A DNA stretch of 64,000 nucleotides from Neelides folsomi (Eukaryota; Arthropoda; Collembola; Neelipleona; Neelidae), in assembly GCA_034687125.1 (NCBI GenBank), contig JAQGBZ010000133.1, forward strand, positions 94,607 to 158,606. Direction: 5' to 3'. Both the position numbers and the translations under genes were made by a program. The notes below the pieces were generated by a model. The model was not told where the DNA came from, searched no databases, and saw only the letters and a program-made list of their open reading frames with translations. Positions 1 through 64,000 of the stretch are shown piece by piece; position 1 is the stretch's first letter, and each line of letters opens with the position of its first letter.

Positions 1-482
1 TGGAGACAAAGAAGGGAAAGTTGGGTCAGACTCTAGGTTGACTCTGTGGGTCGTAGTAGGTGTGATAAAAAGTGTCAGTTGGAAAGAAATTCACAAATCA
101 ATTTGATCGGGAATTTAGTTAGAAATTGCTATCCAAACTGTAGTTATCTCTTCCATCGACTTCCTAATTTCTTTATTGCCTTCATTGGGTAAGTCATTTC
201 CTATTTTAAAATATTTCCACTCTCGTATTAGACTTTTAAATTGAGAAGATTGGCAATTAGGAGCAATAAACATGGAATAATTTTCATCTTTATTTTGATT
301 CCTTGGCCAGTTATTGAGCTAATGTAGTTGTATTTACCATTTACATTCATTATTTATAAATGTCAAACGAAGGGGAATGTAATTGTTTGTTATTTATTAG
401 GTATTGAAGAAAAGAGAAGGTTGTTTAAAGTTGGGAAAGGGTTGTTCACAAGTGAAACTCTCCATCTGTTTGGTCATTTTTA

Positions 483-1938
483 ATGAAACTAGTAGGACTA
501 AACACGAGTGAAGACCATAATGAAGATCTTCTTGACATTAATGAAGAAGTCGAAGTTGAAATTCCAAACAATGACAAGATGTTAACTTCACGGTTCACCG
601 ACGGCACTCTCTCTAACAAATCTGTTATAGAGGCACCTGACACCCCCGCTCCGAAATGTAACATTGAACAGCAGGTGGGTCAAAAAATTGAGAATGGTGA
701 GGATGAAATTCTCAAAGAAGTGAAAACAGTTCTTGGTGCTTATGATCATGTGGAAGAGGAAACTAAAAATGAAGATAGTCAAGTTCAGGATTCCGGAGAG
801 CTAATCCAAGTTGCTGAGTCCAAACCCGACGAATCTGAACAAAATCCAGAGGAAGAATTAAAACAAGAATCATGTGAGGAATCAAGTGAAAACGAAAAGT
901 CCAAAGACATCCCCGAATTGGAAAACAATGGAGAAAATTACAAAGTTGAACCTGAAAATGCCAATCCGGACAATTCCAAAGAAGAAATAAATGAAACCAA
1001 GATTGAAGAGGAACCTTCAATTTTAATTCCATTCAAGCCTGAGATTGAACAATGCGAAGAACCTGCGGACAAAAAGGACGAAGGGGTCAAAAAATCCAAT
1101 GAAGTGGAAAGGAACAACAACAACAACAATGAGAATGACGAGACTTCCGAACAAAATCCCCCAGTCGACCAAGTGAACGATGTGATCGATGAATTGAAAA
1201 CGGAGAAAGCGGAGGAAAAGCCCGAGGTTGAAAGCGTTCCAAAGGGAGATTTGCCCAAAAAAATGCCCGGGATTCATTGTCCGTCGACCAAGCCGCGGAT
1301 GAGCGTTCCAACCAATGGGAGTTACAATCATCATCATCACCACCACCATCACCATAATCACAACATGCAACTCGGGCCGCAGTATTTCCCCAATCATGGA
1401 GGTCACCATCATCCCCATTCCGGTGGTTTCCAACCGCCGTTTGGATTCCCCTTCAACGACGGGAAGTTTGAAGTTTCCTGGCCTCAGTTTCCTCCGCCAC
1501 ATCTTCCTCCTCTTCCGGTCCCAATGGGGCCATCTCAACCTACGCCTCTGCCCACTGCTCTCTACCCGCTCCCGTTCGATCCAAATTACCTCCCGGCCAT
1601 TCTGCCGTCTCTGCCCCCGACGAGCCAAAGCAGCGGCTATTCGACAGCTGGACACTCAAGATCTTCATCACCAATGGCTCCTGTCAACATTCAGGGCCAA
1701 CCGCTCATTGCAATTGATGGAAACAATCAGATGGGAAATGGGAATTTGCTCCCTCCGCCAGTCTCCTCAACTGGGTCGGGTCCTAATCCGAGTTTCATCC
1801 TCGCGGCCCCGTCAAACGAACTCTCCGGTTTCCCAAACTTCACAACTATTCCTGGGCAATTTATGATTTACTTTCACATCAATCCGAGTGTAGCTGTCAG
1901 CTTCTACGTCGGAGCCGATCAATTTCAAATCATTAAAG
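483..1938 (+). CDS. FNDC3: FNDC3 first coding exon (isoform a): acidic, His-rich and Pro-rich N-terminus
   Basis: This single exon encodes about 485 residues. Residues 1-270 are dominated by Glu, Asp, Asn and Lys, with an Asn run near residue 210. A His tract of ten near residue 281 and a second His cluster near residue 310 follow, then Pro-rich sequence to about residue 450. The last 30 residues (GQFMIYFHINPSVAV... ending QIIKG) resemble the conserved FNDC3 segment reading VNPGEAFTI in vertebrates. The donor is AAAG|GTAAAC, phase 1, and joins the acceptor at 20906 to give IIKGPVTVP, as in the family. The low-complexity part is far longer than in vertebrate FNDC3A. A TTATTAG acceptor-like site near 400 could mark a 5' UTR intron. 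Confidence 0.85.
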
Positions 1939-4900
1939 GTAAACTGACTTTCTTTCAAAATCCTTCACAAACATCCTAGCTTGCTAAAGTTTAAGCTTTG
2001 TAACTTTAAGCAAATAAGCCTTAATAAGTTTGAGTTGAAAAGTTAAAATCGAAACTTTAAGCAAATAAGCCTTTAGCCTTAGTAAGTTTGAGTTGAAAAG
2101 TTAAAATCGAAACTTTAAACCAATTAGTTAAATTCATCAAATGTTTGAAGAATGCATTTGGATTTCATATGCTCATTTTCTTCTATTAGCATTCACCATT
2201 TAAATTGTCTTTCTTCAGTTCATTTAACCATTCAATCAATATTGCACAAGCTATTCAATAGCATTTGTAAAATTCAATAATGATCTTAATAACTTATAAT
2301 ATTTATTTGTTTATTAATATTGACAATAACTATTGTTGAATCCATTTATCTAACTTTGAATGACAATTGACAATGACAAATAATCGGAGGCTAAAAATAA
2401 GCCATTAAAAATATTGAAGGAAATCGACAATCGCGAATCCTGTTCACGTGCACAATATAACTTAGGCTAGAAAAACATAAAGGGAAATACAAAGTATGTT
2501 TATATTCATAACAAAATCATAAAAATGCAATTCAGCAATAGCGAATAAAGTCAAGCTTGATGAAATTTTTTATCTTTTGCTGGCCCACGTCATCACGTCA
2601 TTCACTTACTTGCTCTTGCTTACTTAGTGACTCAAACCTTTGAAAGTTTAATACATAATTTAAAACGATCATAAAATGACACTAATTACACACTAAAGAA
2701 TTATATATTATTTTCTATTGATAATTTTATTAGTATACAAAAACAAATAAAGTCATTTCATTGGCATTTACTTTCATAGTATTCGGTGAGCTAAAGAGAA
2801 TTGTCCAAACACATACTCTAATATGTATTTTTTCATACATATGACATGAGATCATATTTAAGATGTATGGATTTTATATGTTTTGATTTTACTCAATTCA
2901 ACTTTATAGATTTATCAATGGCTTTACAATAACAGTTAAAAACACAATATGTTTATAAACATTAAGCAATTAAAAATCATATACACGTTTGCTAACAATT
3001 GGCGTTACAAATGTTTGATCGTATAATTCGTTCTCGTGCTTAATTTTCATTAAATGTTGTCCAATAGTAGTTCAACTTTAATTAGAACAAACATAAGAGA
3101 TTCGATGGAGAGTTCATATTCTTCCTATTAAAGTTATTTACTTTTCTCAATTTTAAAAGATTTCTTAGAACGAGAGTTCATGAGGTGGCCTAGTTTATCT
3201 TTCCGCACAAATAATCCTAAATATACAACGCTAATGAATGAAGGCAAGGAACTGAATTTGATAATTATTTTCCTTGACTCCTTAATTGTCCTTACGATGA
3301 TCAGATAAAAGCTGACTGAATCAAAAGATGCAAACTAAAGAACCCTTTGCCATTTCAAAGCAAGGGCAATAGGGATTTGGGTTGGGTTTTGGTTGTTGGG
3401 TGCAGTTGAACATTGAATTGAACTTATTAAATTCAAGTCAATAAATAATGACAAAGGTATTATAATATACATAGTTAGGAGTTGCATAGGATGATGTTAA
3501 AAAGGATATTGAGAATGCAAATTTTAGATTGCATTTTATTTATTTGAAACAAACATGACTTTTTACTTGTTCGAATCTTCCTATTTTGGCCTCTAGCTTT
3601 TTTAATTAGAGACATGGAATATATCCTCATGTAATATTGATAATCTATATAAGTACCATACTTTCGTAACATGGGCTAATTGGCTATATCACTGTACAAT
3701 ATTCCATACATTTAGGTATTTATTTTGTATTTAGATAATTTTGAAATTCAAATGATCATTTCATGTATAAAAATCCAACGAGCTTTTGTTTGTCTGATCA
3801 TCTTGTATTTAGACGAACTAATTTGGATTTCCATAATGAATTCATTTAGATCAAATCAAAGTTCAATAGTTTGAAGAAATGTCTCGAGTTTTTTGATGTG
3901 TGTAAGATAATAATTAATATAAAAAGTTCTTATCCTTCAATCAATTGAATTCGGTCAACTTATTAGAGAAGGACTACAATTACCCAATGATTAGATATAA
4001 CGAATGTGATGGAAATTAAATTAGAATGAGGACGATGTTTTTATCTCTTATAAAGAACTCATTTTGTGGAGTTGAGGGAGCAATTAAAACCATTTTGGAG
4101 ATGTTGTATGGAGATGTTGTTTGGAGGACCAAAGCTGGTTTGCTATGATTTACCCATTGTTAATTGTTTGTGAACAGAAGAGGAGAAAGGTAGTAGAACA
4201 ATGTGAGTGAATGTCACATATTCAGATTCCTATCTTGTTGAGTTCATGGACATTCGCAAGCAGAGGATTGTGCTCTGCTAACTATCAATATTTCCCACGC
4301 ACACAGGACGATCCAAGGACGACCGAATCTGAGGAAATACTCAGGATTTTCATATTCATTTTTATATTCATAATTTTCCATTCTTTTGGGATTGTAATGG
4401 AACAGAATAATATTGTATAATGAAATGAGTCGGATGGAGTCGTTGTTCTCTTCAATACTCCAGCTATTTATTCCAACCATTCACTCCTTTGTGGATGGAA
4501 GCATTTGCTTTTAAACACATTCTTTCCGAGTCCACTGCCTTCCACTCACGTACTACAGCGGAATTTGTCGTTAATTATTACTCATTCCATTCTTGACTGT
4601 AATTCACCAATGTAGTAATAGGATAATTCATATAATAACTGAATCTATGTAATATTACACATGTACCGGCTAAGACAATTTGCTTACCTATATAATGATG
4701 TACTTTGGCCATTTATTCCAACTAATGTGCTAAAGTATCAATATCAATTTTTTTCTTTACAAAAAAGCCTTTTCTGCGTTCATACGGATAGGTATTATAG
4801 TAGGTACATAAAAAATAATAAAGTATGAATTAATGTTAATGATTTCTTACATATTTAGCAGTTAGAGTCTTTTTTTGCTAAAACCTGATGAACACTCACG

Positions 4901-7900
4901 AACTTAAAAGCTATGGCCCTTTCTTGCTCTAAATCATTTACGCCGCAATTAATTGCCATTCTTTTTCCATAAAAATATAATTAATTTAGTAAGCTTGTGG
5001 GAGAAATTGAGGTAAAGTCGAGAAACTCTTACATGTCATTTACGATTTGATTCTATTAGATAATATTAGGTGGAGTATTATTATTAGGACATTTGTATTT
5101 AAAAGACAGTTTTCAAAAGTGTATTCTTTTACCAGTCCCGTGTCTAGGGTATAGAAGGGAAAATTTAAAGAATTTGCATCTATGTAAGTGGAAAATTGAA
5201 AGCAATTTATTAAAACATCCATAACCAATTGATGCTCGTAGTCTTTTCCCGTTTACTTCCTGGTTAAAAGAAGGTTGTTAAAAAGTAAATTGCGACTTGC
5301 TTCAGACTCCAAACCGCCACCATTTCCTCACATAGTGAAAATGTAATGAGGGATGAAGGGAAGCGATTTGAGGTAAGCTCCTCCACATCAAAACTCAACC
5401 ATTGTTCCTCTAAATGAACCTGCGTTAACGCGGAATTTCAAATACTTATATAGCGAAAGTGTAAACGAAATTATCTTGTGTATAGTCACTGACGAGTGAG
5501 TGAACACCATAATGCATTATAGCCCCCGACTCTGCATTCCATCAAACTCTTGCAATTCGTCTTCTTTTTTTATAAAGTACAAGATCTCTGGTAGGTGGTG
5601 TAAGAGCCTTTTCATCCCACTTCTACGTAAATTCTCTTCACGAGAGTTTTTAGAATGGAAAGAATTTATTTGCTTTTTTTGGCCCTTTACAAAATTCCGA
5701 ATTGCTACTTGAATACAAAATTGACATCAAAGTGTTCATGTTCTGTTATATGTAGAGTCTAACAAGATATTACATATTCTGTTTTTAATTATTAAGTTAA
5801 TGATATTTTCCATCCTGTTAGACATTTTGAATATCTTTATTGTTCAATTAGTGACAGTTGTAGATAAATGTAGGGGTTTCTCCAATTTCACAAAAAAGAT
5901 AAATAGCATAATAGGATTTGACATTGTTTTTTATATTTGAGTTTATCATTTTTCTAATTAATAGTTTGTAATTTGAATTTTAAAAATTATTTTTTGATGG
6001 TTTTCTAATGATCCTCATTAAAGAATGAATGGGTGGATTGTTTGTTCAATTATCTTGTCCTCTCTCGTTAAACGTTCTGTTCCTAACTTGTATTTGGCGC
6101 AAGGGGTTGGAAAATTATTTATGTATGTAGGAGGTTCATTAAACAATGGGAGAAGGTAAATAAATGTGGAGTATTGTGGAAGTTGGGGAAGAGACAATGT
6201 ATATTTGGAATGCCACAGATATTTCCGCCACCTCACCATCCATAAATGATTTTATTTATTCATCTATGTACTCTCCTACATTGTTAACCAAGAACCTCTG
6301 GAATTAGTTGTTGATAATCTTCATCCCTCTTCATCTTAACAAATATAGATCTATTATACATATAAGTAAATGAAGGGAGATCTTTGAGTATTTGACACGT
6401 CATGAGAGTGTTTTAATAACGCCTAATTCCAACTGTTTGTCCTTTCATGTCTCATATAATGAGTTGACAACAATAGGGGATCAGTCAAACTTATAACTAT
6501 TTTGAGTGCAAACACCATCTCAAGATAAACTAGTTAAATAATTTATTCGTTGGAATGTAGTGTAAAAGGCACGAAGAGAATTTAACCAACTCTTAATTAT
6601 TTGTGTGCATAGAGTTGATGTCATTCTGGAAGCGCTGCTTGAATATGTTATTTAATTGTTGGGGAATTTGAATTCAAAATGTTATTACTGAATTTGTAAT
6701 GCATAGAATTGAATAAACTTATTTTTAATTCCAATTATATTTTTAGACTAAATTCCGAATATTTTAATTTGTTTTAAATGTAGATTATAATATAGGATTC
6801 ATCATATTACAATATATGAATTTATTTTTGTCATGGTATTTAGTTTTGTAATAATTATTATTACTTTTATTTTGTTCAGAACGAATTTTGAACTGTGGAT
6901 CAAATCAGTAATCATTGACGGTCATATAAAATAATGATGATAATACCGTTAGTTGAGAGGACAAATTATTTTTATACTTTACAATTAGTTAGTGTTCAAT
7001 ACCTACCTGTATATTGAAATTGGGGAATGTGCAAATATGTGCATATTGCATCAATTCGCATTCACCGATATTTTGTAAACGATAATTTAAAGTCCGCAAT
7101 AGTTTTGTTTGGTTAACCATACATATTATATTTGTTTCCTTTACATATATGAGATTAATTGAAAAAAGTGGATGTAATCAGGCTCATTGGACCATTAGCT
7201 ATTTGCTCTATTTTGGGTTTATTTTATAACAAAAAAAGTAAAAGATATCTAACTGCAGTCCATTTATTGTTGCACATTGTTCCAATGGTGTTTTGAGTAT
7301 ATGGATTAGATTGGAAATTCAAATTGACCCTAAAACAAAGTTTCATTCTGCATAATGTTTTATCCTTCGTGTTTGTCATTGAAGGTTTTTGGCGTTCTCT
7401 TACTTAGATGGCCTAAACTCATTGTGGTAAATTTAATCATATGCAAAATCTGCGTAGCTAGCTTGACATGGTCGAGTGAATCGTGTCATGGAACTCTTTG
7501 TTGTGAGATAAGAGAATCCCACAGAGTTCATCCCAATGAAGGTGGGATATTTACCTATGTATTATAAAGTAAACTCGAATAATACTGATAGACTTAACAA
7601 ACACAAGTTGGGAATTAATAATTAATTTTAAGTGGACAAAATAAAAGGGTAAATTATAGAAAGACAAATGCAAATAATGTGGGTCGGGATTCGGAGTCTT
7701 TCGTTTTGAGTTATTGGATTCCGTTTAGCACATTTTAACACAGCAACCATTCTTGTACAAGTTATATAAGCTATACTCACCTACTACTTATATTACACAC
7801 CCACATTAATCACCAGGTTCCTGGAAAACTTTGGATTCATATATTACATTTGCGTCATTCGGGCTTTCAAACTTGTTTTCTCTTTAATAGGCTAAAAATA

Positions 7901-10900
7901 GGTAAGGAGGTAGGGTTTTTCGCATACAGAATGCAACGCACAGCATAAATATATTTAAAACGTGTTCTCTTGTGGTATCACATATTAAAATTAAATCTAT
8001 AATGGTCCACTGTGATTAGGGATAGAAAGATAGAGAGATTTATAAGACTTATGAAAGGAGGAAGAGTCAAAGGCAATTTGCTTAACTTTCTAAACTTGAG
8101 CCTATAGAAAAATTGAATGAGAAATGAAATGTACCATGTTAGACGAAGAAGTGTACCTGAGGTTTTTATAAGTATTTATATATGAGCATTTCTTTATTAT
8201 GATCATTATTCCCTTTTGTGCTAATTCATATAAATAATACATTTAAGTATATTGAACACGTAGGGTTTGTTATTCAAGACCAATTTTCCTTTTTTAATGT
8301 TTTTGTTCGAGTTTAGAAATTAGGATTTAGCAGAATTAAATAAATAGTTCAAGTCTCTTTATTTTCATATTGAGAAATTGGATTCGGGTTTGACTTCATT
8401 TGAGGAAAGTTGATGGCGGATGTGGAAACTCTTCTTTTTTGTTCTTCCATTTAAGCCTGGTTTGATGAAATGGTTTTTAAAAACAACTGCGTAGAACAAA
8501 TGGGACTTGGCAAATAAATTAATTTTAAAAGAGGAAGAAACGCCTAAAGCACAATGATCTCTTTGTTTGAGATCAACCATTGAAAGATCTCGTGCGTGAG
8601 GTAACGCAAAGTGGAGATACTGAACTTTAAAAAGCCAAAAGGAAAATTAACTAGAATCAAGTTTGTGTACTTATAAAAACATTACCTAAAGTACACATTT
8701 CACATGTATGATTTATTTAAAATATTCTATATTTTATTACTTATTTGTTTTGATCATAAAAAGCAAAATCTTGTTCTGAATGCGAGTTTTTTCTGTTTGC
8801 GCCTATAAACCCAACTTCCAATTTTTCCTTACATTAACAACTTTTTATTATTTGTATTTATTAGGTACATTATTGTGTATTGTGGTGGGGTATTTACTTC
8901 ATTTACTTGTGGTGTACAATTTAATATCATTGTGGCTTTTTAATTGATTAATGGATAAATGGTTATACGAGACAAAGTTCGGGGAAATATGAAAGTGAAC
9001 GAAGATTGACATGCATGTGCTTACGAGAGAGTTAGAAATCCAAAGTTTCAAATTGAGCAGATGAATGATTGAACGAGATGCACTTTGCCATTTTTGCGAA
9101 ACATGAAATTACATAGAAATTGAATATAACTTATTACTTTCAGTGTGGGGCTTTACTTTCAGTGTGAAAGTGGAGGATCATTAAGTGTCTGGAATAAGTA
9201 ATAAGAAAAGATCAGTCTAAATGTCTTTTTTTTTGTTGAGGGCCGAAAGTCGGACGAGGTGATAAATGGCGCACAAATGAAATTGTTGCGAACGTTGCAG
9301 ATATTTGAATACCCTTGACATTGCAAATGGAGTGTTGGAGTTTGGCAAATCTTCAAAAAGTTCAAAAGCGTCTATTTAGTCTAGGTAGCTTTTAGGTATG
9401 TATGTATCAACCCGAGCCGCATCTTGCAAACTCCTCAACCAGAATACAAATTTAGACAGTTATCTCCTTTTATAATTATCATTCCCACGCATAAGCCCCC
9501 TGTTCCCAAAGAGCCACTCTTAAACTTATTACGAGTACTTGTATTTATGTATAGTACATATATAACATATGTGTTTAGTTGGTTCTTTCCGAGAACGAAG
9601 GTGCGCCAGGAATTGATGTATTAGGACATTGAGTTTTCCTATTTGCATACATATTGCATTGTAGTGAATATTATGTTATTTCCATATTATATGTGCAATT
9701 TGAATCTTCATCTCCTCCCCACACTCAAGCTTCCGAGTTTACGGTCGTAACCGACTGTTTTGTATTTAACTTTATATTATCTTCCCGTCTGAATCTTAAT
9801 ACTTATTGACTTATTCTGGTCCAAGTTTTGAAAGATTTCATAGACATATTGAGCAGCCAAATACATACTTTGGGTTAATGTTAATATTTGTACATTCAGA
9901 CTCTGCACAACATTGGGGAATAAATTGAGAAAATGAAAGAAATTGGATTTTAATGCTAAATTTAAAATTGACTTCTAGATGTCTGGACAAGAGTTCATTG
10001 ATCAGACTGACCATTTGCGATTCACATAAAAATGGATTGGAGGATTTTATATACATTTGTATTTTCATGAATATGAAATGAAAGAGAGGGAAAGATGGGT
10101 CAGGGAATCTGTTGTAGACTTATTTAAATAATCCATCAAATTACCTGTGTCATGAATTGTTATATTTTCCTCTTGGGTATGGAAAAGTTATATAAAAAAC
10201 AGAACGTCCTTCAATCCATGCTGGTACCCTCGAGAGATTGAGTCGTACATTGACTCCATTCCCCATTTGACTCTCTTCACCTCGTTCTCTCCTTATCCCC
10301 CTTCTCATCCTGTAGGTTGGGGAGGTCTTTGGAAAAGTACAAAAGTCCAATGCAATTTTACCTTTCTACTTACAATTCCTTATTTTTATATTACTTCCAA
10401 CAATTTCTCTCCTTTGCCTGTGTATAAGTTTCATAAGAAAGAAGTCATTCGCCTACTTAAGGATTCGGGTTAAATATAAATCGTACTTACTGTATGTAGA
10501 CAATATCCGTCTGTCTCCAGTCAAATCCTGGTTGCTGTCTGCCTCTGAGCGATAAACCCATTTTCTTTAACTTTCGCTTTCCTTTTGGGGAATTTCGTCT
10601 TGTATCTACTTTGATTTATTTTTACTTCTCTTCACTTTGAATATTTTTGTAAACTTCCATTTTTTTTAACTTTTAGGATAAATCCTTTCAATCAAAAGAA
10701 TTTATTAATTTCAGTCAATTAAGAAAATAAACAATGTCAATGCTATGTTAGGTTAGTAGTATCTTTTTTAGCTTGATTAAATTTCAAATAAATTAAAATT
10801 ATTATCCAAAATTTAGCCAATCTTCATATCCACAGTTAATAATTTCTTAACCTCCAACCCATTTGTGAAGTAGAGAATGCTGTGCAAATGAATTTTTGTC

Positions 10901-13900
10901 ATTTCTGGTTTCTGGCAAAGGGCCAAGAAAGGGATGCACATATTAATAAAGTTAAGAATTTCTGGCTAATGCTATTCCAATGAGAATAAAAGTTTAAAGT
11001 ACTTTAAAGATTTAATAACCTAAACCACTCTCTTTTTAAGCTAACGGGGATCTTTAATTGCAAGTATCTTGTATTATTGGGATAATATTTAAGTAAAGGA
11101 ATTATGATTCAGGTCCATCTTTGAGATTGCTAAATGTAGTTTACATAATTCGATGAGGTAATGGACCTTATAATGTCTGTTGTTTCCCATTTTTTGAAAG
11201 GAAAAGGATTATTTAACGCATACAAATAGTTTATAAAACGTGAATCTTCACTTAATTTAAATAATCAATAAAATAATGAAGTGAAATTAGTGAGGATGTA
11301 AGGTGAAATATATAAAAGGAGCAACGTGCTTTCTAATTCCCTTCTCGCACTAATAAACCTTGCTCAACATGAATATAATTTTGTAGCTTGGGATTGTATA
11401 GGTAGTTATGTATGTACCTCAAGTTTTAAAGTTTTTGGCACGGCGCGGTTAATAGAAAAACAAATGTCATTATTTCAGTTACAATTTTTTTGATAATTCC
11501 TCGATGATGTCTGGTCGTGTCTTGAGTTATTGGATTGCCTTGTAATGGGCGAAGATGAAAGAAGGGATAAACGCCATTATTATTTTTCTACCTTTCTCAT
11601 GGTTAGTAAAGTGGAGGTAGAAGAAGGTTTATAAGAACCATGACATGGTTGTCATTAATGTCTCAGGTTTCTACTTGTGAATGTTGGAGAGGGAAACTCT
11701 CCATGATTTTTGACTCTCATTCACGCCTTCCATTTCCTCCATTTCCTCATATAATGTTAAATCCTTCCGTGATGAGGAAATGGGAAATGTAAGAGGAGAC
11801 TTGGAAGCCAAGTGACAATTTCAATTAATTTCAATCTTGCACTCTTAAACAACCCACGCAACAATTTTCACTTCTTTTCCCTTTCAGCTCCAATTTATCG
11901 ATTCAAAAAGAGACGTCAGATTGATCCTTCAGCCCATTGAATTTTATTCAATTAGATACAATTTAATTTCATATTATGTTCAAACTTCTCAAACAAATTT
12001 ACTTGTTCCGACTCATTGAATCAAGAATTATTACACCCATATATACAGTTATAATGTTGGAAAATTGAAAGGATTAAGTTTTGATAGTCAAATTTATTTT
12101 GTATGAAATGTCTTTATGAGATATTTAACCTTAATAAGATTTTGTTTTATCACAATACATCATTTTCCATTCCAAGTTTTATATTATTCATAAATTCACA
12201 AAAGCCCCAAGTTTAAAGTACTTGAAGTACTACTTAAAGTACTACTCACATTCAAGTACAAGTACTTGAATGTGAAATTTTGAAAATTACCAGAAAGCAT
12301 TAATTTGTGAATTTAAGTAGAAATCATATTCATAAACACGTTCGTTATTTCGATACAAATTGCGGTACGGTAAATTTTATTATGAGGGGTCTCTTAAACC
12401 CACCGAGCCAGAAAGGGATATGTCGTGAGTGGAAGTAAAATACATTTATGAAGCCCGGAGAAAAAGGGTGACATAAAATTGAAGCTGACTGAACTCGGAG
12501 TCAAAGCCGTTTATTCAATCGAGTTCCATTAAGTAGTTTGGCCTTGGTTGGAACTCTGGGCCTTCTAAGCCAAGAAGAGACAGAAGCGAGTGATGGTGAT
12601 GAGAGAAGAGGTCGACGCGTCTCGGCTCCCATTCTTTTGTTGGGCAAAGTCGGGAATTCAATACTAAACCTCGCTTAATATCGGTAGGGTCTTGTGGAAA
12701 GACTAATTTGTATATATTGTGTCTATTACTTCACTTTGTTCCTTCAATGTACATTGGATTTATAGGAATAGAGGAAATAATAAAGGGGCTTCGGAGGCAC
12801 ATGTCAAATCATACAGTCTTTGGATCAGCGTTTCTTGAGAGAGATCTCAATGCATCCTCTCTTGTACTTATGAAGGAGAAGATCAAATAAGTTTATACAT
12901 TAATTGTAACAAATATTCACATTTACAACATAAACTTGAATAAATAATTTATGTATTAGCAAGCAAAGAGCGAGAAAGAGATTTTAAGAAATATTACTTA
13001 ATATTCTCTATGTGCTTTTTAAAAAGTTTTTTTTATTTCTCTTATTTATTGCTGAGAGACTTCAACTCTGGTGACTGTTGAAAGAGTGTGATGACTTTAG
13101 CAAACCCTGTGTATGGGAATTCAATAGCAATGCAAAAAAGTGTAGCACAAGGAAGATTCAATGAATTTGTGTTGTCGTTGAAGAAGTTTAGATCAACATT
13201 GTAGAAACATTTTTATATGGATCTCCCCAAGGATTTGTCTATGTAGATTTCGAGAAGAAGAGTATTAAAATGCATTAAAATGTTTTACTAATATCATATA
13301 GCTTCATACATATTTTATAAAATGACTCAACTAGAGAGAGGTATTATATTTTAAAAATTTCCGACTTCTCTTATTTCATCGTATTGAAATGTGAATTTTG
13401 GAGTGTCATTTACTGTTGAAGGTTTAGTTTATTTAATCAGCATGAGTCATGTAAAATGAAGATGATACTTAAGTAATACATATATGGTGTTTGATAACAT
13501 TAAAAGTAGAAATATTTTAATATAAAAATTATGCATTGTCTATTTGACTTTTTATTATACAAATGAACTTTTGATCCCTTTTCCATTATTTCTATGCTTG
13601 GTTCTTCGAAGGAATTTTAAATTAATGTGGACTTGTTGATAAACCGTAAAAGTTCATTGCTCTGATATTTAAATAAAAATTAATTGTAAATGTTTTTAAG
13701 ACGGAATGTTTTTTCGACATCCATAATTGACGACAATGTCCGACAATATAAATAAATGATTATTTATTTAAAAGGAGTTAATTTTGGATTATTAACTTAT
13801 GAAATATAATTGATTACGAATTAATGAAAATTATAACAAAATAACAACTTCATTTTATTCACATTAAAGATGATGAATCAAATTCTAAGTAGAAATATTT

Positions 13901-16900
13901 TGGAGTATTAAATAAACAACTGAGGATTCATTACTCTGACTTTCTGACCTTATTGCCCTCCAGATGAAAAATGTATATCTTTGGATTGGGTCTGGGGAAG
14001 TAGTAGTGTATATTCGGAACGATCGACGATTCCACCCTGCATAAACAATCTCATCGAGGTCAATTACAAATCGAGAGCTTTCTATCATTTACTTAATAGA
14101 ACCTGATTCATCCGCGGTCAATTTATCTTACTAATAAGAGTTTATAAGACCTCTCCCAGTTTCTAATCAGACTAATCACGAATTAGATTTTGCGTTAAGG
14201 TAATTTTAAAGATTTAAAGATCTCTATTAATGGGAGGAGGAATTTAGTAGATAACACTTAAAGGAATTGAACAACTGACAGTTTAGAGCGTGTCTTGCAT
14301 GATTTACTTTCGACTATTAAAGATTACGCATTCAAATGGTATTTAACTAGTTCAAAAACAAGAACATGAATGTAAGAGAGGTCTCTAGAGGAAAAATAGC
14401 TATCCATAAGAATGTAAAGAGGGAAAAAAAGATCCAAACAGATCATTTATTTTGAATAAGGTAGAACCCTTCAAGCTGTAATGGACCAATAGTCATAAAC
14501 TCATTTTATCACGGTACAAAAGGATCTTAAGTTTCTAAAAGCATTGGAAGAGATTTCGGGTTGAGTAAATTAGAATATTGAACAAAAGGAATTGTTTTTC
14601 GTTCTTGGCTTGGGTCCGAAGGTATGCATAATCGATGGAGCAGACGGAAATCATCCCACCTGAGTCTTTCGATCTCTGAGTTAAGTATCGTTGAAGAGCA
14701 CCCGCGGAGAATCTTCCTTAGTTATTCTTTTTATAATAGAGACACAATGGGAGGAGGAAAAAAGTGTAAATGGCAAGGAATGGGTTGAGGTATGATCCAA
14801 GTTGAGCTTCTGAGGTTAGTTACGTGAGTTCTCTCTCTCTCCTCCCCAATTCCTTCCTCGGTTGGAATGGGAGAATAATTAAAAGAGAATTGAAATACGG
14901 TTAACACTTTCGTGCTCAGGAGAAAGATTCTCACATTCGATGGTCTCCTTTCATTTCCCTACTTTATTCACTTCAATCCTTTAGCTCTGTAGCATGTGAG
15001 ATTGAATCTACGATCCCATCAATTGAAGTTCAGAGGAACAAGCGACAAGTCTGACGTATTTAGGTGAGGATAGGAAAAGGTGGGGATTTTTGCATGAGGT
15101 CGTTTGAGAGATTCCGAGATGATCCTGATTGTTGTTGACGATGGCAAAGTCGGCAGTGGTTTCATAATTGCTCCTTAGTTCCCGGCTCTCTGTATGCAAT
15201 TTAAAGGACTCATGTGATTAAGAGGTGTGTGGAAGGCTTAGACACATGTGTGGATTATCCATTTAGACTTGGTGTGCAGAGTAGGGCCTTTGTGAAGAGA
15301 TTCACTGGCTATAGGGGGTGATTAAAATCTCTTATCTCATAACGGTAATTTACTCCGCAAGCCCACCCCAAAAACTCATTCCATTGCACTGGTCTAGATT
15401 GAGCTTCAAAAGAATAGTTGAGGATTCCATTTCGGTAAATTTTGTCCTAAGGGGGTTTTCTGCTGTGGGGATTTACCCATCTATGTCGACTGTGTTTCAA
15501 ATTTATGCCCAATTTCTACCCATCTTTTATGAGAGAGGAAATGCACATATAATAATAATAATACGTATAGGTATTTATTATACTGACTGAAGTATGAACA
15601 GTGTTAGATGTATTTATGATTATAATTTGAGGGAAAAAGGATAAGTACAGCAATACTGCAATGTAAAATTGGACGAATTGAACCTTTTTTCCAAACATAT
15701 TGTGGTGTTGAGTTATAAGCAAATTCTTTGTATTACCCTTTAGCCTTTTAACTCGCCATAATTACATAACTATGTAAAGGCGCGTGGGCTAGGTAATTAA
15801 CATTTTTGAATGAGAGTAATTTTTACAATTATCCTTAAAGCGAGCGATAAAGTAAATGTTTAATAATTTGAGATTTTATCACAGTGATGTTCTATATCCT
15901 TGTTAATTCGCGCATTTACTTATTTGAGTTATTTGGTTAGGACTAAACTCCGGAAATAGTTCATTGACACTCTTTCAGAATTGGACAGAGAGCGTACTCG
16001 TGATGTATTTGTTTTTTGGATCATGTTCAATCAAATTAGGATTTATACAATGAGCCATTGAACGTTTGCGAAATTTTGTATTAAATACGCACCTGTCCAT
16101 ACATTATCACATCATAATGGGGCATGTATCTTTATTAATCTGTATTATTCTTATAATACCTAAATATACATCAATCCCATTCCCATAATTTGGAATCATT
16201 TTTCCTCTTCATTTGGGAATGTATGAGCATTTCCGTTTTCTGGACAATTTGTGCAAAGCGTATTTAATAGATCCATCCCACCTGTTCCAAGAAGGGCAAA
16301 ACGGTTGAAATAAAACTGACATTTCCCTAAGGAAAGAGAGAGTGGGAAGAGTAAAAGGTCAGAATCTTTATGAAAAACTCAGGTACTTCACATTATCGGA
16401 ACTGAGGAAAAGGGCTTTGTAGGGGGGAATGGACAATAAAAGAAATATAGGGTTTATTTTATTTTATGGTCATATACTTATTTCTAAAGGGTTCCTTCTC
16501 TCATTCGGCATGTCACGCATTGGAATGACAATTGAAAAGCATTTTATAGGGGGTATGTATGGTTATGGAATGGATACATGTGACTCACCGTCCAAATGCT
16601 TGGGATGTCGGGGTCCAGAGAGCTTTAGGCAATATTGTTGCCAAACTTGGAATTTTGTCTAGGTCTGAGGATCGGAGAATTCGGGTTATTCTTTTTACTC
16701 TAAAAGCTTGACATTTGACTCATTTTATATAGAGACAATATCATTGAGAAAATCGTATTTCATTGCCATCATTTATCGGCTAGGGAATGAAGGGAAAGAG
16801 TGGCCAAGTGAAGATAGTTGAATATAGGCTGATATGAGAATGAGAGAATGGTGGAAGCTGGACATTGTATAATGCAGATAGTTAAGTTTGTATTACAATT

Positions 16901-19900
16901 AGGATTATTATACATGTTGTTGGCTCGCACGAGAAGAAGATGTTGGGAGCATAGGAGGCGGAAAGGAGATGGAAGTGATCAAAGTATATTGTGAGGTTTC
17001 CGATTACTCTCGTTATAAAGTATTAGCATGGGAGGGTGGTGGGAGGAAGGATCTCTGAATCACATTGTTGAGAGTCTTGGAGTTAGAGGATTAAGTTCTC
17101 GTGGACCATTGGGGGTTTTCTTGCGGGGCAAAGAGTGGTGGTAAAGAGGTAAGTGAGCTGAGGATATATAGTTTCATATAGAGAGACTTTCCAAATGCCT
17201 GGTTTCCATCCTCTCGAGTGAATTGGGAGGGTGGAAGGGTGAACGAGCTCTCTCGCATCTCGACTCGACTGGGAGGTCTAACAGTTTGAATCGAGGATTC
17301 GGATTCTCCACACACATCCCCACTTGACTCTCTTTCCCCAGACACCCATGCGTGATTTTGGAGCAACAAGTCCGCCCTCGTTGGTTTTATTATAAAAGAA
17401 CGAAATTTGGGAGGACCTTTGGGAAAATCTTTTGTGGAAGTCAATTAATTTCAAATATTCATTTGATTGAGAGAGAGGAGGGAAGGAACAGAAATAGTTC
17501 CAGTTCTACGAACTCCTCCATTCACATCCTTTTGACATTCTAGAGAGTTGATCAGTGGGATTGAGTCATCCTTCTGGACATACCCAGAAGGCCAATTTCA
17601 TAAAAAAACTCTTCTGTTCTCATAGAATTCCTCTGTTTTTCTCATTTTTGGTGGTAAAATATTTTGTTGAATGGGCAATTGCTAAGTGAAAAATTTTTAA
17701 AAAGTAATTTATACATGGTCTTTTGTTATTGGAATCCCCTTGTCTTTTTACCAGTGGAGAATCAAGTTATTTTTTTGTAAGTTTTGACACGTGGCGAGTG
17801 AATGCGAGAAGACATTTGGAAGTTGGAAGAGCTCAAGATTTCATTTTGCAAAGTTGAAGTTTGAGTTCATTGATGAAACCGGAGCTAGGGAGCTTCTGAT
17901 TGATGTTTGGTACAATGGTGTCTTCCTCCGGGGATATGTCATCCCCCCATCATGAAGTGATTTATAGCCCAGTGACACAGAATGGGTCGTCGTCGACGGC
18001 AAACATGATATCGTGCGACTATCATCCCGTCTACGGCAACATTCCGCCCGACTGCACCTACTATGGCCCTGGTCCCGACTCATATCAGTACTGTAGTCCC
18101 GACTCCTATCCTCACCCGCAAATGTGTGCCGTCAACACGGAATATGGTAAGACGTCCCCTTTACAAAATGAGGAGTTGAGAATTCCCTTCAGGAGGTGTG
18201 AATGCAGTTTCTCAAAATAAAACTCAGAGTCTGGGAATTGCTCTTGCACTTCTCCAACTTCCCTATCCCATACATATACCAAATGTTCTGCAAGGATAAA
18301 AATGTAGCTGGCAATGTTTTCCAAATGGCGCTTGTAGGCTTCTGTGACTTAGCATGGATAGGAGAAAAGTAAATATTGAAAAACACAATGTTGTGATCTG
18401 GGGTTTGAGGTTGCGTCCAATGTCCATCATAAAGAAGCGCAATAAGTACATTAGATGTGGAGTACAATCAAAATGAATTTAATTGCTTGGTGCATTCGTC
18501 GTAGATGAGAATTTTAATAGGATCATTCCCCTCGGTCTCTTGCTGAGAGTTGGTGAGGTTCTTTGGGAGAAGTGGACCACTAAATGCATAGCTTTTGAGT
18601 CATTACTCCTCTCCAATCATATTTTGGCAAAAACTCATTGCTGCATCTCTTTTAAATGCATCTCAGTTGAACATCATGTGCGACTTTTCTCATCTCCAAT
18701 CGAACTGCATACATTACAGTCAAGATGAAAGAGAGCGATATGGGATTACTTATTGCAATGCAATGCTACTTAGGATATCTTATTGGCATCAGGTATGCAG
18801 CAAGAATGCGCTTTACATAGTACATTTGTCAATACTTGCAAATTTTTAAGTATTTATTTAGCCTCGATGAGAATGCACTTTGATTGCAAAATTTTTTAAT
18901 TAATTTTCTCACGGGTTGAATATTGATAGGTTTGTGAAGGGAATATTTTAATAGATAGATTTTGAAGATTCGACTTTGGCAAGGAGAAGAGGGCCAGTGT
19001 GATGTTTGGATTTCTGAGGTTCAATGCTCCATTCCTTAGCACAGTGGACATAGGACCATGGGTTGAAGTCATTACTCATATAATAATTTCCCGCGAGGGC
19101 TTTTCCTACGCCACGTACGCCACTTGTTATAGAGGAATCAGCGAATCAGTCATAGTTGAAATTAGTGTCATTTTATGAGAAATGGGCGAAATGGGGTTGA
19201 AATTCAACCGTTGTATGTATTTTGAAATGAGCTTTTGGGCCCGCCAATGGTCTGGTCATGATGAGTTGTTTATCGGTACATTTTATGCCTTTCTGTAAAG
19301 GAAACCTTGGGCGCCGAGAGTCCGATTCGCCCATTTAAGTAATAGAGATGAGAGATCAATTGTATGTGTTTGTTGATGAGCTTAGATGTCAGAGGGCTCG
19401 TGGAGGAAGGGAGACATCAAAGGTGAAGGAGGATGAAGGTGGGCTGGGTGAGAGGATTATTACGACTACCATTTCCCTTCAATTCTCTTCTCCTACTGTG
19501 AAATGAATGATAGGAAGGAATGGTCCATTTAAGGGAGGAGAATTCCTTCTCCCTTTATCGAACTATCAAGTGGAAGTGTTTCTCGTTAAGAGGTTTATTT
19601 TTACCAGCTTTTCTAGGTAATGGAAACATGTCTCCATCCTATCGGCCACTTTATATCCTTGTATAATAATAAATAAGAAAGGATCCTACAAGTGGCTTCG
19701 TCACATCCCTCCATCCAATCCTTATTGTTTATAACTCGTGCAATCTTCTCCTTTCAACGTCTTTAGTTACGGATTAACGCTATAAAGCAAATTGTGGCGA
19801 GTTTCAATCGATAGTCCAATCTTTGTAATTATTCCCTCTTCTTGCCGGCTTCATCCACTCGAGACGACCGATGACCCACAAGGCTCTTCTAAATCATTGT

Positions 19901-22900
19901 TTTCACCATATCTGATTCAATGAGATTGAGAGGCTGGAAAATTGAATGAATTTCATAATTTGGAATTTTCATTGAAGCGGACGAGACATTTCTGGTCTTT
20001 TTACTCACAGGATCCACCTGAGCTGACAATGAGAGTTTGGTTCATTGCTTTAACGGTTTTTCTCACTAAAGGAAATATGCGACATAACAATAATTGAAAT
20101 TATGTATAATGAGAACTGAAAATTCACTCATCGTATATATTTATGATTTCATTCACTTATGTGGTACTGAGAGAGTTGCTAAAAGCTTTATGTTTATAAT
20201 TGTCTTGAGTCTCTTGAGAGTTAGCAGGAAAAATGGTATTATCTATAGAATGGCTCATCATCACTTTAAATTTCGTGCTAGTAGACATTGCCTCTGTCAT
20301 TATATGCAAATCTTTCATTTCATTATTGTAAGGATCTGAATTTCATTTATGTATTTTATGGAAAGACAAGGGAAGAACGGTGCAAATTATCTTAATTATC
20401 ATTCTCTTCTCTTTAATCTTGGCTTTCTCAGTAACAAATGTTCATCTTCATTTTGCAATGTACTACATGGCATTATTATTTAATTCCTTACCATGAATTC
20501 AAATGAGGTAAATGAGAATAAGATGAATCAATAGTGAATGATTCATTTTTTCAGCCTTTTTAAAAGACTTTGATTATTCCAAGATGCTTTCCTCATCGAA
20601 TGATTACTAGCCATGAAAGAATTAGAAGAAAAGTGCAACGAGTAAAGGCTTGATTACAATTTGACCTTTAATTGCTTGTTTGACCTTTCTCTAAGCTCAT
20701 AGAACTTTTGTTTTTCTCAGCTCTTTATGCGCTTTACTTAACAACTTCAAAGATGATTAATGATAATAAGAGTTTAATTAAATAATAATAAGTTAAGAGT
20801 ATAATTTTTTTCCGTTCTTAACTTTTTAGTTGTTGAATATTTTTAAAATGATGGCCATGATGCTCATCTTCACAATTGATGTAATGTCTAATTATTTTTT
20901 TCCAGGTCCCGTGACAGTTCCGTTGTTGTCAACCAACTCGAATCCGCCTATTCCATTACCATTGCAAGTTCCGCAGGGTCACGTAGTCCAACAGATCGTT
21001 GATGAAAATGGGACCTTGAGGCATGTGATTGTGTCGCATCAGCCCCCGCTTATGCCCATTCCAAACTACGTAAGTAATTCTTTTCCATCTTTTTGTGCAT
21101 AAATCTCTCGTTGGTTTGTTGAGTTCCGCAATGTGCTCGAAGGAACAGACAAACTCATTTATTTCTTTACATGCAATTCTAAATCATGAATGAGGAGCCT
21201 TTGAGGATTCTTCGAGGGAAAAGATTCCCATGGATAAATAAAATTCATCCCGAGAATCCCTATGGCTCTTTTCGATGGCGAACTTTTTGAAGGTGTGGAA
21301 CTCGTTTGGGCCTAAATCTTCACAATATGGGATTCGTATGTATAGTATATGTATATCATATTCCTTATGTACAAGTTTGTTGGCATCTTTGCATTATATA
21401 ATAAAGTGAATAGGTTGAAGATGAGAGGATCGTATAGGAATTCTACGTATAATATGAAAGAATTGAAACATGAGATTTTGGTCCAACTTGTGTTGAGTTA
21501 TATCTCAAATGTGTAGCCGAATTGCATGATTATGATGATGTTGGTAGTAAGGGATTTAACGCAGTGGCTCCGTGCTTTTTACTCTCATCTCTTCGGTCAA
21601 GTAAAATATGTAGGTAAGGCCCACTCATTCAAAGTAAACTAAGGTTTATTGACCTGATGGCTTTGAATCTCCTTCCCTCCACACTACATACATACAAAAG
21701 TTTCGAATAGATTTTCTTATTAGATAGGAGGTGGAAGTTACGTAAATTACCTTTGTGGCTGTAGACGTAATGTGTACAGTGCACAAATTGCTTGTAAACT
21801 ATTGTGATGTGTACATTTACCAAATTCTTTATACCTAACTTGTAACAAGTTGGAATAAGTATTATATGTGTATAATAGTTATAGGCTGTGCCATCACATT
21901 TTGGAGACTTCTTGAAAGCGAAGAATAAATCTATGCGAATAACTACGTAGGTACTATGGTTGAATATGGTGGAAGTTGTCCAGTCGTAGATTTGAAAAGA
22001 GTAGAATTTTAATGAATTACGTACACATTACCATTCAAGCCTTTAGCTCTTCTCCACCTGCACCTTCCAAATCTTCTTTGCGTGTGTTATTTGTTGGGAA
22101 TTAAGAGGCGAGGAGGAATAAGGCAACAAGTAGTTGGGTAGCACCCTGTATGGACTTTAATCCATGTAAAATGGTCAAAGAATTTAAAGGTGCCTGACAC
22201 GCATAAGATCTTGTGCGCAAAAGAATGAATGACATGGGTTCGTGAACACCTAACGCTTTCTTAATCCTTCTTAAAGTAAATTAACTCCCATTATATAGCC
22301 CTACTTCTTGGCAATATCCTAATAAGTGCAATTCCTTGGGAATTTCCCTTTGACAGAGTCAGCATAAACCCTTTGTGTTATTACCCAATGTTCATTATAC
22401 TCTTCCATTTGCTTCAGTTTCCTTTCCTTCATATTTTTAGTTATATAGGTAGTAAGGATAGAAGTTAGACGAGGTTTAATTGAAGATTAAAACTAAGACG
22501 CAATTCCTTATATCCATTTAAATATTATTTCCTTATAATTTCTTTTGTTATTTTCCATCATTTTAACTGAAAGGAGGGCAGATTTCACAATTTGACACAA
22601 GAAATGGAAAATGAGGAATTAATGGTTAAATTCATTTGTCTTGCTATTTATTGAGATAATAATGGAATACATTAATTACTCGGGATGAAGAGATGTTTTC
22701 ATAATCGGCCAATGTTAATTTTAACAACCTAATGGTAATAATTGTATTGGAAGGATTAAACAATAGGGGTGAGGGTGATGAGGGAGATGTAAATTGCCAA
22801 CATAGTATAACCACAACGGAGATGCTGTCACTCAAAACACTTCAAACCTCGTTTGTGGTGTTTTTGACCTTTTTGACGACAATGAATGGTGGCGGTGGGA

Positions 22901-25900
22901 AGGGAAAGAGAAATTGCCGGAAAGCGAGGCGAAAGAGAGAAAATAGTAATTGAGTTTCTGCCTTTACCTTCCCTATTGTGGAATTGCCTTCCCCAATAAA
23001 AAACCATACAGTGTTTTTAAATCCACATCATATTCTACACTTGAGAGAAAGAGCTTTGAGCGAAATTGGGATTACAGTGTAATTATTTAAAATATTTAAT
23101 GATAGGGGATCCCTTGGTGGAGTTTTTCCAACCTACACTCTGCCAACTTTGATATCATCCCATTTCCATGAAATATGCCCATTAAACTTATTTATAACAT
23201 TATGTATACTAGTATATGCTACATGAGTCGATCATGTTGTGTTACATGAGAGGATCATTAATCTGAGGATAAAGTGCATTAGACGAGGATTTTTGCGAAT
23301 GGTTTTTGGAGGAGCTCCTATTTGAATCCAAATCCATTATGTTGATATGCATGCGCATTTTCACCTCTGGATATGGGCCTGACCTTTTCGCAGACAGGAG
23401 GCCCACTTTTCCCTTTGTTCCTAAACAGCAGGAGGAATTAAATGAGGAGTGTTCGAATCTACTTATGTACATTTTTATGTGTGGAGAGGAAATGTAGGTG
23501 CACTGATGGTAATTAATATTTCCTATGAATGACTACTGCGTATATATGAAGTTAATATGAATGCATCTTTTTATTTTCCTTTTAGAGAGTGTGAAACTAG
23601 ATTTCTCTAGTAAGGAAACATTTAATTTTGGTATAGAACGAATGTATGAATTATGAGTGATCTCCCGGATATTGTCGTAGAATGGAATCATAGATCATAT
23701 TTATAATGCATTTTAAGGAATCCTCTCAATGCACGATGGCATGAATGAGGATCTTAAATGTTGATTTACTTTCTTTCAAATATATAAAAATCATTAATTT
23801 AGTTTTTTAAATACATTTTTATACAATTAGCTTCACTAGTGATTGTGATTTCTCTCATTTCCTTTCCTGTTTTCTATTTCACTCCTTTTTTTTTAATTTG
23901 AACTCGACATTAATTTGACGGTTATTAATTAAATACCGGATGTGAGTATTTATGAGGAATTTAAATACTATAAATTTTTTTATGAATGAGGACAATTTCC
24001 TAACGTCCTTTTATGGACCATTTTACATTTTGGTTGATTTTTAATCTTTTGTGGTTTTGAATGAAAAGTTCTTGGGTTTAGCAGCGTTCTATTTAACTCC
24101 CTTTAAAGAAGACTTTTTAACTGACTTTTGAGCCATTATTTTTAAATATGTAACTGTAATGTGGTATGGATGAAGATAAATTTATCGTCGCAATATTTAT
24201 TATTTTTAACTTTATCATTGATGATTAAAGAGTTAATATAAATAAATGGAATACTTGCTGTACATTTTCCAACGTCTATTCCACATTAAAGGTGTGGTCT
24301 TTTGACTTGTGAGATTAGGATTATCATCCTATTCATAATGTTTTCATCTAGAGCTTTTAGTAATTATGAGAAATGAGGGATGAGATGTGTGGGGAATGAA
24401 ACATGGTTCCATTTTCCCTTTAATAAAACGCCATTATAAATAAAGGATTATTGAAAGATCTCCTTTGAAAGTTGTACGAGAATGCCAGATTTCTTTTTCA
24501 TGGGACATTTTTCATGTGGCCTGGTGAGGCAGAGAGATTAATAGGGGTGATGATAGTGAGAGGAAAGATGAATCAAGAGGACTCTATTTTAGCTTGACCT
24601 TTGCTTTGATTGAACTTTTTTCGGATGTTTGTCTCACCCCAACTTAGGATTTTGATCCTCTATGATGTGAGCAAGCGTTGAACTCAATCCTCATCCCATG
24701 TTCCTCCTTCATGAAGGGAATGATTTGAAAGGCATGGAGAACTTGTCTATTAGAGAAGGAATCAAGTCATAAGTCTCCTTCCACGAGGATTGGTTCTTTC
24801 ACATTTCTTCATCTCTGTTTTTCCCTCATCTCATTGGGATTGTGAGTGACTCCAGCATGTTGAGCTGCCAAAGAAGAAGGAAGGGAGCTCTCTCTTAGTC
24901 ATTCAGAATCAAACTTTTCCCACGTGTTTCCATTCGTTTCTTGTCACTTCTTTTCCCTCGTCGTCAAAATAGACCTTACAATTATAAATGATTTTCTAAT
25001 CTCTCTTAATCGTCAATGAAGGAATTTTCTTCCTTATATCAATATAATGTAAAATGAATGGTAAAGTTTCGATTTTAAATCAGAAATGTCTCACAATTCT
25101 CAAGTTTCATAAAAATCCTGAGTTGAACTGACATATGAAGAATCTTGGAATTTAAGAAAAAAATGAACTTTTTAAAATTTGCAATTTTCATTATATCAAT
25201 GTTTGTATAAATTTTTTTACCTTCGCCTCTAAGAGGTGAAATTCCCTTTGGAAAATTTCCCATTCCTTCAGTATTTTTAATGTCATTTAATTAAGAACCA
25301 TTTCACATATAAATATTCACGCATATCATATTTATGCATGAGCGTGTTGTGTTCCTCGTGAGTAGTTTGCCAGTTCGTTAGTGGAAGTATTTTATCAGAT
25401 AAGAGTTTAATAACGTAATAAGGTTCTCGGGAAAGGGCTTTTATCATATTTTGCTTGTCTTGGCTTCCTTCCGCCATTCATTTTTTATTCGGAGGAAAAG
25501 GAAATATAAGGAGCTTGTGGACTAAATCAAATGGGATGCGTCTACCGACAGCAGCTTAAGTTACAAAAGATATGTGTATGTGTTGGCCTACTCAATCTCA
25601 GGCCCCCTTCTGATAACTTCCTAATCGAACTTTATTTTTAAAGGAGGGTTTCCTCAATGGGAGATTGAAGGGAGTTCTGTGGAATCCTCCACAGACCTTC
25701 ATTCATTCCTCTCATATTGTTCGCATTGTTGGTCTTAATGTTGTTGTATTGAGTTGAAGGGAATCATCATCGGTGGTTGATAGTGGGAGGAGTGTGATGA
25801 AGAGACAAGGCTGACCTTATACGAAACAAAATTATCTTTTCTGGGCTAGTCACTCTCATATTAAACTACATAGGATATTAGAAAAATAACTGAACCGACG

Positions 25901-28900
25901 CTTGTGTGAGTCTAAGCGACTGGCCAATGAAACTCTACTCACTCACTTACTCAGACACACTCGCATTCTTCTGTTTAGTATAACAGTAAAACGGTACCTT
26001 TATCTCTCACTCCAAAATTCCTCCTCTATAGACCATACCTACATATAACATACATCCATTCATAGTTGGCTTAATCGAACGGGTATTGAAGTATAATAAA
26101 GAAATTGCTAACGCACGTTTCTTTTTGTACAAATAACTAACTACATATTTATGCATTTAAAGAGAAATTCTCCATGAATTCTTTCATTCATTTTGTTGGC
26201 ATTATATCTCAAGATTTATTCCATTATTAAAATACATTTGTAGTATATTTTTCATATAAATATTTATTCATTTTTTTGTATTTTATAAATGCTTTTTTTG
26301 TATTAAATATTATAGTGATAATAAATGAGGTAGTGGAGAAGTAGATTTGATTTGTATGATGCCGGAATTCATTCTGAATGATAGAATGAGAAATAGGTCT
26401 CTATGACGGTCCCACTGGAAAATTAAAAATTTGGGTCGCAAAGGTTTGTTAAACTTGAGCTGAGGACATTGTGGAATTGTTGAGTGTTCGTGATGATGTT
26501 GAGGAACCCCATCACTCCTTCCATTCTCCTTTCCATCCACATGTGTTCTCCATTCTTGGTCTCCTTTTCCTTTGGAGTTGAAGCACCTGCCCAATGAATT
26601 TTTTATGCAAACGATATGCTGAGAACCCTTTTACCTTTTTTTGCGCCGCGTTTTATACGTCCATTAGACGAGAAGTTTATTTGATATTTCACTCACTCAC
26701 TTGTGTGGGGATGACTTTTGGTATTTCACTCTCAAGTGACTAAAAAACTCGGGAATCTTTAAAAAGATTGTAGAAATAAGTAGGGTTTGATGTTAAATAA
26801 GAATGCTTGACTATCCAACATTTGGGTGGTTCATCAAAGAGGAAATAATTGAATTCTTATGTGATTCTTTTATATCCCGGTTTTGAAGGAAAAGAACACA
26901 CAAGATCAAGCGGTGTATAACCTATTAGGAATTTGGGTTTAAATAAAATTATCTGATAAAAATAAAGAGATCAATTTCTCTTGAAAATTTTTTATTTCAG
27001 TCACAAGTCACATGATGCTATCAAAATACCTATGAATATTTTGATAGCATCATTTTACTGACAATGAATTACAAAAATGAGAAAAAGAGAAGAATAATGT
27101 ATATTAGTATATATGTAGATTATTCAATAGCTTAAGTATTCGAATCATTACGATAATGGTTTACCCCCGTTGTGTCTGAATTTAAAAATTCATAATACAT
27201 TGATTCGTGGGGATATAATATAGGAAATTCGTACAAATTATGACGCCAAATCGCTAACGGCGGTCAATTCGAAATCATGAATAAATAAAGAGACATTTTG
27301 TATGTTCTTATCGAAAATACCTATTACTTTACTCTTCTATAGGTATATTATTAGTAGTTTTATTTATTCCGTCTTGTCATTGGCCCCTTCTTCTCAATCA
27401 TTAATTCACAGGTTTAGTTTTCCTTAATACAGTTCCATACAAATTCTTTCATTATTTCTTATAAAAGCACAAAGTGAGTAGGTTGGAATAAATTTGATAT
27501 TCAAATATATGGTGACATACGAGTATTGTTTATATTAGACTATTTAACTAAACGGGGTTTGAATGGTTGAAGCTGGGAGCTCTCTCAGTGAATAGTGAGT
27601 TGTTGACTGATGTGATGTGGCATGTTGATTATGTGTGCTGCGAAATAACTTAACCCTATCAGTACTATCATTGCCATTGCCAAAGGAAGGCGAGCCATAT
27701 GTTACACTTTTAAATTGTCCCTTTCTTCCAAATTATCCCATTTAACTACCGAATTGAATAAGGACCGGTTTATGGTGGGTTTATTTACCTTTAACACACA
27801 GTCAGTTTGGTGAAATTGTTCCGACTTCCGAGAACTGTTTATTATATTCTAACCAACTACTTGGACTCGAAAAGGAGCTTAATTGTAAACACGATGGAAG
27901 AGAAAGAAAAAGTTGGGTGTGAGGACGAATGTGGTTGTAATAGTAATTGTGGAGGACCCACAACGACTTCCATTACAACTCCTTCTACAGTTACTCTCTC
28001 ACCAAGCCCAGGATTCTTTTCTGGTTTCTTCCTAGTTGTCAGTGCTCTGTTTAGATAAGGAAGATTTTAATTTAATTATCTTGATTGTGGTTTAGGGTCC
28101 TGGGAACCAACCGCAGCCGTTTTACCCTCCTGGCCCAGGCTATCCTGGAGCTCACTTTGCAAATCAAATGCAAGGAGCTGTCCCCTGTGGAATCCCTTCG
28201 GCCCAAGGTAGGTCAACTTACATTTATATTTCTTTAAACCAATTTCCATAAAATCCCATCAAAGTTTGATGGGCCATATGGGAAGATGCGGAGGAGGGGA
28301 TTTAAGATTTTGGATGACTTTGGTAGGTCCTTCGACACCTCCTGGACAAGGGAATAATATTGGGCCTGGTGCTTACGTCGGTCACATCCAATCTCATGCC
28401 CATAAGGACGAAAGGGCTCAGCGACAATACCAAAAGCTGAGGAGGAAATTCGAGCAGAAGCAGCAAAGGGAGCGCGAGGTGGTCTCCACGACCTTTCCTA
28501 CCACCCACTTCCCCCAAAATGGAAACCATCGGAAAGGTGCAAAAGAAGGATTTTTATTAAATTATTAATAATGGGGAATTGATCCTCTTAAAAGTTCTTT
28601 AAGGATGATCGAATTAACTGGGAGTTATTTTACAGTGGAGCCTGCGTATAACAACAATTCGAGACGAAATGTTCCGAATGGACCTCTCAAATCCTCCGGT
28701 GGGGCGGAGGAGGAAGGGAGCGTGGGAAGTACCGGCAGCGTCACTTCCACTGGAACTCAAGATGAAGAAGAGGAAACGAGAGTCCTTGCACAGACTGAAA
28801 TGCTAGCTTCTATTATCCCTCCCGTTGTAAGTCTCTTGTTCAAACAATTTGATCAAATGTGGAAAATTTATCAAGAATTCTCTCGAATCAACCAATATTT

Positions 28901-31900
28901 ACAAAAAACAATTTACATCGTACACAAGGATAATGTTCGTTGAATCAACATTTGGTTAATTATAATGACGGAATTTTAGGTTTCGGATGTAACTTCGAGA
29001 AGTGCCTTTGTACAGTGGAGTCACCCGGATCGGTTTACTGAGTCAGGGGAAAACAAATTTCCTGAATTCGACGTGCCCGATACTGACTTCCGCTACGAAG
29101 TCTTTATCAGTGATAAAACTCGTGAAAATCGGTTCAAGTCTATCTTCGTTGGTTCAGCTCTTTCTTGCAGGTTTGATCAAAATGATTAAAAGTTCTTGGA
29201 AAGTGAATGGGTGGAAAAAACATTTAGTTTTAAAAAAAATTCCTTATCTGGTTGAGTGGAGAAGAGAAATATGCAAATCTTGTGGTTTGTATTTATAGGG
29301 TGAAAGATTTGAAGCCTGGATCCAATTATGCAATAAGCTACTGTGCTATGCTGAATGATGTGAAAGGAAACACATCGGTAGCTACGAACTTCACGACATT
29401 ACCTGCTGAACCGGATGCTCCCAATGGACCTCGTGCCATTTCCAGGAGCAGATCAAGCATTCAAGTGTGTACCTTCTTTAATAAACATTACTAATTCATG
29501 TTTTTAACTAATTACAATTAACTAATTACAATTAGTTGAGTAATAAACCTCTGTTTGGTCTCATAGTTCAAATGGAGTCCACCTCTTTATGACAACGGTG
29601 GAAAGATCAGTAACTATCTCCTCGAGTATGACGAAGGGAAGGGAGGGAGTCATTTCGTTGAGGCGTACAAGGGAAAGAGTAAACAGTGTACAGTGAATAA
29701 ACTCCAACCTGCATATTCTTACCAGTTCCGTCTTGCAGCGATTAACCAATGTGGCCAAAGGTTCATTGTTTTCTTTTTCATTATATAAATGTATTATTTA
29801 CAATGTCAAGCGTTGGATTCATTCTGTTCCTTTGTTGCTACTTCTGATTGTTGGCAATTAAAGGGAGAAAGGAATAGGAGAATAATTGGGGTTTGTGAGT
29901 TGAAACTAATTGTCACTCTCTTTTATAGCAAATATAGTCCAGTAGTGACCGTGATGACTGCGGGGAGTCCCCCCCTTCAACCTTCACCACCAACCATGAC
30001 AGAAGTGGGAGTCACGTATTTGACATTAGTTTGGATACGTCGCCCCACTGATGACGAGTATACGCTCCAAATGGAAGACCCAATCACGGGTCATGGCTAC
30101 CTTTGTGTTTACAATGGCAGCGCACCTCACTACACTTGTATTGCCCTCAAACGAAACACTCAATATAAGTTTCGAGTAAGGCGAATCATATTATGAATTG
30201 TTAAGAAATTGGGTCTTTAAATTGCCTTTCTTTTCCCTGTCAAACTGTCAAAGAGTTCATTTTATAAAACTTCAATTGTTGTGTTTTTTATAGGTAAAGG
30301 CCCAAAATGAGGAAGGACATTCCAAGTGGTCGGATGACGTCGTTGTTCAAACATTGCCAGATAGACCTTGTCCTCCGCACAAGCCGGCTCTGAAGGGCCG
30401 TGTTCACTCTAATTGTTTCCGTGTGCGGTGGGAGCCACCGGCCGACGACGGCGGAGTTCCAATCACCTCCTATGCCCTCCAAATTGACCAAGGGAACGGA
30501 GGATTTGAGGAAATTTATCATGGGAGTGATGGGGAGTTTAACGTTGACCGGCTGTCGCCTGGGCAGTCATACGCCCTTCGAGTCATTGCCATTGGACCTG
30601 GCGGAGAGAGCGATCCAAGTGAAATTTGTGTTATTACAACTGAACCTGTTTGTCCGGGAAAATGTCACATTCCAAGAACTATGGGAAAACCAAAGTCCAA
30701 TTCCGTCCATCTCAAGTGGAGTAAGTTTTACATTCAATTATTTTTTTATTTGAGTATTTGTCCAATAAATAACTTACATTAAATTTTAATTAATTCTCTT
30801 ATATTAATATTTTTTGTTCTTTTACAGGTCCTCCAGACTGGGATGGTGGATCTCCGGTCAATCAATATGAAGTTGGATGTACAACTCCTGATAATCAAAC
30901 ACAAGAGGCATACCGCGGAAAAGAGACTGATTGTTTCATCAACCGCTTACTTCCTGGTCGAGCCTACCTTTTCCAAATTCGGGCTTTTAACAGAATCGGA
31001 GTAAGTTCCTTTGAGGAAAATCTTATGCATTGATTTAAATATTCCTTTCATTGGATATTTAAAAGAACATTGATTTAATGGTTGTATTTATCAAATAGGC
31101 TGGACCCTGGTCAGATCCATTAGAAATAGTGAGTGGAGCTGGTTCCCCAGATGCACCTGGGTATCCCAAAGTCGTGAACAAAGCAGCTCACATTGTTATC
31201 GTGTCATGGAGTGAGCCACTAAACAATGGAGCTGCCATAACTGACTACCGAGTTCAAATGACCAGCCCGGCCATCCCAGGCGAATTGGTGAGGGAAGATG
31301 CGGTCGAGAAGGCAGGGGAAGACGAAATCCCTCCCACCGTCCCAACCTCTACATTCGCACAAGTGTGGCAAGGGACTGGGACGAACTGCGAGGTGAAAGG
31401 ACTCACTCCTGCAACTACCTATCTCTTCAGGCTACAAGTAAGCACACCCACATTTTAAATATCACTTCTTGTTAGTATAATTAATTATTATATAAACCCA
31501 TTATAATTCACCATTTTATCCACCAAAGACTCAAATTATTAATTATATTTAGGCCGTGAATTCAGCTGGGAACAGCGAATGGTCTCCTGTGACGACTCAT
31601 TCAATGCCGGCCTCTTCTCCCAACGCTATTGGGAATCTGGAAGGATCCTCAACCTCCGATTCAATTTCATTGACTTGGTCTGTGCCGTATTCCAATGGGG
31701 CACCAGTAGTACATTACAATGTCATGGTCGGAGAAACTGTCCATGTCTCTCAAATCAATTCACTCACTCTTGATAATCTCATGCCGGACTCTCACTACAA
31801 GTAATTTGCTCTTAGAAATATTTTTTTGTAAAAATACACATGGTAAATTTTGAATTTAGTAATTTAATTCTTCTCTTGTTTATATTTATTATTAATCCTT

Positions 31901-33049
31901 AAATTGTTTTTTATTTAGGATTCGTGTACAAGGAGTCAACAGCGTTGGACCAGGACCATTTTCTCCGCTTTTGAAAATGTCTACGAAGCCATTACCGCCA
32001 CTTCCACCAAAACTCGAATGCGTTTCTGTAGCACATTATTGGATGAAATTGAAATGGAGCGAAGTGACAAATAAGAATATCGAATATTTGGTCCAAATGA
32101 TCAATCCATACCAGGACGAGTAAGTCAACAATCTACATCAATAAGTGTTTGATGTTTCACTTAACTGGAATTACTAAATTGAACTAAAATGTATTTTTTT
32201 TATTATCAAATAGATTTCAAGTAGTTTACAGAGGAAACAGCCCTAACTGCAAAGTTACCCGACTGATTGAAGACACAGAATATCAATTCCGAATCTGTTC
32301 TCTCAACGGTGCTGGCCAAGGGCCGTATTCAGAAATGTATCGATTTTCGACGCTGAAGGCTCCTCCACCACAAGTGAAAGGGTTCAAAGTAGAATTACTC
32401 AAGGATTCAAAAGTTCATAGGTTTGATTGGATCGAAGTCACTGCAACTAGTGATACGAATTATTATCAACTCCAAATTGCCAAACGACGTGATCATGAGT
32501 ATAAAACGGTAATGAGCTTACAAAACACAATCAATGAATATTTTTAATTAAATAATATAGTTTTTACATTTTTCATTTATTGAATATTTTCAGGTGTATA
32601 AAGGAGAAGAGAGGAAGTTTGACCTTTGTGAAACTGAACTCGATGAAGGAATTGATTATTTGGCCAGGGTTTGTGCAATTCGATTATGTAATGATGGAAG
32701 CCAATTGATAGGACCTTATTCGAATCAAGTCAATTTCCAAATTCCCATTCCTCCCAAGGAGGATATTATGTATTCCAAAGGAAACAACTTTGCTTCCAAA
32801 TCTCTCTCCACGACCGCTCAAGTCAAAAATAATCTATTTCAAGTAAGCGTTTCCATTTAACTGTTTATTTAATAGTACGTAAATTATAAATTCGATATGG
32901 AGGATTAAATGAAATGGTTCTTGTTACAGGCAATTGAAGAAAAGTTGCAGACGGTGAGCTACGAGAGTCGAGTTGGGATTTTAGCAGTTTTTGCTCTCAT
33001 ATTCTTAGCCTTCATCATCTCCTTAATAACTCACCACGTCGTGTCTTGA
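483..33049 (+). CDS. FNDC3: FNDC3-family fibronectin type III protein, 17-exon gene model
   Basis: I assembled this model from open frames whose GT-AG junctions agree in phase. Exons: 483-1938, 20906-21069, 28096-28207, 28327-28536, 28636-28826, 28980-29170, 29299-29464, 29567-29760, 29929-30175, 30294-30720, 30828-31000, 31099-31437, 31553-31800, 31919-32119, 32214-32508, 32594-32842, 32930-33049. They sum to 4983 nt (1660 aa). The order matches animal FNDC3A/B: a conserved N-terminal segment (GPVTVP... followed by QVPQGHVVQQIVDENG), a Pro/Gly-rich stretch, a basic helix with QRQYQKLRRKFEQK, nine FN3 domains and one C-terminal hydrophobic helix (GILAVFALIFLAFIISLI) ending in HHVVS. FNDC3 proteins are membrane-anchored, with vertebrate roles in spermatid adhesion and adipogenesis; fly mtgo acts at the neuromuscular junction. 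The first two introns are 18,967 and 7,026 bp, the rest about 60-170 bp. An in-frame TGA at 453-455 lies upstream of the ATG. Confidence 0.95.
2002..2119 (+). repeat. two-copy tandem duplication in the 5' end of FNDC3 intron 1
   Basis: The block AACTTTAAGCAAATAAGCC followed by AAGTTTGAGTTGAAAAGTT and AAAATCG occurs twice in succession. The second copy carries an extra TTAGCC insertion. The copies are nearly identical, so the duplication looks recent. No function is apparent. Confidence 0.8.
12247..12274. repeat. 28-bp palindrome, 13-bp arms
   Basis: CACATTCAAGTAC and GTACTTGAATGTG are perfect reverse complements separated by AA. Related AAGTACTT/AGTACT words precede it from about 12217, so the region is a small cluster of self-complementary words. 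Confidence 0.9.
17903..18146 (+). CDS. FNDC3: alternative first coding exon of FNDC3 (isoform b)
   Basis: The frame opens with ATG at 17903, immediately after an in-frame TGA at 17897-17899. No acceptor can lie between the two, so the exon must begin translation here. It encodes 81 residues rich in Ser, Tyr, Pro and Cys (for example NIPPDCTYYGPGPDSYQYC), an FNDC3-like Tyr/Pro composition. It ends at a strong donor, ATATG|GTAAGA, leaving one base of a codon. That is the same phase as the 483-1938 exon and fits the acceptor at 20906, giving EY-GPVTVP. The resulting protein would be 1256 aa, close to vertebrate FNDC3A (about 1.2 kb codons). The DNA at 16.9-17.9 kb is less AT-rich than the surrounding intron, as a promoter region would be. 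Transcript evidence is lacking. Confidence 0.6.
18147..20905 (+). other. FNDC3 intron between the alternative first exon and exon 2
   Basis: AT-rich DNA of 2.76 kb with no supportable gene. It ends with a good acceptor, TTTTTTCCAG|GT, at 20905/20906. Confidence 0.6.
20906..21069 (+). CDS. FNDC3: FNDC3 exon 2, conserved N-terminal segment
   Basis: The exon enters in phase 1 and leaves in phase 0 at TAC|GTAAGTA. It encodes GPVTVPLLSTNSN, then a QVPQGHVVQQIVDENGTLRH core. This matches the vertebrate FNDC3 stretch with VPPGYISQVIEDSTGVRR. It is the first exon shared by both proposed isoforms. Confidence 0.93.
27012..27053. repeat. perfect hairpin, 17-bp arms with 8-nt loop
   Basis: ATGATGCTATCAAAATA is followed by CCTATGAA and then the exact reverse complement of the first arm. 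The pairing does not continue beyond 17 bp. A related word, TGCTATCAAAATAT, occurs near 52198, so the arm may derive from a dispersed repeat end. The stem is short for a typical animal microRNA precursor. Confidence 0.9.
27894..28034 (+). CDS. possible alternative FNDC3 coding exon, weak
   Basis: An ATG at 27894 opens 47 codons: an acidic, Cys-rich start (MEEKEKVGCEDECGCNSNC) then Thr/Ser/Pro-rich sequence. Ending at CTTCCTA|GTTGTC would be phase 0 and match the next acceptor at 28096, leaving a 61-bp intron. The donor is poor and the segment has no counterpart in vertebrate FNDC3, so it may be a chance frame. Confidence 0.2.
28980..32842 (+). CDS. FNDC3: FNDC3 exon block encoding the nine FN3 domains
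   Basis: Eleven exons carry nine FN3 repeats. Each shows the family B-strand Trp and the Tyr before the final strand: SAFVQWSHP, SIQFKWSPP, YLTLVWIRR, CFRVRWEPP, SVHLKWSPPDWDGG, IVIVSWSEP, SISLTWSVP, WMKLKWSEV and HRFDWIEV. NGAAITDYRV, GGVPITSYAL and NGAPVVHYNV mark the typical C-strand turns. Nine copies is the number in vertebrate FNDC3A. Several introns fall inside domains rather than between them. The sixth domain holds a Glu/Pro-rich loop insertion around EDAVEKAGEDEIPP (about 31,285-31,345). Confidence 0.93.
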
Positions 33050-33300
33050 TCCATCGACTGCCTACATCTGATTACTCGCCCTCTGAACAGCTTTACTCAA
33101 CTTTCCGGATAATTTTTTCAAAAATCTTTGCACTCTCTTTGCATGTTTATTCTTATAATATCAAAGGCCTAAGGTTTAAGCAATCCCTAATTGATGTATG
33201 TATGGAGGAGTAATGTACACACTTTGTACACTCTTGCGTCATTCGTATTAGATACAATCAGTGGAATTAAATTTAAAAATTACAATTAACTTTGTAATTG
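33050..33300 (+). other. FNDC3 3' UTR region
   Basis: The sequence after the TGA at 33047-33049 stays less AT-rich for about 80 bases and then becomes AT-rich. A possible poly(A) signal, ATTAAA, lies at 33266-33271. No AATAAA is closer. The exact 3' end is inferred. Confidence 0.4.
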
Positions 33301-36300
33301 TCACGATGAATGTTAAGATTCTATTTTAACGGATTTTTGATAAATATCATTTTTAAAGAAATTTATTTTACTTTGATGTCAATTCTCTTTTTCCTCTTAT
33401 TACTCCGTTCTTGTGCACTTAAAAAGTGTCAATTTGATTTGACATATAAAAGTACATTTGTATAAAAATGAAACTACCCATTTGGTCCATCAAGGCATGA
33501 TCTACAAACTCTATTTTCCTATATGAAAATTACCTACATAAATATTACATTATACAAGGACTTATAAAATAGCATTGATATAAAAAATTTATTTGTTATG
33601 TTAGGCTAAAGTGAAATGATGAGAAAAGTGAAAAAAATATAAAGATTATTACATTTTATATATATTACCTAAATAAGAGATACATCATATACATACCTAA
33701 CATTATACAGATATACCTATAACATGTTGCTATTTGATAGCGTTAAATTATATAATTATAATAACTATATATAATATATACACTCATGTGATACTGCACT
33801 TTCCTTCTCTCAATTGATACAATTTGCATGTGGGGTTTACGATTTAAAATTCAAAAATTACTCCGATTCTCCCAAATTGAGGAAAATTGTGTGCATTACA
33901 AGTGAGGCCTGAAAGAGCTTTAAATTATGAAAACATTGTAAATGTATGAGCAAAGCTGCAAAAAGTATGTCCAAAGGTTCAAACATTTGTGTGTGTAAGT
34001 CTCTCATTCAAATATTGATGGTAGAGTATAAAAGGCTGAAAGAGGAATTCTTTTCTCTTTTAACAATTATAATGCTCTTCGATGAAAATATTATTATACC
34101 ATTCTTGCTTCGTAGTATTAACTAAACTCAGATTAATTCAGTTAGGGAATAATGAAACTAATGGAATATTTAGACTCAAAGTCATAATGTTAAATTTATA
34201 AACAAAATATTAATAGCTTCACAATCGCACATCTTATACACAAAGATTATTCTTATATAATCAATTTATTAGCTATTAATGTTTACTGTTTTTTCAAACA
34301 TTGGCTAAATTTTACTTTGATATAACGAATTATATTTACATTTATCTGTGATCCGTTTTTTAAATTAAAGGACAATTATTGCTGATGTTATTTGCTATTA
34401 TTTGTATCAGTTATCTTAATACTTTTATTAGTATTGGGCATGACAATCTTAATATCCAATACACATAGTATACCTAAGCACATTTATTCAATTGATAGGA
34501 ATAAACTTTACAAACAATTTACTATCTCATAATACTAACCAAAATACTTGATATACATATTAAATACCTATGAAAGTAAGAAAAGGTTAAAAGGTGAGTT
34601 CATTTATTAACTCGATTATTAGCATCATTTGAATTGTAACAGATTTTCAAAATTGGATATATAGCTTTTTCTAAATATGAGTTTGACATGAAAATTTTTG
34701 CAAGCTAGCTTTTTATTATATTTTACTTTCTTCACAATGTCACAAAATCCAAAATGCTGAAATCTTTTGGTGCTACGATATTAGTGTCAATATTGTTGAA
34801 TTTCAGCAATTAAGCATTATATATTTTTTAACCCGGGGTCTCGATGGCCTCTAATTTAAGTATATAAAGAAATAGGTTATACTTTTTGCTCTTCAGATGA
34901 GACTTGTCTAAATAGTGAAGGCTGTTGCATTCCATATTTGTTTCTGCTGACTTGTTCTTTTATAATAATTATAAGTACAATGATCAGAACATGTTATTAT
35001 TAATTAATACACATTATTTATACGAATTTTACATGCATATAATATATATTCAAATTGTCGAGTGTGTTTGTCTATTTCCACTGTCTCCTGTGCCAAGTTT
35101 CTGAATAATAAGTAGTAAGGTATAATAAATATAATACACAATATAATATACTATGTATCTCTCCGTTTACCTATATAGATGTAACAGTACATTTGTACGT
35201 ATAAAAACCATGTTTGAAAATGTAGTGATTTTAGATCCATTTAACCAAGGGATTTAGTGAACACAAAAAGAAAAAAGTACTGGCTGGAAGTCAGAGTTAA
35301 AAGTACATTAATAATGAATGAACATTACAAAAAGGTGTCACTTTTCCGCATTATATACTATCAATGAACATTAGAAGTTAAGTAATCTTATTTAATTCAA
35401 TAATGCCGTTTACAAGATGATCAATAGGACGTTTAGGGAGTCGTTGTGAAAAAGAGGAACTTCAATTAATTGCTTTATTAGAATTAAATATATTCCGATT
35501 TCATTCAATGTTCCATGTAGTTGAAACCTTTTGAATATTCTCGCTCTGATTCTTTTGTAAATGACACGCCCTCCAATTTTTCCTTTTCTTTTTCATCACT
35601 TTTGAATAATTATTATTAAAAGATGAGGAGTTTGTAAATGTTATTATATTAAGACAATGCAATTATTAATAAGAGTAAAAAGTACACCTTTTTCTTTTAA
35701 TTCTTTTGAAAAAAAAAACAAATGAGTGCAATTCATCTACGAGTCGGGTTTATATGCAATTTATATTTCATGCAACATATACCTAATAATAAGCATTTTA
35801 GCTTCATAGTGTATTCCTACATTACATAATTACAGGATTCAATTTAGGTCAATTAAACATAATGAGCGTTATTTTAATCATAGTTTTTACTTTACAATCA
35901 ATGAGGGGAAGTTCTGACAAGAACGCACACATTTTAATTAACATTAATACACACAATCAAATATATTACAATTAGGATTAGTTGAACTTAAGCTCTATTT
36001 GATACTCTCGCTACATGAGTTTAAGTTTTGAGTTTAGGCTTACAAAGCACGTGTGAGATTAAGATATAATGAATTGTTAGGTTCATCAACATGTCTCGAT
36101 CATTCTCCTAAAGCCTTCTTCAAATTAACAAAAATATATCTGAAACATATTATGATTAATTGTATACTTTACTAATTAACCATCAATTTATATAAAAAAA
36201 AGTGTTAAGGGGAGGCGTTTCGTGTTAGTAGTGAAATTATGTCGATTTTATATTCTAATACCTAATAATTATGTATTGTGTTTGTATGTGCAAATTGAAC

Positions 36301-38100
36301 ATTAAAATATTTATCCTAAGGGAGCGTCAAAAGAATCAATCAAGGAGAAGTTTGTTAACTTACTTTGAAGTTAACTTGTAAAGTAGTTAAGCATGTTGGA
36401 TTCTCTAAATATTTTAATTACATATATGAGAAATTGAGGGAGTTCCTCCTTCCAATTTGTTTGGTCGGAAATTATGTAGGGAGAGAAAAAATATAAGTTT
36501 TCGATTGAAGACGTCGTTCGGAAAGAAGTGAGCTCGGTAATATTCTAAATGACTTGAGAGATTTGTGTATATTTTTAATTGTCCTTTGGCGTCTTGTATT
36601 ATAAATACAATTCATTCACATGAAAAGAATCATAAGAATAAAAGAATCATATAATATATTATATATATTAAATATGTAAAGTATAAGCATTTTAGGAGAA
36701 AAATACACAATTTAACCTAGAGTACATTATTATTATTAATTATCATTATTATTATATATCAGTATATGATTATTACATTATATGTTTAAAAGTAACTTTA
36801 AGAAATTATTAAATATTGTAAGAGAATTGCATTAAAAAATGAAATAAAAAATGAAATAAAGTTCAAATTTGCCATTCATGCTTTTTCATTCCATTTCATG
36901 CAAAGACTTCATATTACTGAAGTATATGGTATATCATATCTTTCATACATTACATATATTATCTATGTGCCTAAAACTCAATATCTTCCACTAATTGATC
37001 AATATAAAAGATCTTAACAAAATACATTGTATTTATCTTTATTTCTATTTTAAACAAGGGATTTGTTAAAATGTTAAACTGAATTTGAAGGAGAATAAAC
37101 AAAGATAATGCATACGAGGTAATTCATTATTCAATTTTATTAGATCATTTTACAACATCTTAAACCGTTACATGAAATAACCTCTGTACCATACAATGAC
37201 TTTCACCATTCAATTACAAAAAACTGAGCTAAAGTTTGTATGTGTACAAGTTGGCGATCGGAGTAGATTGAAGTTGGCCAACATTCACCATACATTGTAA
37301 ATGATAGAAGTGGGCAAGGAGAAATTAACCTCATTGGTTCTCATGGGTCATTTTGTTGTGATTGTAAAGGGTGGCTGCTCCTGTCGCCGACTCTGCATGG
37401 AACAAATTCTGTCCCCATCTCCTCGTCACCTTAAGCCGCCTCCACAAAGCCCTTCCTCATTGACTCTGATTCGCTGATACACACCTGAGAATACCAATTG
37501 ATACAATTGGTACATGCATAATACTACACTCTCTGATGTGAGCTAAAGACCGTTTCCCTTTCAACTACTTGCTACAACTACATGTCTATTCAAAGAAAAT
37601 CACAAGTCTGCAAGGCTTTAGAGCCATGCAGACAACGGAATACGGAAACGGACATCATGTGAACCAAATATGTACAAAAATTCACCTGTACATTATCAAA
37701 TATATTGTGTGGCTATTTTCATTTAACTACCTTGTTAACTTCTAAACTTTTACATAGAATATAATATAAACACTGTGATTGGATTGAGTATATGGTATAT
37801 AACATACTAATAATAAGGGGTTCAATAATTATAACGTGAGGTTGAGTGTCTTGAGATTTGATAATATTACAGGTGTATTAGTACTAGTATAGATGATATA
37901 GTTTTATACAAGTATAAGTAATATTTGTAGATACTTTTACAACCTCACATTTTCATCCCGCCTTTTCACCACAAGTACTCAATTTACAAACCTTAGGTTT
38001 TCGCAACTCTATGGACCTTTCGCATTTTGGTCATCTGCAAATGGAACTTTGTAGATTGGCACCAGTGTCACAAACTGAGGTGGCAGGCCCGTGGCCTTTT
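33301..38100. other. gene-poor AT-rich intergenic DNA
   Basis: I see no long open frame on either strand. A less AT-rich island lies at about 37240-37640 and contains a 9-3-9 inverted repeat (TACCAATTG/CAATTGGTA) at 37492-37512. A possible 17-residue terminal exon lies on the minus strand at 37431-37484, with too little support to call. Confidence 0.5.
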
Positions 38101-38115
38101 ACAACAACCAATTCC

Positions 38116-38123
38116 TATATAAA
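38116..38123 (+). promoter_or_regulatory. TATA box of the Gly/Tyr-rich peptide gene
   Basis: TATATAAA lies 86 bases upstream of the ATG at 38209. That would place a transcription start near 38146-38150 and give a 5' UTR of about 60 nt, the usual layout of small secreted-protein genes in arthropods. Confidence 0.7.
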
Positions 38124-38208
38124 CCTGAGGAATCCCATGACTTGCACCAGTAACACAAATCATTTCATCTTGCACACATCGAAATATCAAGAAACCGAAA
38201 AACTAAAA

Positions 38209-38812
38209 ATGGCCCGAATTTGCGTGAGTGTTTTGTTAATTATTAAAAATTAAGTTAAAGTTTGAAAAAATGGGTTTTAAGAGTTTTAAATTGATAGCTT
38301 ATCGCCCTCGTGTCTCTTGCCATTGTTGGTTCAATCTTGGGAGCGGAAATCGAGAAGAAAGAAGAATCAAAGGATCTTGAAACTTCCCAATCATTTTATG
38401 GAGGATTTGGACTTGGATATAGAGGCTATGGTAGGAGTAATGACTTCATACTTTTTATACATTTTAAAAGTTTAAATCAAATGTGGTTGAAACTAATTGT
38501 CATCATAACTTGTTTTAGGACTCGGATATGGTTTGGGATTAGGATATGGATTAGGATATGGTCGTGGATATGGATATGGAGGATATGGTGGATATGGAGG
38601 ATACGGAGGATATGGTTATGGTGGATATGGACGTTTCGGATTTGGTAAATATCTTATTTCAATACTCCTACAATCAAATACATATTACATATTTTATATT
38701 AGTACACACACATGAAACTTGGTAATATATAATATTTTTAATTACAGGATATCCAGGTTTCGGGTACGGGTATAGAAGATTTGGATATGGTGGACATGGA
38801 TTCTTTGGTTGA
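38209..38812 (+). CDS. small secreted Gly/Tyr-rich (GYG-repeat) protein, 112 aa
   Basis: Four exons join in phase: 38209-38223, 38298-38430, 38519-38644, 38748-38812. The first exon encodes only MARIC. The second completes a signal peptide (LIALVSLAIVGSILGAE), an acidic/Lys linker and the start of the repeat. The third is almost purely GYG/GGYG units, and the last adds YPGFGYGYRRFGYGGHGFFG. An intron splitting the signal peptide after a few codons is characteristic of arthropod cuticular and secreted Gly-rich genes. Glycine/tyrosine-rich proteins of this kind occur in cuticle, eggshell and silk, and as antimicrobial peptides. The sequence does not decide between these. Confidence 0.85.
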
Positions 38813-39640
38813 TCAATTCGAGTTTACATTACATATACCAAATTGGTATTCTTCAACAGTGCTATTATCATGCTAAACAAAATTGAATATAAGAGCATTT
38901 AAACAAAATTGAATTTATTACAAATTGACATTTCAAATCTTTATAATTACTAATTAGTAATTACAAATACACATTGATTGTATGATTCTTTGATGTTACA
39001 AATATTTCCAAATATCTCAAACACTGATCTTTATTGTTTAATCAAGTCTTATTGCTTAAATAAAGCCAATCTTAAAAGCAAACGCAAAACAAACATTGAT
39101 TTAGACTCATAAATCATAATTATTAGCCTAATAATTAATATTGGTAATCATAAAGTTTAACCAACTAAAATGAAATTTACTTAATTCCGATACTTATAGG
39201 TAACGGTTGAGGAACAAAGATGAAGAAATCTCGTTTTTTTATTTTATTTATTTATAAAATAATTATTCATACATTCGTTTAGTATTTTTATATCATACTC
39301 ATTGATCATCAAAATCTGCTCAATAAAAAAAATAATTAGAAAAATGCCTACCTAATCAAGATATATGATATATTGGTATTTGGTATGATGTATCATATCA
39401 TATCATCCATGGGAAATGGGGACAATTGCAACATCTGCGAAACCGTGTAAATAAAGAGGGATTCAATACCCTTGCCAAGACCGCCAACCTACTTTACTTT
39501 ACAAAAAAGTGAATTAATTTCTTTGAGTAAATTTTAATTTTTAATTGTCCAACAACTTGGCAGCAAATACTTTTTGTAATCTCACTTTTATTTTTATTTT
39601 AAAAGCTAAACCTTATCAAAATTTACGGATTTTTTGGCGA

Positions 39641-39672
39641 TTACGTCGACCTTGAGCCCGGTGACGACGTAA
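39641..39672. promoter_or_regulatory. inverted repeat just upstream of the SLC25A46 start codon
   Basis: TTACGTCG and CGACGTAA are perfect 8-bp reverse complements separated by 16 bp, and the right arm ends 14 bp before the ATG at 39687. Each arm contains an ACGTC/GACGT core like that bound by CREB/ATF-type bZIP factors. If transcribed, the arms could also form a 5' UTR hairpin. Both readings are inference. Confidence 0.45.
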
Positions 39673-39686
39673 AAAATAAGCAAACT

Positions 39687-41695
39687 ATGGCAGGATTACC
39701 TAACGATTATTTAAACTACAACACAATCGGAGGATCTTCTGGATATCCCCGAGAACATTTTCTCCCCAATGATGACTTCCCTTATCAAAGAAATAAGTTT
39801 GAATATCAAGGGTCACCAAACCAGAGGAATTTGTATTATTCTCCTAACCGAGGGTCAAACTTTCCACTTGGAGGAGATTCAGTTTCCGAATCTGGAGATC
39901 ATCCCAGAAGTCTTAACCTTTCATTTAGCGGTCATGGCTCTTCGACACATGATTCACCTGATGGTAATACATTATAGATATCACATACAAAATATGTAAC
40001 ATACTATATTTAATATAAAATACACAATATTTTATAATATTTTAAATTGACAATTGAATTTGACTTTTAGATTCAAATGCGAAGAATTACGCTCAAAAGA
40101 GTATTGGACTCGTTGCACTCGTGGCTGATAACTTACTAAGCCATCCTTTTATTGTCTTGAGGCGACAATGTCAAGTAATTGTTTTATACACAACAAAAAT
40201 TACATTTTAAATTGAATCTCACATTTGGGTTTTAGATTTAATCATTCAATTCTATTTAATTAAATAGGTGAACATGCTATCTGGAAAATATCACTTATTC
40301 CCTTTAACGTTGATTGGCCCAGTATTTCACATTTGTCAGAATCAAGGATTTGGAGTTTTATGGAAAGGCCTTGGGAGTACACTGATGGTCAGGGGAATGA
40401 CAATGGCCGTTGAAGATGTTACAAGCAAAGTAACTCCATGGCCAAAGTAAATTACTTTTTTGCACTTTATGGTTTTCCATTATTTTTAAATAATCCAATA
40501 ATACAGATTTTAAATTGTCACTCTATTACTGATCCAAATACAAATAAATTAATTAAAATCCATTTTACTATTTTAAGGGAGATATCCAGACATAGTACCT
40601 TGAAAGCTTTTATGCAACATATACTTTTAAAATCGTAAGTAAATAGCTCAAAATTATTGTTTGATATTTGAATATAATTGTATTTAATGAGAAATTAAAA
40701 ATCATTTATTCACAGGCTAAGCATAGCAGTGATTACGCCCTTCTACTCAGCAAGTTTAGTCGAAACAGTTCAAAGTGAAGTTGCTAGTGAAGCTGCTGGT
40801 TTCTTTGATGTTTTTCGCGAAGGACTTTGGAGATTACTTTCTTGGCCTTCGACTGGTCGTCTTGTCCCCCTCCATGTTCTTGTCATCCCAACAGTTACTC
40901 ACGGGATTCTTTCTTACCTCATTTATTCTGGAATCAAGTCAGTATCTTTAGCCACGATAAGACGAGTCAGGGAGTCGAAGGAAAGAAAACAGGTAAAGTT
41001 CCTATTAAGAATTAGATTTAATTAATAATTACTATCATTATTATTTTTGTATTTACATAATTAACTAATTAAAATTTTTATTAAGGGGGCATTGTCGAAA
41101 GACACGACGGTTTCTTCGTATATGGAAATGACTGCTTCATTGGTTGGTCACATGGTCGCAGATATTTTACTCTTCCCACTTGAAACTATTTTGCATAGGT
41201 TCGTTTGGAATTTAATTATGTTATCTTAGACAAAAAATATTTATATTATCTAATTTTTACATATTATTATTATTATTTGTCAATTTTAAGAATAAATGTT
41301 GAATGACACTTTTTAGATTACATTTACAAGGAACACGGACAATAATCGATGGATTGGATCAAGGTTTCGAAGTCATGCCGATTATTACATCCTACGGTGG
41401 AGTTTTGGATTGTGTTAAAACGACGGTTGAAGAAGAAGGAGTTTCCGGGTTATATAAAGGTTTTGGTGCTCTCGTGCTCCAATATGGACTTCAAATTCTT
41501 CTCATTCGAATGGTCAAAATTGTAGTGGAAAAGAATCCATTCGGTCAAAGTCCAACAAAAGAACCGCTGTATCCCCTTGTCATCCCCGAAGAAGTCATTC
41601 AAAACGTGTCACACAAACCCGTTCCCATTTCACGTTCTGAGCCTTCAATCATCCGGAATTTTGATGTACCAAACAAAGAATTTTACGATATTTAA
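39687..41695 (+). CDS. SLC25A46: solute carrier family 25 member 46, mitochondrial outer membrane
   Basis: Seven exons join in phase to 1386 nt (461 aa): 39687-39963, 40071-40174, 40268-40446, 40578-40634, 40716-40992, 41086-41198, 41317-41695. Family signatures are [64 protein letters not shown] and GLYKGFGALVLQYGLQ, all matching vertebrate SLC25A46. The family is related to yeast Ugo1. It sits in the mitochondrial outer membrane and takes part in fusion/fission balance and lipid transfer rather than classic solute exchange. The N-terminal 95 residues are polar (Asn, Ser, Pro, Gly), as in orthologues. The protein is about 40 residues longer than human, mainly from a Pro-rich tail after the last carrier helix (ending NKEFYDI). 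A poly(A) signal AATAAA lies at 41806-41811. Confidence 0.95.
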
Positions 41696-41811
41696 AATAC
41701 ACCTTTAGTCAAAACAATATTAAATTAGTTCCTTAATAAGCAAAAATACTTATATTCAAATGCATTTTAATGTTGTGTTTATTGAAATTTAAATGTAGTT
41801 TGTCGAATAAA

Positions 41812-42853
41812 CAGAGTGATTTTACGCTTAATTGGAGTTTGAGTATTTTACTTTATAGTCATTCAAATTATAAATTTTTTGAGCATCACTGTGCTTATGC
41901 ATATAAACAACGATAAGAGTTTTGCATTCATTTTAGTACATAAGAATAATACACATTTAGTAATTAGGAAATGACATAAGATATAATTAGGAGACGAATC
42001 ATAACACAAAAAATGGACAAACCCGGCACACATCAGAACCCAAAGAACGGGAAACTAAAGAACCAAGAAGGAGGAAGGCTGGAGACCCACAAGATGCAAA
42101 AAGTCGGGAAATCTGTCCAAAAGACTACATAATTTATATTCCATTATACATTATTTACAATATATCTATACCTACATTATGGTCGGATTTGTCATTGGCC
42201 TTATATGTCGTCTATTATATTTACTATCATTATTCTCACTAACAATTCTCATTAATAATAATGAATTAAATATGAACTAAAAGATTTTCATCAACATAAA
42301 ACTCATCCTGATTGTATTGTGTACAAGTATTCTATACAAGTATTCTATGTAAATGCAAAATCAATATTGAGTTATTTTATAGGACTCCTATCAACAAACA
42401 GACAAACCAGACCGAAAAACAAAGGCTCAAAGCTCGTCTAAGGGTAGAAATTACATCCCATGTTTTCCAACTCCAACTGGATATAGCCAATGTGCAACGA
42501 CTGGTCTTGGATATGAATTTTAATCATTTAATAAGATTAGTTGAGTTCATGTAAATTAAAATTAAAATTAATTAAATGGCGATGTATATATAAATGATTA
42601 GATTTGAATTATTGAATCATATCTATAATTAATTATTAACATATCAGGATGGCATATTTCATGTCAATTTAAACTAATTATTGCGTAAAAAGGTAAAAAC
42701 AAAGTACGAATAATACACAATTACACGAAAAAAAAATCAAATCATCAATTTATTAAAATAAAGCAAAAATAATTATCTGACGCCGACATCACTTTAATAA
42801 TAGATTAAATTAAATTATAATACTTCACTTGAATTGAAGTATTCCAAATTTAG
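41812..42853. other. intergenic DNA with an unexplained open stretch
   Basis: The interval is AT-rich except for two islands. One at 42001-42125 is A/G-rich with repeated AAGAAC and GGAGG words. The other at 42385-42555 has an open frame (residues such as NKQTNQTEKQRLKARLRVEI). That frame follows a TTTTATAG acceptor-like site but has no matching donor, partner exon or recognisable motif. I do not call it a gene. It could be an old repeat fragment. Confidence 0.4.
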
Positions 42854-42861
42854 TATAAATA
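42854..42861 (+). promoter_or_regulatory. TATA box upstream of the signal-peptide frame
   Basis: TATAAATA lies 70 bases before the ATG at 42931. The spacing is plausible for a short secreted-peptide gene. Because the downstream frame runs into a repeat, the site may be a leftover. Confidence 0.4.
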
Positions 42862-42930
42862 GAAAAAAACCAAATTCTTTAAAACTTTAATTTTTTGTTA
42901 AGAAATATTTAAAAAGACTTAAATAATATC

Positions 42931-43170
42931 ATGGTTAAGTTATCATTTTTTATTATTTTAAGCATTTTAATAATTTCAGGATTCACCAGGGAACGCACCA
43001 CCTTCACCATGGTGAAAAAACACAAAATGCCCAGAAACTCACCACCTTTACCAGGGAACCTTCACCACCGTCACCACGGTGAACTCACCACCCTCACCAT
43101 GGTGAAAAAACACAAAACGACCAGAAACTCACCACCTTCACCATTGAAAATTCAAGACACTTATCAATGA
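42931..43170 (+). pseudogene. signal-peptide reading frame running into a foldback repeat
   Basis: The frame starts ATGGTTAAG and encodes MVKLSFFIILSILIISGFT, a convincing secretion signal, behind a TATA box. From codon 17 on, the sequence belongs to the CACCATGGTG-type repeat, so the remaining 60 residues (TMVKKHKMPRNSPP and a second copy TMVKKHKTTRNSPP) are repeat-encoded, ending at TGA 43168-43170. Either a small secreted-protein gene was disrupted by the repeat, or the repeat supplies a chimeric 79-residue Lys/His/Pro-rich peptide. There is no sequence support for translation beyond the open frame. No known peptide family is recognised. Confidence 0.4.
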
Positions 43171-43830
43171 TAAAAAAACCAAAAATCATGAATTACCGAG
43201 CATTTTTGGTTTTTTCACATTGGAGTCTCTATGGAGAGGAGGTGGTGAGCTCACCATGGAATGTCAGAGTGATGGTTAAATTCTCCATGAAATTCAGAGC
43301 ATATTTGGTTTTTTCACCATGGTGAGGATGGTGAAGGTTTCATGATGGATATGGTGAGTTTCTGGTCATTTTGTATTTTTTCACAATATTGAGGGTGGTG
43401 AAGGTTCTATGCTGAAGGTGGTGAGTTTCTGGGCATTTTATGTTTTTTCACTATGGCGAGGGTGGTGAGTGGACCATGGTGACGGTGGTGAAGGTTTCCT
43501 GGTAAAGTTGGTGAGTTTCTGGGCATTTTGTGTTTTTTCACCATGGTGAGGGTGATGAATTCACCATGGTGATGAACTCACCATGGTGATCACAATGGAG
43601 GGCCTGGTGAAATCTGGTGCACCATGGAGTCTCCATGTATAACCTGGAACTCAACATGGTGAGTTTTCATGGAGTTCACCATGAAAAATTGCCTCCATGG
43701 TGAAGGATATATTTACATGGAGCAACAGTCCATCACCATGGATAATGGTTAGCTGGAGATGGGAAAATATACATTACTTCACCATGGTTAAAGCTAATAT
43801 TGCATGGAAAATCCATGGTTCACCATGGTG
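42984..43830. repeat. foldback array of CACCATGGTG-type motifs with inverted arms
   Basis: The self-complementary word CACCATGGTG and variants recur through the interval. The left half carries CACAAAATGCCCAGAAACTC-type units, and the right half carries the same units in reverse complement. Positions 43021-43076 and 43477-43532 are reverse complements at 54 of 56 bases. Neighbouring sequence pairs similarly, with lower identity, over about 160 bp. After 43550 the units degrade into scattered CCATGG/GGTGA words. No transposase or clear target duplication is seen. It behaves like a foldback element or an inverted minisatellite. Confidence 0.85.
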
Positions 43831-43859
43831 TGCTGAACTCGTAAATCCTAGCCAAAATT

Positions 43860-44225
43860 AATAATTGCATCATAATTTATAATTCATTTATATGTAAATA
43901 TTCATAATATTCCATATTGCATACATGTTTTATAATTTTTTAAAAAAATTTAATATTTGTGCATCTTATATTAAAAACGTAAGATAATTGCTTACTACAG
44001 GGTGACAATAAAGTAACGATAATGGGTCAATAGCCCATACTACAAATCACCGTGCTATATGCCATTCAAAAGAGCATCAAAAGTTACATTAATAGCCCAA
44101 CTTTCAGTTAATTATGTTTTCATTTAAATTTTTTATGAGCGCATTTTGAAAATATTTTTTATATTGATTGTGAGTTCAAACGTGAGTCGAGAATTTTCTC
44201 AGAATTGAATTACTAATTAACTAAT
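43860..44225. other. AT-rich intergenic DNA downstream of the chemoreceptor
   Basis: About 365 bases without an open frame or repeat that I can support. The chemoreceptor on the minus strand ends at its right edge, so part of it is probably that gene's 3' UTR. Confidence 0.5.
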
Positions 44226-45696
44226 TTAAAACTTTAATACCAAATAACTTCCAGTGTTTTCAGCACAAAAGGCCAACAACGAATTGTAACTTTCTTTGCT
44301 GAAATAGAAAAAATCCCAGAATGGGAATTTCATTTCCAATGTTGCGGATCTTAAGGCTTTTAAATATTTCACACGCTTTTTAATCTCAGGAGTCCATTCA
44401 TTTTTCAAAGCAAGAATTCTCAGTTCATATTCAAAAAATTTCCTCTTAAATTCAAGGGATTTTCCCCAAATTTCACCAATCATTCGGTACCCCAAAGTCA
44501 TGACAATGACATTTACCGTGAAGATATAAATTATAACCATGATATGAAAAAGATTAAGTTGTGAATAATATTTAATTAAAATAACCGGTACTGAAATCAT
44601 TATATACGATAAAATCAACAAATTTAAAGAAAAAATAGCCTTAATATAACCAAAAAGTGACCCGTATATAATCAATAGACATATGTAAATATCAAACCCC
44701 TTCCTTCGTTCGGTGTTGTCAGTTAATCTAGCAAAAAAATATTTTATAAATTTTATTAAAATATTCGAATTATTGATTTTATTAGTTTATATAATAATTC
44801 AATTTAAGATAACTAATCATTAATTCGTTATTAAAGTGATAATTAAATTGTAATTACCTCTCCAACTTTTTCATTATTTTTATAATAGCCAAGGCAAATC
44901 CACTTAGAAAAAACAAAACGAATTGAAGTAAAAACCCTAAGCATATATTCGAATATGTTTCACTAATCCAAATGATGGCGCATAAATAAAAATATTCATA
45001 TTGGTATATAACATAAAAAACATTTGCTGAATGATCAATGAATGAGGATAAAGATGAAACAATACAAATGAAAGTTGTTAATTTTCGAAATATAAGTGAA
45101 GGAAATTCAAGTCCATCTGTGAAATTGCTTTGGTTTAATCGGAAAAATTCACCTGTAATTTTAAAATCAAAATTGAAAAGTATTTTATCAAAATTTCATT
45201 AATTATTTTATTAAATTATAGATTATTAATAGTTATTTTAATAAATTTATTAATTATTAATTAAATTCAATCTATTAAATTCAATCTACTAAATAAATTT
45301 TGATTAAATTAAATTTATTAAATTTTGGATGTTTCATATACGAGTGATTTTAATAAGTGAAGTGATCCATTGAAAGGAAATGTAAAAATCCTCGTGAACA
45401 ATAAACAAAATTGAAGCGTAAAAGTGAAATGTAAACGTTATAGCATATGAAAATCCCATCCACAATTTTAAAATTTTGGTAGAATTATGGTGGTAAATGT
45501 AGTTGTATGCGAGGACTAAAATGCTTGAAATTCTAATTTGAGCTATAATGAACAAGGAAATGTAAAATATCATATTTCGATATTTGCTCGGCAATAATTT
45601 GCATCCTGATTTATCCCATTTCCATGGGATGGAAAACAAGTTTGAAAGAATAGAAAGGAAATAATTAACATTATTAGATGTTTTTATTGACAGCAT
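44226..45696 (-). CDS. gustatory-receptor-family chemoreceptor, 383 aa
   Basis: Three exons on the minus strand join in phase: 45696-45342, 45152-44858, 44727-44226, for 1152 nt including the stop. The protein is very hydrophobic, with about seven membrane segments (for example YISLFIIAQIRISSILVLAY and ICLGFLLQFVLFFLSGFALA). It has an N-terminal PWKWDKSGCKLLPSKYR loop and a C-terminal end CAENTGSYLVLKF, resembling the insect Gr tail signature TYhhhhhQF. The 383-aa length is normal for arthropod gustatory receptors, which are seven-helix ligand-gated cation channels with intracellular N-termini. The introns are phase 1 and phase 2, unlike the phase-0 introns common in insect Gr genes. It appears intact. 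The subfamily and ligand cannot be told. Confidence 0.8.
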
Positions 45697-46416
45697 TTTA
45701 TAAATGGCAATGAATGTTAATGTTATTTAAAATACGGAATGGCAATATTTCTAATAAATATACTATAATCGGTTATTTGATTATTTGCAAAATTAAAATC
45801 CATAAAAATTCGAAATTAAATTAAAATCAATTTCGATATAATTGAAATTTGAAATGTTTCAGTTTTATTATGCATCATGTTCATGTCATTTGGGCAGAAC
45901 TTAATAATTCATTTAAAAAATCATATTTTATTAATACTAATTTTCAATTATATGTTCAATCACTGCTCCCAGAACTCAAAACAATAAATGTAAATTTTGC
46001 AACTTATTCAATATCAATTTAAGTAACGAGGTGGTTTAGTTAGCTAAGAGCCTTCCACTTACGATTATCAAACATCCAAGTGTAATAATTAATAATGTAA
46101 ACTGGGAGGGAAATCAATGGGAAAGGTTATCCTTTAAAAATGAAATGTCAATGCTTTCAAATTGAAAATTGTTAAAACTTAATATTTATTTCAATGTTGT
46201 TTAAAATAAATATGATATGAGTAGTTAGCTCTCGCTAGAAGTCTAATGAACAAGGTTTTTTAACATTTTATATATTGTACTATAACATATATTTGTTAAT
46301 CCCTTTTATTAAAAAGTATATTTAAAATTTCCATATTCATTTATTTTCTATTTTAAAATTGTAAAATAATAAATATTTAGAATGAATGGTTTACTGATTT
46401 ACTGTATTCATATTAG
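45697..46416. other. intergenic DNA between the chemoreceptor and the orphan kinase exon
   Basis: AT-rich. It must contain the chemoreceptor's promoter. I find no upstream kinase exon here to go with the fragment at 46417. A short tRNA-like stretch near 46030-46075 lacks the second half of a tRNA. Confidence 0.5.
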
Positions 46417-46525
46417 GTATAATTTAATTAAACATTGCTGGGAAGTTAATGCTGGCGATCGCCCAACATTTTCCGAAATTTTAGTTTGCATTGAAAATAA
46501 AATAGCTGCAGAAAAAGTCCAATGA
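46417..46525 (+). pseudogene. orphan C-terminal exon of a receptor tyrosine kinase
   Basis: After a TATTAG acceptor the frame reads YNLIKHCWEVNAGDRPTF, then SEILVCIENKIAAEKVQ and a stop at 46523-46525. The CW...RPTF.EI pattern is kinase subdomain XI, with the invariant Arg of the C-lobe. No other kinase exon precedes it within at least 10 kb on this strand, and the next gene upstream runs the other way. It cannot be the last exon of the kinase that starts at 59.2 kb. It is most likely the remnant of a duplicated and rearranged relative of that gene. Confidence 0.75.
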
Positions 46526-46839
46526 AATTAATCGTAGATAAATTAACGAGTATATTTCCAATAATTTATTTAATATTTTTAATTATAATTAAGTTAAAGT
46601 ACAGAGATTTTACAATAATTGTAAATAATAATTAATGTCAATTATATAAATACTTTCTGTAATTCTATCAATTATAATTTTTAAATAAATATTGTCCTCT
46701 TCATTATGTTTACATGTTATATCTGAGATTTTATCTACAATCGGGATAAGAATTGGGATAAGACATGCTATTTATATAAAATTAATCTAGAGTTTTGAAA
46801 TTTTGACAATATTACTTACTTCTTTAATACTTTGATACA

Positions 46840-47670
46840 TAATGAATTGATCCTTTTGGTCATTTGCAAGTGTGAATTTGGCCCTGACTCGATTTAATGA
46901 TCCATTATGAAGGAACACTCTTAAAGAAAGCTTGACTTATAAATTTAACAACTGCGTATTTGTTTTTCCAAGGAACACATGGACCAAAGGTATAGTTATG
47001 AAGACGTTTCCGTTTCCCGAACGGATGGAGCAGTTTTGACAGTGGAGGTGCAAACCAGGAAAGGAATCTACATCTGACCAGTTTGCGTCTTCGACGTGAA
47101 AAAAGATTAGATTGTATTGGTTCATGTTCCGCCGGAACCATAAACGATGCCCGGTGTATTGTCTTATCTTGTGGATAAAGTTGTAACTTGGCCACAGGTA
47201 CATTGGTACAACTCACCATTAAATGTTTTAGTCCGAAAGTCTACGATTGTCCTTGAACACGCGTGAAATTCTTGAAATATATAGCAATCAGGATTAGGTT
47301 TTAGTCTTGACTACCCTGTTTCTTTGCTGATATTTGTCTTATACAAGGTTTGGTAATGCCTTAAGTGTGTCTAATCTATGAGGGCGTCTTGTACACGAGA
47401 GCGTCTAATCTAACAATTGAAATTTGCATCCTACATTGAATATATATTACCTGTATTAAACCCTGTCACAATACATGTAAGGTATATTACCCTAATCTCC
47501 CGCCGATAACGTCTTATAAGAAAATTTTGGGGTTCTCGTGCGGCTTATAAACGAAGGCGTCGTATAGATCAAATATAATTATTTGTGTATATATTCCTAT
47601 AAAATTTGTATGTAAATTTTTCAAATGCGGCTTATAAATGAGGGCGGCTTATACAAAAGTCCTAAGTTAA
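46840..47670. mobile_element. degenerate repeat-derived region with GCGGCTTATA-type motifs
   Basis: The interval is less AT-rich than its flanks. From 47320 on it repeats variants of GGGCGTCTTGTAC, GCGTCTAATC, GCGGCTTATAAACGA and GCGGCTTATAAATGAGGGCGG. On the minus strand 47219-46905 is open (104 codons, Arg/Lys-rich) but resembles no protein I recognise. The combination suggests a decayed DNA transposon end with internal sub-repeats, but family and borders are unclear. Confidence 0.35.
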
Positions 47671-48469
47671 GGAAGAGCAAATCAAAATGTAATAAACGAC
47701 GAATTAGTGGATTTGTTTGACAATTTGGGTGAGAGAAAACGCTTTTTTACCTTCTGCAATCCCCGCTCCATGGGGTTGAGATATCGTGTACCTGCGGACC
47801 TTACATGTGAACTTCCCGACATGACTCTACCCACCCTTATTGCTTAGGGTTGTATTAAGATATCCAATATTTATGTAATATACTCTCCTGAATAAATCAA
47901 TTATTATTATTAATACTGAATCAATGGAGAAAACGAGTAAGATTTTGAGATATTTAATATTTATAAGCGTTCTCTTATCTTTGGACTATCACAATAAATC
48001 AAATCAAATCAAAAGAACTGTTAACTAATTTACGTAATACTAATCATGTATAACCCAATTATGAATGAAACAGTTATTAAATGGATAATTAAAATGAGAT
48101 TATCAATCAATTTATTGAGAAATACTTTTAGCTTTATGACCCGTTTTAGCAAATGTTTATGAGGAGCTTAATACTTTGTTTTCAAGTACTCTTAAAATGT
48201 CGTGGGGTCATAAGGAGAATTAGGACGGAAAAAATAAATTTATTGGCGCTTAATACACTGTCTGTGTATTGAATTCATGGATCTTTATTACACAAGGCTT
48301 CATGCACTATCTTTATTGCCCAGTTAAATCTATTCGTCTATTCATCAGGAAATCATGTTCACAATTATGCAAAGGCAGGAATTTGAAGTTGCTCAAACAT
48401 TCGCTTTAAAGGCAAGGATCCAAACATTTGGCATATTTCTGCATATTCCTTAAATATTTCAAGGTGAAC
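47671..48469. other. intergenic DNA upstream of the CNT transporter
   Basis: A less AT-rich patch at 47,700-47,860 has no open frame and may be more repeat DNA. The remainder is AT-rich. The transporter promoter must lie in the last few hundred bases, but no TATA box stands out. Confidence 0.45.
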
Positions 48470-51400
48470 ATGGGGACGGAAGATCCCGGGTTTGAATCCA
48501 ACGACAACGAGCCAAGCAATGTAAATCAATTTTCCAATTTAATTAACTTTCTACATTTATATTATTTTCTACCATACAAATACAATCATAAAGATAATCA
48601 TTTATTCTATTGCTATTATTCATATTTACCAGTAAATTCATTTTATTTGAGTTTTCATAGTTAAGAATGAATTGATATATTTTAACCCCATTTTAACCTT
48701 CAAAAATTTATTTATTCAGAAAATAATTTACCAAATAAATTCTCACCAACATGAGGAAACCGATGATGAAGACGAGACGCTGGATGTAAACGATAATTTC
48801 CTAGGGCGGGCTATTTTAAACGTCCGGACTTTCTTCGCCCAAATAGTTCTCCGACAAAAGTCAAAACTGAAAATATTTTTTTACCTCGCCCTCGTCTGCC
48901 TATACTTTGCATATTTGATCACAGCAATCGCCTACAACGCCCGCCACTCAATTCCCATCGACTACTGCGATGGACTCGGGCTTTTGATAATTCTCACTTC
49001 CTTGGGCATGTGGGGAGTTTTTTATTACAAAGTGCTCAAGGGATATTTTGGCAATAAAATAAAGGCCGGATTTGTTCCCTTAAAGAAAGTTCTTGGCCCG
49101 ATTTTCAAAAACTCGGCCGTGCAGATTTTCATTGTTGTTGGAATTCTCGCTGGTGTTGTGGGCTTTGTCGTGTGGGACGCTTGGGACCAAAAGGGAAGAT
49201 TGCGTTCGGCCCTTGGAATTCCCATTCTTATTCTTTTCGGTCTCGTTGTGTCAAAATTCCCCGGGCATGTTCGGTGGAGAACAGTCGTTTGCGGAGTTTT
49301 GTTTCAGTTCCTCTTTGGACTTGCTATTTTGAGATGGGAAGGCGGGAAAATTGCTTTTAATTGCATGAGTGAAAAGGTGAATTTTTATATTTAATAAATG
49401 AAATTTTATAATTTTATGATCAATAAATTAATCATATTTCATTAATCGGATAAAAAACATTATTTTACAATTTAATTATTTATTTGACAATGAAATCAAT
49501 GAGTTAAAATTTTATTTTAGGTGAAAACGTTCCTAGACTTTACAGATGTTGGATCGGAATTTGTTTACGGGTATTTGGTCAATGGGTTGATCATTGACGG
49601 TAAAGTTGTTGGAAGATCAATTTTCGTCTTTAAGGTAGGTTAAATTAGATTAAGCAAACTAATTAAATTCATATTTATGTAGGAATACCTTTTGTTTTAA
49701 TTTGAATAAATTTTAATTTATTTAATAAGTATTTGATAAAAATCTTTGATTTGTTTTAAGGCCCTTACTGTTATTTACTTCTTCAGTTTTTTCATAAGCA
49801 TGTTGTTCCACTTGGGAGTCATGCAGTTTGTGTGTATAAAACTGGGATGGCTTCTTCAGGTAATTTCATAAGATAAAGTGAAGGAGAGTTGGAGGAGAGT
49901 TGTAGGAGGAGAATAAGATCGGATGATCGGATTGTAGGACGAGAATAGTGACGAATCAGGGGATGTTATTGTAATTCGGGGGTTTCTGAGGATTTGGGTT
50001 GACCCGGTTGTTGTTGCCTATTTAAGTGGATGTAAAGCCATATTACGGGATCGGAGGCTGCGGCCACCGAGGAGAAGCCCTCCTCGGATGGACCGGGACT
50101 CAAACTCCCTCACCAACTATCTGTACTCTCTAACTGTCTTACTTTCCCTCCGAATAAACCAATTACAAGAGACGATCTTCATCCTACCACTTCATTCACA
50201 AATCTCACATATTCATCTCTCATCATTTCTCCCCACTACAACGTAACCAGCTTCAACAATAAATTTTATATTTTTATAGTGATTCACAAATAGATATTTT
50301 TAAGAATGTTTAATGTTAAATAATCTTAAAGATCAGCCTTGGGACAACTGCAGCTGAATCAATTAATGCCGCCGCGAATATATTTGTTGGTCAAGTAAGG
50401 AAAAGATTTTAATAATTTATTAAATTTAAATTTAATAAATTATTAAATTTAAATTTTTATTAAATAAATTTAATAATAATTTTAAAAATTTTACAATACT
50501 TCACTTTATTATTTTCAATTCAAATTATTCGTATATTAATTCCAGACGGTTGCTCCTCTTTTGATAAAACCGTATATGCAAGATATGACCAAATCCGAGC
50601 TCCATGCAATAATGACTTCTGGATTTGCAACTGCTGCTGGTTTATAAATTGAGACATTTGAAATATATTTTTTATCACAATGGAAAATATTTGAAAAACG
50701 AAAATAGATAATAATAAATTAATTATACTTAATAAATATTAATTAATGTTTTTCAAAGGAAGTGCATTGGCTGCTTTTATAACTTTTGGCGTGGATCCTG
50801 GATATTTATTCTCAGCTTCGGTAATGGCAGCTCCCGCATCTCTCGCCATGTCAAAACTCTATTATCCAGAAACAAAAAAATCACGAACAACTTCCCAAGC
50901 ACTCAAATCATTTAAACTAGAAAAGTCAACTATTCCTTATTTAATTATATATAGAGTTGATAAATTAATAATAAACAAATAATTAAAATTATTTAGAAGC
51001 AAAATAATATTTAATTAATTTTTTTCCAAAATAAAATAAAAATAATTTGTGTTCATAGAACGGGAAGTAATGCTTTGGACGCTGCAAGTCAGGGAGCAAC
51101 TCAAGCCGGAATTCTCATAGGAAATATTGTGGCGAGTTTGATTGCCTTCATGGCTATTGTCGCTTTTTTAAATGCCATTGTTGGATGGCTGGGAAGTCTC
51201 GTTGGTTTGGAAGATTTTACGTTTGAGGTTTTTTTTAATAATCCATTCAAAGCAATATTTTAATTTAGTAAAAAATTAAAAACTTTCTTTTATATGTAGT
51301 TTATTATCAGTAAAATCTTCATTCCATTTGCATGGGTTATCGGAATTGATAATGAAGAAATTGAAAAAGTGGGTTTGTTACTTGGACTCAAAACCGTTGC

Positions 51401-52034
51401 TAATGAATTCGTAGCTATTGAAAAACTCATTGATTTTCGAAATTCAAATGATTTATCAGTAAGAATATTTTATATTACACAAACGGTTGGACTAAAGCAA
51501 CTGACGACCGATTTTCGAAGTAAGGTGATTCAAACTTGGTCGGATGACGGTTTAGCTCACTATTTAACTTAAGTTAAGTATGATTAGGTTAAGTTAGTTT
51601 AGGTTAGGTTTAATAACCTATTCTTACTTCGAACATCGGTCGTCAGCTGCTTTAGTCCAGCCTACACAAACAATATTATTTTATATTTTATACTTTTGAA
51701 TAATTTGATTCAAAAAAACAAAAACTATATTTTTTAAAAAAAATTATGATTTTTCTTGAAAATATTTCAATAGCCGAGAAGTATTGCAGTTTCAACATAC
51801 GCACTCTGCAGTTTTGCAAGTTTGGCTTCCATTGGAATGCAACTTGGGGGAATCGGAGCTTTAGCTCCAGAAAGGCGAGCTCATTTGGCACAGTCGATCG
51901 TTAGGGCTTTGGTGGCTGGGACGATGACAGGACTTTTGAACGCCTGCATTGCCGGGACGCTGTTATCGGAAATCGGATATAAAGAATGGATGGAATTCAG
52001 GAAGAGGAATAACACCGATACATTGTATAAATAA
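48470..52034 (+). CDS. concentrative nucleoside transporter-type protein (SLC28/CNT family), 610 aa
   Basis: Ten exons join in phase to 1833 nt: 48470-48520, 48720-49376, 49521-49634, 49761-49859, 50332-50394, 50546-50639, 50759-50924, 51059-51227, 51300-51458, 51774-52034. CNT signatures are present: [90 protein letters not shown] and RALVAG. The N-terminus is acidic and cytosolic, followed by about 10-13 membrane segments. CNTs import nucleosides with Na+ or H+. The HP1 motif, GQTEAPL in human CNTs, reads GQTVAPL. The Asn of the CGFAN/CGFSN motif is Ser (CSFAS). Both positions contact substrate in the Vibrio CNT structure, so specificity is probably altered. AATAAA lies at 52104-52109. Confidence 0.93.
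49879..50255. mobile_element. solo-LTR-like insertion in a CNT intron
   Basis: This 377-bp segment makes its intron three to five times longer than its neighbours, and its base composition is much richer in G and C. It starts TGAAG and ends CTTCA (inverted terminal bases). It contains a TATTTAAG box at 50019-50026 and a poly(A) signal AATAAA at 50153-50158, in the order expected of an LTR. No clear target-site duplication flanks these ends, so the exact borders are uncertain. Confidence 0.45.
51485..51662. mobile_element. MITE with 40-bp terminal inverted repeats and 9-bp target duplication
   Basis: The left end starts GGTTGGACTAAAGCAACTGA. The right end is its reverse complement, with four differences over 40 bp (GGCTGGACTAAAGCAGCTGA). 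TACACAAAC occurs exactly at 51476-51484 and 51663-51671, flanking the element. A 9-bp duplication is typical of Mutator-like (MULE) transposition. The 178-bp element has no coding capacity and sits inside CNT intron 9. Its interior includes TTAGGTTAGG, the arthropod telomere word. Confidence 0.85.
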
Positions 52035-52309
52035 AATCAATTTAATTATATTATGAAAAATAACAATTGCAAAATTCTAATTAATTTTTTTAATGCCTAA
52101 GTAAATAAATTATCGTGTATACTTTATAGAGGGGGAAGAAATTTCACTATGGATTATATTCAATATATAATAAATTAAACATTTCAAATTTTCTAATGCT
52201 ATCAAAATATCAAAAAATTCAACATTTAGAATTAATCTCTGTAGTGTTTCTCTGATTATTCATGAAGATTTATTGGTTTAAAAATTTGTTTATTTTTGGC
52301 AGATTTTAA

Positions 52310-53093
52310 TTTTTACAAAATATTTTGAAAGTTGCCAGGCAAGATTCATAGGCAATATTGCCTGAAGTAACTTCCTTGGGCATGAATAAAAGCTTAGTTT
52401 GGTCATGTTATGCTCATATTAATTGTGTATTCATTCATACTTATTTAATTCCAAAGGACAGTAATGCTCCTGATGAATGGCGGGTTTTCTTTATGGATAA
52501 TGCGTAATATGATGTATTTATACGATTATTGACGTAGGAAGCGACGAAAGTGAGGATGAAGTTGCTATTGAGTATGAGGATAGTGGTGAAGAGGAGTTTC
52601 TTCATTATTCAAATAATGATGGTGATAAAGAAAACTAAGCTTTTAACCATTTAATATTTAAATTGTGATATATTCAGCCAATATTCTTTGTAATTAGTTT
52701 AAAAACTTGCAAAAACATTAAGAATGCAGTTTTAATAAAATAAAAATGTTATTTTATATATTTGGGCAAATTGAGACATTTACATTTAGCAAATTGCTAA
52801 ATCATGTTATGATTTTTAAAAGTTTCCCGTAGAAGTACATTTTATTTCTAAACTGGGGAATATACATTGTACAATTCTAAAAAAAATACCTTCTTCATAA
52901 ATCTCCAATCCATGTAAAATACCCAATTGTATGTTATAGGCTTCTATGTAATTTCTTAACTGTATTTCTCTTTGCCTTGTCAATGTTGTAGTTGAAGCTG
53001 TAAAATCATAATCAGAGATGTCCCTTCCCAGGCAATATTGCCCATGAATCTTGCCATGCCACTTTCAAAATAATTTGTAAAAATAAAATAAAA
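52310..53093. mobile_element. degenerate inverted-repeat DNA element
   Basis: 52310-52364 and 53029-53093 are inverted copies containing ATTTTGAAAG, GGCAAGATTCAT and the palindrome AGGCAATATTGCC. Weaker pairing (TGTTTCTCT near 52240 and its complement near 53125) suggests a larger original element. Between the arms, 52537-52638 is an open stretch of acidic residues (SDESEDEVAIEYEDSGEEE) ending in a stop. That is reminiscent of the acidic leader of piggyBac-like transposases, but too short to assign. No target duplication was recognised. Confidence 0.6.
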
Positions 53094-53556
53094 CTTAATT
53101 TTAAGTAAAGATATGCAGATAAATAACTAGAGAAACACCGAAACATTCAAAAGTATGATATTTTAATTGTTTAATATCATTACAAAGATACCATTTTGAA
53201 TAAAATTACATTTCCTCTTATTGTTCTTTCATTTACGTTTTTCTTTGTATATTTTACTTTGAAATTTGATTTAAAATACATGATGACTTATATCAAGTTC
53301 ACAAATTTATATATTTATATTATAATATTGGGATATTTGCTTGTTATTATACAATATTAAAGATTTATTCTCGTAAACAGCTCATTTGGTATATATTCAA
53401 TCTGACAACCAAATTAGATTTTGTAATTTAAAGTAATTAACGATTTATAAAATTTTATATATAGGTCTTGTAGATTAAAATTAAAATTAAAATATTTTAT
53501 TTGTAGAAATATATTTTAATTCTAATGAATTGAAAAGTCAAACTATTGGGGAAAAA

Positions 53557-54078
53557 ATGGCAAGAACGTTTATCTTTTGCTCGATTTGCGGTTATTTGAA
53601 TATTTTATTATTATCATTTCAAGTTCTAACCGATCGGATGAATCCGATGCATCGATATTATTTACCGATCCTCGAATACTTTTTCGGGATATCAAACATA
53701 TTTGTTAGATTTTTACTTCATTTGTTTGCAATGGCCATCGGGATTACGTTTCTTTCATTAATACTTGGACATTTACAGGACCTTATTGTGCTTTAATCGC
53801 CATCAACCTCCGTCTTGCTTTTATTGACTTCAGTTTGATGGATCTCGCGGACTCTGTTGTTAAAGCTGCGTATCTCAAAGTTCAGAGATTCTTTAATGAA
53901 ATGAAGTAAACTTTTTTAAATGAATTTATGAATTTACGAATGTTTCAGATGTCTCTTTCGACCAATTCCTTATCATTCGTTCCTTTTAATGACTTCTGTA
54001 AGCTCCTTGAATGGCTTCAAGAAAGAGGATTATAAACGTGATAAGAAAAGGTTTGGAAAAGTTAGAGTCCCCAATTGA
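53557..54078 (+). CDS. small multi-helix membrane protein, incomplete or disrupted model
   Basis: An ATG at 53557 opens a hydrophobic frame (MARTFIFCSICGYLNILLLS) with three likely membrane helices, reaching a good acceptor TTTACAG at 53778. The following frame (GPYCALIAINLRLAFIDFSL...) is open to 53905. It is joined by GT-AG (53906-53948) to a last exon 53949-54078 with CLFRPIPYHSFLLM and a basic tail. The first two segments are in different frames. Either an intron with an unclear donor lies between them or the gene carries a frame disruption. The pattern is reminiscent of chemoreceptor exons, but I cannot assign a family. Confidence 0.4.
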
Positions 54079-54328
54079 AGGTCACCTATTGCTCCTTCTT
54101 AATTTCATGAAATGAAATATTTATGGTAGTAAAGATACATATGTACCAAACAGAATATTTCTAAATAAATACTACAAATAGAATAGTATTTATGAAAGTA
54201 TAATTTTGAAATGTTTCTTCAAAAAATATCCAACCTAAGCTTGTTGGGCTGACTCGAGTTGTGAGTATTGACACGGGGAATACACATATTTAATTTCCTC
54301 GACCTTTTTATTATCTTGACTATTCAAA

Positions 54329-55283
54329 ATGACGACATTAGAATATTTTAATTTGAATGATTTTGATTATCAAATAAATCGAATCATCAGATATTGTACA
54401 ACTTGGCTCAAATGGTCAGTCTCAAACAAGTGGTCATTCAGTCCGGTAAACAAGAAACAACCGAGAAAAAGAACGGACAAGAAAAAGAAGATGATGCAAG
54501 GAGAGGAATTGTTCCGGGTGTTTGGAGGCCGACTAAAAAGAGAACCTCGAGATGCGGTTCTCTACTTCACGCCGAGTTTCGGGTCTTATAGGTACGATTA
54601 CTTTTTGAACTATTTTTTATAAAAATATTATCATGGTAATTTTATATATAACCTAAATATGTATATTCTCTATGCTAATTATAACATGGTATTATAATAA
54701 ATATTATTAAATATTACAAATATGTAGATAATTCATATTAATATCTAATAAACCATAAATATTATGTCAATCCAATTTTTAGAATAAGTATATTTTCTTA
54801 TTTTTAATCAACAGTGAGGCTGTCAACTTGAATATGAATATGATAAATTCGAGGCTTCTTTTGCCAACACACGGGAGGCCTCACCACAAAGAAATTCCAT
54901 TCCTGCTGTTTCGTGGCTTTAGAAGCGATCTTCCGAATGATACTAGGAATGTATTGGAGGTGAGTTAAATATAACTTTTTTCCATTATTATATATTTTAA
55001 TAAAATTACCTCATACCTATTCAAAATATTTTATGCATTGGATGAACTTAGGGATTCATTTCATTGGATGTACAATCTATTCAATTAATTTGTTTTAAAG
55101 GCAGTGGCGTTTGAAGAGATACGGTCAGTCTGGGACTTGGGTGACATAACTTTGGACCTCATCTACTTCCCGCAAGAAGTCACGTATGAGAGTCTCTATG
55201 TGACCCAATCTCACCATTCAACTGATCCAAATATCGTGAAAAGCTATTACATAGACATTTGGACTCCACATACCTTTGTCTGA
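54329..55283 (+). CDS. unrecognised three-exon gene, 196 aa
   Basis: Exons 54329-54591, 54815-54959 and 55101-55283 join in phase to 591 nt through TATAG|GTACGA, GAG|GTGAGT and matching AG acceptors. The first 60 residues are basic (KKQPRKRTDKKKKM). The rest looks like a folded, strand-rich domain (ELFRVFGGRLKREPRDAVLY, LLFRGFRSDLPNDTRNVLE, ITLDLIYFPQEVTYESLYV) ending IDIWTPHTFV. Good splice sites and base composition support a real gene. There is no signal peptide or membrane helix, and I recognise no family. An overlapping frame through the first exon (54394-54591) also lacks stops, but ends in TAG at the donor. Confidence 0.55.
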
Positions 55284-55482
55284 ATGTGAGTGAGTTATAG
55301 CCATATTGAAACACCACAACTTGTTCTATACATATAATTATTATTTGCTCAATGTTTAATATTTACTCAATATATTCAACTATCCATTCTGTCAATGTAT
55401 ATAATCAAATGTTCATAAAACATTCAGTGAAAAATTAAAAATAAATCCATTAGATTGAGAAATTAAAAATTGGAAAACTCAC

Positions 55483-55613
55483 TTGCTCATATCTGATTGC
55501 ATATTTATCAAGTGCCGTGTCGGAGTTGAGCGGACGTCCTTCTTTGGCCCAAGATAATGTCACATTAGGGGCACCTTTCCCTATGCCTGGCGATAGGTCA
55601 ATGTCCGGTTTAT
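55483..55613 (-). CDS. isolated FN3-like coding exon on the minus strand
   Basis: Read on the minus strand, TTTCAACAG precedes and CAA|GTGAGT follows a 131-nt frame entering in phase 1 and leaving in phase 0. It encodes KPDIDLSPGIGKGAPNVTLS, then WAKEGRPLNSDTALDKYAIR and YEQ. The VTLSW...YAIRYEQ spacing fits strands B to C of a fibronectin type III domain, as in cell-adhesion receptors. No partner exon was found nearby on this strand. It is either part of a large gene with long introns or a stranded exon. Confidence 0.55.
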
Positions 55614-56497
55614 CTGTTGAAAACGAGGAATTTTAAAAGGACCCTATTAAACTTTCATTAGAAATTGGGCTAACTATTTAAAAGTTTGATAAATTCATAT
55701 TAATTAATTAATTAATTTTCTTAGCAATTGTAAATAGTCATTTTGAAAAATATTTTTACAAAATAAATTCTAAAAATCAAAATGTCAATTTTTAATTTTT
55801 ATTGATTAATATATGGTTATAAATGAATACAAAGATCATCTTTATAGTAAATGGATTTTTTAAGATGTAGAAAATATGAATAATGAATGAATGTGATAAA
55901 CGTAACATGTACAAATAATGCATAATGTATTATATAGAACATTACATAAATTATTGAGAATCGCAAAGATGAGTAGAATTTGATGCCATTTAGATAATCC
56001 CAATCAGTTCAAGAATGTTAAAGATCATCTATACAAACATACATGAACATTATTTATAAAATTTAAAATCTATAAATCAAATTCATATTTGTAAAGATAA
56101 TTCATTGTACATTTTTATTTTAGGGAATAATAAATCAATACTTGTATAAATTTGAAAAAAAAAAGAAAATATATACTATCAAGTGTTAAAGGCTATCAGG
56201 TGAGTCCCTCTTGACAGCCCTATCGTTATTGTGTTGTAATTTAATCGTATCCTAAACCCCAAAACAAATTCAATATAACAACTTCAGATATAGCTATAGT
56301 AAGTAAATTAAATAGTAAAGGTCTTGTAATAAAACTTATGATATACCTTACAATATGATATTTGAATCAGATCCATCGAAATAGTAAACATTTAAAAATT
56401 ATAATTAATTTTGTTAAAATATCAAATTATATCTAGTGTAAGCCTCAATTTTTTTTAAATAAAAGCCCCCTAAAAACCCCACCCGCAAGTGCTTAAT
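55614..56497. other. AT-rich DNA without a supportable gene
   Basis: About 880 bases, AT-rich, with no open frame of note on either strand. If the FN3-like minus-strand exon belongs to a long gene, this would be one of its introns. Confidence 0.45.
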
Positions 56498-56654
56498 GCC
56501 GGTGTCGTAGGTAAAAGTGTGCCCGGTTAAAAGTGAGCCCTTGTAATGTTAAAGGATACAAATGACAACTTCTTCCCTCTAACCTAATTTAACCTAACAG
56601 AAAACAAGATAATCCACACTTTTAACAGGGCACATTTTTACCTACGACACCGGC
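56498..56654. mobile_element. 157-bp MITE with 38-bp terminal inverted repeats
   Basis: Left end GCCGGTGTCGTAGGTAAAAG and right end its reverse complement, with two or three differences over 38 bp. The central 80 bp is non-coding and includes AACCTAA words. I could not identify a target duplication, so the superfamily is open. Confidence 0.8.
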
Positions 56655-57198
56655 CCTGTTTGGAATATGTATGTATTTATACAAATTGCATTGCATATTG
56701 CATTGCATGAAATTTATTCCTTTGTTTTGAACTTTATGAATATTTTAAAATAAAAAATACTAGCATATTGTTAGTTAATATAATTCAATTATTGATTAAG
56801 AATTACCAATAAGAGTAAATAATCAAATGTTCATATAAACAAGTTTGTAAATTAAATTATTTAACACTTGTCAATTAAATTAAATAAGAAAAAATTGTAA
56901 GAAAATAGCTTTAGTTTATTTATTTTATTTAATTAATTGAATGTTAATTTTTTATTTAATTATATCTTTCAGTTTCAACATATTTTCATGTATTCTGTAT
57001 GTCACATATTTAAAATAAAACCATGGATAGTTTCAGATCTAATGTTCTTTTTTTTCATCATTAAAGATTATAATTTTGTGCAATTAAGTTTTTGTATCCC
57101 AAATTTATACTAATGTAAATTAATAATTACATTACAATATGAATATTAAACATTTGGATCAGGAATTATTATGAAATTTAATAGATTTATTATTTTCA

Positions 57199-57220
57199 GG
57201 TTAGGTTGGGTTAGGTTAGG
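57199..57220 (+). repeat. interstitial TTAGG-like telomere motif
   Basis: Four tandem GGTTA/GGTTG units (GGTTAGG twice around GGTTGGG). TTAGG is the usual arthropod telomere repeat. A shorter example lies inside the MITE at 51485-51662. Confidence 0.6.
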
Positions 57221-57256
57221 TATAGAAGAAATTCCCCTAGTTAAGCTAATATCATA

Positions 57257-57580
57257 GTGACCGGTCACTGTCACTAACCGGTCACTAGACGACTGACTGA
57301 TTATACCGGTCTCTAACATGCATTGTTTTATTTTAATGACAAACTTAACACTGCTTCTATATACCATACCATTTTTTGTGCTGAGTTTTACTCATTCGGC
57401 CCATATTTTCGGCAACTGCCGGCTGCCGTAAAGGCAATCGCCTTCCCATTAGAAGAATACAATTACGGCAACTGCCCAATTTTAGCCAGTTGCACGGCAA
57501 CTGCCGTAAATTTAGGCAATTGCCCAAATTCTAATTTTGACGGCAACTGCCTAATTAGGGCAATTTAGGCAATTGCCGTC
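57257..57580. repeat. cluster of short palindromes (GTGACCGGTCAC and GGCAAYTGCC)
   Basis: GTGACCGGTCAC (57257-57268) is a perfect palindrome followed by a near copy ending at 57286. From 57411 to 57580 the words GGCAACTGCC and GGCAATTGCC, or halves of them, recur at least six times with irregular spacing, in contrast to the AT-rich flanks. The open frame through them (57323-57565) reflects this composition and is probably not coding. Confidence 0.7.
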
Positions 57581-57667
57581 AAATTTAAATTATTTTAATT
57601 TTAATGAATCTAATCGAAATTTAATATTTTTAATTGACATAATTTCAAAATTTTACTTTAATAAATA

Positions 57668-58525
57668 GAGAGCGGACTTCTATGCAATAGCATGTTTTTT
57701 ATTTGTGAGGGATATCCACTCAAACTTTGGAAGTGAACTGATCCATAAAAATAAGGAATCTTAGGAGATTTTTGGCATGTCGAGCATATTTTCGGGTTTT
57801 ACCGCATATCGCCGACGTTCGTGCATATTTTGGCCATTTTTTTTTAAAATCAATTATTTAGCACAAATTATTAGAAATTTAAACCAATATATTAAAAATT
57901 TAATAAAATATTTATTTAATCTAATAATTAGTGGTAATAATGCTGTAGATATTCACTAGAATGGTATGTTATTTGTAAATTGCAATATTAAATTCAAATT
58001 TTATCTACCCATGTTCTACATAGTGCATAGTACTACATTGTTCTATTTTTTAGAAAGTGTACGAACTATATGATATGTATATCACTTAAATTAAGTTATT
58101 CGCTGAAATCTTAATTCGGATCTTTTTTAAATGACTTTTTAAGTAAAAAGATGTTTATTACATGAATTCATTTGAAGCAATTTGTCGATTGTTTAAAAAT
58201 ATCGCTATTTTTCCTATTGGCTGAAAAAGCTACATTGTTTAGTTAACTTAGCATTAATAATGCCACCCGATAAAATTGGAACTTTTATTAATTACATAAT
58301 TGTAAACGTAGGTTTAAAGAATTTATTACATATATTGTAAAAAAGATGAATTATCATTTTTTGTTGTTTATTTTAATATAAAATTTAGAATCTGAATAAA
58401 AAATTTATAGTAAAGGGTATACAATTTTGCATTTTTGCATATGCAATATCGACATACTTCGCCGTTTTTTCCCTGCATATTGCATATATATAATCAAATT
58501 TGATAGGGCATATAAGTCCGCTCTC
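57668..58525. mobile_element. 858-bp non-autonomous DNA transposon with TA flanks
   Basis: The ends GAGAGCGGACTTCTATGC and (reverse complement) GAGAGCGGACTTATATGC differ at one of 18 positions, and TA borders both sides. A TA target suggests a Tc1/mariner-like mechanism, though other TA-targeting families exist. The interior is AT-rich with many GCATAT words and no transposase frame. Confidence 0.65.
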
Positions 58526-59209
58526 TAGTTATTATTCTTATTATCATTGCCGCATACTTCCGTATGATTCCGTATGCTTCCTGTAAACATGAGAGCATAA
58601 AGGCTTTGCTTCGTAGCATCATGAGAGTATGAGATCATGATAGCATATGAATAATATAATTAAAGCTACCTATATATAAAATATGAAATGATATATGACC
58701 TACTTTATTGAATATATTTCATTCAGTATTCATTATTTCATATTTTAATTTTTAACCGTGACCATTAAATGTCTATTTTAAGATTTATAGCTAATTTCTA
58801 TCAATAATTTTAGATAAAGGCTAAAATTTTGAGCAACCACTTAGCAAATATAATTATCCTTATGTGCATCATAACAAAATTCATATAAGGAAATATTGAT
58901 TTAAGAATTATTACTTAGAAATTAATAATAATTCCTTCATTGTGACGGCTTTAGCAAAAAAATAAATTTATTTTCCCCATAACACAATTCTGTTTTCCTT
59001 CTCAAATAAGGACATTTAAATTATTAAAAAAATTGGAAATGTACCAATGTTTCGCGCATTTTAATTACATCGTTAAAGTTAGAGAGAATAAATTGGAGGA
59101 AAAAAATTTTCAATTCCCAAATAAAAATTAACAAAATACTATTACAAAATATTTGATTCTTTAATTGGAATTTAATGATTTTTGTACTGCACGTGTGAAA
59201 CACATAAAC
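58526..59209. other. AT-rich DNA upstream of the receptor kinase
   Basis: A short patch at 58545-58660 repeats CCGTATG/ATGAGAG words. The rest is AT-rich. The receptor kinase promoter must lie near its right edge; no convincing TATA box was seen. Confidence 0.45.
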
Positions 59210-62200
59210 ATGTCAGTTTTATTTTATTTACTTTTTTTTGAATTTGCCGCTCGTAGAATAATTGGAATTGAAGAAAAATGTTTATTTCAAAATGCCACAA
59301 CATTCAGATCAAAATGCGGCTGGGAAAAGATCAATTTAGTTGAATGTCAAAATCTCAGCTGTTGCTATGACGATAATGAAAATCCTTCTTGTTTCTATGA
59401 AAACTTTCAATTTGAAGAAAATCCAATCAGATCCACAAATCAAATAAATAAAAGTGAATATAAAATGTGTGATTTTCAAAAACCGCTTATAAATCGAACC
59501 AAATGCGGCTCAAGTGGAAGAACTCAAAATGAATGCGAAAACGACAATTGCTGCTTTGACAACAGCTACACAAATGCACACAATTGTTTCAAGAATTCTC
59601 TAAGAAATGAAATTTGCGAAGATTGCAAATTGCTTCGGACCGTAAATGGTAATTGCTACTTTGGAAATCCTTCCTTGGTCAGACAGGATTGTGGATGGCC
59701 AGGAATTTCAAAAACCTCATGTGAAAACCGAGGTTGTTGCTATGACGATCATTATAAGAACAGGAGATTTTGTTTTAAAACAAATATAGAACATAAATTG
59801 GAAGATCCGTTCATTTTGCCTTTTGTTGGAATTCCTTTTAATAAACAGATCATTGAATATCCCCAAAACAGAAGATTCATTTATTATTCTTCCGAGGATG
59901 ACAATAAAAATTATTTGGGAATGAAGAATAAACTTGATAAAATTAAATTAATTTTGGAAAATCATGACAATTTGAAAAGTTCTAAAATTTTTGAAAATAT
60001 TTATAATGTCGATCAAAACCCAATTGTGTTGGCAATGAAATTAACGGAATTGAACATTACCAGAGATTTAATTAAGAATGGAATTGGATTAAATAAAATT
60101 GATAAATATAATTTAAATCCCTTCCACTACGCTTCCTATTTTGGATATTCTGACATTTTGGAATTGCTAATGGTAACTCCAAATCAGAATCTAAATTCTG
60201 CGGATTACAAGAAAATGACCCCGCTTCTTCAAAAGGTCACGCTGATATTGTCAAATTAATAATTGACGCAAAAGTCGATTTGAATGCTTTAAATTCAAAC
60301 GATTGGACTTCGCTTCATTTAGCTGTATCTAAAGGTCATTTTGAAATTGTAAAATTGCTAATCACCCACAATGCCAGAATAAACACAGTTGATAAAAATG
60401 GATGGACTTTACTACACGAAGCAAGCTACTATGGCCACGAACAAATTGTATTGTTTCTATTAGATAAAGATTTAAAAACAAATTCAGTTGATCTCAGCAA
60501 AAATTCGCCGCTAAATTCTGCGACATCCCAAGGTAAAAACAAAGTAGTCAAAATATTGCTACAAAACGACGCCATTCTTTCAAAATCCGATATTGAAAAT
60601 GGAATTCCTTTAAGATTGGCATTGAAATCCGGCGAGATTGAAATTTTACAAATATTGAAGGATCAAGGTGCGGATTTTAATATAATTACGAAAAATAATA
60701 AAGAATCCAAATACACCCCATTGCATATTGCCATTTCAAATAAACAAACCGAAGCTGCAGAATTTCTGGTTGAAAACGGTGCAAATGTAAATGCCCGAGA
60801 TTCAACTTTACAAACTCCTTTGCATTTGGCAGCCAAATTGGGAAACGAACAAATTTCAAGTTTGCTAATTGAAAGAGGAGCCAATGTAAACGACATAGAC
60901 AATGAGCAAACAACTCCGTTATTTTTTGCTTCATTGAACGGCTATTTGAAAGTCGTCCAGCTTTTGCTCAATCACAGTGCGGATGTAAACGTTGTTGAGA
61001 CTAAATACCAATATACGGCTCTATACATTGCTGTAAAAAAAAATTTCATCCAAATTGCAAAATTGCTTCTTGATGAAGGAGCGAATATAGAAGCCAAATC
61101 AAATTTATTAAAGACTTCATTGTACACTGCAGTTGAAGAAGGTAATTTTGAAATGGTTCAACTTTTGACCGAAAAGGGGGCCAATTTAAATGCGCAAGAT
61201 GTAGACGATTGGACGCCTTTGTTCAGAGCATCACTTAATGGGAATATAAACATTGCTAGATATCTTTTGGAAAAGAAGGCTGACGTAAATTTGGTGAATC
61301 GCGATTTCAAATCGCCGTTGCAAATATCTTCTCAAAAAGGACATTATCAAATTGTCCTTTTGTTGCTTGAGGCCAATGCCCATGTTAATGCTTACAATAA
61401 CAATCACAGGACTGCTTTGCATCAAGCGGCTCAACAAGGCTATTTAAACATTGTGGAATTGCTGCTTGCCAAAGGCGCCGATATCGATGCAGTCGACAAA
61501 GATGATTGGACAGCTTTGTATTATGCAATAGACGAAGGCCATTCTGAGATAGTCATTTTCTTAATAAAAAAAAAGGCTGCCGTGGATTTGTTAGATAACA
61601 TAAATCGCTCTCCGCTCTATTTATCTTTGGCAGTAAAACAGGCGAATATTGCGAGAGCTATTTTGAAGAGAAATCCAAATGTCAATACTATAAGAAGGGA
61701 CTATAATTTGACTCCTTTGCATCTCGCATCCGGCAATGGCTATCAAGATATTGTGGAAATTCTCCTAAAACTAAATTGTGCCAATATCAATTACGTTGAT
61801 TCTAAACTATGGTCTGCGCTGCACAAAGCAGCAAATGCTGGTCACAAACAAATAGTTCAGATTCTCATATCAAACAATGCAAGCTTAAATGTTATTCAAG
61901 AAGATCATAAAACCGCGTTGTTTCTTGCAGTTTCAAACAAACACCTCGAAGTCGCCGGTTTGTTGTTGAAAGTTCCAGGGATTGAGGTGAACACAAAAAT
62001 AAAAGACTCAAATTTTACTCCTTTGATGGAAGCAGTTTTTAATGAGAATTTGGCAATGGTCAAATTATTATTCGAATATCAAGTTGAAATTAATAATTTT
62101 GATAATAGAAATTTTACTTCTTTATATCACGCAGTAAAAAACGGGAATATTGACATGATTGAATTATTGTTGGAAAAAGAAGCCAAAGTTGATGTTTTTG

Positions 62201-64000
62201 ACCAAAATAGGAAAAGCCCTTTATTTCTTGCTGTTTCAAATGGAAATGTTCAAATTGTTGAAATGTTGCTGAACAAATCGGCTGATGTAAATGCTGCAGA
62301 AAAGGAAAAACATTTCACGCCGTTGATCGAAGCCGTAAACAAAAATAAATTTGAAATCGTGAAAATATTATTGCAGCGTGGAGCGAGTCTTAGTATCCTT
62401 TCGAACCAAAAATCATCGGCGCTTCATTTAGCAGCCAATGGGAATTATTTAGACACTGGAAAATTGTTATTGAACCATGGAGCAAAAATCGACCAAGCTG
62501 ACGAGAAAGGAAGAACTCCTTTGCATTTGGCGGCAAACAAAGGGAATTTTGAATTTATCAAGATGCTGTTGGAATTTAATGCAAGCATCGTTTTGCTCGA
62601 TATAGATAATCACACAGCTCAAGATTTGGCCGAAATCCATGGAAATCAACAACTTTCTTATTTTTTGCAGAATTTTCGTAAAGAACCTAAAATAAATGCA
62701 ATTCTGGAAAAATCTCAAATTTCTCAAGCTACAATTATTGGAATTGTCTTGTCAACGGCTGCCGTTATATTGGTCCTTTTGTGCGTCATCATTTTTCTTA
62801 TGATAAAATATAAGAGAAAAAGTCGAGAATTGAAGAGATTTTTAAATGAGGATGAAATTAAGGAATTCATCGAAGGAGAAAAAATATATTGTTCAATTGG
62901 AAATGAAGAATCGCAAGTTTTCAAATATAACAATAATTATGAAGTGAAAAGAGACGAGCTTATTATCGGTAAAAATTTTATTTATAATTTTTCAAAAAAA
63001 TATTAACAACATATATCCTAGGCTTAAAAAATTGTATGATTGAATTAATTTACTAACAATTAATTTATTCAAAATAAATTATTTGGTGAAATTTAAAATT
63101 TATATTTTAAATTTAGGAAAAACAATTCTAGGAAGTGGAAATTTTGGAATGGTTTTAAGTGGATTTGTCAAAACAAACGAAGGAGATGTTGAAGTTGCAA
63201 TCAAAGTTGTAAAATCGGGTGTCGAACTTGTCCAAATAAAAGCTCTTTTAGATGAATTAAAAATAATGTCTACGATTGGAAAACACGAAAATATAGTTTC
63301 GCTTATTGGCGCTTGTACTGAAAAGATCGAAACAAGTTAACTCAAAAACATAAACTAGAAAAAAATACTAAAATATTATTTTCTATTAATTAAAATATAA
63401 AACTTTAAAAAATAAAAATTTTCAGATGAAGTGTACGTCGCCGTTGAATTTTGTTTGAAAGGAAATATGTTGAAAATTTTATTGTCAATGAACAAAAACT
63501 TTTGTTTCATAACGGTTAACAAGAAAACAGTTTCAAATGATTATGAGAATCTTGCAATGCAATTACAAATTATAAAACTCAAAAAATTTTAAATATTAAT
63601 TAAAATATTAATTAAAATATTTAAGATTTAAATGGTATTTTAAATTCTTTCAAAATTTTATAATTTAGCAATAAAAATCCAATCGAAGTTTTAAGTCAAT
63701 TGATGAAATGGTCTTTTGAAATTGTTAACGGAATGGAATTTCTTAGTAAAAATAAGGTAGTAAACATAAACCTATTTTGTATTTAAATCAAATTATCAAT
63801 ATTTTTAAAATATTATTAACACTTAAAATTAAATTTATTAATGAAAAAAAAGATTTTTATCTTATATATATAAATTAAATTTATACATTATTATAGATTG
63901 TCCATTGTGATCTAGCGGCAAGAAATGTTTTATTGACTTCTGCAAATAAAGCTAAAATTTGCGACTTTGGATTATCGCGACAATTATTTGAAGACGCAAC
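59210..64000 (+). CDS. trefoil/ankyrin-repeat receptor tyrosine kinase, cut by the window end and carrying one frame disruption
   Basis: ATG 59210 begins a hydrophobic leader ([19 protein letters not shown]). Three P-type trefoil domains follow at residues 24-62, 87-127 and 149-189, each with all six cysteines. Then come a polar linker, about 25 ankyrin repeats (to about 62,690), a membrane helix at 62728-62808 ([20 protein letters not shown]), a stop-transfer stretch KYKRKSR, a juxtamembrane segment and a kinase domain. Leader to juxtamembrane is one exon (59210-62968). Kinase exons are 63117-63335, 63426 to about 63483, 63669-63756 and 63897 onward. Visible kinase motifs are [27 protein letters not shown] and DFG. 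The AAR-N loop marks a tyrosine kinase. The frame shifts once at about 60215-60240. The third kinase exon's donor is uncertain: a frame to 63591 stays open without a donor. The ligand is unknown. Confidence 0.85.
60215..60240 (+). other. frame disruption inside the ankyrin region
   Basis: The upstream frame reads through MTPLLQKV and stops at 60257-60259. The downstream frame is open from before 60199 and reads [16 protein letters not shown]. Ankyrin repeats normally run TPLhhAsxxGHxxIVxLL, so the true junction is within [12 protein letters not shown]. The simplest reading is a loss of a few bases around CTTCTTCAAAAGG. No GT-AG intron fits. It may be a genuine lesion, an allele or an assembly error. 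Confidence 0.75.

Follow-up and report, generated by a model that had tools for sequence, protein, structure and literature searches.

Receptor tyrosine kinase with a predicted trefoil-ankyrin ectodomain: state of the locus

The locus raises the question of whether trefoil domains, a long ankyrin stack and a tyrosine kinase can belong to one receptor. The window, i.e. the whole stretch of DNA analysed, is 64,000 nucleotides long. In region 59210-64000, a presumed signal peptide is followed by three trefoil domains, a stack of 25 ankyrin repeats, a single membrane helix and the opening exons of a kinase (Table 1). This architecture is genuine and occurs repeatedly in the genome, but the copy in the window is defective and truncated. 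With good confidence, it belongs, as a damaged copy, to a multigene family of receptor tyrosine kinases arranged partly in tandem.

Three trefoil domains, given in a preliminary description, are recovered with PF00088 (E 1.2e-22; 80 bits against a cut-off of 21; three stretches), with six cysteines in each, counted by eye. Of ankyrin repeats, put there at about 25, an iterated HMM detects 25, 1 upstream and 24 downstream of a frame break. The membrane helix with basic stop-transfer is likewise confirmed and is single. A presumed signal peptide is read by eye, the paralogues having hydrophobic N-termini at this place, and is only moderately hydrophobic in the window copy. Of the tyrosine kinase domain, the N-lobe exon and the catalytic-loop exon are found; the part beyond the contig end is missing.

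The last base of the window, 64000, is the end of contig C133. Because the contig stops there, the kinase is incomplete, being reduced to four kinase exons, the final one partial (exon bounds by eye). The GT donor of exon 1 matches by eye the donor site of paralogue C563a. Exon 3 has a GC donor in the window copy; its donor was located by eye in 11 of the 13 loci read (the window and 12 paralogues).

Trefoil and ankyrin parts lie in separate reading frames, 59165-60259 and 60154-63006. The break is an exact 10-base deletion with a flanking 3-base direct repeat, recognised by DNA alignment with the four intact paralogues C532b, C563a, C632 and C756 (C360, unmatched, was left out). Since the deletion shifts the frame, a continuous protein is not encoded by this copy as assembled; it is probably a pseudogene or null allele. 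The separate remnant in the window resembles the 3' ends of C756 and C532b (DNA identity about 92%), with the last kinase exon matching 46412-46522.

Table 1. Features of the trefoil-ankyrin receptor locus and of a second remnant in the window.
Feature	Position	Strand	Basis
Start codon and presumed signal peptide	59210..59269, end approximate	+	By eye; hydrophobic N-termini of paralogues before first trefoil
Trefoil domain 1	59303..59398 (C133:153909-154004)	+	PF00088 match
Trefoil domain 2	59492..59593 (C133:154098-154199)	+	PF00088 match
Trefoil domain 3	59672..59779 (C133:154278-154385)	+	PF00088 match
Ankyrin array, 25 repeats	60119..62589	+	Iterated ankyrin HMM; Pfam Ank_2 (PF12796) E 1.8e-154
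10-base deletion point, frame shift within early ankyrin repeat	60222..60223	+	DNA alignment with paralogues
Single membrane helix, then basic stop-transfer residues	62743..62799	+	Hydropathy
Exon 1: ectodomain, membrane helix, juxtamembrane; frame broken at 60222	59210..62968	+	GT donor 62969 by eye
Exon 2: kinase N-lobe, GSGNFG loop, VAIK lysine	63117..63335	+	PF07714 E 1.4e-14; kinase alignment
Exon 3: kinase hinge and insert	63426..63558	+	By eye, 13 loci compared, resolved in 11
Exon 4: kinase segment preceding catalytic loop	63669..63756	+	PF07714 weak, E 0.067, below cut-off; kinase alignment
Exon 5, incomplete: catalytic loop and DFG	63897..64000	+	34/34 residues identical to paralogue query
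Separate 3' remnant of another copy: last kinase exon and 3' flank	46288..46831	+	DNA identity

Membrane topology

Every copy has one segment above 2.5 in hydropathy; it separates the ankyrins from the kinase and has basic residues after it. The segments of 1.73-1.74 that three copies contain within the ankyrin array are, judged by eye, helices of normal ankyrin repeats. As described earlier, the ankyrin stack lies on the trefoil side of the sole strong membrane helix (topology predicted from hydropathy), and a surface position of the ankyrin part is predicted. Signal peptides of C449, C454, C563a and C756 attain 1.6 in a 19-residue segment; those of the window copy and of 5 of 9 intact paralogues do not. 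A cytosolic ankyrin part, through unusual topology or a cleaved N-terminus, would suit these weak signal peptides and the normally cytosolic place of ankyrin repeats, but is barely credible with six-cysteine trefoils on the same side and the only strong segment at the ankyrin-kinase boundary.

Cysteine content of the ankyrin part is 0-0.76%. An unrelated ankyrin array of the same genome, C235, has equally few cysteines (1/666); low ankyrin cysteine is therefore not diagnostic, and its use as proof of an extracellular site was dropped. Sequons are clearly above shuffles in C449 and C454 only, among 10 sequences.

Occurrence in the genome and continuity of the gene

The genome contains 20 groups with at least two tandem trefoils, 17 of them three-trefoil. 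A kinase exon lies 3.5-10 kb downstream at 16 of the 17 (15 same-strand downstream exons in one survey, and C358 from locus reading), the distance being 10 kb at C699; C148 is without one. Trefoil triplet and kinase exon in the same order at so many loci are more than chance. Pfam domains found in the window are also found in four intact paralogues.

Nine of the 13 loci read have one uninterrupted exon reaching from signal peptide through trefoils, ankyrins and membrane helix to the juxtamembrane. The receptor tyrosine kinase layout (signal peptide, ectodomain, one helix, kinase) is present in the paralogue gene models. In C563a every exon junction was read by eye, and the juxtamembrane donor joins the glycine-loop exon of the kinase in phase. 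Two adjacent genes, a trefoil-ankyrin protein (secreted or membrane-bound) and a separate kinase with only apparent fusion, would account for the frame shift between trefoils and ankyrins in the window copy; the nine open exons, the C563a junction and the kinase exon downstream at 16/17 loci make this very improbable. The single receptor proposed from the window is supported by gene models of paralogues, the window copy itself being frameshifted and truncated.

Kinase type and relationships

C-lobe comparison was by phmmer against solved structures. Among the best 60 of 791 matches, the first is an odd chain labelled EGFR, and the top scores below it belong to chains of KIT, VEGFR2 and PDGFR; RET and FLT3 are among those listed. 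The kinase most closely resembles the KIT/VEGFR/PDGFR class (class III/V). Shared with class III/V receptors (KIT, PDGFR, VEGFR; arthropod PVR) are the C-lobe likeness, the single membrane helix and a kinase split by an insert in the region of exons 3 and 4. Those receptors have Ig ectodomains and HRD, whereas in the ectodomains of the window copy and of four paralogues no Ig-like domain is above the Pfam cut-off, the only families above it being trefoil and ankyrin-type, and the HRD arginine is replaced throughout the group (HCD; YCD in C532b). Glycine loop, VAIK lysine, catalytic-loop aspartate and DFG are present in the family alignment, with exceptions: C375 has another residue in place of the DFG aspartate, and C532b has an altered glycine loop. 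Of the suggested new receptor class, a recurrent family rather than a one-off is supported; its kinase is of known type.

In the kinase tree, the trefoil-ankyrin receptors do not form one clade and lie close to receptors of the same genome whose ectodomains are Ig or GH17-like; inner supports are often low (0.17-0.93). C454 groups with C348, C614 and the second C206 locus (ectodomains unassigned) and with ankyrin-only C682. The Ig-type loci C15 and C314 fall outside the trefoil-ankyrin receptors. Both are kinase relatives with an Ig ectodomain (Ig_3 E 3.2e-07 in C15; match below cut-off in C314), not trefoil or ankyrin in the short stretches read.

Selection and variability of the ankyrin repeats

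Kinase exons are under purifying selection (pooled pN/pS 0.17 over five copies other than that of the window, four of them contributing exon 6). Trefoil dN/dS between copies is 0.19-0.39. Repeat number changes between copies, 14-28 being detected by iterated HMM. Excess change occurs at the target-binding ankyrin positions 2, 3, 5, 13, 14, 26 and 33, with pN 0.154 and pS 0.183 over seven loci (ratio 0.84, bootstrap 0.65-1.09), against pN 0.071 and pS 0.193 at the other 26 (0.37, 0.31-0.43). An excess as large arises in random choices of 7 among the 33 positions at p 0.0001, or at 0.00018 when a second reference is used. A repeat register shifted by two shows no excess (0.36 vs 0.41). The seven positions are those randomised in DARPin libraries. 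They are free in ankyrin repeats generally, and the C235 array also varies there by eye.

The ratio of 0.84 has an interval spanning 1, so relaxed constraint fits too. A decaying multigene family, composed mostly of pseudogenes without receptor function and with merely relaxed variation, would agree with a binding-face pN/pS not above 1 and with the gene loss observed: the lone 3' remnant, and the ectodomain exon not open in one frame in four of 13 loci (window, C451, C259, C375). Constraint between copies on kinase and trefoils, the ratio of 0.37 at the remaining ankyrin positions and nine open ectodomain exons render it quite improbable. Somewhat less improbable, though still unlikely, is an extracellular ankyrin stack of purely structural role (spacer, adhesion, homotypic contact) without a variable recognition surface. 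The wide range of repeat number is spacer-like, binding may be done by the trefoils, and relaxed constraint is compatible with the position ratios. Change is, however, concentrated at the concave binding positions rather than at six exposed convex-side positions (pN 0.079, pS 0.181), which is not what a mere spacer would show.

The best reading is a family of receptor kinases specific to this lineage, whose ankyrin recognition domain is variable and predicted to be extracellular. Ligand or pathogen binding, proposed at the outset, fits in that variation is highest at known target-binding positions of ankyrins; the pattern is compatible with such binding and does not amount to proof.

Comparison with known proteins

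Against solved structures, the first ankyrin repeats of the window have DARPins as their top matches (best 60 of 316), and the positions that DARPin libraries randomise are the variable ones here. The trefoil-ankyrin receptors differ in being natural, membrane-anchored, many-repeat and kinase-fused. Latrotoxins are soluble pore-forming toxins without trefoil or kinase; the window locus has trefoils ahead of the ankyrins (Pfam) and a membrane helix. Passages of PMC8630228 describe widow spider alpha-LCT as secreted, with signal peptide and 22 ankyrin-like repeats, and latrotoxins as carrying helical head domains. The six-cysteine domain, in three copies in the window, is shared with trefoil (P-type) proteins. 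Known members are secreted peptides, zona proteins or glycosidases; to our knowledge, none is fused to ankyrins and a kinase. Among the matches listed from mainly open-access literature, no title or abstract opening names a trefoil-ankyrin receptor kinase.

An origin of the ankyrin part in bacteria or symbionts was rejected: one scan of genome contigs gave no encoded relative among 25 pattern matches, a result that holds for close relatives only. A DIOX_N search gave 8 matches, the best an oxygenase not assignable as isopenicillin N synthase. In the mitochondrial order trnL(UUR) is between cox1 and cox2, a pancrustacean trait that suggests Pancrustacea and tells against a tardigrade.

Proposed mechanism and significance

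Kinase, membrane helix and juxtamembrane would derive from a KIT/VEGFR/PDGFR-type receptor in a pancrustacean, the arthropod counterpart of such an ancestor presumably being PVR. The usual Ig ectodomain would have been replaced by trefoils and 14-28 detected ankyrin repeats in a single large exon. The concave face of the extracellular ankyrin solenoid may bind ligand; trefoils may supply a second contact, perhaps glycan, or spacing. Receptors brought together would trans-phosphorylate their kinases and signal. Ligand binding, dimerisation and a role in recognition (of microbe, kin, food or host) are putative.

Tentatively, the family may be nature's equivalent of a DARPin library: a repertoire of extracellular ankyrin solenoids, encoded by many genes and quickly remodelled, each solenoid being wired to a tyrosine kinase. 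In one pancrustacean lineage it would provide variable receptors for recognition, in innate immunity or of kin or food, and sister receptors would bear GH17-like and Ig ectodomains on that same chassis. The textbook role of ankyrin repeats is that of a cytosolic scaffold; this family, if so built, would display 14-28 of them outside the cell. It would be a further kind of animal solenoid recognition receptor, alongside the LRR type, and an evolved natural precedent for DARPins. Plant receptor kinases likewise combine one kinase chassis with unrelated ectodomains. Here, a single chassis would have been refitted with Ig, trefoil-ankyrin and GH17-like ectodomains within one genome.

Window copy

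Contig C133 (JAQGBZ010000133.1), of which the window forms bases 94607-158606, terminates exactly at the last base of the window (genome 75.1 Mb, 840 contigs). Trefoils and ankyrins are in different reading frames because this copy has lost exactly 10 bases at ~60222, as comparison with four intact paralogues shows; a 3-base direct repeat flanks the deletion, which in appearance is due to slippage and not to a homopolymer error. The end of the contig falls within the catalytic exon and leaves the kinase incomplete. As assembled, the copy is unable to make the receptor. The preliminary description of a trefoil/ankyrin/kinase receptor was right as to the domains and overlooked the frame break and the incomplete kinase; its 'about 25' ankyrin repeats agree with the one repeat before the break and 24 after it found by the iterated ankyrin model.

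The window itself bears signs of birth and death in the family: a solitary last kinase exon, 12 kb upstream of the window receptor, is the remnant of another family copy; tblastn with a kinase query found no other kinase exons of it in the window. Several paralogues are clustered on short contigs (three on C532, two on C563).

Features of the window and of related loci (C, contigs or loci of the same assembly, with a and b for separate loci on one contig; L, fetched loci)
Feature	Position	Strand	Remarks
Multi-pass membrane protein exons	window 44226-45726	-	terminal motif resembling that of arthropod gustatory receptors; nothing matched in Pfam at E 0.01
Solitary last kinase exon and 3' flank	window 46288-46831	+	~92% identity to 3' ends of C756, C532b
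Presumed signal peptide	window, from 59210	+	encoded 5' of the trefoils
Three trefoil domains	window, downstream of 59210	+	PF00088, E 1.2e-22
Ankyrin array	window, downstream of trefoils	+	PF12796, E 1.8e-154
Single strong membrane helix	window 62743-62799	+	between ankyrins and kinase
Tyrosine kinase N-lobe, separate exons	window, 3' of ankyrin array	+	PF07714, E 1.4e-14
Apparent GC-AG intron	window 63559-63668	+	by eye; GC donor common to five other loci
Catalytic-loop stretch	window 63897-63926		example of non-HRD
L065, related receptor kinase, GH17-like ectodomain	C803:6300-11754		Pfam 29.1 against cut-off 28.2 bits
L069, related receptor kinase, GH17-like ectodomain	C541:29500-34288		similar by eye; no GH17 match by Pfam
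L066, kinase-group member, long ectodomain	C348		sub-threshold Ig match
L067, kinase-group member, long ectodomain	C206:92500-97900
L070, kinase-group member, long ectodomain	C614
L068, ankyrin-stack receptor kinase	C682:13500-18850		no trefoil detected
Second ankyrin-stack receptor kinase	C682:6516-10072		no trefoil detected
L074, very regular ankyrin repeats, another gene	C235:38300-40300		frame 1217 aa

Family across the genome

The whole-genome trefoil search gives 66 matches in 29 groups, with at least two trefoils in 20 and three in 17. Of the 17 three-trefoil groups, 15 are followed on their own strand by a kinase C-lobe exon at a distance of 3.5-10 kb (C699 is the 10 kb case), as counted from a kinase list of 46 places out of 132 kinase matches. 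The downstream exon of C358 is an N-lobe, which brings the groups with a kinase exon to 16/17; C148 is the only one without a kinase exon found downstream.

Thirteen loci were inspected, 12 three-trefoil paralogues and the window. In nine (C449, C532b, C563a, C206, C632, C360, C756, C454, C358) a single open exon covers the N-terminus, the trefoils, the ankyrins, the membrane helix and the juxtamembrane part; the window, C451, C259 and C375 lack such a continuous frame. The open loci have 14 to 28 ankyrin repeats detected by the iterated ankyrin HMM. Four of them have an N-terminal hydrophobic window of at least 1.6, and the other five shorter hydrophobic starts by eye. All exon junctions of C563a are readable by eye. 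The kinase exon 3 donor, placed by eye in 11 of the 13 loci compared at that exon (all but C206 and C454), is GT in five (C639, C451, C375, C259, C360) and GC in six (C449, C532b, C563a, C632, C756, window). Ankyrin stack and kinase with no trefoil detected occur in the C682 loci (frames 1475 and 1495 aa) and in C639 (L064), which is truncated where its contig begins and has a change of frame inside.

Kinase lineage

For a spliced C-lobe, KIT, VEGFR2 and PDGFR chains are the best-scoring matches below an odd top chain labelled EGFR (best 60 of 791). The kinase tree holds 31 of 32 rows, each of at least 120 residues (C358 too short, omitted); one locus is entered twice, as L006 and L069. Ig-type C15 and C314 and GH17-like C803 and C541 lie outside the trefoil-ankyrin receptors with a support of 0.99. 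The same support splits all of these together from nine other kinase loci, named by eye as EGFR, Eph, Src, Csk, ROS, ROR-like and FGFR/VEGFR-like. An old receptor kinase thus serves as the chassis, the novelty being the ectodomain. The tree does not unite the trefoil-ankyrin receptors in a single clade, so more than one exchange of ectodomains may have taken place; inner supports are often low. C454 groups with C348, the second C206 locus, C614 and ankyrin-only C682. HRD is absent from the catalytic loop in all 21 group loci inspected. The non-RD variants are HCD in most, YCD in C532b, HAD in C803 and C541, and HGD in C15.

A GH17-like ectodomain (glycosyl hydrolase family 17 fold) is unusual on an animal receptor kinase. 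A recurrent CxSxTPxxW-like motif is seen by eye in the L066, L067 and L070 ectodomains, which are assigned to no family.

Variation of the ankyrin repeats

The kinase exons are constrained, with a pooled pN/pS of 0.17 (five close copies, 10 pairs; window excluded, C756 lacking one exon). For the ectodomain, seven close loci were compared: five complete, one partial, and the window with its two fragments treated separately. Here dN/dS is 0.19-0.39 for trefoils and 0.34-0.58 for ankyrins, and 0.20-0.79 for ankyrins against the 36-codon window fragment.

In DARPin numbering, the positions randomised in libraries of designed ankyrin repeat proteins (DARPins), 2, 3, 5, 13, 14, 26 and 33, have pN 0.154 and pS 0.183; the remaining 26 have 0.071 and 0.193. 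For six exposed positions on the convex side the values are 0.079 and 0.181. pN/pS is 0.84 (95% 0.65-1.09) at the randomised positions versus 0.37 (0.31-0.43) at the others (p 0.0001 for random seven-position sets matching this set). With C563a as reference the values are 0.85 (0.64-1.13) and 0.37 (p 0.00018). The positional scan anchored 27 and 29 repeats; the iterated HMM found 25 and 28. With the register off by two, no excess is present at the chosen positions (0.36 vs 0.41). Positions 26 and 33 singly have no raised value (0.091, 0.081); position 10, presumably on the groove side and picked out post hoc, is high (0.165 / 0.138). The excess variation is placed on the putative binding face and is absent from the convex positions tested. 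The ratio does not significantly exceed 1, so lost constraint would fit it as well as diversifying selection.

In the unrelated C235 array, possibly a recent expansion, variation is apparently at the same positions by eye. Cysteine makes up 0-0.76% of the receptor ankyrin part and 1/666 in the C235 control; the latter being equally cysteine-poor, low cysteine gives no location for the receptor ankyrins. Only 2/10 sequences have sequons clearly in excess of shuffles.

Genome setting and literature

A mitochondrial piece of the assembly reads I-Q-M-nad2-W-C-Y-cox1-L2-cox2-K-D-atp8-atp6, its protein genes being named by eye. This is the ancestral gene order of Pancrustacea. Chitin_bind_4 (arthropod cuticle domain) has 39 matches in the genome. 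As a check on contamination, COX1 has one match in the assembly.

No description of a trefoil-ankyrin receptor kinase was present among the papers listed for this architecture, which comprise titles and abstract starts, mostly outside the subscription literature. Ectodomain shuffling is reported in the holozoan tyrosine-kinome survey, whose main text lacks 'ankyrin', 'trefoil' and 'arthropod' (PMC8662651). 'Tyrosine', 'trefoil' and 'kinase' are absent from the main text of the Folsomia genome paper (PMC5490193).

Proposed working

Most likely, as read from sequence, the ankyrin solenoid would be displayed outside the cell and would bind ligand on its concave face, and clustering of receptors would activate the kinase. 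The family may thereby serve in recognition.
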